Shown here one piece after another: positions 1 to 36,510 of a stretch of DNA of 36,510 bases. This DNA comes from Prevotella sp. (lineage in GTDB: Bacteria; Bacteroidota; Bacteroidia; Bacteroidales; Bacteroidaceae). The translations under genes and the position numbers were made by a program. The DNA is taken from assembly GCA_017965725.1 (NCBI GenBank), contig JAGCPK010000055.1:1-36510 (forward strand). Reading direction: 5' to 3'. The notes below the pieces were generated by a model, which saw only the letters and a program-made list of their open reading frames with translations, had not been told where the DNA came from and ran no database searches. Every line of letters begins with the position of its first letter. Position 1 is the first letter of the stretch.

Positions 1-498
1 CATATACCAAAACGCGGAGAAAAATATCAACTCATCTTGATTGAAGAAACTTGCATAGTACCTGACTCTCAGGGGCAACTACCAATATTCCTTGAACCTT
101 ACAGATCTGACCCAACGAAACCAACGAGAGCCAGTAGAACCCAAAGATCCGATCTTATCGTCTGGCTTCCTCGTGACGTACCAAGGCGTGGATTCATCTA
201 TCCAGGTCCGCAATACAACGAAAAACAATTGCTCGAAAAATATGGCATTGCTAAGGTGCAGGGCTACTACCCCAAACGCGAATTTTACCAACCCGACTCT
301 TTCGACCTTCGATCTTCTTTGCCCGATCCACGCAACCTTCTCCTGTGGCAACCCGAAGTTATCACCGACAACAACGGCATGGCAGAGATTCCCTTCGCCT
401 CATCTGATATCAACACCGAGTTCATAGGCATAGTAGAAGCCATTGACGGGAACGGATTAATGGGATGTCAGACGTTTAGTTTTAGGGTATTAAAATAA
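1..498 (+). CDS. C-terminal fragment of a large secreted/surface-type protein (5' truncated by window edge)
   Basis: The reading frame is open from base 1 (HIPKRGEKYQLILIEE...) to the TAA at 496-498, so the gene begins upstream of the window and the TTG at 37 is not a real start. About 165 residues are visible. The segment with YYPKREFYQPD, then DPRNLLLWQPEVITDNNG and IPFASSDINTEFIGIVEAIDGNG resembles the C-terminal end of large Bacteroidetes secreted proteins with carboxypeptidase-regulatory/MG2-like beta-sandwich repeats and a TonB-plug-like module. There the pattern DYRxTLYWNPxxxTDxxG followed by a strand ending in an extended F/YxTSD is common. This family link is from memory and only the last domain can be seen. 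It is followed by a hairpin terminator. No catalytic residue is recognisable. Confidence 0.6.
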   Translation, partial: HIPKRGEKYQLILIEETCIVPDSQGQLPIFLEPYRSDPTKPTRASRTQRSDLIVWLPRDVPRRGFIYPGPQYNEKQLLEKYGIAKVQGYYPKREFYQPDSFDLRSSLPDPRNLLLWQPEVITDNNGMAEIPFASSDINTEFIGIVEAIDGNGLMGCQTFSFRVLK

Positions 499-535
499 TA
501 AATGGGAATGATATACTTGTTGACACCAAACTATA

Positions 536-564
536 AAATGCAGCCTTTGTGGTTGCATTTTTTA
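536..564 (+). terminator. Intrinsic terminator after the truncated surface-protein gene
   Basis: Inverted arms AAATGCAGCC (536-545) and TGGTTGCATTT (550-560) with a TTTG loop are followed by a T-rich run. It sits about 40 nt after the stop codon of the partial gene and separates it from the small ORF at 603. Confidence 0.75.
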
Positions 565-602
565 TTTATTGTGATATTTATTAGAAAAAATAAGTATTGA
601 TT

Positions 603-767
603 ATGAATAAGAAACTTATAAGATTAACAGAATCAGACCTTCATAGAATTGTGAAAGAGTCTGTAAAGAAAATACTAAAAGAAAGCCGCCTCAAGTCCAA
701 CCTTAATCTCATTCCAAGTCTTAACAAGTCCTATGGACTTATCGAACATATGGGCGAATCTATCTGA
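603..767 (+). CDS. Small 54-residue protein with LTESDLHRIVKESVKKIL-type motif
   Basis: ATG at 603 opens a 54-codon frame ending TGA at 765-767. The N-terminus reads MNKKLIRLTESDLHRIVKES followed by VKKILKESRLKSN. It is a basic, amphipathic helix-rich peptide with no membrane segment. I recognise the motif (I/L)RLTESDLHRIVKESVxxIL as one that recurs in short Bacteroidetes proteins and at the ends of Bacteroidetes phage or mobile-element proteins; this is recollection, not a search. The ORF is AT-rich compared with its neighbours and is isolated between two terminators. The second terminator's hairpin encloses its own stop codon. No TAnnTTTG promoter was found just upstream. The function is unknown. 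It could be a decayed remnant of a longer protein, but the motif conservation argues for a real coding sequence. Confidence 0.6.
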   Translation: MNKKLIRLTESDLHRIVKESVKKILKESRLKSNLNLIPSLNKSYGLIEHMGESI

Positions 768-780
768 TTCGCTCATTTTT
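752..780 (+). terminator. Intrinsic terminator overlapping the small ORF stop codon
   Basis: Arms GGGCGAATC (752-760) and GATTCGCTC (766-774) pair over 9 bp with one G-U pair. The loop is TATCT and a T run follows. The last codons and stop of the 54-residue ORF lie in the hairpin, so a terminating ribosome would cover it. Confidence 0.75.
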
Positions 781-828
781 CATTTAGTGCCAACAGGTAT
801 ATAGTTCCCTAAAATTATTGGAACGAAC

Positions 829-858
829 ATAAAAGCCCTCGCCGATTGGCGAGGGCCT
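829..858 (-). terminator. Intrinsic terminator of rny
   Basis: Perfect 9-bp inverted repeat GCCCTCGCC (835-843) / GGCGAGGGC (848-856) with a 4-nt loop, followed on the minus strand by TTTT. It lies directly after the rny stop codon. Confidence 0.85.
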
Positions 859-864
859 TACTAT

Positions 865-2406
865 TTATTTCGCATAGGCGACGCTTCGGGTTTCTCGGAT
901 GACGGTGATCTTCACCTGACCCGGATACGTCATCTCATTCTGGATCTTCGTAGCAATCTCTCCGCTCAGGGCCTCAGTCTCAGCATCACTCATCTTGTCG
1001 GCACCGACGATGACACGCAATTCACGACCAGCCTGGATAGCGTAGGTCTTGGTAACACCAGGATAACTCATGGCAATGGCCTCAAGGTCGTTCAGACGCT
1101 TGATATAGGCCTCGACAATCTCACGACGGGCACCGGGACGGGCACCAGAGATAGCATCGCAGACCTGCACAATCGGAGCCAACAATGTCTGCATCTCCAT
1201 CTCGTCATGGTGGGCACCGATGGCATTACAGATATCAGGCTTCTCCTTATACTGTTCAGCAATCTTGGCACCATAGAGGGCGTGAGGCATCTCGCTCTCC
1301 TCGTCAGGCACCTTACCAATATCGTGGAGCAAGCCTGCACGCTTAGCCTTCTTCGGATTCAATCCGAGTTCTGATGCCATCACAGCACAGAGGTTGGCCG
1401 TCTCACGAGCATGCTGCAAGAGATTCTGACCATAACTGGAACGGTATTTCATCTTACCGATAATGCGAATCAGTTCAGGGTGCAGACCATGGATGCCGAG
1501 ATCGATAGCGGTACGCTTACCCGTCTCGATAATCTCATTGTCGAGTTGTTTCTTCACCTTGGCCACCACCTCTTCAATACGTGCAGGATGGATACGACCA
1601 TCGCTCACCAACTGATGCAGAGCCAGGCGGCAAGTCTCACGACGCACAGGATCGAAACCACTGATAACGATAGCCTCAGGCGTATCATCGACAACGATTT
1701 CAACACCAGCCGCAGCCTCAAGCGCACGGATATTACGGCCCTCACGACCAATGATACGTCCTTTCACCTCATCATTCTCGATATGGAACACACTGACCGA
1801 GTTCTCTACAGCCGTCTCAGTAGCCACACGCTGGATAGTCTGAATGACAATCTTCTTGGCCTGCGCATCGGCATTGAGTTTGGCCTCGTCCATAATCTCG
1901 TTGATATAACTGGCAGCCGCCGTCTTGGCCTCGTCTTTCATCGACTCCACCAAACGGTTCTTAGCCTCCTCAGCACTCAGACCAGAGACTTCCTCCAGTT
2001 TCTCACGCTCTTTCAACTGCATCTTCTCCAGTTCCTCTGCCTTCACGCTCAGTAACTTCTTCTCGTTATCGATGCGTTGCTGCATGTTGTCGAGTTCATT
2101 CTTGCGACGCCCCAGTTCCTCTTGACGCTGGTTCAGGGAAATCTCACGCTGTTTCAGTTTGTTTTCACTCTGCTGGATGTGCTGGTTGCGCTGCTGCACT
2201 TCCTTCTCCAGTTCGCTCTTCTTGTTCAGGAACTTCTCCTTCACCTCCAGCAGTTTCTTCTCCTTGATGACTTCAGCCTCCTTAGTGGCTGTTTCGATCA
2301 TCTCCTTGTATTTTCCCTTGATGACATAACGGAAAATCAGATATCCGCCGACACCACCCAATGCGAGTGCGCCTGCGGCAATCAATAGTACAAAAATTAA
2401 ATCCAT
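865..2406 (-). CDS. rny: Ribonuclease Y
   Basis: This 513-residue protein has the full RNase Y architecture, a membrane-anchored endoribonuclease that starts mRNA decay. Residues about 1-26 form an N-terminal transmembrane helix ([17 protein letters not shown]). Residues 30-190 are a long charged coiled coil. A KH RNA-binding domain follows at about 200-265 with the GxxG signature [10 protein letters not shown] at 216-225. An HD phosphohydrolase domain spans about 325-430, with H332 in QHARE, the metal-binding H361-D362 of LLHDIGK and AHHDE at 398-402. The length matches the family (about 510-520). It lies 48 nt downstream of zapA on the same strand, a gene order I recognise from Bacteroidales. 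All key residues are present. Confidence 0.97.
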
Positions 2407-2454
2407 AAAAAATCTATGTTGTTAAAAATAATCTCCCACTCTGCCATCTGCGGT

Positions 2455-2754
2455 TTATTTCAAAGCCTCTTCGATGTCAGCAGTCAACTTCTGGAGAATA
2501 TCTTTATAGGGGACTGTATCGTTCTTCCGATGTTCCCGCTCATACAGCAGCGCAATGTCTATCAGGGTCATCAGCGAGATGGTATGTTCTCCCTTTTTTC
2601 CCTTATAGGCTTGCGCATATGCGTTGTAGCGGTCAGTAATGAGTTTGGCGGCGACCCGATAGAACTCTTCGTCCTCTCGGTTTATCGTCACCGCAATCTC
2701 CTCATCATAGACGTGCAGTCGGATATGTAGTTTCTCTTTGTTCACTTCTGCCAT
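2455..2754 (-). CDS. zapA: Cell division protein ZapA family
   Basis: A 99-residue protein with the ZapA pattern. A short N-terminal beta segment (KLHIRLHVYDEEIAVTINRED) precedes a stretch EEFYRVAAKLITDRYNAYAQ and a C-terminal helix that would form the tetrameric coiled coil. ZapA binds FtsZ at the division septum and promotes bundling of filaments. Family members in Bacteroidetes are about 95-100 residues, as here. It is 12 nt downstream of a small coiled-coil gene and 48 nt upstream of rny, so the three are probably cotranscribed from the promoter at 3083-3090. Confidence 0.88.
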   Translation of the reverse strand: MAEVNKEKLHIRLHVYDEEIAVTINREDEEFYRVAAKLITDRYNAYAQAYKGKKGEHTISLMTLIDIALLYEREHRKNDTVPYKDILQKLTADIEEALK

Positions 2755-2766
2755 CGCTTCTTCTCT

Positions 2767-3063
2767 TTACTGTTCGTCACTTAAGATAGCAATGCACTTA
2801 TTCACTTCCCTGATGAGTTTGGCCACACGCGCCTTAGCACTTTCAAGGTCGCCATCGGTGATTTCCATCATCTTAGCCATCTTCAGGGTGTTATAGTCAT
2901 TATCCGCCTGAGCCAATTTTGCCTGCAGTTGTTTGATGTCCTGCTCATTCTTTTCCACCATTTCATACAGACCCGCATTCTCCTTCTTCAGTTCCTGAAA
3001 CCGAAGGAGCAGATCCTGTACTCGAGTTTGGAATGTGGCTATCATTTGCTCGTTCGAACTCAT
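2767..3063 (-). CDS. Small coiled-coil protein upstream of zapA
   Basis: A 98-residue acidic/basic mixed protein predicted to be almost entirely helical. Heptad-like spacing of L/I/V is visible in about residues 10-55 (TRVQDLLLRFQELKKENAG, then MVEKNEQDIKQLQAKLAQAD). The C-terminal part, about 65-98, is a second amphipathic helix. I do not know a named family for it. A small coiled-coil gene in front of zapA is usual in Bacteroidales, and by position it could be a partner of ZapA, functionally similar to ZapB, but that is inference. The start at 3063 is about 20 nt downstream of the promoter -7 box, which supports this ATG. Confidence 0.85.
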   Translation of the reverse strand: MSSNEQMIATFQTRVQDLLLRFQELKKENAGLYEMVEKNEQDIKQLQAKLAQADNDYNTLKMAKMMEITDGDLESAKARVAKLIREVNKCIAILSDEQ

Positions 3064-3082
3064 AACGTAACGTTTTGTTCTA

Positions 3083-3090
3083 CAAAAGTA
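3083..3090 (-). promoter_or_regulatory. Bacteroidetes-type -7 box for the coiled-coil/zapA/rny operon
   Basis: On the minus strand this reads TACTTTTG, an exact match to TAnnTTTG. It leaves a leader of roughly 15 nt before the ATG at 3063. No good TTG is found at -33, so only the -7 element is clear. Confidence 0.6.
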
Positions 3091-3144
3091 TATAAAATAG
3101 TTCTTAAAGATTTGCCATAGGCTTATCTTTTAAGATTTTTTATA

Positions 3145-3768
3145 CTATTTCTCGTCATTTGCGGGCCGTGGCTCCTTTTTCGCCAGCATTACCACCTTAT
3201 AGACGAAGTTGGTTATCCACTGCTGGGAGAAGCCCAGACGCTGACTGTACTGACGCACAGCCACCACCGACTTCATTACAGCAGCATCGGTATAATCGTT
3301 CTTGTTGAAAATATCATTCACGGTTTTCTCCGTCATCGTGTAAAGCATCTTTTTCAGGAATCCCGGCAGACGGAGTTTGAACTTCATCAGGTTACCCGTC
3401 AACATCATCAGTTCCTGCGTGAAGCCTTGGAACTGTACCAGATATGTCTGTGCATCCTGAACCTTCTTACAACGTTTGCGCAGGCTGGAGTCAATTTCCT
3501 TGAAAAAGTCATCATCCATTTTATACATGCTCTTCAGCATATTCTTGCATCGGCTCCGCTCTCCAACACCCAGTTTATTATTTACCGTCGGAACCTTCAA
3601 CGTAGCCTTAAACACCCGCAAGTCAGGAAGAGCAGCCAGATTAGTGATACCGAGATCGGCAGCCATCGCTGCCTGAAAATATACTCGAATCAGTGTCATG
3701 AAATCCTCCATGCCACCCACCTTGTACTCTCCTTCTTTCTTTCCAAATAATTTATTCCAAAAGCCCAT
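3145..3768 (-). CDS. Conserved-looking hypothetical protein, 207 residues
   Basis: I do not recognise this family. The protein starts [16 protein letters not shown], a short amphipathic basic N-terminus of the kind seen in peripheral membrane proteins, and has no signal peptide or clear transmembrane helix. It is helix-rich and strongly basic, with clusters such as [11 protein letters not shown] and [12 protein letters not shown], and about ten Met in the second half. It has its own strong promoter (3798-3827), diverges from rfbA and lies upstream of the coiled-coil/zapA/rny operon in the same direction, though the 80-nt gap holds a separate promoter. Codon use looks like that of its neighbours, so it is likely a genuine chromosomal gene. 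No function is assigned. Confidence 0.85.
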
Positions 3769-3797
3769 GTTTTATACTTTTTATACAATTTTGGCTG

Positions 3798-3827
3798 CAA
3801 AGTTACATAAAAATTTTCATATATCAA
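3798..3827 (-). promoter_or_regulatory. Strong Bacteroidetes-type promoter for the 207-residue gene
   Basis: The minus strand has TTG (3825-3827), a 19-nt spacer, then TAACTTTG (3798-3805), an essentially ideal match to the -33/-7 consensus. The predicted leader is about 25 nt. It is back to back with the rfbA promoter and their spacer regions overlap. Confidence 0.8.
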
Positions 3828-3837
3828 CTATTTTTCT

Positions 3838-3845
3838 TATCTTTG
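3838..3845 (+). promoter_or_regulatory. Bacteroidetes-type -7 box for rfbA
   Basis: TATCTTTG matches TAnnTTTG. The element around -33 is poor (TTTTC). It predicts a leader of about 90 nt before the rfbA start at 3942, and it overlaps the apparent upstream extension of the rfbA reading frame, which is one reason to reject that extension. Confidence 0.65.
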
Positions 3846-3941
3846 CACAAAAATAATGAATTATCGTGCAAACCGAATGCAATCATACGAATGTTGAATT
3901 CTGAGGTGCAGCCGATGATGCATAACAAACAAAGTGAAGTT

Positions 3942-4814
3942 ATGAAAGGAATAGTACTTGCTGGCGGTTCAGGAACCCGCCTCTACCCTATCACCAAGGG
4001 TATCAGTAAACAATTGATTCCGATCTTCGACAAACCGATGATCTATTATCCTATCTCTGCCCTGATGTTAGCAGGCATCCGTGAGATCCTGATTATCTCA
4101 ACTCCCTACGACCTGCCAGGATTCAAGCGTCTGTTAGGCGATGGCTCAGAACTGGGCGTTCATTTCGAATATGCCGAGCAACCGTCACCTGACGGGTTGG
4201 CACAAGCCTTCATCATCGGTGAGAAGTTTATCGGTGATGATTGCGCCTGCCTCGTCTTAGGCGACAACATCTTCTATGGCTCAGGCTTCTCGGGTCTGTT
4301 GCGCCAGAGTGTAGAGAATGCCGAGCGCGACGGACTGGCAACAGTCTTTGGCTACTATGTGAACGACCCCGAACGCTATGGTGTGGCCGAGTTCGACAAG
4401 GACGGCAACTGCCTCAGCATCGAGGAGAAGCCTGAACATCCGAAGTCCAATTATGCCGTCGTGGGTCTTTACTTCTACCCTAATAGCGTGGTGAAGATTG
4501 CCAAGAACATCAAGCCCTCTGCCCGTGGAGAATTAGAGATCACCACCGTCAATCAGGAATATCTCGCTCAGCACAAACTGAAGGTGCAGACATTACAACG
4601 CGGTTTTGCCTGGCTCGACACTGGTACCCACGACTCGCTCTCCGAAGCCTCAACATTTATCGAGGTCATTGAAAAGCGTCAGGGTCTGAAGGTGGCCTGT
4701 CTGGAAGAGATTGCCTTCAAACGCGGTTGGATTAGCAAGGAGAAACTCATCGAAGTCGCCAAACCCATGGCCAAAAACGACTACGGGAAATATCTCCTCA
4801 GTATCGCCAAATAG
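3942..4814 (+). CDS. rfbA: Glucose-1-phosphate thymidylyltransferase
   Basis: RfbA condenses dTTP and glucose-1-phosphate to dTDP-glucose, the first step of dTDP-L-rhamnose synthesis, in the cytoplasm. The protein starts [20 protein letters not shown], the nucleotide-binding signature, followed by [20 protein letters not shown]. It later has VLGDNIFYG with the metal-binding Asp and [14 protein letters not shown]. At 290 residues it matches the usual RfbA length. The frame is open back to 3843, but the ATG at 3942 gives the canonical N-terminus and the upstream part overlaps the promoter. rfbD of the same pathway is about 9 kb away on the other strand; rfbB and rfbC are not in the window. A bidirectional terminator follows. 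Confidence 0.96.
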
Positions 4815-4820
4815 TACAAT

Positions 4821-4846
4821 AAATGCTCGCCAGATGGCGAGCATTT
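4821..4846. terminator. Bidirectional intrinsic terminator between rfbA and the kinase fusion gene
   Basis: Perfect 11-bp arms AAATGCTCGCC (4821-4831) and GGCGAGCATTT (4836-4846) with loop AGAT. There are T-rich tracts on the plus side and A-rich sequence on the other, so it can serve both convergent genes. Confidence 0.85.
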
Positions 4847-4848
4847 AT

Positions 4849-6783
4849 TTATTCTGAAAACTCTTTGACTGCAGTAACAAGGGCTGTAGGATTACCCATG
4901 TCGTACATCCGACCTTGCAGGCGGATACCTACCATGCCACTCCGTTTACGTACAGCCTCCAAGGCAGAGGTAAGTTCAATCTCCATCACATGGTCGCCAT
5001 CGATTTCCTTCTGCATGATATCCTCATGCAACTGGGCAAATACCTCCGGTGTGAGGATATACTGACCAAAGACGCTATAATACTCCTTCTCACCATCCAC
5101 ATTGCGCACACCTAGGAATTCTTCAGCATAACTGGCCTTGGGTTTCTCCTGCATCACAGATACATTGAGGAGGGTATGAGCCTTGTCTTCCCAGACACCA
5201 TGCAGGATACCATAACGGCTCACTTCTGCTAAAGGTATCGGATGGATACTGACCATCAGGGAGTTACAACGCTCATATGCCTCAACCATCTGAAGGGCAC
5301 AAGGTTTGTTGGAATCACTACGGTAAAGGGTGTCGCCTAAGAGTAGCATCACAGGCTCATTGCCCGCAAACTGCGCTGCCTGATAGACCGCGTGACCGAA
5401 ACCACGTTTCTCACGCTGATAGACATAACGCAAGCGTTTACCGATGTCAAGGATATGATTCTCATATTCCTGTGCTTCAGTATTCAACTTACGCAGATGT
5501 TCTTCGGAAAGTGGACGTTCGAAATAATCAGCATATTGCTGACGCTCTTCCTCAGAGCCAAGTACAAGACAGATTTCCTCTATACCACTCTGGACAAGTT
5601 CTTCAAGGAGGATAAGTATGACTGGCCGCACCATCCCATCAGGACAAGGAATCGGGAAGAAGTCTTTCTTCAAGGCGCGGGTAGCCGGATAGAGACGGGT
5701 ACCAAAGCCTGCCACAGGAATAATGGCCTTACGCACGGTATGAACAGGTTTCAGAGTTAAGCTATAGGCTTTCATGCCGTGCTCATTCAGATAATTTGTC
5801 AACTCCTGTTGGGCTTCCTCACTACGGGCCAAGAACTGCACAGACCCATCACCATGAGAACCGACACCCTTGCCACCCCATACCAATGGCAGGATATTAG
5901 GATCTTTCAGTACACTATGGAGTTTGGGCGACCAGAGGGCCGGTGACATCGGAGCCACCTTCTCATCAAACAATTCCTCGGCCTCAGTCATCAGTTTGCC
6001 CAGAGCCTCTGCATTGCCTTCAGCCATGTATTTGATAGCCTTCTCGACAATCTCGATATTCAACCTTCCCAGAGCCTCATGTTCAGCCCGTTCCGCATCG
6101 GTATTAGGAAATGGATAGGCTTTGTTCAGGTCAGAAAGAATACGGATGGTGTCCTTCTCTGCGCAGAGGTCGGCAAAGACCCAATAGAGATGTTTCTTCA
6201 CATTGAGGGAGCGCACCTCGATTTCATCACCATCGAAGGTCATCAGATTAGGCTTCACGCCAAAGGCACAGGCCTGGTCGAGACGACCACAACGACTACT
6301 GGTGCGCAGTTCACCAACATAGGCGATGTTCATCTCACCCAATGTGTTGAGGTTCAGATTATATAATAAATTGAACGCGCGCGCAACAAGGACGCAGATG
6401 GCTGCACTACTGGAGAGACCGCTCTTCATGGGGAGTGTCATACCTGTGATCTTGATACGCACACCACCCACCTTGTACCACTCAAGCATATAGGAGGCAA
6501 CACCTGCACAATAGCAGAAGAAAGAACCGCTCTTGGCGATACGTTTCAGTTCCATCTCATCCATCCTACAGGAGAAGTCCTGCCAAAGATCCTTAATCTC
6601 TGGTGCTTTACTATTCAACTCAAAGATGCTGGATTTCTCAACCTCGGCATAGATACCCTGTTCAATACCCGTCACAATTGCCGCACCTGGAGCGATGTCG
6701 GCATTCATCGTACGGTAGTGTCCAGCCCAGTCAGTATGTTCTCCAAATAGGCAAAGTCGTCCTGGAACAAATAATTTTATCAT
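4849..6783 (-). CDS. Fused GHMP sugar kinase / UTP-sugar-1-phosphate uridylyltransferase-like protein
   Basis: A 644-residue two-domain protein. Residues 1-345 are a galactokinase-like GHMP kinase: GRLCLFGEHTDW (8-19), the phosphate-binding LPMKSGLSSSAA (117-128), a catalytic-type Asp in RCGRLDQACAFG (D169) and the third GHMP motif GGKGVGSHGDGS (303-314). Residues 350-644 are a GalU-like nucleotidyltransferase: RKAIIPVAGFGTRLYPATRA (351-370), FFPI, and LLLGDT (480-485) with the metal-binding Asp. Together they could take a free sugar to sugar-1-phosphate and then to an NDP-sugar in one polypeptide. The sugar is not evident: galactose, glucuronate or arabinose are possible. The domain order is opposite to that of the Bacteroides fucokinase/GDP-fucose pyrophosphorylase Fkp. 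It has its own promoter and is monocistronic. Both active sites look intact. Confidence 0.88.
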   Translation of the reverse strand: MIKLFVPGRLCLFGEHTDWAGHYRTMNADIAPGAAIVTGIEQGIYAEVEKSSIFELNSKAPEIKDLWQDFSCRMDEMELKRIAKSGSFFCYCAGVASYMLEWYKVGGVRIKITGMTLPMKSGLSSSAAICVLVARAFNLLYNLNLNTLGEMNIAYVGELRTSSRCGRLDQACAFGVKPNLMTFDGDEIEVRSLNVKKHLYWVFADLCAEKDTIRILSDLNKAYPFPNTDAERAEHEALGRLNIEIVEKAIKYMAEGNAEALGKLMTEAEELFDEKVAPMSPALWSPKLHSVLKDPNILPLVWGGKGVGSHGDGSVQFLARSEEAQQELTNYLNEHGMKAYSLTLKPVHTVRKAIIPVAGFGTRLYPATRALKKDFFPIPCPDGMVRPVILILLEELVQSGIEEICLVLGSEEERQQYADYFERPLSEEHLRKLNTEAQEYENHILDIGKRLRYVYQREKRGFGHAVYQAAQFAGNEPVMLLLGDTLYRSDSNKPCALQMVEAYERCNSLMVSIHPIPLAEVSRYGILHGVWEDKAHTLLNVSVMQEKPKASYAEEFLGVRNVDGEKEYYSVFGQYILTPEVFAQLHEDIMQKEIDGDHVMEIELTSALEAVRKRSGMVGIRLQGRMYDMGNPTALVTAVKEFSE

Positions 6784-6804
6784 AATAACCCTGTTTTAGT
6801 GATG

Positions 6805-6812
6805 CAAAGATA
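6805..6812 (-). promoter_or_regulatory. Bacteroidetes-type -7 box for the kinase fusion gene
   Basis: TATCTTTG on the minus strand, about 22 nt before the ATG at 6783. The -33 position is a weak ATT/TTC. It faces away from the sigma-factor promoter. Confidence 0.6.
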
Positions 6813-6862
6813 ATAAAAAAACAGCAGTTTGAATAGTTTTTGAACATTTTTTGCGTTTTTAT

Positions 6863-6893
6863 TTGGTAGTTTCAACAAAAATGCCTACTTTTG
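6863..6893 (+). promoter_or_regulatory. Bacteroidetes-type promoter for the sigma factor gene
   Basis: TTG (6863-6865), a 20-nt spacer and TACTTTTG (6886-6893). The predicted transcript start is near 6900, giving a leader of about 65 nt. Confidence 0.7.
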
Positions 6894-6967
6894 TCCCCGA
6901 ATTATTAACAAAACAAAAAATTATTGCCTATCGAAACAGACTTTACTCAATACAAAATGAATAAAGT

Positions 6968-7564
6968 ATGAGTACATTCAAAGAAATGACCGACGAACAG
7001 TTGGCATTGCTTTACATCGATGGTAATAACAAAGCATTCGACGAATTGCTTTCTCGTGTCCAAGACAAAGTATTCACCTATATCATGTATTTGGTGAAGG
7101 ATGCAGACGTGGCTAATGACCTATTTCAAGAGACCTTTATCAAGGCCATCACGAAACTGCAAAACGGACTTTATACAGATTCCGGTAAGTTTCTGTTCTG
7201 GATCAACCGCATTGCCCACAACGTCATCATCGACCATTTCCGCGCCATCAAGGGGGAACATATCATTGAACCTACGAAGGACAACGACCTGCAGAACCTG
7301 AAGGGTGTATCTGTGATGGACACCTATCGTGAGAGTGAGATGGTGAATGAACAGGTGAAGAAAGATGTAAAACGACTGATGAATGCCCTGCCTGAGTCAC
7401 AGCGTGAGGTGGTCTATATGCGATTCTTCCAGCAGATGTCGTTCAAGGAGATTGCCGAGGAGACAGGCGTCAGCATCAACACATCGCTGGGTCGTATGCG
7501 CTATGCACTCATCAATCTGCGAAAGATGACGAGACAGCATCAGGTGAATCTGAATCTAGAGTGA
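6968..7564 (+). CDS. RNA polymerase sigma-70 factor, ECF-type
   Basis: A 198-residue sigma factor with region 2 (about 25-95; AFDELLSRVQDKVFTYIMYL, then DLFQETFIKAI, FLFWINRIAHNVIIDHFR) and region 4 (about 135-190; LPESQREVVYMRFFQQMSFK, then EIAEETGVSINTSLGRMRYA, the helix-turn-helix that reads the -35 region). Regions 1 and 3 are absent, as in ECF factors. There is no anti-sigma or SusCD-type gene next to it, unlike many Bacteroidetes ECF factors, so regulation by an adjacent membrane anti-sigma is unlikely. The region 4 tail is short. The last 9 bases overlap convergently with the 3' end of rpe, with no terminator visible between them. Confidence 0.93.
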   Translation: MSTFKEMTDEQLALLYIDGNNKAFDELLSRVQDKVFTYIMYLVKDADVANDLFQETFIKAITKLQNGLYTDSGKFLFWINRIAHNVIIDHFRAIKGEHIIEPTKDNDLQNLKGVSVMDTYRESEMVNEQVKKDVKRLMNALPESQREVVYMRFFQQMSFKEIAEETGVSINTSLGRMRYALINLRKMTRQHQVNLNLE

Positions 7565-8203
7565 ACGTAAATTGCGGATGACCTGCTCGGGGTCTTTGGC
7601 ACCAAACACGTAACTACCGCTGACAAGTACATCAACACCTGCAGCCACTAAGCGCGGGGCGGTTTCACCTTGGACACCACCATCCACCTCAATCAGTGTC
7701 TGACAACCCTTATCTGTAATCAACTGACGCAGACGTTTCACCTTGTCGATGGTGTTCTCAATGAACTTCTGTCCGCCAAAGCCAGGATTGACGCTCATCA
7801 GCAGCACCATCTCCACATCACCAATGATATCCTCAAGCATAGACACAGGTGTCGAGGGATTCAGCGTCACGCCAGCCTTCATACCAGCATCATGAATCTC
7901 CTGAATGGTACGATGCAGATGGACCGTCGCCTCAACATGCACATTCATCATCATCGCACCTAGTTTAGCCGTCTGCTGGATGTAACGCTCAGGACGGTCT
8001 ATCATATAGTGAACGTCGAGAGGTTTGGTACAAGCCTTAGCAACAGCCTCAAGCACAGGGAAACCGAAGGAAATATTGGGAACAAAGTAGCCGTCCATCA
8101 CGTCAAGGTGGAGCCAGTCGGCTTCACTACGATTAATCATCTGAATGTCGCGGTCGAGATGCAGAAAGTCGGCTGCAAGCAATGAGGGGGATACAAGCAT
8201 CAT
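7556..8203 (-). CDS. rpe: Ribulose-phosphate 3-epimerase
   Basis: This enzyme interconverts ribulose-5-phosphate and xylulose-5-phosphate in the pentose phosphate pathway. At 215 residues it is a standard TIM-barrel Rpe: VSPSLLAADF at the N-terminus, LHLDVMDGYFVPN with H32, D34 and D37, the metal ligand H65 in LDVHYMI, VNPGFGGQ, and catalytic D174 in IEVDGG. Two ATG codons are adjacent (MM), so the start may be at 8203 or 8200. It is the last gene of the long minus-strand operon; its 3' end overlaps the sigma-factor gene. Confidence 0.96.
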   Translation of the reverse strand: MMLVSPSLLAADFLHLDRDIQMINRSEADWLHLDVMDGYFVPNISFGFPVLEAVAKACTKPLDVHYMIDRPERYIQQTAKLGAMMMNVHVEATVHLHRTIQEIHDAGMKAGVTLNPSTPVSMLEDIIGDVEMVLLMSVNPGFGGQKFIENTIDKVKRLRQLITDKGCQTLIEVDGGVQGETAPRLVAAGVDVLVSGSYVFGAKDPEQVIRNLRSL

Positions 8204-8206
8204 CTT

Positions 8207-8228
8207 CTAATTGAGAGTTGAGAATTAG
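8207..8228. repeat. Short inverted repeat in the rpe 5' spacer
   Basis: CTAATT (8207-8212) and AATTAG (8223-8228) flank the 10-nt GAGAGTTGAG. On the minus strand it overlaps the stop codon of the 40-residue ORF and precedes rpe. It resembles the Bacteroidales spacer sequences of the TTAATTCTTAACTC type seen also at 36097. Confidence 0.45.
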
Positions 8229-8347
8229 TTCAGACTATAGTTCTGTGTCTGAGAGTTAGAAACTGGGCGGTAGGTGTAGGCGTACTGCCGAATGATGTCG
8301 ATAGACAAAGCGCTGGGCTTGAATTCTTCTGGAGTAAAATGCTTCAT
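8225..8347 (-). CDS. Putative 40-residue small protein between fmt and rpe
   Basis: ATG at 8347 opens 40 codons ending TAA at 8225-8227: MKHFTPEEFKPSALSIDIIR, then QYAYTYRPVSNSQTQNYSLN. It fills most of the 193-nt gap between fmt and rpe, in the same direction as both. It has no membrane segment or signal. The composition (aromatic, Pro and charged residues, then a polar tail) looks like coding sequence and resembles small uncharacterised Bacteroidales proteins, from memory. No ribosome-binding site or promoter clearly decides the start. Function unknown. Confidence 0.5.
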   Translation of the reverse strand: MKHFTPEEFKPSALSIDIIRQYAYTYRPVSNSQTQNYSLN

Positions 8348-8396
8348 AGGCAAACCAATTAAAATGATATATATACCTATGTAACGCAACAATACC

Positions 8397-9371
8397 TTAT
8401 TTTATTATATAGTTCTCAAAATTTTTATTTCCATTCATGAAATCACGTCCACTCATTCGCTTCTTTCCCGCTAACTGGAGTTCTTCAAGCCTTAGCATAC
8501 CATCACCAGCACAGATACATGGCATCTTATCAACAATGGCAGTCTTACCCGCCCCCTTACTTCCGGTGCTGACAATACTGGTCTTATATATCTTCAATAC
8601 TGTTTCCTTACCGTCAGGAGCAAAAAGCGTTGTCCAGGCTCCAGGATAGGGACTCAGGCCCCTAATGAAATCATAGACACCCTTGACTGGCTGATTCCAG
8701 TTGATCTCGCAGGTCTCCTTGAATATCTTCGGAGCATGATGCAGTTCGTCGGTTGACGCAAGAAGTTGCTCCTGCGGAATGCTCTCTGGATGTCCATCAG
8801 CGGCAATGATACGTTCCAATGTCTCCAAACAGATTTCTGCCCCCAGATACATCAATCCGTCATAGACATATTCTACATCGGCATCATCGGGAATGGCGAA
8901 AGGTTTCTGCATGATGATGCGTCCTGTGTCGATGTCGTGGTCGAGGAAGAAAGTGGTTACTCCCGTCTGTGTCTCACCATTGATGACAGCCCAATTGATA
9001 GGGGCAGCCCCACGATATTGCGGCAGCAAGGCCGCATGAACATTGAATGTTCCATACTCAGGCATAGCCCATACCACTTCAGGCAACATACGGAAAGCGA
9101 CGACAACCTGAAGATTTGCATCATAACTGCGCAGTGCTTCAACAAACGCAGGATCTTTCATCTTTTCTGGCTGAAGCACGGGCAACCCCTGCTCCAAGGC
9201 ATATTGCTTGACGGCAGGGGGTTGCAGCACACTGCCATGCCTGCCCACAGGTTTATCCGGCTGTGTCACCACCGCCACCACATTATAGTTGTTCTCCACC
9301 AGAGCCTTCAGTGTCTCCACCGCGAACTCTGGGGTTCCCATAAACACTATCCTCAGATCTTCTTTCTTCAT
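8397..9371 (-). CDS. fmt: Methionyl-tRNA formyltransferase
   Basis: Fmt formylates the initiator Met-tRNA using 10-formyl-tetrahydrofolate. The 324-residue protein has the N-terminal formyltransferase fold: RIVFMGTPEFA (7-17), catalytic N110 and H112 in NVHAALLPQYRGAAPINWA, and the DHDIDTG segment at 144-150 with the catalytic-type Asp. The C-terminal OB-fold tRNA-binding domain follows at about 205-310. The frame is open up to 9407, but the extra 12 residues overlap the CLC gene and are not family-like; ATG at 9371 gives the canonical MKKEDLRIVFMGTPEFA and leaves a 16-nt gap after the upstream gene. Confidence 0.95.
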   Translation of the reverse strand: MKKEDLRIVFMGTPEFAVETLKALVENNYNVVAVVTQPDKPVGRHGSVLQPPAVKQYALEQGLPVLQPEKMKDPAFVEALRSYDANLQVVVAFRMLPEVVWAMPEYGTFNVHAALLPQYRGAAPINWAVINGETQTGVTTFFLDHDIDTGRIIMQKPFAIPDDADVEYVYDGLMYLGAEICLETLERIIAADGHPESIPQEQLLASTDELHHAPKIFKETCEINWNQPVKGVYDFIRGLSPYPGAWTTLFAPDGKETVLKIYKTSIVSTGSKGAGKTAIVDKMPCICAGDGMLRLEELQLAGKKRMSGRDFMNGNKNFENYIIK

Positions 9372-9387
9372 TCTTTTTTCTTTTTCG

Positions 9388-11193
9388 TCAATCTTCTGAC
9401 AAGTCATGAACCATCTTCCTATAGAGGGTATAGAGCCGCTGACTGGAGATGTAACCCTTCAGGTGGTTCTCTGTATCCAACACGGGGAGCCAGTCAGCAC
9501 GAGTACGGTCAAAAGTGCGCATCACGTCTGCCATCGGCATCTTATCGTCGAGAATCGCCTTCGGCTCAATCATCAGTTGAGAGGCCGTGAAGTGATGATA
9601 AAGTTCAATACGGAACATCACGTTACGGATCTTCATAATCTCCACCTCACCCAACAGATGTCCCCCTGCATCAAGCACTGGCAAGACGGAAGTATGGCTA
9701 CGACTGATCTTTTGTACAATCTGTCCCAGTTCCATGTCAGGCATTACAGAATCGAAATCACGCTCAATCACCGAGTCGAGGTTCATCAGCGTCAAGACCG
9801 CATGGTCGGTATGATGCGTCAACAGTCGTCCTTCCTTCGCCAATCGTGCCCCATAGATACTATGTGGCTCGAAAATGATGATGGTCAGATACGAGCAGAC
9901 ACTCACCATCATCAGCGGCAACAACAGACTGTAGCCACCTGTCAGTTCAGCGATGAGGAACATACCTGTCAATGGGGCATGCATCACACCCGACATCACA
10001 CCCGCCATACCCATCAGGGCGAAGTTCTTTTCGGGGATATACACGCCTATCTGGTGGATATTCCAAAGTCGCGAGAAGAGAAATCCCGTGAAACAACCCA
10101 CGAACAGACTCGGTGCGAACGTACCACCGCAACCTCCGCCACCATTGGTGGCCGACGTGGCGATGACCTTCATCAGTATCACCAAGGCAATATATATCAG
10201 CAGAATACTCCCCTGCCCTGCGAACATCGAGTTATTGAGGATCTGATCCCAGTCTGCTTCTGTCCGTCCGTTCAACAACATGTTGATGCTGCTATACCCC
10301 TCACCATAGAGAGCCGGGAAGAGGAAGATCAACAGGCTCAGCACCGTGCCACCAATAGCCAGTTTGATATGTGGATGATCCTTATAGCGTGCAAACACTC
10401 CCTCGCAGGCACCCATCATCCGGATGAAGTAGAGCGAGATTAGTCCGCAGGTGACACCTAGCAAAAGACAGGCAGGAATTCGCTGCACTGACCACTCGCT
10501 GTCGAGGTGGAAGGTGAAGAGGGCCGCATCACCACTAAAGATATAGGTAAAGCACGTCGCCGTCACACAAGAGACAAGAATCGGCAACATCGCCGACATC
10601 GTCATATCTATCAACAGCACCTCTACCGTAAAGACCAGTCCTGCTATCGGGGCCTTGAAGATGGCAGCGATGGCACCTGCCGCACCACAACCCACCAGTG
10701 TCATCAGCATCTTACGGTCCATATGGAATACCTGACCAAGATTCGAGCCGATGGCTGAGCCTGTCAGCACAATCGGTGCCTCGGCTCCCACAGAACCACC
10801 GAAACCGATGGTGATAGCAGAGGCAATCACCGATGACCAGCAGTTGTGTGACTTGAGCCTCGACTTGTTCGACGAGATAGCATAGAGAATGCGGGTGATA
10901 CCGTGCGAGATATTATCCTTGACGATATAGCGCACGAAGAGCGAGGTGAGGTAAATACCGATGACGGGATAGACCAGATAGAGCCAGTTGGCCCTTGACT
11001 TCTCAAAGGAACTGGTAAGCAGCATCACAATCTGGTTGATGATCCAGTGCAACGAGAAGGCTGCCACTGCTGCGAAGAAACCCACCAACAGTGCAAGGAT
11101 AAGCATGAACATCCGTTCGCTGACATGCTCCACCCGCCACTCGTGCAGACGTTCAAAAAAACTTTTCCTTACTGTCGTTACTGCAGCCTCCAT
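9388..11193 (-). CDS. CLC-family chloride channel with C-terminal CBS pair
   Basis: A 601-residue CLC protein. Residues about 28-445 contain the many membrane helices of the family. The gating-glutamate motif is present as GGSVGAEAP (E138, equivalent to E148 of E. coli ClcA). The C-terminal filter motif GGGGCGGTFAPS is at 350-362. Residues about 465-595 form two CBS domains, which bind adenine nucleotides in many relatives. Aligning FKAPIAGLVFTVEVLLID with ClcA FNAPLAGILFIIEEM puts E191-V192 against E202-E203, so the internal proton-transfer glutamate is Val. Val at this site is what channel-type rather than Cl-/H+ exchanger CLCs have. It lies 3 nt after tsaC in the operon. Confidence 0.93.
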   Translation of the reverse strand: MEAAVTTVRKSFFERLHEWRVEHVSERMFMLILALLVGFFAAVAAFSLHWIINQIVMLLTSSFEKSRANWLYLVYPVIGIYLTSLFVRYIVKDNISHGITRILYAISSNKSRLKSHNCWSSVIASAITIGFGGSVGAEAPIVLTGSAIGSNLGQVFHMDRKMLMTLVGCGAAGAIAAIFKAPIAGLVFTVEVLLIDMTMSAMLPILVSCVTATCFTYIFSGDAALFTFHLDSEWSVQRIPACLLLGVTCGLISLYFIRMMGACEGVFARYKDHPHIKLAIGGTVLSLLIFLFPALYGEGYSSINMLLNGRTEADWDQILNNSMFAGQGSILLIYIALVILMKVIATSATNGGGGCGGTFAPSLFVGCFTGFLFSRLWNIHQIGVYIPEKNFALMGMAGVMSGVMHAPLTGMFLIAELTGGYSLLLPLMMVSVCSYLTIIIFEPHSIYGARLAKEGRLLTHHTDHAVLTLMNLDSVIERDFDSVMPDMELGQIVQKISRSHTSVLPVLDAGGHLLGEVEIMKIRNVMFRIELYHHFTASQLMIEPKAILDDKMPMADVMRTFDRTRADWLPVLDTENHLKGYISSQRLYTLYRKMVHDLSED

Positions 11194-11196
11194 CGC

Positions 11197-11775
11197 TTAT
11201 TTTCTTATGACTTCCACTTCTCCGTTCTCTTTCAGTTTGATAATGCTCGACGGCGTATGAGGCTTATGCTCCTGCCGACGAGACCAACAGACATAATCCA
11301 CAGCCTCAACGATGCGCGGGTCGATGTCACAATAGTTCTGGGCTGCCGGTTCTCCGCTGATATTGGCAGAGGTAGAGACAATCGCTTTCTGGAATCGATA
11401 GCAGAGTTCTTTCGAGAAAGGTTCATTGGTAATACGAATACCGATACTGCCATCCTCAGCAATGAGATTCTCCGCCAGGTTAATAGTACCGTCGAGAATC
11501 AGTGTCGTCGGCTTTCCTCCCTCCGAAAGGCTGTCGATGAGTTGCCACGCCACATCAGGCACTTTTCGGATATAACGCTGCATACGGGCATCGCTATCCA
11601 CAAGACAGATCAGTGCCTTCGAGTCGTCGCGCTGCTTGATCTCATACACGCGTTTCACTGCCTCCACATTCGTCGCGTCACAGCCGATGCCCCAGACGGT
11701 ATCTGTCGGATAGAGTATCACCCCACCCTTCCGCATCGTCTCAACAGCACGTTTGATATCTTCTTCTCTTGTCAT
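11197..11775 (-). CDS. tsaC: Threonylcarbamoyl-AMP synthase (YrdC/TsaC domain)
   Basis: This enzyme makes threonylcarbamoyl-AMP from Thr, bicarbonate and ATP for the t6A37 modification of tRNA. The 192-residue protein is a single YrdC domain: GGVILYPTDTVWGIGCDA (17-34), the basic motif KQRDDSKALI, SIGIRI, and STSANISGEP. There is no Sua5 C-terminal domain, so it is the short TsaC/YrdC type. Its ATG overlaps the prfC stop by one base (TGATG at 11773-11777), implying translational coupling. A YciO-type paralogue cannot be fully excluded. Confidence 0.9.
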   Translation of the reverse strand: MTREEDIKRAVETMRKGGVILYPTDTVWGIGCDATNVEAVKRVYEIKQRDDSKALICLVDSDARMQRYIRKVPDVAWQLIDSLSEGGKPTTLILDGTINLAENLIAEDGSIGIRITNEPFSKELCYRFQKAIVSTSANISGEPAAQNYCDIDPRIVEAVDYVCWSRRQEHKPHTPSSIIKLKENGEVEVIRK

Positions 11776-13364
11776 CAGAATTCACTGGTAAAGTGGAACT
11801 TGATATGCTTGAAGTCCTCCTGCGCCATCGACAGTACATAGCCTGAATCAGCAAGGAATACGTCACGACCTTCCTTGTCCTTCGCCATATATTGATACTT
11901 GCGCTTCTTGAAGTTCTCCAACTCTGCCTCGTCATCGCTCTCTATCCAACAGGCCTTATACAGATGCACGGGTTCCCAACGGCACTTGGCATTGTACTCA
12001 TTCTCCAAGCGATACTGGATCACCTCGAACTGCAACTGACCCACAGTGCCGACAATCTTGCGGTTGTTGAACTGATTCACAAACAACTGCGCCACACCCT
12101 CGTCCATGAGTTGATCAATACCTTTCTGAAGTTGTTTCGACTTCATGGGATCGTCGTTCTCAATATACTTGAAGAGTTCTGGCGAGAAAGAGGGCAGTCC
12201 ACGGAAGTGCAATTGTTCACCCTCCGTCAGCGTGTCGCCAATCTTAAAGATACCACCCGTATCAGGCAGACCTACAATATCACCTGGCCATGCCTCGTCG
12301 ATCGTCGATTTGCGCTGTGCCATAAACTGTGTAGGCGAGGTGAAGCGCATCGTCTTGCCCTGACGTACGTGCAAATAAGGCTGGTTACGCTGGAACCGTC
12401 CACTGCACACCTTGCAGAAGGCGATACACGAACGGTGGTTGGGATCGATATTAGCGGTAATCTTAAAGATAAAGCCCGTAAACTTCGGTTCCTCTGGTTG
12501 CACGTTGCGTTCCTCAGCCTTTGTCGGACGAGGACTTGGGGCTATCTCCACAAAACAGTTCAACAGTTCCTGCACACCGAAGTTGTTCAGGGCAGAGCCA
12601 AAGAACACTGGAGCCACCTCGGCTTCACGATAGGTCTCCACGTCGAACTCAGGATAGACACCATCCACCAGTTCAAGGTCCTCACGCAGTTTGGCAGCAT
12701 TCTGCTCCCCCACTCGCTCATCGAGTTCGGAACTGTCGATATCTACCTCAACCTTATCGGTGACTCGTTGCTTGTCGGGTGTGAAGAGGTCGAGTTTCTG
12801 TTCGTAGATATTATACACGCCCTTGAACTTCGCGCCCTGATTGATTGGCCACGACAACGGACGCACCTTGATCTCCAGTTCCTGTTCCAGTTCGTCGAGC
12901 AAGTCAAAGGGGTCACGACCTTCACGGTCCATCTTATTGATGAAGATGATGACAGGCGTCTTACGCATACGACATACCGTCATCAACTTACGTGTCTGTG
13001 TCTCCACACCCTTCGCTCCATCCACCACGATAATGGCAGAATCCACTGCCGTCAACGTTCGGAAGGTATCCTCAGCAAAGTCCTGGTGACCTGGGGTGTC
13101 CAGGATATTCACCTTATATTCCACGTCCTTGCCATCGGGCGTATAGTCAAACTCCATCACGGAGGTACTTACCGAGATACCACGCTGTTTCTCGATGTCC
13201 ATCCAGTCGGAGGTGGCAGTCTTCTTGATCTTGTTGTTCTTGACGGCTCCAGCCACCTGTATCTGTCCACCAAACAACAGGAACTTCTCCGTCAGGGTCG
13301 TCTTACCCGCATCAGGGTGCGAGATAATGGCAAATGTCCTTCTTCTTTCTATCTCTTGATTCAT
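11775..13364 (-). CDS. prfC: Peptide chain release factor 3
   Basis: RF3 is the GTPase that recycles RF1/RF2 from the ribosome after peptide release. The 529-residue length is typical. The G domain shows G1 [10 protein letters not shown] (15-24), switch region [14 protein letters not shown]3 DTPGHQDF, and G4 [16 protein letters not shown], which is diagnostic for RF3 as against EF-G. The C-terminal part contains domains II and III ([20 protein letters not shown], then GDTL and [14 protein letters not shown]). It overlaps rfbD by ATGA at 13361-13364 and tsaC by one base. Confidence 0.97.
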
Positions 13365-14218
13365 AGTTTTTCAATACACTCAGCGAGGCTCTCTTCCCAG
13401 TAGGGCACCTCGATACCGTAAGTCTGTTTAATCTTTGTCTTGTCGAGCACGGAATAGTGCGGACGGTTGGCGGGTGTGGGATACTCTGCCGTATGAAGGG
13501 GCCGCACATGACAGGTCGTGATACCTGCAATGCGGTGGATGGCCTTCGTGAAGTCATACCACGAGATGACACCCTCGTTCGAGAAGTGATACACCCCAGG
13601 CTTCACCCCCTGATTGATAGCAGCAAAGATGACCACCGCCAGGTCACGGGCGTAGGTCGGCGTTCCTATCTGGTCGAAGATGACACCCAACTCGGGTTTC
13701 TCCTTGCCCAAGCGGATCATCGTCTTCACGAAATTATTCCCGAAGGTGGAGTACAACCACGCCGTACGGATGATCATCGCCTTCTTACAGAACTTCATCA
13801 CACCTAACTCGCCAGCCAACTTTGTCGAGCCATAGACGCTGTCAGGACACGGGGTGTCCGTCTCCACATAGGGCGTATGTTTCGTGCCATCAAACACGTA
13901 GTCGGTGCTGATCTGGATTATCCAACCGCCACGTTTCTCTACAGCCGCAGCCAGATAGGCTGGTGCCACCGTGTTCAGGGTCGTACAGAATTCCTTATTG
14001 TCTTCCGCCTTATCCACAGCAGTATAGGCGGCACAGTTCACGATACCGTCAATCTCATTGTCATTCACGAACTTTTCCACGGCCTGCTGGTCAGTGATAT
14101 CCAACTCAGCCACATCCGTATTAAAATAGGTATGCTGGGGGTTCTTCTCCTCCAGCAACTGCATCTCGTTTCCCAATTGGCCATTACAGCCGGTAATCAA
14201 TATCTTCATATCACTCAA
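13361..14218 (-). CDS. rfbD: dTDP-4-dehydrorhamnose reductase
   Basis: RfbD carries out the last step of dTDP-L-rhamnose synthesis, the NAD(P)H-dependent reduction of dTDP-4-keto-rhamnose. The 285-residue short-chain dehydrogenase has the dinucleotide motif [14 protein letters not shown] (6-19), the [12 protein letters not shown] signature, STDYVFDG, and the catalytic Y129xxxK133 in [11 protein letters not shown]. An alternative start at Met4 gives the more usual MKILITG. It overlaps the DUF4924 gene by 8 nt upstream and prfC by 4 nt downstream. The rest of the rhamnose pathway except rfbA is not here. Confidence 0.95.
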
Positions 14219-14756
14219 ATTTCAGTCCTTCAGTCTTGTCCTTATGATAATAGTCAGAGAGCATGCCGATAAAGGTCGATATCTCCTTGACGGCATGAGC
14301 CGTATCAGGGGAGATGTCCTTCTTCTGGAGTCGGAGCAGCATCACGCCATAGAGCGAGTTGAAACAGGTCTCGATCTCGTTCTCCTCCTTGTTAGCCCCT
14401 CGGTTACGCAGTTCCACGATGAACGGCAGCACCTTGTAGTACTCCGCATTATAGAACGGGAACTTCGTGGATTGCAACAACTGGTCGTTGAGTTCGATGA
14501 GCGTCTGCATGGTCACCTTATTAATCTGTAGGTGTCCTTTCTCACGACAGCCCTCCTGGTTCATCATGCGAATCAGGTTGCCAAACCAGTCCACCTCCTC
14601 CTCTTTCTGTTCGTCGGTATAGTCGAAGCGCTCCACATACTCCCGTTTGATTCTTGTCAACGAACAGTCGAACGCCCGTATCGTATCCTCTACCTGCCAC
14701 ATATACAGCAGATATTCAGCAATATTTTTCTTTCTTAATTCCTGTGCAACAAACAC
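14211..14756 (-). CDS. DUF4924 family protein
   Basis: A 181-residue cytoplasmic helix-rich protein. The N-terminus MFVAQELRKKNIAEYLLYMW, continuing QVEDTIRAF, is the pattern I associate with the Bacteroidetes-specific DUF4924 family, whose function is unknown. It has no signal peptide or membrane helix. The start codon is GTG (14754-14756), immediately after a run of 8-bp tandem repeats that fills the spacer from the LysE-type gene. The 3' end overlaps rfbD by 8 nt, so translation is probably coupled. Confidence 0.88.
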   Translation of the reverse strand: MFVAQELRKKNIAEYLLYMWQVEDTIRAFDCSLTRIKREYVERFDYTDEQKEEEVDWFGNLIRMMNQEGCREKGHLQINKVTMQTLIELNDQLLQSTKFPFYNAEYYKVLPFIVELRNRGANKEENEIETCFNSLYGVMLLRLQKKDISPDTAHAVKEISTFIGMLSDYYHKDKTEGLKFE

Positions 14757-14780
14757 CTTTTTACCCTTTTACCTTTTTAC
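14757..14780. repeat. Three 8-bp tandem repeats in an operon spacer
   Basis: On the plus strand: CTTTTTAC (14757-14764), CCTTTTAC (14765-14772), CTTTTTAC (14773-14780). It fills the whole spacer between the LysE-type gene and the GTG start of the DUF4924 gene. Confidence 0.7.
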
Positions 14781-14783
14781 TTT

Positions 14784-15449
14784 CTAGAAGAACCTGAGAA
14801 GGTTCGTCGTCGTTCCCAGCAACATGATGAGCGAGCCAATAACCACTGCCACGCCAATCACCTGGTTGATAATCCTGATACCGTTCGTATCAAACTTCGT
14901 GCGAATCTTATCCACCAACCATGTCAGCCCCCACCACCATAGCAGGGCACCACCTACGATGCTTGCAAAGCCAACCAGCATCTCAAACGGGTGGTTGGGC
15001 AACACGAAGGCAAACTGAGCGTACATAGCCAGAAACAGGAAGATAATCAGTGGATTGGAGAACGTCACCAAGAAGGCAGTCCAAATATTATACCAGAGTG
15101 TTCCCTTCTGTTGACCCGATTGGTGCATCTTCCGCGTGGGGTCAGAGCGATAGGTGTAGAATCCGAAGCAGAGCAGCATGATACTTCCTGCTATCTGAAG
15201 ATAATAACGATTCTGGTCATTGGTGATAAAATCCATCACAAACGCCATACCATAGCCAGCAAAAGCAGCATAGATAATATCACTCGCAGCGGCACCTATG
15301 CCCGTAGCAAGTCCGTACCAGCGTCCTTTGTTCAGCGTGCGCTGCACACAAAGAATACCGACAGGCCCCATCGGAGCACTGGCAATCACCCCGATCATCA
15401 TCCCCTTAAAGATGAAATCCAATATATTTATAGGTACATGAAACGGCAT
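14784..15449 (-). CDS. LysE/RhtB-type amino-acid exporter family protein
   Basis: A 221-residue integral membrane protein with about six hydrophobic segments and the LysE-family N-terminal motif IGVIASAPMGPVGILCVQRT LNKGRW (around residues 18-44). The second half has the FLVTFSNPLIIFLFLAMYAQ segment. Family members export amino acids or related small solutes; the substrate cannot be inferred. It is the first gene of the operon running to rpe. The annotated ATG lies only about 9 nt from the -7 box, so the mRNA would be nearly leaderless; otherwise translation starts at Met17 or Met18 (15401 or 15398). Confidence 0.9.
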   Translation of the reverse strand: MPFHVPINILDFIFKGMMIGVIASAPMGPVGILCVQRTLNKGRWYGLATGIGAAASDIIYAAFAGYGMAFVMDFITNDQNRYYLQIAGSIMLLCFGFYTYRSDPTRKMHQSGQQKGTLWYNIWTAFLVTFSNPLIIFLFLAMYAQFAFVLPNHPFEMLVGFASIVGGALLWWWGLTWLVDKIRTKFDTNGIRIINQVIGVAVVIGSLIMLLGTTTNLLRFF

Positions 15450-15457
15450 ATCGGGTG

Positions 15458-15487
15458 CAAAGGTAGTGAAAATCGAGCGAAATGCAA
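15458..15487 (-). promoter_or_regulatory. Strong Bacteroidetes-type promoter for the LysE...rpe operon
   Basis: The minus strand has TTG (15485-15487), a 19-nt spacer and TACCTTTG (15458-15465). The -33 element coincides with the T tract of the terminator of the upstream phosphatase gene. Confidence 0.78.
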
Positions 15488-15528
15488 AATAAATCTAGAT
15501 TTATTTTCATTTCCGAGATAAATCTAGA
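15482..15528 (-). terminator. Intrinsic terminator of the SpoIIE-phosphatase gene
   Basis: On the minus strand TCTAGATTTAT (15518-15528) pairs perfectly over 11 bp with ATAAATCTAGA (15489-15499), followed by TTTATTTTG. The first arm overlaps the stop codon region of the phosphatase gene. Confidence 0.8.
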
Positions 15529-17581
15529 CAATCTTCAGGCCGAGCATCGTCAGGTCATCATTAGGATCGGCGCCATTGCGGAAGGCCTCTACATCAGCCT
15601 TCAGGCTCTCAACGGCCTGGCGGGCATTCTCAAACTTCGTGTTCTTAAGGATCTCCAACAGACGATCATCGCCAAACTGTTCCTGCTTGGTGTTCTCTGC
15701 CTCATTCAGACCATCGGTATAGATGAAGATACCGTGCCCTTTGATATTCTCAAGACGTTCGCCTTCAAACTCCAAATCCGGCCACAAGCCGATGGGGGCA
15801 TTGGGAAGCATCTCCAAGAACTCTGCCTGTGGAAGGATGACTGGCGGGTTGTGACCTGCGTTGCAATATTCCAAAGAACCCGTATTCAAGTCGGCAAGGC
15901 CCAGGAACATCGTGACGAACATGCCCTGTTCGTTATCGACAGCAAGGGCGCCGTTCATGCGGGTGGCAATCTCTGCAGGCTTCATGCCCTGAGTAGCCAA
16001 TGTACGGAAGAGACGGGTGGCCTGTGCCATGAAGAGTGAGGCTGGCACACCCTTTCCGCTCACGTCGCCCACACAGAAGTAAAGGCTGTCGCCTATCAAC
16101 AGGTAGCCATACAGGTCACCTCCCACCTCCTTGGCAGGCGTCATCGAGGCATAGAGGTCAAGTCCCTCACGATCAGGCGACACGTTGGGCACCATCGACA
16201 TCTGGATATCTCTCGCAATGCGCAGTTCACTCTCGATACGCTCCTTGGCAGCAGTGGTCTCCTCCAGTTTGTCGTAAGCCTGCTGCAATTTCTCATGGGC
16301 AGCAGCCAATTTATGGGTTGCCTTACGCTTGTGGAAAATATAGACAAAGAAGAACACGAAGACCAACGTCATTGCCACACCTGTAGCCACAAGTCGTTGT
16401 TGCAGGAGATCTGCCTCCTGATGGGCAATCTGAGCCTCTTTACCCTGCGTGTCGTAGATGGTAGCCAGTTCTGCTGTTGCACTGTTTTTCTGATTGATGA
16501 TAGCACTGTCGAGCAACGCAAGTATGCGTTGAGCCGCCACACGGGCAGAGTCGCCACGACCCGCCTCCGCATTGGCACGATACTTGGGAAGCATATACAA
16601 CTGTATATTGTCGAGCGAAGGCTCCATGCCCCAGTCGCTCAGCGTCTTGTCCAGATAACGGTAGTTTTCTGCTGCTTCCTTATAACGGTGGGCTGCCGCC
16701 AGATAGTCGGTGGAATTGATATGACCAGGACCTGTCTTGGAATAGTCCGTCTTCAAGAAGGCCTGGTAAGCCTTGGCTGCCTCTTCCGGCTTGTCGAGTC
16801 CCTGAAGGGCCACAGCACGCATAATCTCGATACGTCCCTGATACTCGTCGAAATATTCCACCCTCGCATCGGGTCGCTGACGGTATTTGTCGAGTAACAT
16901 CTCCGTACGGTCAATCCAATAGATCGACTCTGCATAACGTCGCATGTTGATATAAGCCATACTGGTATAGACCGTTCCAAGGACTGCCTCCTGGAATCCA
17001 CGACTCGTGCTGTCCGACTGCCAACGGTTGGTATAATGCTCACGTGCCTTGAGGAAACTCTCGTTGGCTTCCTTGTCCTGTCCGAGGTTCAACTGGCAAC
17101 AGCCGATATTGTTGAGAAGGATGGCATAGTCAATGTCGGAGCCGATACCCGACTCGTCCATCTTCTTCACAGCAGGAATAGCCACCCTGAGAGCCCCTTC
17201 GTAATCGCCTTTCACGAGCAACAACTCTGAGAGACGACGGGCGCACTTGTTGTAACTCAACTGATCCTCCTCGTTCTTGACTTCACACTCAACGGCTTTT
17301 CTGTAATACATCTCGGACATACGATTATGGCCCTCATGATAGTAGGCCACACCACGCCAACGGTTTGCATTGAGTGGAGAGATGATGCCAGCCGTTTCAA
17401 AACTGTCAGCCAAGAACCGCACACGATCATAATCCTTGATGGTACCTGCATCGAAGATGATGCTGTCAGCCTTACTGGCTTTCAGAGCCATCGTCTTTTT
17501 CGCCACGTTATTGCATGAGGCAAATAACGCAACAAATGAAATCAGCAACATACAATATGTTAGCCTAGTAAGCCCTCGCAT
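15524..17581 (-). CDS. Membrane-anchored TPR-domain SpoIIE/PP2C serine phosphatase
   Basis: With the start at 17581 the protein has 685 residues. Residues 1-23 are a signal sequence ending in a possible lipobox (LFASC, Cys23). Residues about 40-385 are TPR-like helical repeats (e.g. LNNIGCCQLNLGQDKEANES). A transmembrane helix follows at about 398-416 (LVATGVAMTLVFVFFFVYIF), then a short coiled coil (about 425-460) and a SpoIIE-type PP2C domain with metal-binding Asp in GGDLYGY (487-493), GDVSGKGVPASLF (505-517), YTDGLNEAEN and DDLTML near the end. This implies an extracytoplasmic TPR sensor coupled to a cytoplasmic phosphatase, probably acting on an anti-sigma-antagonist type partner not encoded here. 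The frame is open to 17662, but that upstream part contains the promoter, so 17581 is preferred. Confidence 0.9.
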   Translation of the reverse strand: MRGLTRLTYCMLLISFVALFASCNNVAKKTMALKASKADSIIFDAGTIKDYDRVRFLADSFETAGIISPLNANRWRGVAYYHEGHNRMSEMYYRKAVECEVKNEEDQLSYNKCARRLSELLLVKGDYEGALRVAIPAVKKMDESGIGSDIDYAILLNNIGCCQLNLGQDKEANESFLKAREHYTNRWQSDSTSRGFQEAVLGTVYTSMAYINMRRYAESIYWIDRTEMLLDKYRQRPDARVEYFDEYQGRIEIMRAVALQGLDKPEEAAKAYQAFLKTDYSKTGPGHINSTDYLAAAHRYKEAAENYRYLDKTLSDWGMEPSLDNIQLYMLPKYRANAEAGRGDSARVAAQRILALLDSAIINQKNSATAELATIYDTQGKEAQIAHQEADLLQQRLVATGVAMTLVFVFFFVYIFHKRKATHKLAAAHEKLQQAYDKLEETTAAKERIESELRIARDIQMSMVPNVSPDREGLDLYASMTPAKEVGGDLYGYLLIGDSLYFCVGDVSGKGVPASLFMAQATRLFRTLATQGMKPAEIATRMNGALAVDNEQGMFVTMFLGLADLNTGSLEYCNAGHNPPVILPQAEFLEMLPNAPIGLWPDLEFEGERLENIKGHGIFIYTDGLNEAENTKQEQFGDDRLLEILKNTKFENARQAVESLKADVEAFRNGADPNDDLTMLGLKIV

Positions 17582-17608
17582 GTACCTTTTCTTATATGAT
17601 TGACGGTG

Positions 17609-17616
17609 CAAAGATA
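17609..17616 (-). promoter_or_regulatory. Bacteroidetes-type -7 box for the phosphatase gene
   Basis: TATCTTTG on the minus strand, about 27 nt upstream of the chosen ATG at 17581. The -33 position is AT-rich without a clear TTG. It decides against the longer reading frame starting at 17662. Confidence 0.65.
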
Positions 17617-17700
17617 CAAAAAATTTCCAAACACGAAACAAAATCATCATATTTTTGAACAACTTTATTCAAAAGGATGGTTAATTTCCGTAAAAAATGA

Positions 17701-17729
17701 TTGAGTCAGCGAGATTTTGATTACCTTTG
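17701..17729 (+). promoter_or_regulatory. Bacteroidetes-type promoter for the ROK kinase
   Basis: TTG (17701-17703), an 18-nt spacer and TACCTTTG (17722-17729), about 40 nt upstream of the ATG at 17770. Confidence 0.75.
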
Positions 17730-17769
17730 TAACGTGATAATGAGTAATTAATTAAAAACCATAAAGAAT

Positions 17770-18759
17770 ATGAACGAACAAAACGCAACAATCAAACCGT
17801 ATGTCATCGGTTTGGATTTAGGAGGAACAAACTCTGTATTTGGCATCGTAGATGCCCGTGGTGACATCAAAGCCACAACAGCCATCAAGACTGGCGGCTA
17901 CGACAAGGTGGAGGACTATGTAGATGCCTGCGTGGAAGCCCTGCAGGTTATCATCGACCAGGTGGGTGGCATTGAGAAAATCAAGGCCATGGGTATCGGT
18001 GCGCCTAACGGCAACTATTATAGCGGCACAATAGAGTTTGCCCCCAACCTGCCTTGGGCACACGATGGTGTAGTGCCTCTGGCCAAACTGTTCAGCGAAC
18101 GGCTCAACAATATCCCCGTGGCGCTGACCAATGACGCCAACGCTGCCGCCATCGGTGAGATGGTCTATGGTGTGGCTCGTGGCATGAAGAACTTCATCGT
18201 CATCACATTAGGTACGGGCGTAGGCTCTGGTATCGTCGTCAACGGACAGTTGCTCTATGGACACGATGGTTTTGCTGGTGAACTGGGTCACGTGACGATG
18301 GTACGCGGCGAGGAAGGTCGTTCATGCGGTTGCGGACGTACTGGCTGCTTGGAGGCTTATTGCTCCGCTACTGGTGTGGCCCGTACAGCCAGAGAACTGC
18401 TAGCCAAGACTGACCGTCCCTCGATACTTCGTGAGATGGATCCCGAGAAGATCACCTCCCTCGATGTGTCTATCGCTGCAGGCAAGGGTGACGAACTGGC
18501 CAAGGAGATCTATGAGTTCACAGGTAAGATGCTGGGTGAGGCCTGCGCCGACTTCGCAGCCTTCAGTAGTCCCGAGGCCTTCATCTTCTTTGGTGGCATG
18601 GTAAAGGCTGGCGACCTGATCATGAAACCGATTCAGGAAGCCTACAATAATCATGTGCTGAAGATCTTCAAGAACAAGGCTCAGTTCCTGGTGAGCGGAC
18701 TCGACGGTGCTTCTGCTGCCGTACTTGGCGCCTCTGCCATCGGCTGGGAGATCCAATAG
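17770..18759 (+). CDS. ROK-family glucokinase
   Basis: A 329-residue sugar kinase of the ROK family, cytoplasmic, expected to phosphorylate glucose (or a related hexose) with ATP at C6. The ATP-binding motif GLDLGGTNS is at 14-22, catalytic Asp in TNDANAAAIGE (D122), and the ROK signature with GELGH (170-174) and the zinc-binding CGCGRTGCLE (186-195; C186, C188, C193 with H174). There is no N-terminal helix-turn-helix, so it is an enzyme and not a NagC/XylR-type repressor. It is monocistronic, with its own promoter and a hairpin terminator. N-acetylglucosamine or mannose as substrate cannot be excluded. Confidence 0.92.
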   Translation: MNEQNATIKPYVIGLDLGGTNSVFGIVDARGDIKATTAIKTGGYDKVEDYVDACVEALQVIIDQVGGIEKIKAMGIGAPNGNYYSGTIEFAPNLPWAHDGVVPLAKLFSERLNNIPVALTNDANAAAIGEMVYGVARGMKNFIVITLGTGVGSGIVVNGQLLYGHDGFAGELGHVTMVRGEEGRSCGCGRTGCLEAYCSATGVARTARELLAKTDRPSILREMDPEKITSLDVSIAAGKGDELAKEIYEFTGKMLGEACADFAAFSSPEAFIFFGGMVKAGDLIMKPIQEAYNNHVLKIFKNKAQFLVSGLDGASAAVLGASAIGWEIQ

Positions 18760-18786
18760 TCATCTTAAAATCTATGGCTAAAAAAT

Positions 18787-18818
18787 GAGGTTGGTGCAGG
18801 ACGCTACCAACCTCTTAA
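18787..18818 (+). terminator. Intrinsic terminator after the ROK kinase gene
   Basis: Perfect 9-bp arms GAGGTTGGT (18787-18795) and ACCAACCTC (18806-18814) followed by TTAATATAA. The T tract is weak. Confidence 0.65.
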
Positions 18819-18824
18819 TATAAT

Positions 18825-18863
18825 GATAAGGTGAATCAGCAAATGGCTGATAAGAATCTTATC
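18825..18863. other. Nested imperfect hairpin in the glucokinase-trp intergenic region
   Basis: An outer 6-bp pairing GATAAG (18825-18830) / CTTATC (18858-18863) surrounds an inner ATCAGC (18835-18840) / GCTGAT (18846-18851). A short alternative hairpin GATAAG-AAT-CTTATC uses 18849-18863. It lies between the terminator above and the trp promoter. The remaining sequence from 18864 to 18958 is AT-rich with no gene seen. Confidence 0.4.
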
Positions 18864-18958
18864 GGGGGCAAATATACGGTTTATTTACATTCTTTGCAAG
18901 TTTTTAGGCAAAAAAATGCACTTTTTCTTTCAATTTTTAAAAAAATAGGGCAGAAAAT

Positions 18959-18989
18959 TTGCAGAAAAGAACAATTATGTGTAATTTTG
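18959..18989 (+). promoter_or_regulatory. Bacteroidetes-type promoter of the trp operon
   Basis: TTG (18959-18961), a 20-nt spacer and TAATTTTG (18982-18989). Transcription should begin near 18995, about 25 nt before the leader-peptide ATG. Confidence 0.75.
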
Positions 18990-19018
18990 CACCCAGATTG
19001 ATACAAAAACGATAAGAT

Positions 19019-19063
19019 ATGAAATGTATGTATAACATTTGGTGGTGGCGCTCTCGAGATTAA
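19019..19063 (+). CDS. trpL: trp operon leader peptide (MKCMYNIWWWRSRD)
   Basis: A 14-codon ORF begins ATG at 19019 and ends TAA at 19061-19063. Codons 8, 9 and 10 are three consecutive TGG (Trp) codons at 19040-19048. Trp is normally the rarest residue, so a run of three in a tiny ORF between the trp promoter and trpB is a strong signature of ribosome-mediated attenuation. Ribosomes would stall here when charged tRNA-Trp is scarce, leaving the segment from 19066 free to pair downstream. The peptide itself probably has no other role. The ORF is too short to be found by usual gene callers. Confidence 0.85.
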   Translation: MKCMYNIWWWRSRD

Positions 19064-19065
19064 AA

Positions 19066-19143
19066 CAGTCGCGAGGCTCACAGCCGTATGTTATCACCAG
19101 AGATAGAAGAAGGCTCGTCGCGACTGCGGCGAGTCTTCTTTTT
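19066..19143 (+). promoter_or_regulatory. trp attenuator: antiterminator segment and intrinsic terminator
   Basis: The terminator has arms AGAAGGCTCGTCGC (19108-19121) and GCGGCGAGTCTTCT (19126-19139), 14 pairs with two G-U, loop GACT, then a T run to 19143. The competing antiterminator is CAGTCGCGA (19066-19074) pairing perfectly over 9 bp with TCGCGACTG (19118-19126), which covers the 3' end of the first terminator arm, the loop and the first base of the second arm. The antiterminator segment begins 3 nt after the leader stop codon, so a ribosome that finishes the leader would mask it and termination would follow. A ribosome stalled on the Trp codons would leave it free and transcription would continue into trpB 31 nt after the T run. 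Confidence 0.85.
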
Positions 19144-19174
19144 GTCAAAGATCACACAAAAACATCAAAATAAA

Positions 19175-20383
19175 ATGAAAGAAAACTATTTTGTAGATGA
19201 AAGAGGTTTTTACGGAGAATTCGGAGGAGCATATGTGCCAGAGATTCTCTACAAGTGCGTACACGACCTGCAGGATGCTTATCTGCCCATCATCGAGTCG
19301 GAGGAATTCAAACAGGAGTATCATGCCCTGTTGAAAGATTATGTGGGAAGACCTTCCCCCCTTTACTTCGCCAAGCGCATGAGCGAGCAATACGGCTGTC
19401 AGATGTACCTGAAGCGTGAGGACCTGAACCACACTGGTGCCCACAAGATCAACAACACCATCGGACAGATCCTATTGGCAAAGAAGATGGGCAAGACGCG
19501 TATCATCGCAGAGACAGGAGCCGGCCAGCATGGTGTGGCTACAGCAACTGTCTGCGCCCTGATGAACATGAAATGCGAAGTGTTTATGGGAGCCACTGAC
19601 GTAGAACGCCAGCACACCAACGTGGAACGTATGAAGATGTTGGGGGCTGAGGTGCATCCTGTTCGCACAGGTAACATGACACTGAGTGATGCCTGTTCTG
19701 AGGCCATCCGCGACTGGTGCTGTCACCCGAGTGACACCTTCTATATCGTGGGTTCTACGATGGGTCCGCACCCCTACCCCGACCTTGTGGCACGGATGCA
19801 GAGCGTTATCTCAGAGGAAATCAAATGGCAACTCGAAGAGAAAATCGGGCGCGACTATCCCGACTACCTCATCGCATGCATCGGTGGTGGTTCTAACGCT
19901 GCCGGTACCATCTACCACTATGTCAATGATGAGCGAGTGAAGATTGTACTGGCAGAGGCAGGTGGACACGGTTGGGATACGGACTACACTGCTGCCACCA
20001 TCCACAGAGGGACTGTCGGTATCCTGCACGGCGCAAAAATGCTGGTAATGCAGAATGAGGACGGACAGATCCAAGAGGCTTTCACAATCAGCGCAGGGCT
20101 CGACTATCCAGGTGTAGGCCCCATGCACTGTAATATGGCAAAGAAAGGCCGCACGATAGTGTTGAGTATCAACGACGACGAGGCCATCTACGGCGGTTAT
20201 GAACTGACACGTATGGAGGGTATCATCCCCGCCATCGAGAGTGCCCACGCCATCGCAGCCCTGAAGAAACTGACGTTCAAACCCAACGACGTGGTGGTGC
20301 TCACCGTCAGCGGACGTGGTGACAAGGATGTGGAGACGTATCTCAAGAACAAACAAATGGCAAAGGAATATGGAGACTTTTAA
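19175..20383 (+). CDS. trpB: Tryptophan synthase beta chain
   Basis: TrpB joins indole and serine to tryptophan using PLP. The start MKENYFVDERGFYGEFGGAYVPE at 19175 is canonical; the frame is open back to 19088 but that part is the attenuator terminator. The 402-residue protein has the PLP lysine K91 in NHTGAHKINN, ETGAGQHGVA with the catalytic Glu, the phosphate-binding GGGSNA, and LDYPGVGP. It is first in the operon, the usual Bacteroidetes order. Its 3' end overlaps the trpE start by 14 nt. Confidence 0.97.
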   Translation: MKENYFVDERGFYGEFGGAYVPEILYKCVHDLQDAYLPIIESEEFKQEYHALLKDYVGRPSPLYFAKRMSEQYGCQMYLKREDLNHTGAHKINNTIGQILLAKKMGKTRIIAETGAGQHGVATATVCALMNMKCEVFMGATDVERQHTNVERMKMLGAEVHPVRTGNMTLSDACSEAIRDWCCHPSDTFYIVGSTMGPHPYPDLVARMQSVISEEIKWQLEEKIGRDYPDYLIACIGGGSNAAGTIYHYVNDERVKIVLAEAGGHGWDTDYTAATIHRGTVGILHGAKMLVMQNEDGQIQEAFTISAGLDYPGVGPMHCNMAKKGRTIVLSINDDEAIYGGYELTRMEGIIPAIESAHAIAALKKLTFKPNDVVVLTVSGRGDKDVETYLKNKQMAKEYGDF

Positions 20384-21761
20384 ATACCAAACAACCAGTA
20401 AGACCATTCTGGCGGACCTCTATACCCCCGTCGGCGTGTATATGCGACTGAGGGATATCTATCCACAAAGTGCACTGATGGAGAGTTCCGACTATCACGA
20501 GAAGGACAACTCCCGTTCATTCATCGGCATCAATCCCATGGCGAGCGTTGCCATCGGACATGGTCAGGCCACCATCACCTTCCCCGACGGAAGCATAGAA
20601 CAGCATGAGGTGAACAAGGACTACCGCTCTGACAAGGCCATCCACGCACTGATAGACCGCATCAAGGTGACGGGCAATGATGCCAACGTATGCGGACTCT
20701 ATGGCTACACAAGTTTTAATGCCGTTCGCTATTTCGAGGACATCGCCGTGAAGGATGAGACACAGGAGCGTAACGACGCACCAGACCTCCTATATATATT
20801 ATATAAGGTGGTGATTGTGTTCGATCACTTTAACAACACACTGACCATCGTGTCGTTGGGAGACGAGGCGAAATTGGACACTATCTACAAACAGATGAAC
20901 AAAGCCAATGTCAAGGCCTATGATTTCCATCCGGTAGGTGAGACGACATCACCACTTACAGACGAAGAGCATAAGGCCAATATCCGCAAGGGTATCCAAC
21001 ACTGCCTGCGCGGCGACGTGTTCCAGATTGTGCTTTCACGTAGGTTCGTCCAGAAATACGAGGGCGATGACTTCAAACTCTATCGTGCCCTGCGCAGCAT
21101 CAACCCCTCACCCTATCTCTTCTATTTTGACTTCGGCGGTTTCCGCATCTTCGGTTCCTCCCCTGAGACGCATTGTCGTATCGAAGGCCGTCGTGCCTAC
21201 ATCGATCCTATCGCAGGTACTACAAAACGTACGGGCGATGCTGAAGCCGACCGCAAGGGAGCAGAATATCTGCGCAATGATCCGAAGGAGAATGCTGAGC
21301 ACGTGATGCTTGTCGATCTGGCACGTAATGACTTGAGTCGCAACTGCCACGGCGTGAAGGTTGATTTTTATAAAGACCTACAATACTATTCTCATGTGAT
21401 CCATCTCGTCAGCCGTGTCTCTGGAGAACTCGACGAGGACGCAGATCCCATCAAGGCGTTTATCGACACCTTCCCCGCTGGTACGTTGAGCGGAGCACCG
21501 AAGGTTCGTGCCATGCAACTCATCTCGGAATATGAGCCCCACAACCGTGGTGCCTATGGTGGCTGTATCGGCTACATCGGACTCAACGGCTCACTCAACC
21601 AGGCCATCACCATCCGAACCTTTGTCTCTCGCAATGGTGAACTCTGGTTCCAGGCTGGAGGCGGCATCGTGGCCAAGAGCAATGAGGAATACGAACTGCA
21701 GGAAGTGAATAACAAACTCGGTGCTCTTCGCAGAGCGATCCTTATGGCGGAGAAGATGTAA
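20370..21761 (+). CDS. trpE: Anthranilate synthase component I
   Basis: TrpE converts chorismate to anthranilate, with ammonia from TrpG. The 463-residue protein, starting METFKYQTTSK inside the trpB 3' end, has the feedback-site element LMESSD (36-41; E38, S39), a core with PIAGTTKRTGDAEAD, the metal and chorismate-binding LVDLARNDLSR, PAGTLSGAPKVRAMQ, and GCIGYIGLNGSLNQAITIRT. The frame is open to 20316, but the ATG at 20370, preceded by AAAGGAAT, gives the family N-terminus. Because the ES feedback residues are present, end-product inhibition by Trp is expected. Confidence 0.96.
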   Translation: METFKYQTTSKTILADLYTPVGVYMRLRDIYPQSALMESSDYHEKDNSRSFIGINPMASVAIGHGQATITFPDGSIEQHEVNKDYRSDKAIHALIDRIKVTGNDANVCGLYGYTSFNAVRYFEDIAVKDETQERNDAPDLLYILYKVVIVFDHFNNTLTIVSLGDEAKLDTIYKQMNKANVKAYDFHPVGETTSPLTDEEHKANIRKGIQHCLRGDVFQIVLSRRFVQKYEGDDFKLYRALRSINPSPYLFYFDFGGFRIFGSSPETHCRIEGRRAYIDPIAGTTKRTGDAEADRKGAEYLRNDPKENAEHVMLVDLARNDLSRNCHGVKVDFYKDLQYYSHVIHLVSRVSGELDEDADPIKAFIDTFPAGTLSGAPKVRAMQLISEYEPHNRGAYGGCIGYIGLNGSLNQAITIRTFVSRNGELWFQAGGGIVAKSNEEYELQEVNNKLGALRRAILMAEKM

Positions 21762-21763
21762 CC

Positions 21764-21796
21764 CCCATCAAACCCATTTAACCCATTAGACCCATT
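21764..21796. repeat. 9-bp tandem repeat spacer between trpE and trpG
   Basis: CCCATCAAA, CCCATTTAA, CCCATTAGA and a final CCCATT abut the trpG ATG. The same unit is seen after trpG at 22363. Confidence 0.75.
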
Positions 21797-22360
21797 ATGA
21801 AAATAGTCATCATCGACAACTACGACTCATTCACATATAATCTGAGTCATTTAGTAAAGGAACTTGGCGCAGAGGTGACAGTCTATCGCAACGACCAGTT
21901 CGAACTTTCGCAACTGGAGCCATTCAGCAAGATTATCCTCTCGCCAGGTCCTGGTATTCCCTCAGAAGCGGGCCTGCTGCTCGACGTCATCCGGACATAC
22001 GCTAGTAAGAAACCTATCCTCGGCGTCTGCCTTGGTCATCAGGCCATCGGAGAGGCGTTCGGGGGGAAACTGGAGAATCTCTCTGATGTTTTCCACGGAG
22101 TGGCCACGCCTGCCCATATTATCAGCGATGACCCGCTGTTCTCTGGTCTGCCCACAGACATCACCGTAGGGCGTTACCACTCCTGGGTTGTCTCAAAAGA
22201 AACATTCCCCGACTGTCTGGAGATTACCGCTGAGAGCGACGAAGGCCAAATCATGGCTCTGCGCCACAAGACCTTCAACGTGCGTGGCATCCAGTTTCAC
22301 CCAGAGAGTGTCCTCACCCCCGACGGACGTAAGATGCTCCAGAACTGGCTCTTCCTTTAA
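21797..22360 (+). CDS. trpG: Anthranilate synthase component II (glutamine amidotransferase)
   Basis: TrpG hydrolyses glutamine and passes ammonia to TrpE. The 187-residue class I amidotransferase begins MKIVIIDNYDSFTYNL, has SPGPGIPSEAG, the nucleophile C78 in GVCLGHQAIGEAFGG, and the H168/E170 pair in FHPES. It is a separate protein, not fused to TrpD or TrpE. It sits between two spacers made of the same 9-bp tandem unit. A dual role in folate synthesis (PabA) is possible, since TrpG and PabA are alike, but operon context favours tryptophan. Confidence 0.96.
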   Translation: MKIVIIDNYDSFTYNLSHLVKELGAEVTVYRNDQFELSQLEPFSKIILSPGPGIPSEAGLLLDVIRTYASKKPILGVCLGHQAIGEAFGGKLENLSDVFHGVATPAHIISDDPLFSGLPTDITVGRYHSWVVSKETFPDCLEITAESDEGQIMALRHKTFNVRGIQFHPESVLTPDGRKMLQNWLFL

Positions 22361-22362
22361 CT

Positions 22363-22389
22363 CCCATCAAACCCATTAAACCCATTCAC
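22363..22389. repeat. 9-bp tandem repeat spacer between trpG and trpD
   Basis: CCCATCAAA, CCCATTAAA and CCCATTCAC precede the trpD ATG by 3 nt. The first 15 bases, CCCATCAAACCCATT, are identical to the start of the trpE-trpG spacer. Confidence 0.75.
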
Positions 22390-22392
22390 AAT

Positions 22393-23403
22393 ATGGCACA
22401 AACAATGAAAGACATCCTGAACAGGATGCTGAACCACGAGGAACTGTCTCGTGAAGAAATGAAGAATATCCTGATTGGTATCACACAGAGTGAATATCCG
22501 ACAGAACAGATCACTGCGTTATTAACTGCCTTGCAGATGCGTGGCGTCACCGTCGATGAACTGCTCGGTTTCCGCGACGGTATCCTTGAGACGGGTGTAC
22601 CCGCTATTCTCAATGCTGACCGTTACATCGATGTCGTAGGCACTGGCGGCGACCGCAAGAACACCTTTAACATCTCAACAACCAGTTGTTTTGTTATTGC
22701 AGGTGCAGGCTATAAGGTGGCCAAGCACGGCAACTATGCCGCTACATCCGTTTCTGGTGCATCAAATGTGATTGCCCATCATGGCATCAAGTTCACTGAT
22801 GACATCGACAAACTGAACCGCAGTCTCAACGAAGCCGGCATCGTCTATCTACACGCCCAACTCTTTGCCAAGGCCATGAAGTTTGTTGGACCCATCCGCA
22901 AGGCACTGCAATTCCCGACAATCTTTAATTTACTAGGCCCACTGGTTAACCCTAGTCAACCCAGTTGTCAGTTACTCGGTGTGGCCAACCTCGACCAGAT
23001 GCGCCTCTACAACCAGGTCTATCAGAAAATCGGTATCGACTACGGTATCGTCAACTCCATCGATGGTTACGACGAGATTTCGCTGACCGGCGACTTCAAG
23101 GTGACCACCAAGCAGTACGAGCGCATCTTCAAGCCTCAGGACCTCGGTTTCGAGATTGCCAAGCCCGAGGAACTTGTGGGTGGTGCCACTGAGGAAGAAG
23201 CCGCTCAGATCTTCGACTCTGTTCTTGAGAATCGCGCCCTGCCCGCCCAAAAGAATATCGTTCTGGCAAACGCTGCTTTCGGTATCCAGGTATTGGAGAA
23301 GGGCGAGAAGACCATTGAGGAGTGCATTGCCATCGCCCGCGAATCCATCGACAGCGGTGCTGCTCTCCGCACTTTCAAGAAGTTCGTCGAACTAAACAGT
23401 TAA
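22393..23403 (+). CDS. trpD: Anthranilate phosphoribosyltransferase
   Basis: TrpD transfers phosphoribose from PRPP to anthranilate. The 336-residue protein has the PRPP/Mg loop VVGTGGDRKNTFNIST (81-96), KHGNYAATSVSGASNV (111-126; the usual KHGNRSVSS is changed but the KHGN is kept), and NLLGPLVNP. The length is typical. It stands alone, not fused to TrpG. The spacer to trpC is unusually long (142 nt) and holds a triplicated 27-bp repeat. Confidence 0.96.
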   Translation: MAQTMKDILNRMLNHEELSREEMKNILIGITQSEYPTEQITALLTALQMRGVTVDELLGFRDGILETGVPAILNADRYIDVVGTGGDRKNTFNISTTSCFVIAGAGYKVAKHGNYAATSVSGASNVIAHHGIKFTDDIDKLNRSLNEAGIVYLHAQLFAKAMKFVGPIRKALQFPTIFNLLGPLVNPSQPSCQLLGVANLDQMRLYNQVYQKIGIDYGIVNSIDGYDEISLTGDFKVTTKQYERIFKPQDLGFEIAKPEELVGGATEEEAAQIFDSVLENRALPAQKNIVLANAAFGIQVLEKGEKTIEECIAIARESIDSGAALRTFKKFVELNS

Positions 23404-23410
23404 TAAAATT

Positions 23411-23531
23411 GTCATCTCGACTAAGCGAAGCGCATGGGTCATCTCGACTAAGCGAAGCGCATGGGTCATCTCGACTAAGCGAAGCGCATGGAGAGATCTC
23501 AAGAGATGTCTCGACAACGCTCGACATGACA
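23411..23531. repeat. Triplicated 27-bp repeat with inverted flank between trpD and trpC
   Basis: Three perfect tandem copies of a 27-bp unit lie at 23411-23437, 23438-23464 and 23465-23491. The unit starts GTCATCTCGACTAAGCGAAG and ends CGCATGG. A flank (23492-23531) follows with the palindrome GAGATCTC and a right end TCGACATGACA that is the near-inverse of the unit's left end GTCATCTCGA. The form is that of a small palindromic intergenic element (REP-like). Both strands stay open through it, but the repeated translated peptides are not believed to be coding. Confidence 0.85.
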
Positions 23532-23545
23532 GAAAGGAATGAAAT

Positions 23546-24331
23546 ATGGATATACTCGAAGAGATTGTAGCCCATAAGCGGTTGGAGGTTGAGCGTTTCA
23601 AAGCGCAACTCAGCGAACGAGAGATCCATCGTCTGGTGGAGCCGTTGATGGCGACTGACGTGCCATCGATGTCGCAGGCTCTGACGGCTTCCGACTCAGG
23701 CATCATCGCCGAGTTCAAACGTAAGTCACCGTCCAAGGGCTGGATCAAGGAAGAGGGAAAGGCTGACGTCATCCCCTTCTCCTACCAACAGAATGGTGCT
23801 GCTGCACTGAGCATCCTCACCGATGAGAATTATTTCGGAGGCTGTGATGAATTCATCCGCACAGCACGGACATCTGGCGTGACGATACCCATACTCTACA
23901 AGAATTTCGTCATCGACGAATACCAACTCTTCCAGGCACGGCTCTGTGGGGCGAGTGCAGTGCTGCTCATCGCTGCCGACCTGACGAAAGTAGCGTGCAA
24001 GACCCTCCTTCATACCGCCCACGAACTGGGACTTGAAGTATTACTGGAGATGCACGCTGAGCCGGAACTGGAATATGCAGAACTGGAGCCCGATATGTGT
24101 GGTATCAACAACCGTAACCTCGGCTCATTCGTTACCGATGTACAGAATTCCTTCCGTCTCGCAGAACTGCTTCCCAAAGATGCAGTGAAGGTCAGCGAGA
24201 GTGGAATCTCGAATCCCGACATCGTCCGTAACCTACGCCAAGCCGGTTTCCGAGGGTTCCTTATCGGCGAGAACTTCATGAAGACAGCCGAGCCTGGTCA
24301 GGCACTTAACGACTTTATTCAGAAGATATGA
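23546..24331 (+). CDS. trpC: Indole-3-glycerol phosphate synthase
   Basis: TrpC closes the indole ring from CdRP. The 261-residue TIM-barrel protein starts MDILEEIVAHKRLEVER, has IIAEFKRKSPSKGWI (E56, K58), the general-acid K119 in PILYKNFVIDEYQ, the Glu in EVLLEMHAE, GINNRNL, and SESGIS. The residue after K119 is Asn where Asp is common (KDF); it is not one of the catalytic residues. It overlaps trpF by four bases (ATGA). It is not fused to TrpF, unlike in E. coli. Confidence 0.95.
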   Translation: MDILEEIVAHKRLEVERFKAQLSEREIHRLVEPLMATDVPSMSQALTASDSGIIAEFKRKSPSKGWIKEEGKADVIPFSYQQNGAAALSILTDENYFGGCDEFIRTARTSGVTIPILYKNFVIDEYQLFQARLCGASAVLLIAADLTKVACKTLLHTAHELGLEVLLEMHAEPELEYAELEPDMCGINNRNLGSFVTDVQNSFRLAELLPKDAVKVSESGISNPDIVRNLRQAGFRGFLIGENFMKTAEPGQALNDFIQKI

Positions 24332-25035
24332 TGATCAAGGCTGCGATGAAGAGAGAGCAAAGCCAAACTTGTTTGGGCTTAGCCGAGCGTGAGCAGGCTC
24401 GACGAGAAAAATCTTTTCTCGTCAAGGTTTGTGGCATGCGTGATGTGGAGAACATCCGCGAGGTGGAGGCTTTGGGCATCGACCTGATGGGCTTTATCTT
24501 CTGGCCCAAGTCCAGCCGTTTCGTCAGTGAGCGCCCTGCCTATCTGCCCACAAGATGCAAACGTGTCGGGGTGTTCGTCGATGAGGATATTGAACAGGTA
24601 CGGCACATGGCCGACGACTATGACCTCGACATTATCCAACTCCATGGCTCTGAATCGCCGGAATACGCCAGTCAACTCCGTGAATGGGAAGTCATCAAGG
24701 CCTTTAACATCGCTACGACAGAGGATTTAAAGACAACGAAACCCTACGAAGGTATTGTTGACTGTTTTCTCTTCGACACACGGATGCCCCTCGAGGAAAA
24801 AGGGGACGGACTTGCGCCTGGGGGCACAGGGAAAAAGTTCGACTGGAACGTGCTCTCAGCCTATGATGGCACGACCCCCTTCCTACTCAGTGGCGGCATC
24901 GGCCCTGATGATGCTGAGCGCGTAAAAGCCATACACTATCCCAAGTGCATCGGCATAGATCTCAACTCCCGCTTTGAGATAGCACCAGGGCTTAAGGATG
25001 TTAACACCCTCGCCCGTTTCCTCAAAGCACTATAA
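24328..25035 (+). CDS. trpF: Phosphoribosylanthranilate isomerase with odd N-terminal extension
   Basis: TrpF isomerises PRA to CdRP. From residue 31 the protein is canonical: LVKVCGMRD with catalytic Cys35, GFIFWPKSSRFV, KRVGVFVDE, IIQLHGSE, a late LFDT with the catalytic-type Asp, LLSGGIGPDD, and IGIDLNSRFEIAPGLKD. Normal TrpF proteins start at or just before this LVKVCG. Here about 29 extra residues (MMIKAAMKREQSQTCLGLAE, then REQARREKSF) precede it, and the DNA encoding them carries two hairpins. No ATG or GTG lies in frame just before LVKVCG; only TTG at L16 could serve. The ATG at 24328 overlaps the trpC stop as ATGA, so the extension is probably translated. Confidence 0.93.
   Translation: MMIKAAMKREQSQTCLGLAEREQARREKSFLVKVCGMRDVENIREVEALGIDLMGFIFWPKSSRFVSERPAYLPTRCKRVGVFVDEDIEQVRHMADDYDLDIIQLHGSESPEYASQLREWEVIKAFNIATTEDLKTTKPYEGIVDCFLFDTRMPLEEKGDGLAPGGTGKKFDWNVLSAYDGTTPFLLSGGIGPDDAERVKAIHYPKCIGIDLNSRFEIAPGLKDVNTLARFLKAL
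24360..24423. repeat. Hairpin-rich insertion-like segment at the 5' end of trpF
   Basis: A perfect 10-bp stem GACGAGAAAA (24401-24410) / TTTTCTCGTC (24414-24423) with loop ATC ends exactly at the conserved TrpF core. An imperfect hairpin is seen upstream at 24360-24380 (AAGCCAAAC ... TTTGGGCTT). The reading frame of trpF runs through both. Confidence 0.6.
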
Positions 25036-25055
25036 ATGAATCCCTAGACAAACAG

Positions 25056-25086
25056 CAAATTGTCAAATTGTAAATTGTATAATTGT
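25056..25086. repeat. AAATTGT tandem repeat spacer between trpF and trpA
   Basis: CAAATTGT twice (25056-25071), then AAATTGT (25072-25078) and AATTGT (25081-25086). It makes up most of the 61-nt gap before trpA. Confidence 0.65.
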
Positions 25087-25096
25087 AAATATCAAG

Positions 25097-25876
25097 ATGA
25101 ACAAGATTAATACACTATTCGCCGAAAGGCCACAAGACAAGAAATTCCTCAGTCTTTATTTCTGCGCCGGTAGTCCGACACTTGAAGGAACGGGCGACGT
25201 GATAAAAACCATGCAACGCCGGGGTATTGACTTCATCGAGGTCGGCATCCCTTTCAGCGATCCGTTGGCTGACGGTCCCGTCATCCAGAGTGCCGCCACC
25301 CAGGCGCTGAAGAACGGCATGAATCTCAAGACACTCTTCGCCCAACTCAGTGAGATCAAGAATGAAGTCACCATCCCCCTCATTCTTATGGGTTACCTCA
25401 ATCCTATTCTGCACTACGGCATCGAGGCATTTTGTCAGTCTTGTGCTGACAGCGGTGTATCTGGCATGATTATCCCCGATCTACCCTTCAAGGACTATCA
25501 GGACATTGTGAAGCCCATCGCCGACAAATACGACCTACGCGTCATCATGCTCATCACGCCCGAGACCAGTGAGGAACGCATCCGCTTCATTGACGACAAT
25601 ACGGATGGCTTCATTTATATGGTGTCATCTGCTGCTATCACAGGTGCACAGAAATCGTTCGACGATGCCAAACAAGAATACTTCCGTCGTATCAACGCCA
25701 TGAACCTGCGCAACCCCCGTATGATTGGGTTCGGTATCAGCAACAAGCAGACCCTCAAGGCTGCACAAGATAATGCCGCAGGCGCCATCATCGGTTCCAA
25801 GTTCGTTACTCTACTTAATGAGAGCAAGGATGCCGACGAAGCCCTCGACAAACTCTTCGAAGCCCTCGAAAAATAA
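25097..25876 (+). CDS. trpA: Tryptophan synthase alpha chain
   Basis: TrpA cleaves indole-3-glycerol phosphate and channels indole to TrpB. The 259-residue TIM-barrel protein has catalytic E48 in [19 protein letters not shown] and D59 in [21 protein letters not shown], and GFGISNKQT. The usual YLVSRAGVTG is MVSSAAITG, a variation in a loop region. It is the last gene of the trp operon and is followed by a strong terminator. Confidence 0.96.
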
Positions 25877-25893
25877 AAGGTTCAGATTTACTT

Positions 25894-25922
25894 AGGACTG
25901 GCAGTGATGCCAGTCCTTTTTT
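25894..25922 (+). terminator. Intrinsic terminator of the trp operon
   Basis: Perfect 9-bp arms AGGACTGGC (25894-25902) and GCCAGTCCT (25909-25917), loop AGTGAT, then a T run. Confidence 0.88.
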
Positions 25923-25953
25923 GAATGATAACACAAACAAAAGACAGAAATAC

Positions 25954-25984
25954 TTGGTAGATATAAAAAAAAAAACTATCTTTG
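25954..25984 (+). promoter_or_regulatory. Bacteroidetes-type promoter for the CotH/dockerin/GH3 cluster
   Basis: TTG (25954-25956), a 20-nt spacer with an 11-base A run (25965-25975), and TATCTTTG (25977-25984). The predicted leader is about 57 nt. Confidence 0.75.
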
Positions 25985-26046
25985 CAGCAATTATCGAGTG
26001 ACTCTAACAATAACAAGAAAGAACAATCAAGTTAACACATAAAAGA

Positions 26047-29000
26047 ATGAAACGAAAGGCATTTCTGTGTATGGTGGTCCTGACTGGGCTACTGATGATT
26101 CCCGGGAGGGGAACAGCACAGACGACAAAATCGATCGTTATCAATGAGATCATGGCGTCGAACGCCGGTGTCGTGATGAGCCCGGCAACGAACTTCGACG
26201 GCTGGATTGAACTGTACAACCCAACTGAGGAGTCTATCAACCTCTCCGGCATGTACCTTAGCGACAATGCCGACGACCTGACACGATGGAATATGCCCGC
26301 CAACGTCGGCACCATCCCCGCCAAAGGATTCCTCGTGGTGTGGTTAGGTTCTAACGACATCCTATTTAATCAGGCACCCTTCAAACTCGACTGCGACGGA
26401 GGAACCATCTACCTGAGTGATAAAAACGGTAATCTTATCGTCAGCCAGACATATCTCCCGGCTTTAAGCCGCACTGCTTGGGCGCGTAAGACCGATGGCG
26501 GCAGCGAATGGAGTTGGACAGCCAATCCCACGCCCGGTGCAACGAACACAACGTCAGTCTTCGCCACCCAACGACTGGAGGCGCCGGTGGTCAGCGTGGG
26601 AAGCACACTCTTTACCGGTTCCCTGCAGGTGAATGTAGAGATTCCCAGCGGTGCCAAGTTGATGTACACGACCGACGGCAGTGTGCCTACACCGCCACAA
26701 ACATCTACAAACAAGGACTTCAACATTGTTGTCAGAGACAATCCCGGCACGGAGAGCAAAGACGGCATATTCACTATCAATGGCACGTCAAACTACGTGT
26801 TCCGTCTGTTTAAGGACGGCTACCTGCCCAGCGTGCCCGTCACCCGCAGTTATATCTTAAAAGATAAACAATTTACCATTCCTGTCGTTTCCATTGTCGG
26901 CGATGAGAAGTATTATTACGATGACATATGGGGCATCGATGTCGATGGAACAAATGGCAAAACCGGCAATAACAGAGACTACCCCGTGAACTGGAATATG
27001 CCATGGGACCGTCCCGTCAACTTCAGTTTCATCAGCCCGGAAGGTGAGATGTTGTTCAATCAGGACGTGATGACCAGCGTCTCTGGTGGATGGTCACGAC
27101 AAGACACACCCCGTTCATTCAAACTGAAATCAAACAAGGTCTTCGATGGTCTGAACCATTTGGACTATGCCTTCTTCCCTCAGAAGCCCTACATCCGTAA
27201 CAAAGCCCTGCTTGTACGTAATGGTGGCAATGACCCCTCGTGTCGTTTCATGGATCCCGCAATGACCACCATCGTCCATCGTTCCGGTATCGACCTCGAT
27301 GTACAGAGCACATTGCAGGTGGCAGAGTATATCAACGGCGAGTTCCGAGGTGTGCTGAACCTGCGCGAACCGAACAACGACAAGTTCGTCTATGCCAACA
27401 GAGGCAATGGTGACGAAGAGATAGACTACTTTGAGAATTTCCAATTCACCGACGGCACTAGCGATGCGTGGTGGCGCCTCATGGATCTGAGCGAGAGCAT
27501 CAACGACAACGGTGTCTATGACGAGGTGAAGCAATTGTTGGACATCGACGAGTTTACCAACTATATGGCGACAGAGATGTTCCTTGGCAACAGCGACTGG
27601 CCCAACAACAACGTGAAGGGCTACCGCAGTCGGGATGACGGGCGGTTCCGTTTCATCCTCTTCGATCTGGACCAGATATTCAACCGTTGGTGTCCGATGA
27701 ACCACCTCTCCACCCTTGATGGGCAATTTGCCAACGATATGTTGGTGGTACTCCTTCGGAACCTGCTCGGCAACGACATGTATCGTAAGAAGTTCATCGA
27801 CACGTTCTGTATCATCGCCGGCAGTGTCTTTGAGCGAGATCGCGTCACAGCGATGGTCAATGAAATTGCAGACAGCATGCGACCGATGTTGAAACTCGAC
27901 GGACGTTCCCCCGACGGTACCGCCAACGAGATAAAAGAAAAGATGTCGTCGCGCATGAAAGATATACTGGGTCCACAGGGACAACTGGAACAATTCCAGC
28001 CGGCACGACTTGGAGAGCTTAAAAGACAAACCGTCAAGTTGAGTGCCGACACCCCAGATGCCCACATCACCATCAACGGTATCGACGTGCCTTACGCCGA
28101 CTTCAACGGCTATCTCTTCCAGCCCATCCAACTGGAGGCCAAGGCACCTGCCGGTTACCGTTTTGCAGGATGGACTACCGGGGCAGCCAGCGCTTCCAAC
28201 TGTCTCATCGGAACGACCGACACCTGGAAATACTACGACAAGGGCGAGCCTGCATCCAACTGGTACGCCAGCGACTTCAATGACAATTCGTGGGCTTCCG
28301 GTCAGGCACCATTAGGCTATACGATGACGGGGGTGACGACAACTGTCAGTTATGGCTCTGACTCCAGCCAGAAAAACCCAACCACTTATTTCCGTAAGAC
28401 GTTTAATCTCAGTGCTGCACCGTCAAACAATGACCAATTCCTGCTCAACTATCAGATCGATGATGGATTCATTGTCTATGTCAACGGTAAAGAGGCTGGG
28501 CGTTATAACATGCCTGATGGAGAAGTGAGTTTCGACAGTTTCTCTTCATCCTACGCCGGCGGCGAGCCCCTGACGGGAACCCTTGGACTGTCACCTTCAC
28601 TCTTTAAGAGTGGCAACAATGTCATCGCCGTGGAGGTTCATAACAATCAGTACGCCTCCAGTGATCTCTTCTGGGCCGCCGAACTGGATACCACTGTCGG
28701 TACATCATCAGAAGGCTTTGTCTCGACAGAGTCCGTCATGAATCTGCCTACAGGTTCTACCGTGAACCTCATCGCCACCTTCACAAAACTCTCCGAGAAT
28801 GAAAGCCTGGCACAACATGTCGCTCCGCTACGTGTCAATGAGGTGAGTGCTGCCAACAGCATGTACGTCAACGACAGGTTCAAGCACAACGACTGGTTTG
28901 AGATCTACAACACCACCGACACCGACCTCAACGTGGCAGGACTTTATATCAGTGACGACGAGGACAACCCGATGAAATACCAAATTCCCACAGGCGGCAT

Positions 29001-30390
29001 ATTGAACACTATCATCCCCGCTCACGGACACCGCATCGTATGGGCTGACGAGATGGATGCCGTCACACAACTGCATGCCGACTTCAAGTTGAAGAATGAG
29101 GACGACCAACTGATCCTGATTTGTAGCAATGATGACTTCGTGACCAACAATGCAGACTATTTCAACAAGCATCCCGAAATGAAGGATTTTGCCGACGGTA
29201 TCATTTACAAGACTCACCGTGGTGACCAGAGCGTAGGTCGCTATCCAGATGGCAGCAACTCGTTCTACAAGATGTACCGGCCAACCATCGAGCATCCCAA
29301 CGCTCTGACAAGCGACGACACCTTCCTGGGAGAGGACGAAGGACTGACGATCCAAAACAGGGAAGAATTCTCACTGGCATTGGCAGAGGGCTGGAACTGG
29401 ATATCAAACCCGATGGCAGAACCCATTATCACCTCCAAACTGTCAGATTATGCCAACCGCATTGTCGGCAAAGACAACGAAGCCTACAGATCAGCAACCG
29501 GCATGGTAGGAACGCTGAAAGAGTTGGAGACAGGAAATCTGTTTAAGGTGCAGATGCAGCAGGCCGACACCTATACCCATAGCGGTTTCTTCTGCGAAGA
29601 TGGCAAACCTATCATGCTTCGTCCGGGTTGGAACTGGATTGGTTACACCGTAAATGGTGCCCAGACGCTTAATGCCGCCCTGTCGGACTATTTGGCAGAG
29701 GAAGGCGACAAGATGATTGGTCAAAATGGCATTGCCACATACGAGAATGGCAGTTGGCAAGGTACGCTTTCGACGATGGAGACAGGTTTGGGCTATATGC
29801 TATTCACAAAACAAGCAAAGAGTCTGACGTTCAAGACGCCAACAGTGAAGGTCAGGTTGCGCCACAGGACACAGAGCCATGCAGCCCGTACCCGTACAGC
29901 ATCTCTCTTCCGTCCCGTATCCAAGTTTACCTATCCCAACGTGATGGGTGTCATCGCCGAAGTACAGAAAGACAATGAGAAGGTTGAGGCTGATCGCTTC
30001 ACGCTGTTCGCCTACGATGCTGATGGTGAGTGTCGTGGCGAGAGCAAATGGGTGAATGGACTCGCTTACCTGACCCTATATGGTAAGGGTGGTGAGCCTC
30101 TCTCCTACCGCGCCATTGACCTTCTGGACGGCACCGTCTATACCGTCCGCGAGACAATGTCGTTTGCTGAAGGTGTGACTGGCAGTATCAGTCAACCCAT
30201 TGTACTGACATTAGGTATGACGGAAGGCAATGCCACCGTGATTGACGGTGCTCCCGTTGCGCCGACCACTTCTGAGATTGATGGCTATTACAATCTTGAT
30301 GGTACACGTGTGTCTGTCACTGCAGCCCGTCGTGGTATCTACCTCGTGAAATATAAGAATGGCTCATATAAGAAAATCATCGTCAAATAG
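26047..30390 (+). CDS. Large secreted CotH-kinase protein with two lamin-tail domains
   Basis: A 1447-residue exported protein. A signal peptide covers 1-24 (ending RGTAQ). Lamin-tail domain 1 spans about 28-150 (IVINEIMASN, DGWIELYNPT, LSDNADD, IPAKGFLVVWL). A chitobiase-C-terminal-like strand region follows (KLMYTTDGSVPT, 204-215). The CotH kinase-like domain covers about 340-640: SFKLKSNK (357-364), LLVRNGGND (388-396), EYINGEFRGVLNLREP, NSDWPNNN (515-522) and ILFDLDQIF (537-545). A jelly-roll-like domain (about 725-880) and lamin-tail 2 (about 928-1050) follow. Two GWNWI segments are at 1115 and 1194. The tail YYNLDGTRVS ... GIYLVKYKNGSYKKIIVK resembles Bacteroidetes type IX sorting tails. 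CotH proteins are atypical secreted kinases. It lies 8 nt from the dockerin-like gene. Confidence 0.88.
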   Translation: MKRKAFLCMVVLTGLLMIPGRGTAQTTKSIVINEIMASNAGVVMSPATNFDGWIELYNPTEESINLSGMYLSDNADDLTRWNMPANVGTIPAKGFLVVWLGSNDILFNQAPFKLDCDGGTIYLSDKNGNLIVSQTYLPALSRTAWARKTDGGSEWSWTANPTPGATNTTSVFATQRLEAPVVSVGSTLFTGSLQVNVEIPSGAKLMYTTDGSVPTPPQTSTNKDFNIVVRDNPGTESKDGIFTINGTSNYVFRLFKDGYLPSVPVTRSYILKDKQFTIPVVSIVGDEKYYYDDIWGIDVDGTNGKTGNNRDYPVNWNMPWDRPVNFSFISPEGEMLFNQDVMTSVSGGWSRQDTPRSFKLKSNKVFDGLNHLDYAFFPQKPYIRNKALLVRNGGNDPSCRFMDPAMTTIVHRSGIDLDVQSTLQVAEYINGEFRGVLNLREPNNDKFVYANRGNGDEEIDYFENFQFTDGTSDAWWRLMDLSESINDNGVYDEVKQLLDIDEFTNYMATEMFLGNSDWPNNNVKGYRSRDDGRFRFILFDLDQIFNRWCPMNHLSTLDGQFANDMLVVLLRNLLGNDMYRKKFIDTFCIIAGSVFERDRVTAMVNEIADSMRPMLKLDGRSPDGTANEIKEKMSSRMKDILGPQGQLEQFQPARLGELKRQTVKLSADTPDAHITINGIDVPYADFNGYLFQPIQLEAKAPAGYRFAGWTTGAASASNCLIGTTDTWKYYDKGEPASNWYASDFNDNSWASGQAPLGYTMTGVTTTVSYGSDSSQKNPTTYFRKTFNLSAAPSNNDQFLLNYQIDDGFIVYVNGKEAGRYNMPDGEVSFDSFSSSYAGGEPLTGTLGLSPSLFKSGNNVIAVEVHNNQYASSDLFWAAELDTTVGTSSEGFVSTESVMNLPTGSTVNLIATFTKLSENESLAQHVAPLRVNEVSAANSMYVNDRFKHNDWFEIYNTTDTDLNVAGLYISDDEDNPMKYQIPTGGILNTIIPAHGHRIVWADEMDAVTQLHADFKLKNEDDQLILICSNDDFVTNNADYFNKHPEMKDFADGIIYKTHRGDQSVGRYPDGSNSFYKMYRPTIEHPNALTSDDTFLGEDEGLTIQNREEFSLALAEGWNWISNPMAEPIITSKLSDYANRIVGKDNEAYRSATGMVGTLKELETGNLFKVQMQQADTYTHSGFFCEDGKPIMLRPGWNWIGYTVNGAQTLNAALSDYLAEEGDKMIGQNGIATYENGSWQGTLSTMETGLGYMLFTKQAKSLTFKTPTVKVRLRHRTQSHAARTRTASLFRPVSKFTYPNVMGVIAEVQKDNEKVEADRFTLFAYDADGECRGESKWVNGLAYLTLYGKGGEPLSYRAIDLLDGTVYTVRETMSFAEGVTGSISQPIVLTLGMTEGNATVIDGAPVAPTTSEIDGYYNLDGTRVSVTAARRGIYLVKYKNGSYKKIIVK

Positions 30391-30398
30391 AACAAGAT

Positions 30399-32045
30399 AT
30401 GAAAAAGATAACGAGTATAGTACTATTGTTCATGCTGGCCGTGATACGCATGTCAGCCCAGGATATCATAGAAATCGTCTATAATGGCTCAGTGGCTTCG
30501 GTCAATATCCCTAGTGGTATGACAGATATTGTCTCATCAGAAAATGGTGCCAACGTCACCATCACCTCTAGCACGACCGACAAGGAGTATATCTACCAAG
30601 TAAAAGGTACATCCACAGACGGTTCACTGACCATCAACAGCGACTATAAACTGACGTTGCAGTTGGCTGGTGTGGCACTGACCAATGCCCACGGAGGTGC
30701 TGCCATCGACGTGGAGTGCGGCAAACGAATTGCCGTGGAGTTGGCTGACGGTACAATAAACACGTTGAGCGATGCTGCCAATGGCGGACAGAAGGCTGCC
30801 TTCTATTTCAAGGGGCATGTTGAGTTCAAAGGCAGTGGAACGCTCAATGTAACGGGAAAAACGAAACATGCCATCAGTGCCAAGGAATACATCGAACTGA
30901 AGAGTTCCACAGGCACCATCAATGTGCTGGGAGCCGTCGGTGACGGTATCCACTGTGGAAAAGGCAAGCCGAACAATGAGAACAACTACTTCCGGATGAA
31001 AGGTGGTATCGTAAATATCATGAACGTGATGAATGACGGTGTCGATAGCGATGACTACGGTGTCATCAGCATCGAAGGTGGTGCCATCAGCCTGAATATT
31101 GGCGACGGTGCGACAGGACTCAAAGCCGACAGTACTGTCACCATCAAGGACGGTATCATCAATATCTCGGTAGTGGGTAATGACAGTAAAGGCATACGTG
31201 CCAACCATACCGTCAATATCCTGGGTGGTAAGACGACCATCATCACAGAAGGCGATGGCACGAAAGGTATCAAGGCCAAGCGTGATGAGGATAACGTTCT
31301 CAATGGCGGCTTCCTCAATATCAGTGGTGGTGAACTCTCCATCCAATGTACTGGCGGCAACTTGATCACCGAGTCAGAAACCACCAAGTGCGTTGCCATC
31401 AGTGTCGATGCTGACTTACAGCAGACGGCAGGCAACGTGGATATCACGGTGATGGGTCTCGAGGCGATAGGTTGCACCGTTGATGGTAACAAGACCTACA
31501 AGGGCGGAACCTTCAACATCCAGGAAGTACCCTGGCAGATCAAGACAAAGGATTGTCAGTACGACATGTCGGTCTATGTGGCTGTCAGCAACAATGATGT
31601 CATACTCACAGACTACAGTGACATCGTTATTGGTGCATTCATCGGCGATGTGTGCATGGGCTATTCCGTCTTTACGGAGGCAGGCTATGGCATTATCCGT
31701 GTGAGGAGCAACGACACCTCAGCACAGCCTGTCACCCTGAAACTCTACGACTATGTGTCTCAGGAAGAATATACCCCCACTGTCTCCAATGCCATTACCT
31801 TCCAGTCCAATGGCACTGCAGGAGACCCCAGCCATCCTGTCACACTGAGTTACGATCCACCCCTCAAAGGTGATGCAAATAATGACAACATCGTGGACGC
31901 CGCCGATATTGTAGAGATAGTGAATGCCATGGCAGGCAAGCCCTCATCCAACTACAACGAGAAGTTGGCGAATACCAATCACGACAATGTCGTTAACGTT
32001 GCGGACATCATCTGGATTGTCAATCACATCACGGCAAACAAATAA
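30399..32045 (+). CDS. Cthe_2159-like carbohydrate-binding beta-helix protein with dockerin-like C-terminus
   Basis: A 548-residue secreted protein with a signal peptide (1-20, ending MSAQ). Residues about 40-370 show repeating short strands with GG, DG and TI patterns (AISAKEYIELKSSTGTINV, GDGIHCGKG, NDGVDSDDYGVISIEGGAI, DSKGIRANHTVNILGGKTTI), typical of the Cthe_2159/DUF4353 carbohydrate-binding beta-helix family. The last 58 residues (from 491) contain two EF-hand-type loops, GDANNDNIVDAADI (491-504) and TNHDNVVNVADI (526-537), the pattern of a dockerin duplicated repeat. The protein probably binds a polysaccharide and docks by calcium to a partner. No cohesin gene is in the window. It is cotranscribed with the CotH gene and probably with GH3. 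Confidence 0.85.
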   Translation: MKKITSIVLLFMLAVIRMSAQDIIEIVYNGSVASVNIPSGMTDIVSSENGANVTITSSTTDKEYIYQVKGTSTDGSLTINSDYKLTLQLAGVALTNAHGGAAIDVECGKRIAVELADGTINTLSDAANGGQKAAFYFKGHVEFKGSGTLNVTGKTKHAISAKEYIELKSSTGTINVLGAVGDGIHCGKGKPNNENNYFRMKGGIVNIMNVMNDGVDSDDYGVISIEGGAISLNIGDGATGLKADSTVTIKDGIINISVVGNDSKGIRANHTVNILGGKTTIITEGDGTKGIKAKRDEDNVLNGGFLNISGGELSIQCTGGNLITESETTKCVAISVDADLQQTAGNVDITVMGLEAIGCTVDGNKTYKGGTFNIQEVPWQIKTKDCQYDMSVYVAVSNNDVILTDYSDIVIGAFIGDVCMGYSVFTEAGYGIIRVRSNDTSAQPVTLKLYDYVSQEEYTPTVSNAITFQSNGTAGDPSHPVTLSYDPPLKGDANNDNIVDAADIVEIVNAMAGKPSSNYNEKLANTNHDNVVNVADIIWIVNHITANK

Positions 32046-32077
32046 TAATAGTATAAAACCAAAAACAAGAACTGACA

Positions 32078-34693
32078 ATGACTAGAAAAATGATTGTAAC
32101 CCTTCTTTGGGGTTTCTGTTCTGTAGTTTCCAGTGCCCAGACACTGCCCTATCAGAACCCTGGCCTGTCTGCCCAAGAACGGGCTGACGACTTACTCGGC
32201 AGACTGACGCTCGATGAGAAAGTCAAGTTGATGATGGACACCTCCCCTGCCATTGAACGACTGGGCATCCCACAGTTCCAATGGTGGAATGAGGCGCTTC
32301 ATGGCGTAGGCCGCAATGGTTTCGCCACGGTCTTCCCCATCACGATGGCAATGGCGGCTTCATGGGACGATGCTCTCTTGCATCAGGTATTCACTGCCGT
32401 CAGCGACGAGGCCCGTGCAAAGGCACAGCAGGCTAAGCGATCAGGTGACATCAAGCGATATCAAAGCCTGTCATTCTGGACACCGAACATCAACATCTTC
32501 CGTGATCCCCGTTGGGGGCGTGGTCAGGAGACCTACGGCGAAGATCCCTATCTCACCTCGAAGATGGGGCTTGCCGTCGTTCGTGGCCTGCAGGGTATGA
32601 CATACGAGGGAAAATGGTTGGGCGACGGCTATCAGAAACTGCTCGCCTGTGCCAAGCACTTCGCCGTTCATAGTGGTCCGGAGTGGAACCGCCATACCTT
32701 TAATGTCGAGAACCTGCCCGAGCGTGACCTCTGGGAAACCTACCTCCCCGCCTTCAAGGCGCTGGTACAGGAAGGACAGGTGGCGGAAGTCATGTGTGCC
32801 TACCAACGTATCGATGGTCAGGCCTGTTGCGCCCAGACACGCTATGAACAGCAGATCCTGCGCGACGAATGGGGCTTCGAGGGTCTGATTACCAGTGACT
32901 GTGGCGCCATCCGCGATTTCCTGCCTCGCTGGCATAATGTCGCCCAGAACTCAGCCGAGGCGTCTGCCAAGGCTGTGTTGGCAGGTACTGACGTGGAGTG
33001 TGGTTCGGAATACAGGAACCTGCCAGAGGCCGTGCGTCGTGGTGATATCAAGGAGGCCGATATCGACAAGAGTCTGCGCCGACTGCTCATTGCCCGTTTC
33101 CAGGTCGGTGATTTTGATGCCGACAACCTGAACCCATGGACGAAGATCCCTGAGAGTGTCATTGCTTCGGAGGAACATAAGGCCCTGGCCGCACAGATGG
33201 CCCTGAAGAGCATCGTGCTCCTACAGAACAGGAACAAGGTGTTACCCCTCGTCAGTGGCTCCTCTGGCTCCGCCAATGACATCGTCGTCATGGGCCCCAA
33301 TGCCAACGACTCGGTGATGATGTGGGGCAACTACTCGGGCTATCCCACGCATACTGTCACGGCCCTCGATGGTATCATCAACAAAGCCAGAAGGCTCAAC
33401 CCCAATAGCAAGGTGAGGTTCATCCAGGGCTGCGGACTGACACGCAACGAGGTGTTTGAGAGTCGTTATGGTGATATCATCAACAGCCGGGGTGAACGGG
33501 GCTTGCTGATCACCTACTGGAACAATACGGAGATGGAGGGAACACCCGTGACGAGTCTTACCCTTGGCAGTCGCGTCAGACTGAGCAATGGCGGTAACAC
33601 CGTCTTTGCGCCAGGCGTGAACCTCGAGAATATCTCTGCCCGTCTCGAAGGCACCTTGACACCGAAGAAGGACGAGACACTGATATTCAACATCAGTGGT
33701 GATGACAGACTGCGTCTGATTGTTGACGGCGACACGCTCGTGAACATCTGGAACCCCCGCCAACGTATCCAGAGTGGCAGGAAAGAACTGGAGGTGAAGG
33801 GCGGTAAGCCATACAGCATCCAGATTGATTTCGTGCAGGAGAAGGACTATGGCGCCCTGAACTTCGACGTGCAGAACCGCGCCAACCCCACTGCTGAGGA
33901 ACTGTTGGCACAGATAGGCAACACCCAGACCATCATCTTCATCGGTGGTATCTCCCCCAGTCTTGAGGGCGAGGAGATGCGCGTCAGCGAACCAGGCTTC
34001 AGGGGTGGTGACCGTACGAGCATCGAACTGCCTCAGGCACAGCGCGACCTCCTCGCCATGCTCCACAAGGCTGGCAAGAAGGTGATCTTCGTCAACTGCT
34101 CCGGCTCTGCCATGGGACTGGTTCCTGAGTTGGAATCCTGCGATGCCATCCTGCAATGGTGGTACGATGGTGAGGTGGGCGGTACTGCCTTGGCAGACAT
34201 TCTCTTCGGTGAGAAGAGTCCGAGTGGCAAACTCCCCATCACCTTCTACAAGAGCACCGACGACCTGCCCGACTTCCTCGATTATTCGATGAAGAACCGC
34301 ACCTACCGTTATTTCACTGGCGAGGCTTTGTTCCCCTTTGGCTATGGCCTGAGTTATACCAACTTCGAGATTGGCCAGCCGCAATATAAGAATAACAAGG
34401 TACAGGTGCGCGTCAAGAATATCGGCACCAGAGAAGGACTGGAGACCGTACAGGTCTATCTGAGAAGCCTCAACGACCCGAATGGTCCTCTGAAGACCCT
34501 CAGGGCCTACACCCAAGTCTCGTTAGTGCCAGGACAGACGAAGACCGTTACCATCGACCTGCCCCGCAAGAGTTTCGAGGGTTGGGACGAGAAGACGAAC
34601 ACCATGCGCGTCGTCCCTGGCAAATATGAACTGATGGTGGGCAACTCAAGTGCCGACAAAGATCAGAAGAAGATCATCGTCACCATCAAATAA
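32078..34693 (+). CDS. Glycoside hydrolase family 3, beta-xylosidase-like, with PA14-like insert
   Basis: An 871-residue secreted GH3 enzyme. A signal peptide covers 1-20 (ending VVSSA). The first GH3 domain follows with FRDPRWGRGQETYGEDP (141-157), KHFAVHSGPE (193-202) and the nucleophile D274 in LITSDCGAI. The motifs KHFAVHSGPE and SDCGAI are those of xylan beta-xylosidases of GH3. The second alpha/beta domain is interrupted at about 460-600 by a PA14-like insertion (GLLITYWNNTEMEG ... FNISGDDRLRLIVDGD), then GGISPSLEGEEM and a GEVGGTALADILFGE segment with the family Glu. A C-terminal FnIII-like domain ends the protein. Likely to release xylose from xylo-oligosaccharides; beta-glucosidase activity is the alternative. 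It lies 32 nt after the dockerin-like gene. Confidence 0.94.
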   Translation: MTRKMIVTLLWGFCSVVSSAQTLPYQNPGLSAQERADDLLGRLTLDEKVKLMMDTSPAIERLGIPQFQWWNEALHGVGRNGFATVFPITMAMAASWDDALLHQVFTAVSDEARAKAQQAKRSGDIKRYQSLSFWTPNINIFRDPRWGRGQETYGEDPYLTSKMGLAVVRGLQGMTYEGKWLGDGYQKLLACAKHFAVHSGPEWNRHTFNVENLPERDLWETYLPAFKALVQEGQVAEVMCAYQRIDGQACCAQTRYEQQILRDEWGFEGLITSDCGAIRDFLPRWHNVAQNSAEASAKAVLAGTDVECGSEYRNLPEAVRRGDIKEADIDKSLRRLLIARFQVGDFDADNLNPWTKIPESVIASEEHKALAAQMALKSIVLLQNRNKVLPLVSGSSGSANDIVVMGPNANDSVMMWGNYSGYPTHTVTALDGIINKARRLNPNSKVRFIQGCGLTRNEVFESRYGDIINSRGERGLLITYWNNTEMEGTPVTSLTLGSRVRLSNGGNTVFAPGVNLENISARLEGTLTPKKDETLIFNISGDDRLRLIVDGDTLVNIWNPRQRIQSGRKELEVKGGKPYSIQIDFVQEKDYGALNFDVQNRANPTAEELLAQIGNTQTIIFIGGISPSLEGEEMRVSEPGFRGGDRTSIELPQAQRDLLAMLHKAGKKVIFVNCSGSAMGLVPELESCDAILQWWYDGEVGGTALADILFGEKSPSGKLPITFYKSTDDLPDFLDYSMKNRTYRYFTGEALFPFGYGLSYTNFEIGQPQYKNNKVQVRVKNIGTREGLETVQVYLRSLNDPNGPLKTLRAYTQVSLVPGQTKTVTIDLPRKSFEGWDEKTNTMRVVPGKYELMVGNSSADKDQKKIIVTIK

Positions 34694-34696
34694 AAT

Positions 34697-34727
34697 AAAA
34701 ATCCCCCGCAGTTGCGAGGGATTTTTT
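34697..34727. terminator. Bidirectional intrinsic terminator between GH3 and GH57 genes
   Basis: AAAATCCCCCGCA (34698-34710) and TGCGAGGGATTTT (34713-34725) pair with one C-A mismatch, flanked by A-rich sequence on the left and a T run on the right. It lies between two convergent genes. Confidence 0.8.
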
Positions 34728-34728
34728 A

Positions 34729-36096
34729 TTATTCAGCCTTCTTAGGAGCGGCTTTCTTAGGAGCGGGCTTCTTCTCGGTCTTGGCCTTTGTCTTGGAAGC
34801 CTCCAGTTTCTCAAGTTTGGCCTTCAGACGGGTAATCTCCTTATCCTTCATCTCAATCTCGTCACCCTGGTTCTTGATGGTCGTCAGCAGACCTTCCAGT
34901 TCGTCGTTGTCGATGTCGAGCGGATAGAGGGCATTCACCCTGTTGATGAAGTCGCCGAGGATGTTCATGTAGTTCGTGAAGGCATCAAACGGTCCACTGT
35001 AGATACCACGGTCCAGTCCGACGTTAGAGGGCTTGGTGGTCATGAAGCGGAAGTTGTTGGAAGCCTGCAGGTAGTCCCAGTCCTGATTGATGCGCGGATC
35101 ATTGGCGATACGCAGACGGTCTGCCACTGAATAGAGTTTGTTGAAGGCCTCATGCTGCATGGCGTTACCCAGCCAGCAACTGACGTCGCGCTCCTCATCG
35201 ACCCACGACAGTGTGTCGGGTACATCGAGTTGACTGACGCTCTTGCAAGCCTTACAGATCTCCGTGGGTGTAGAGAAGGTGATGCCTTTCTCCTTGGCGC
35301 ATCCCGGCAATGCATGGATGAAGTCGAGGATATTTGAACTCAGCGGCTGGGCGATACCCAGGGCAGAGAGTTCCATGAAGATATTGATGATCTGCTCCTC
35401 TTCCGGCAGACGGGCGATACGGTCGATATAGGCATCAGCGAAGAGAGGATAGCCATCCCATTCCGAGTTGTTGAAGCGCAGGGAGATATCATCCGACAGT
35501 TCCACGTCGCGGAGCAACAGTTTCAGGTTGGGAGCCTGGTTGCAGTGATAGACATAGTGGGGCGACTTCCAGCCGAGGACATGCTTGGCACCCTCGGTGA
35601 GCATACCCTTGAAGCCCATGGCAGCAATCTGTGCACCGATATCATCGCTGTAGATGAGTGACGAGTTACGGGCCACAGTGGGTTTCTTGCCGAAGAGTTC
35701 CTCAATCTTCGCAGCCTGTTTCTTCACGTCGAGGGCGAAAGTCTCCTCATTGGCCAGTGATGACAGACCGTGACTGTAGGGTTCTGCGAGGAACTCCACA
35801 CAACCGGTCTCGTTCATCTTCTGCAACTTCTCCAGCACTTGTGGGGCATGCATCTCCAACTGCTCTATGCCTGTACCCGACAGTGAGAAAGCAACCTTGA
35901 AATACTTACCGTTCTCGTTGATCATGTCGTGCAACGTGTTCAGTGCAGGCATGTACGAGCGCTCGGCGATGTCGGTGATGCTACGCTCGTTCTCGTAGTC
36001 ATCATAATAATAATGGTCGGTACCGATATCAAAGAAACGGTAGCGTTTCAGATGAATAATCTGATGTATCTCGAAATATAAACAAATCGTTTTCAT
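34729..36096 (-). CDS. GH57 alpha-amylase-like protein with altered catalytic residues
   Basis: A 455-residue cytoplasmic protein of the GH57 alpha-amylase type; KRYRFFDIGTDHYYYDDYEN near the start is the Bacteroidetes form. The first family motif HQP is here HQI (11-13). Position 143-149 reads RNSSLIY where active members have RNTELIY, so the nucleophile Glu is Ser146. The acid/base Asp of the MDYETFG segment appears to be Glu242 (FMELSALG, 240-247). Such amylase-like homologues with Ser and Glu at these sites have been described for Bacteroides. The C-terminus (405-455) is a coiled coil and a Lys/Ala/Pro-rich tail (APKKAAPKKAE). The adjacent upstream gene is a GT4, the usual pairing in Bacteroidetes storage-polysaccharide loci. 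It may be a binding or regulatory pseudoenzyme. Confidence 0.88.
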   Translation of the reverse strand: MKTICLYFEIHQIIHLKRYRFFDIGTDHYYYDDYENERSITDIAERSYMPALNTLHDMINENGKYFKVAFSLSGTGIEQLEMHAPQVLEKLQKMNETGCVEFLAEPYSHGLSSLANEETFALDVKKQAAKIEELFGKKPTVARNSSLIYSDDIGAQIAAMGFKGMLTEGAKHVLGWKSPHYVYHCNQAPNLKLLLRDVELSDDISLRFNNSEWDGYPLFADAYIDRIARLPEEEQIINIFMELSALGIAQPLSSNILDFIHALPGCAKEKGITFSTPTEICKACKSVSQLDVPDTLSWVDEERDVSCWLGNAMQHEAFNKLYSVADRLRIANDPRINQDWDYLQASNNFRFMTTKPSNVGLDRGIYSGPFDAFTNYMNILGDFINRVNALYPLDIDNDELEGLLTTIKNQGDEIEMKDKEITRLKAKLEKLEASKTKAKTEKKPAPKKAAPKKAE

Positions 36097-36124
36097 AACT
36101 CTTAATTCTTAACTCTTAATTCTT
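36097..36124. repeat. Two 14-bp tandem repeats between GH57 and GT4 genes
   Basis: AACTCTTAATTCTT occurs perfectly twice (36097-36110, 36111-36124), followed by AACTAA. It fills the 35-nt spacer in front of the GH57 ATG. Confidence 0.8.
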
Positions 36125-36131
36125 AACTAAA

Positions 36132-36510
36132 TTACTCTTCCCAACCGAGGGTGCGGCGATAGAGGGTGCGGATCCACGTACCCACTTTCTCCCAGGTGAT
36201 CTGATCCACCTCACGCTTGCCCTCATCCTTCAGATACTGGAAGAGCGACTCGTTGTGGCAGATGGAATAGATGGCGTCGGCCAGGGCGTGGATGTCCCAG
36301 TAATCGACTTTGATACAGTTGTCGAGAATCTCAGCACAGCCACTCTGCTTCGAGATGATCGAAGGCGTACCGCACTGCATAGCCTCCAGAGGTGAGATAC
36401 CGAAGGGCTCACTCACAGAAGGCATCACATACACATCAGATGCTTTCAGACATTCATACACCTGTTTGCCGCGCATGAATCCCGGGAAGTGGAAACGGTC
36501 GGCAATGCCG
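36132..36510 (-). CDS. GT4-family glycosyltransferase, C-terminal part (5' end outside window)
   Basis: The frame is open to the window edge (codons for GIADRFHFPGF precede the internal Met at 36476), so the gene is truncated by the window and only about 125 C-terminal residues are visible. They include the GT4 nucleotide-sugar-binding region: VYVMPSVSEPFGISPLEAMQ, with the E-x7-E pattern (EPFGISPLE), then GTPSIISKQSG and a C-terminal helix ending RRTLGWEE. In Bacteroidetes a GT4 next to a GH57 amylase-like gene, often with a debranching enzyme further upstream, is linked to glycogen-like storage polysaccharide metabolism. The same role is likely here, but the sugar donor cannot be read from this fragment. 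Confidence 0.9.
   Translation of the reverse strand, partial: GIADRFHFPGFMRGKQVYECLKASDVYVMPSVSEPFGISPLEAMQCGTPSIISKQSGCAEILDNCIKVDYWDIHALADAIYSICHNESLFQYLKDEGKREVDQITWEKVGTWIRTLYRRTLGWEE

Follow-up and report, generated by a model that had tools for sequence, protein, structure and literature searches.

A trp operon leader in Prevotella with the features of a ribosome-mediated transcription attenuator

In a Prevotella sp. genome (GCA_017965725.1), a short ORF with consecutive Trp codons and a terminator hairpin lie between a promoter and trpB, which raises the question of whether the trp operon is controlled by ribosome-mediated attenuation. We analyzed 36,510 nt of contig JAGCPK010000055.1 (hereafter, the window), which belongs to an assembly of 2.66 Mb in 161 contigs. 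The closest named relatives of its TrpB among the matches listed, which may leave out records very near the window's own genome, are from rumen and gut Prevotella with at most 97% identity. Based on profile matches, the window contains a complete trp gene set in the order trpB-E-G-D-C-F-A, as follows.

19175..20383, + strand: trpB, first gene of the operon (TIGR00263, 562.7 bits, cut-off 392.45)
20316..21761, + strand: trpE (TIGR00564, 421 bits, below the cut-off of 517.7)
21797..22360, + strand: trpG (TIGR00566, 192.9 bits, cut-off 121.05)
22393..23403, + strand: trpD (TIGR01245, 295.4 bits, cut-off 199.05)
23546..24331, + strand: trpC (NF001377, 289 bits, cut-off 260)
24328..25035, + strand: trpF (NF002295, 159.4 bits, below the cut-off of 216)
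25097..25876, + strand: trpA (TIGR00262, PF00290)
25894..25922, + strand: terminator-like hairpin with T-run, 3' of trpA (terminator scan)

The hairpin at 25894..25922 is the probable end of the operon, and the true start of trpE probably lies further in than that of the listed ORF. The trpB frame is open in the 5' direction through the leader terminator as far as an ATG at 19088 (19088-20383). Because close relatives match from 19175, we took this position as the trpB start, and we regard the N-terminal extension from 19088 as a chance occurrence.

Upstream of trpB, we identified the following elements.

18958..18989, + strand: Bacteroidota-type promoter, TTTG (18958-18961)-N20-TAATTTTG (18982-18989), by sequence pattern
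19019..19063, + strand: leader ORF of 14 codons, MKCMYNIWWWRSRD, with a TAA stop (19061-19063), by sequence and homologous leaders
19040..19048, + strand: TGG TGG TGG, the putative Trp sensor codons, by sequence
19053..19061, + strand: region 1, pairing with 19067-19075 when ribosome-free, by folding; the homologous helix covaries
19066..19074, + strand: region 2, the antiterminator 5' arm CAGTCGCGA, by sequence and folding; the majority-register helix covaries
19082..19085, + strand: AGCC, second segment of region 2, with the antiterminator partner GGCT at 19112-19115
19118..19126, + strand: region 3, the antiterminator 3' arm TCGCGACTG, by sequence and folding
19106..19143, + strand: intrinsic terminator, 16-bp stem 19106-19121/19126-19141 and T-run 19139-19143, by sequence, folding, and covariation

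A preliminary description had proposed a promoter, a leader with three Trp codons, an antiterminator, and a terminator before trpB; all are present in this order, and its coordinates were right to within one or two bases. The 9-bp antiterminator that it placed beside the leader stop was confirmed, with the first arm beginning at the third base after the stop codon and the two arms (19066-19074/19118-19126) forming a perfect 9-bp complement. The terminator is likewise present, with a stem of 16 bp instead of the 14 bp proposed. A generic terminator scan of the window did not list this hairpin; we suggest that its stem absorbs the Us that the scan expects behind a hairpin.

To judge how readily such elements arise by chance, we counted them in the window and in shuffled sequences. 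The promoter pattern at this spacing occurs twice in the window versus 0.08 expected, and transcription would start near 18995. The second perfect TTTG-N20-TAnnTTTG pattern is located at 6862-6893, upstream of an ORF at 6968. The motif TGGTGGTGG alone is not rare: it occurs 119 times in the genome and twice in the window versus 0.40 expected, and 7 of 100 shuffles contained it at least twice. A short ORF with three consecutive Trp codons and a terminator behind it is found once in the window and in none of 100 dinucleotide shuffles, which together gave four short ORFs with such a run. Reading the sequence 5' of the leader ORF, we found no evident Shine-Dalgarno sequence, as the preliminary description had pointed out; the particular interest that it attached to this was overstated, since a passage in PMC9723704 presents initiation independent of a Shine-Dalgarno sequence as usual in Bacteroidota.

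The 171-nt leader folds with −57.1 kcal/mol (z −5.4), and none of 200 shuffles reached an energy as low. The hairpin of regions 1 and 2 (1:2 hairpin) has 19053..19061/19067-19075 as its core and outer arms that reach 19030-19097, while region 3 spans the terminator 5' arm, the loop, and the first base of the terminator 3' arm. By sequence and folding, the window combines a leader ORF containing codons for the regulated amino acid with mutually exclusive 1:2, 2:3, and 3:4 helices, of which the last is the intrinsic terminator. On the strength of these parts, their conservation, and their covariation, we read the leader as a ribosome-mediated transcription attenuator of the trp operon, with a probability of roughly 0.9.

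According to this model, transcription would proceed from near 18995, and a ribosome would start translating the leader at 19019. When charged tRNA-Trp is in short supply, the ribosome would stall at 19040-19048 and hide region 1; region 2 (19066-19074 together with AGCC at 19082-19085) would then be able to pair with 19112-19126 while the terminator is still incomplete, and RNA polymerase would continue into trpB. When Trp is abundant, the ribosome would reach the stop codon at 19061-19063 and cover region 2 to approximately 19074, and the terminator would form. If no ribosome is present, region 1 would finally hold region 2, and the terminator would also form. A ribosome covers approximately 15 nt from its P site; the footprint, the kinetic competition, and the Trp response in this model are what we infer from the arrangement of the elements.

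We folded the window RNA minus the part lying under the ribosome at several exposed lengths. Whichever of the three Trp codons the ribosome was stalled on, the 9-bp antiterminator formed with RNA exposed to 19126-19134; with a ribosome at the stop codon, it formed at none of the eight lengths tried. Without a ribosome, the antiterminator was the minimum-energy fold at one length (19126), after which the 1:2 hairpin and the terminator took its place. For a stall at the third Trp codon, the complete terminator had a lower energy than the antiterminator (−32.2 versus −26.3 kcal/mol); therefore, antitermination must be kinetic, i.e., decided before the terminator is finished.

Next, we surveyed 100 genomes of the genus, of which 76 contain trpB (E ≤ 1e-80). 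Upstream DNA was taken for 75 of the 77 trpB hits outside the window, omitting one at a contig start (in genome G070) and one fragment (in genome G095). A Trp-codon leader is present upstream in 71 of these 75 loci as well as in the window. In the remaining four, trpB is preceded by 17 to 1928 nt before the contig ends, and each of these genomes has a leader on a different contig; for G095, a leader was read at a separate locus (L014). By genome, the leader is present in 75 of the 76 with trpB, the remaining one being G070, in which trpB lies at the contig start. In a set of named organisms, which partly overlaps with the genus survey, the leader was found at 79 of 80 loci, and the exception has 161 nt of upstream sequence. 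One of the cultured relatives sharing this architecture is Prevotella (Xylanibacter) ruminicola KHT3 (locus L249). The preliminary description had named relatives lacking both the Trp-codon run and the terminator as evidence that would count against it; the idea survived this comparison, in which the leader was nearly always found and its pairings covaried.

Among 72 aligned leaders, the longest Trp run is three codons in 66, four in 2, two in 3, and one (as W-R-W) in 1. The sequence TAnnTTTG is located 17-54 nt 5' of the leader ATG in 68 of the 72 (median, 28.5). In 69 of the 72, the first base of region 2 lies no more than 15 nt upstream and no more than 6 nt downstream of the end of the leader stop codon, a position at which a ribosome on the stop codon would cover this region.

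To assess covariation, we used an alignment of these 72 leaders (71 distinct rows), in which one leader (L042) that the terminator finder missed and whose hairpin is visible was kept with an assumed end. The counts of cells changed on both sides are 26 for the 1:2 helix (shuffle mean, 9.3), 40 for the antiterminator (16.6), and 113 for the terminator (24.2), with none of 500 shuffles as high in any of the three. The rows are related, and these changes may represent few events. The fractions of cells paired are 96.3%, 87.0%, and 96.6%, respectively. The number of pairs with a change on both sides is a weak measure: it is 3 versus 1.8 for the 1:2 helix (25 of 500 shuffles as high) and 5 versus 3.6 for the antiterminator (74 of 500), and the terminator alone stands clear of the shuffles (1 of 500 as high). 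The number of further pair types in the 1:2 helix was reached by 128 of 500 shuffles. The terminator loop is changed in nine rows, including that of the window, whose antiterminator is displaced onto the 5' arm; since this register differs from that of the majority, the antiterminator counts are no direct test of the window's register. By duplex energy, a weak discriminator, most antiterminators are unremarkable (12 of 71 rows had no more than 2 of 50 shuffles of equal strength; median z, −0.54), and for the window's row, 1 of 50 shuffles was as strong.

RNAalifold, unaided, predicted the 1:2 hairpin and the terminator, and in this consensus 1:2 hairpin, GGC at the end of the Trp run is paired with GCC of the conserved AGCC. 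The outermost AGCC pair of the antiterminator (columns 55/119) holds in 24 of 71 rows. In region 2, column 44 pairs with column 27 in one helix and with column 132 in the other. Across the 72 rows, the triple 27/44/132 reads A-T-A in 34, G-C-G in 22, A-T-G in 13, G-T-A in 2, and G-C-A in 1, with the A-T-G rows having a G-U pair in the antiterminator. We take this covariation of one base with two alternative partners as comparative evidence that supports the switch itself. In 69 of the 72 rows, column 27 falls on the third base of a Ser codon (TCA or TCG), and the change therefore leaves the peptide unaltered; the window differs in that a one-base alignment gap places another codon there. All 72 rows have C in column 24, which is a third codon position in 70 of them, and columns 21 and 33 are highly variable. 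We take these patterns to suggest that the S-R conserved in most leaders reflects RNA pairing and not the peptide.

We compared the leader with catalogued RNAs. When riboswitches and other catalogued RNAs were sought, no Rfam family reached its gathering score in the window. The best match spanning the leader is Bacteroid-trp (RF01692), which covers model positions 1-131 at 18999-19119 (E = 0.011 and 0.0064 in all-family scans) with 36 bits and a gathering score of 49. RF01692 is a tryptophan peptide leader in Rfam with Trp codons and a 1:2 hairpin, like the leader examined here, and the window has the expected Trp-codon leader upstream of trp genes in a member of the Bacteroidetes; unlike this leader region, the model stops inside the terminator 5' arm and contains neither the antiterminator nor the terminator. 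Since 36 bits is below 49, we file the leader as a subthreshold relative of RF01692 and not as a curated member.

E. coli-type Trp leaders have Trp codons, regions 1 to 4, and mutually exclusive helices. The leader in the window follows the same logic and belongs to a different sequence family, matching Trp_leader (RF00513) with 18.6 bits and a gathering score of 41; in contrast to RF00513, it has a promoter of the Bacteroidota type and is not preceded by an evident Shine-Dalgarno sequence.

The predicted attenuator in the window is not new in kind. Bacteroid-trp appears as a cis-regulatory element of Bacteroidetes in a 2010 table (Weinberg, PMC2864571), a section of PMC6414381 discusses it upstream of the Flavobacterium psychrophilum trp operon, and a passage in PMC7366714 mentions short ORFs in B. 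thetaiotaomicron that are reminiscent of attenuating leader peptides. The suggestion in the preliminary description that the frequency of attenuation in Bacteroidetes is less explored was too strong, given a family named in 2010 (PMC2864571, in its table). Among the open-licence papers that our searches listed, none states in its title or abstract opening that a Bacteroidota trp attenuator was tested experimentally.

Within the genus, the element extends further than the database shows. At E ≤ 0.1, RF01692 matched 50 of the 100 genus genomes and none of the 24 genus genomes without trpB. Its gathering score misses most members in the genus, with 4 of 100 genomes passing versus 76 with trpB and 75 of these with a leader. 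Beyond the genus, it matched 64 of 151 family genomes at E ≤ 0.1 and 34 of 296 phylum genomes at E ≤ 0.01, in searches whose stricter filters lose weak matches (the window itself was missed in the phylum search). In ten distant matches, the TGGTGGTGG run is present in nine and a shorter run in one (L300, same family); in five of the ten loci, which lie on the minus strand, the Trp codons appear as the reverse complement (CCACCACCA). We note that the 24 genus genomes without trpB at the threshold used include several of 99% completeness and are possibly those of Trp auxotrophs.

The long, structured 5' region, conserved in the genus, would also be expected if the leader bound tryptophan or a protein directly, as a riboswitch or in a TRAP/TrpR-like manner, with the small ORF being incidental. 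We consider this very unlikely: each of the 72 aligned leaders contains Trp codons, region 2 tracks the stop codon in all except three, and the best Rfam match spanning the leader, below its gathering score, is a peptide leader. Even less credible is a constitutive terminator with a chance ORF that marks the boundary after the upstream kinase gene and merely lowers trp expression. The hairpin and T-run as well as the abundance of TGGTGGTGG in the genome would fit such a terminator; in contrast, it would not account for the promoter, leader, and antiterminator that precede it, the covariation of both alternative helices, the near-constant presence of the leader in genomes with trpB, or the lack of the combination in shuffled sequences.

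Alternatively, the leader could act mainly via translational coupling or reinitiation at trpB and not via transcription termination. A passage in PMC4833913 proposes that leader genes located closely 5' of structural genes raise translation; in the same source, the distances in Bacteroidetes peak in frequency at 11-14 bp, versus 111 nt between the leader stop and trpB in the window. Moreover, a terminator with a T-run stands between the two. This explanation, too, has little probability in our view, and the data favor transcription attenuation. For the attenuator, the comparative evidence is strong, and the mechanism predicted from the sequences is classical. By sequence comparison, a textbook control circuit is near-universal among the trp operon carriers of a large gut and rumen genus, and it could serve to test transcription-translation coupling in bacteria in which initiation is not Shine-Dalgarno based.

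For the genus as a whole, it seems likely, with greater reservation than for the window, that leader-peptide attenuation is a standing control of aromatic amino acid synthesis, comprising the trp leader and an unclassified Phe/Tyr leader of pheA with an antiterminator arm inside the leader ORF. In that case, ribosomes initiating independently of Shine-Dalgarno sequences would follow RNA polymerase closely enough to exert this control, and the trp leader would retain its front position in the operon despite a rotated gene order.

In the window's own genome, the region upstream of pheA (G000:C1; positions 1306-1383 of locus L120) contains the leader MSLLNAYFYGYYFYFAGNCEAVGRK. Within this ORF, GTGAAGCGG is complementary to CCGCTTCAC of a terminator hairpin, and the 161-nt region folds with a z of −5.0. 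Among the pheA loci (L116-L137; 22 of 30 genus genomes with the gene), all 22 have a Phe/Tyr leader (at least five Phe/Tyr in 10 codons), and 21 have TAnnTTTG at most 70 nt upstream of it. A perfect complement of at least 8 nt that includes AGCGG is present in 15 of the 22; in the other seven, the longest complement is shorter or located elsewhere. Scans of three pheA loci (L120, L130, and L116) up to E = 1 gave no match to an Rfam leader family, and the only two Rfam matches, both in L116, were far below their gathering scores. PMC9723704 reports that in Flavobacteriaceae, a conserved 5' element without an Rfam hit precedes pheA, and it gives clues that amino acid operons are preceded by leader-peptide attenuators; therefore, the pheA leader is not wholly new.

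For the his, ilv, and thr genes, leaders were read using crude thresholds and ATG starts only. One of 19 hisG loci (L114) has a short ORF with three His in six codons and the other 18 have nothing, and we make no claim of a His leader. No leader was visibly shared between genomes upstream of ilvD/ilvB (10 genomes) or thrA (9 genomes). One ilvD locus (L199) has a short ORF containing Val/Ile codons 109 nt before the gene, with no counterpart in the other nine.

Finally, 22 of the 72 loci have 999 to 4720 nt between the trp leader and trpB. In genome G023 (L053 with L215), the sole case followed on both sides, Pfam matches place trpD, C, F, and A between the leader and trpB and trpE and trpG domains after trpB, giving the order leader-D-C-F-A-B-E-G. 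This order is a rotation of the B-E-G-D-C-F-A in the window, with the leader still in front. Most of the other loci with a distant leader have similar ORF lengths, but there are three ORFs in L069 and one in L073; in L012 and L014, a trpD-like ORF, as read from its sequence, follows the leader.
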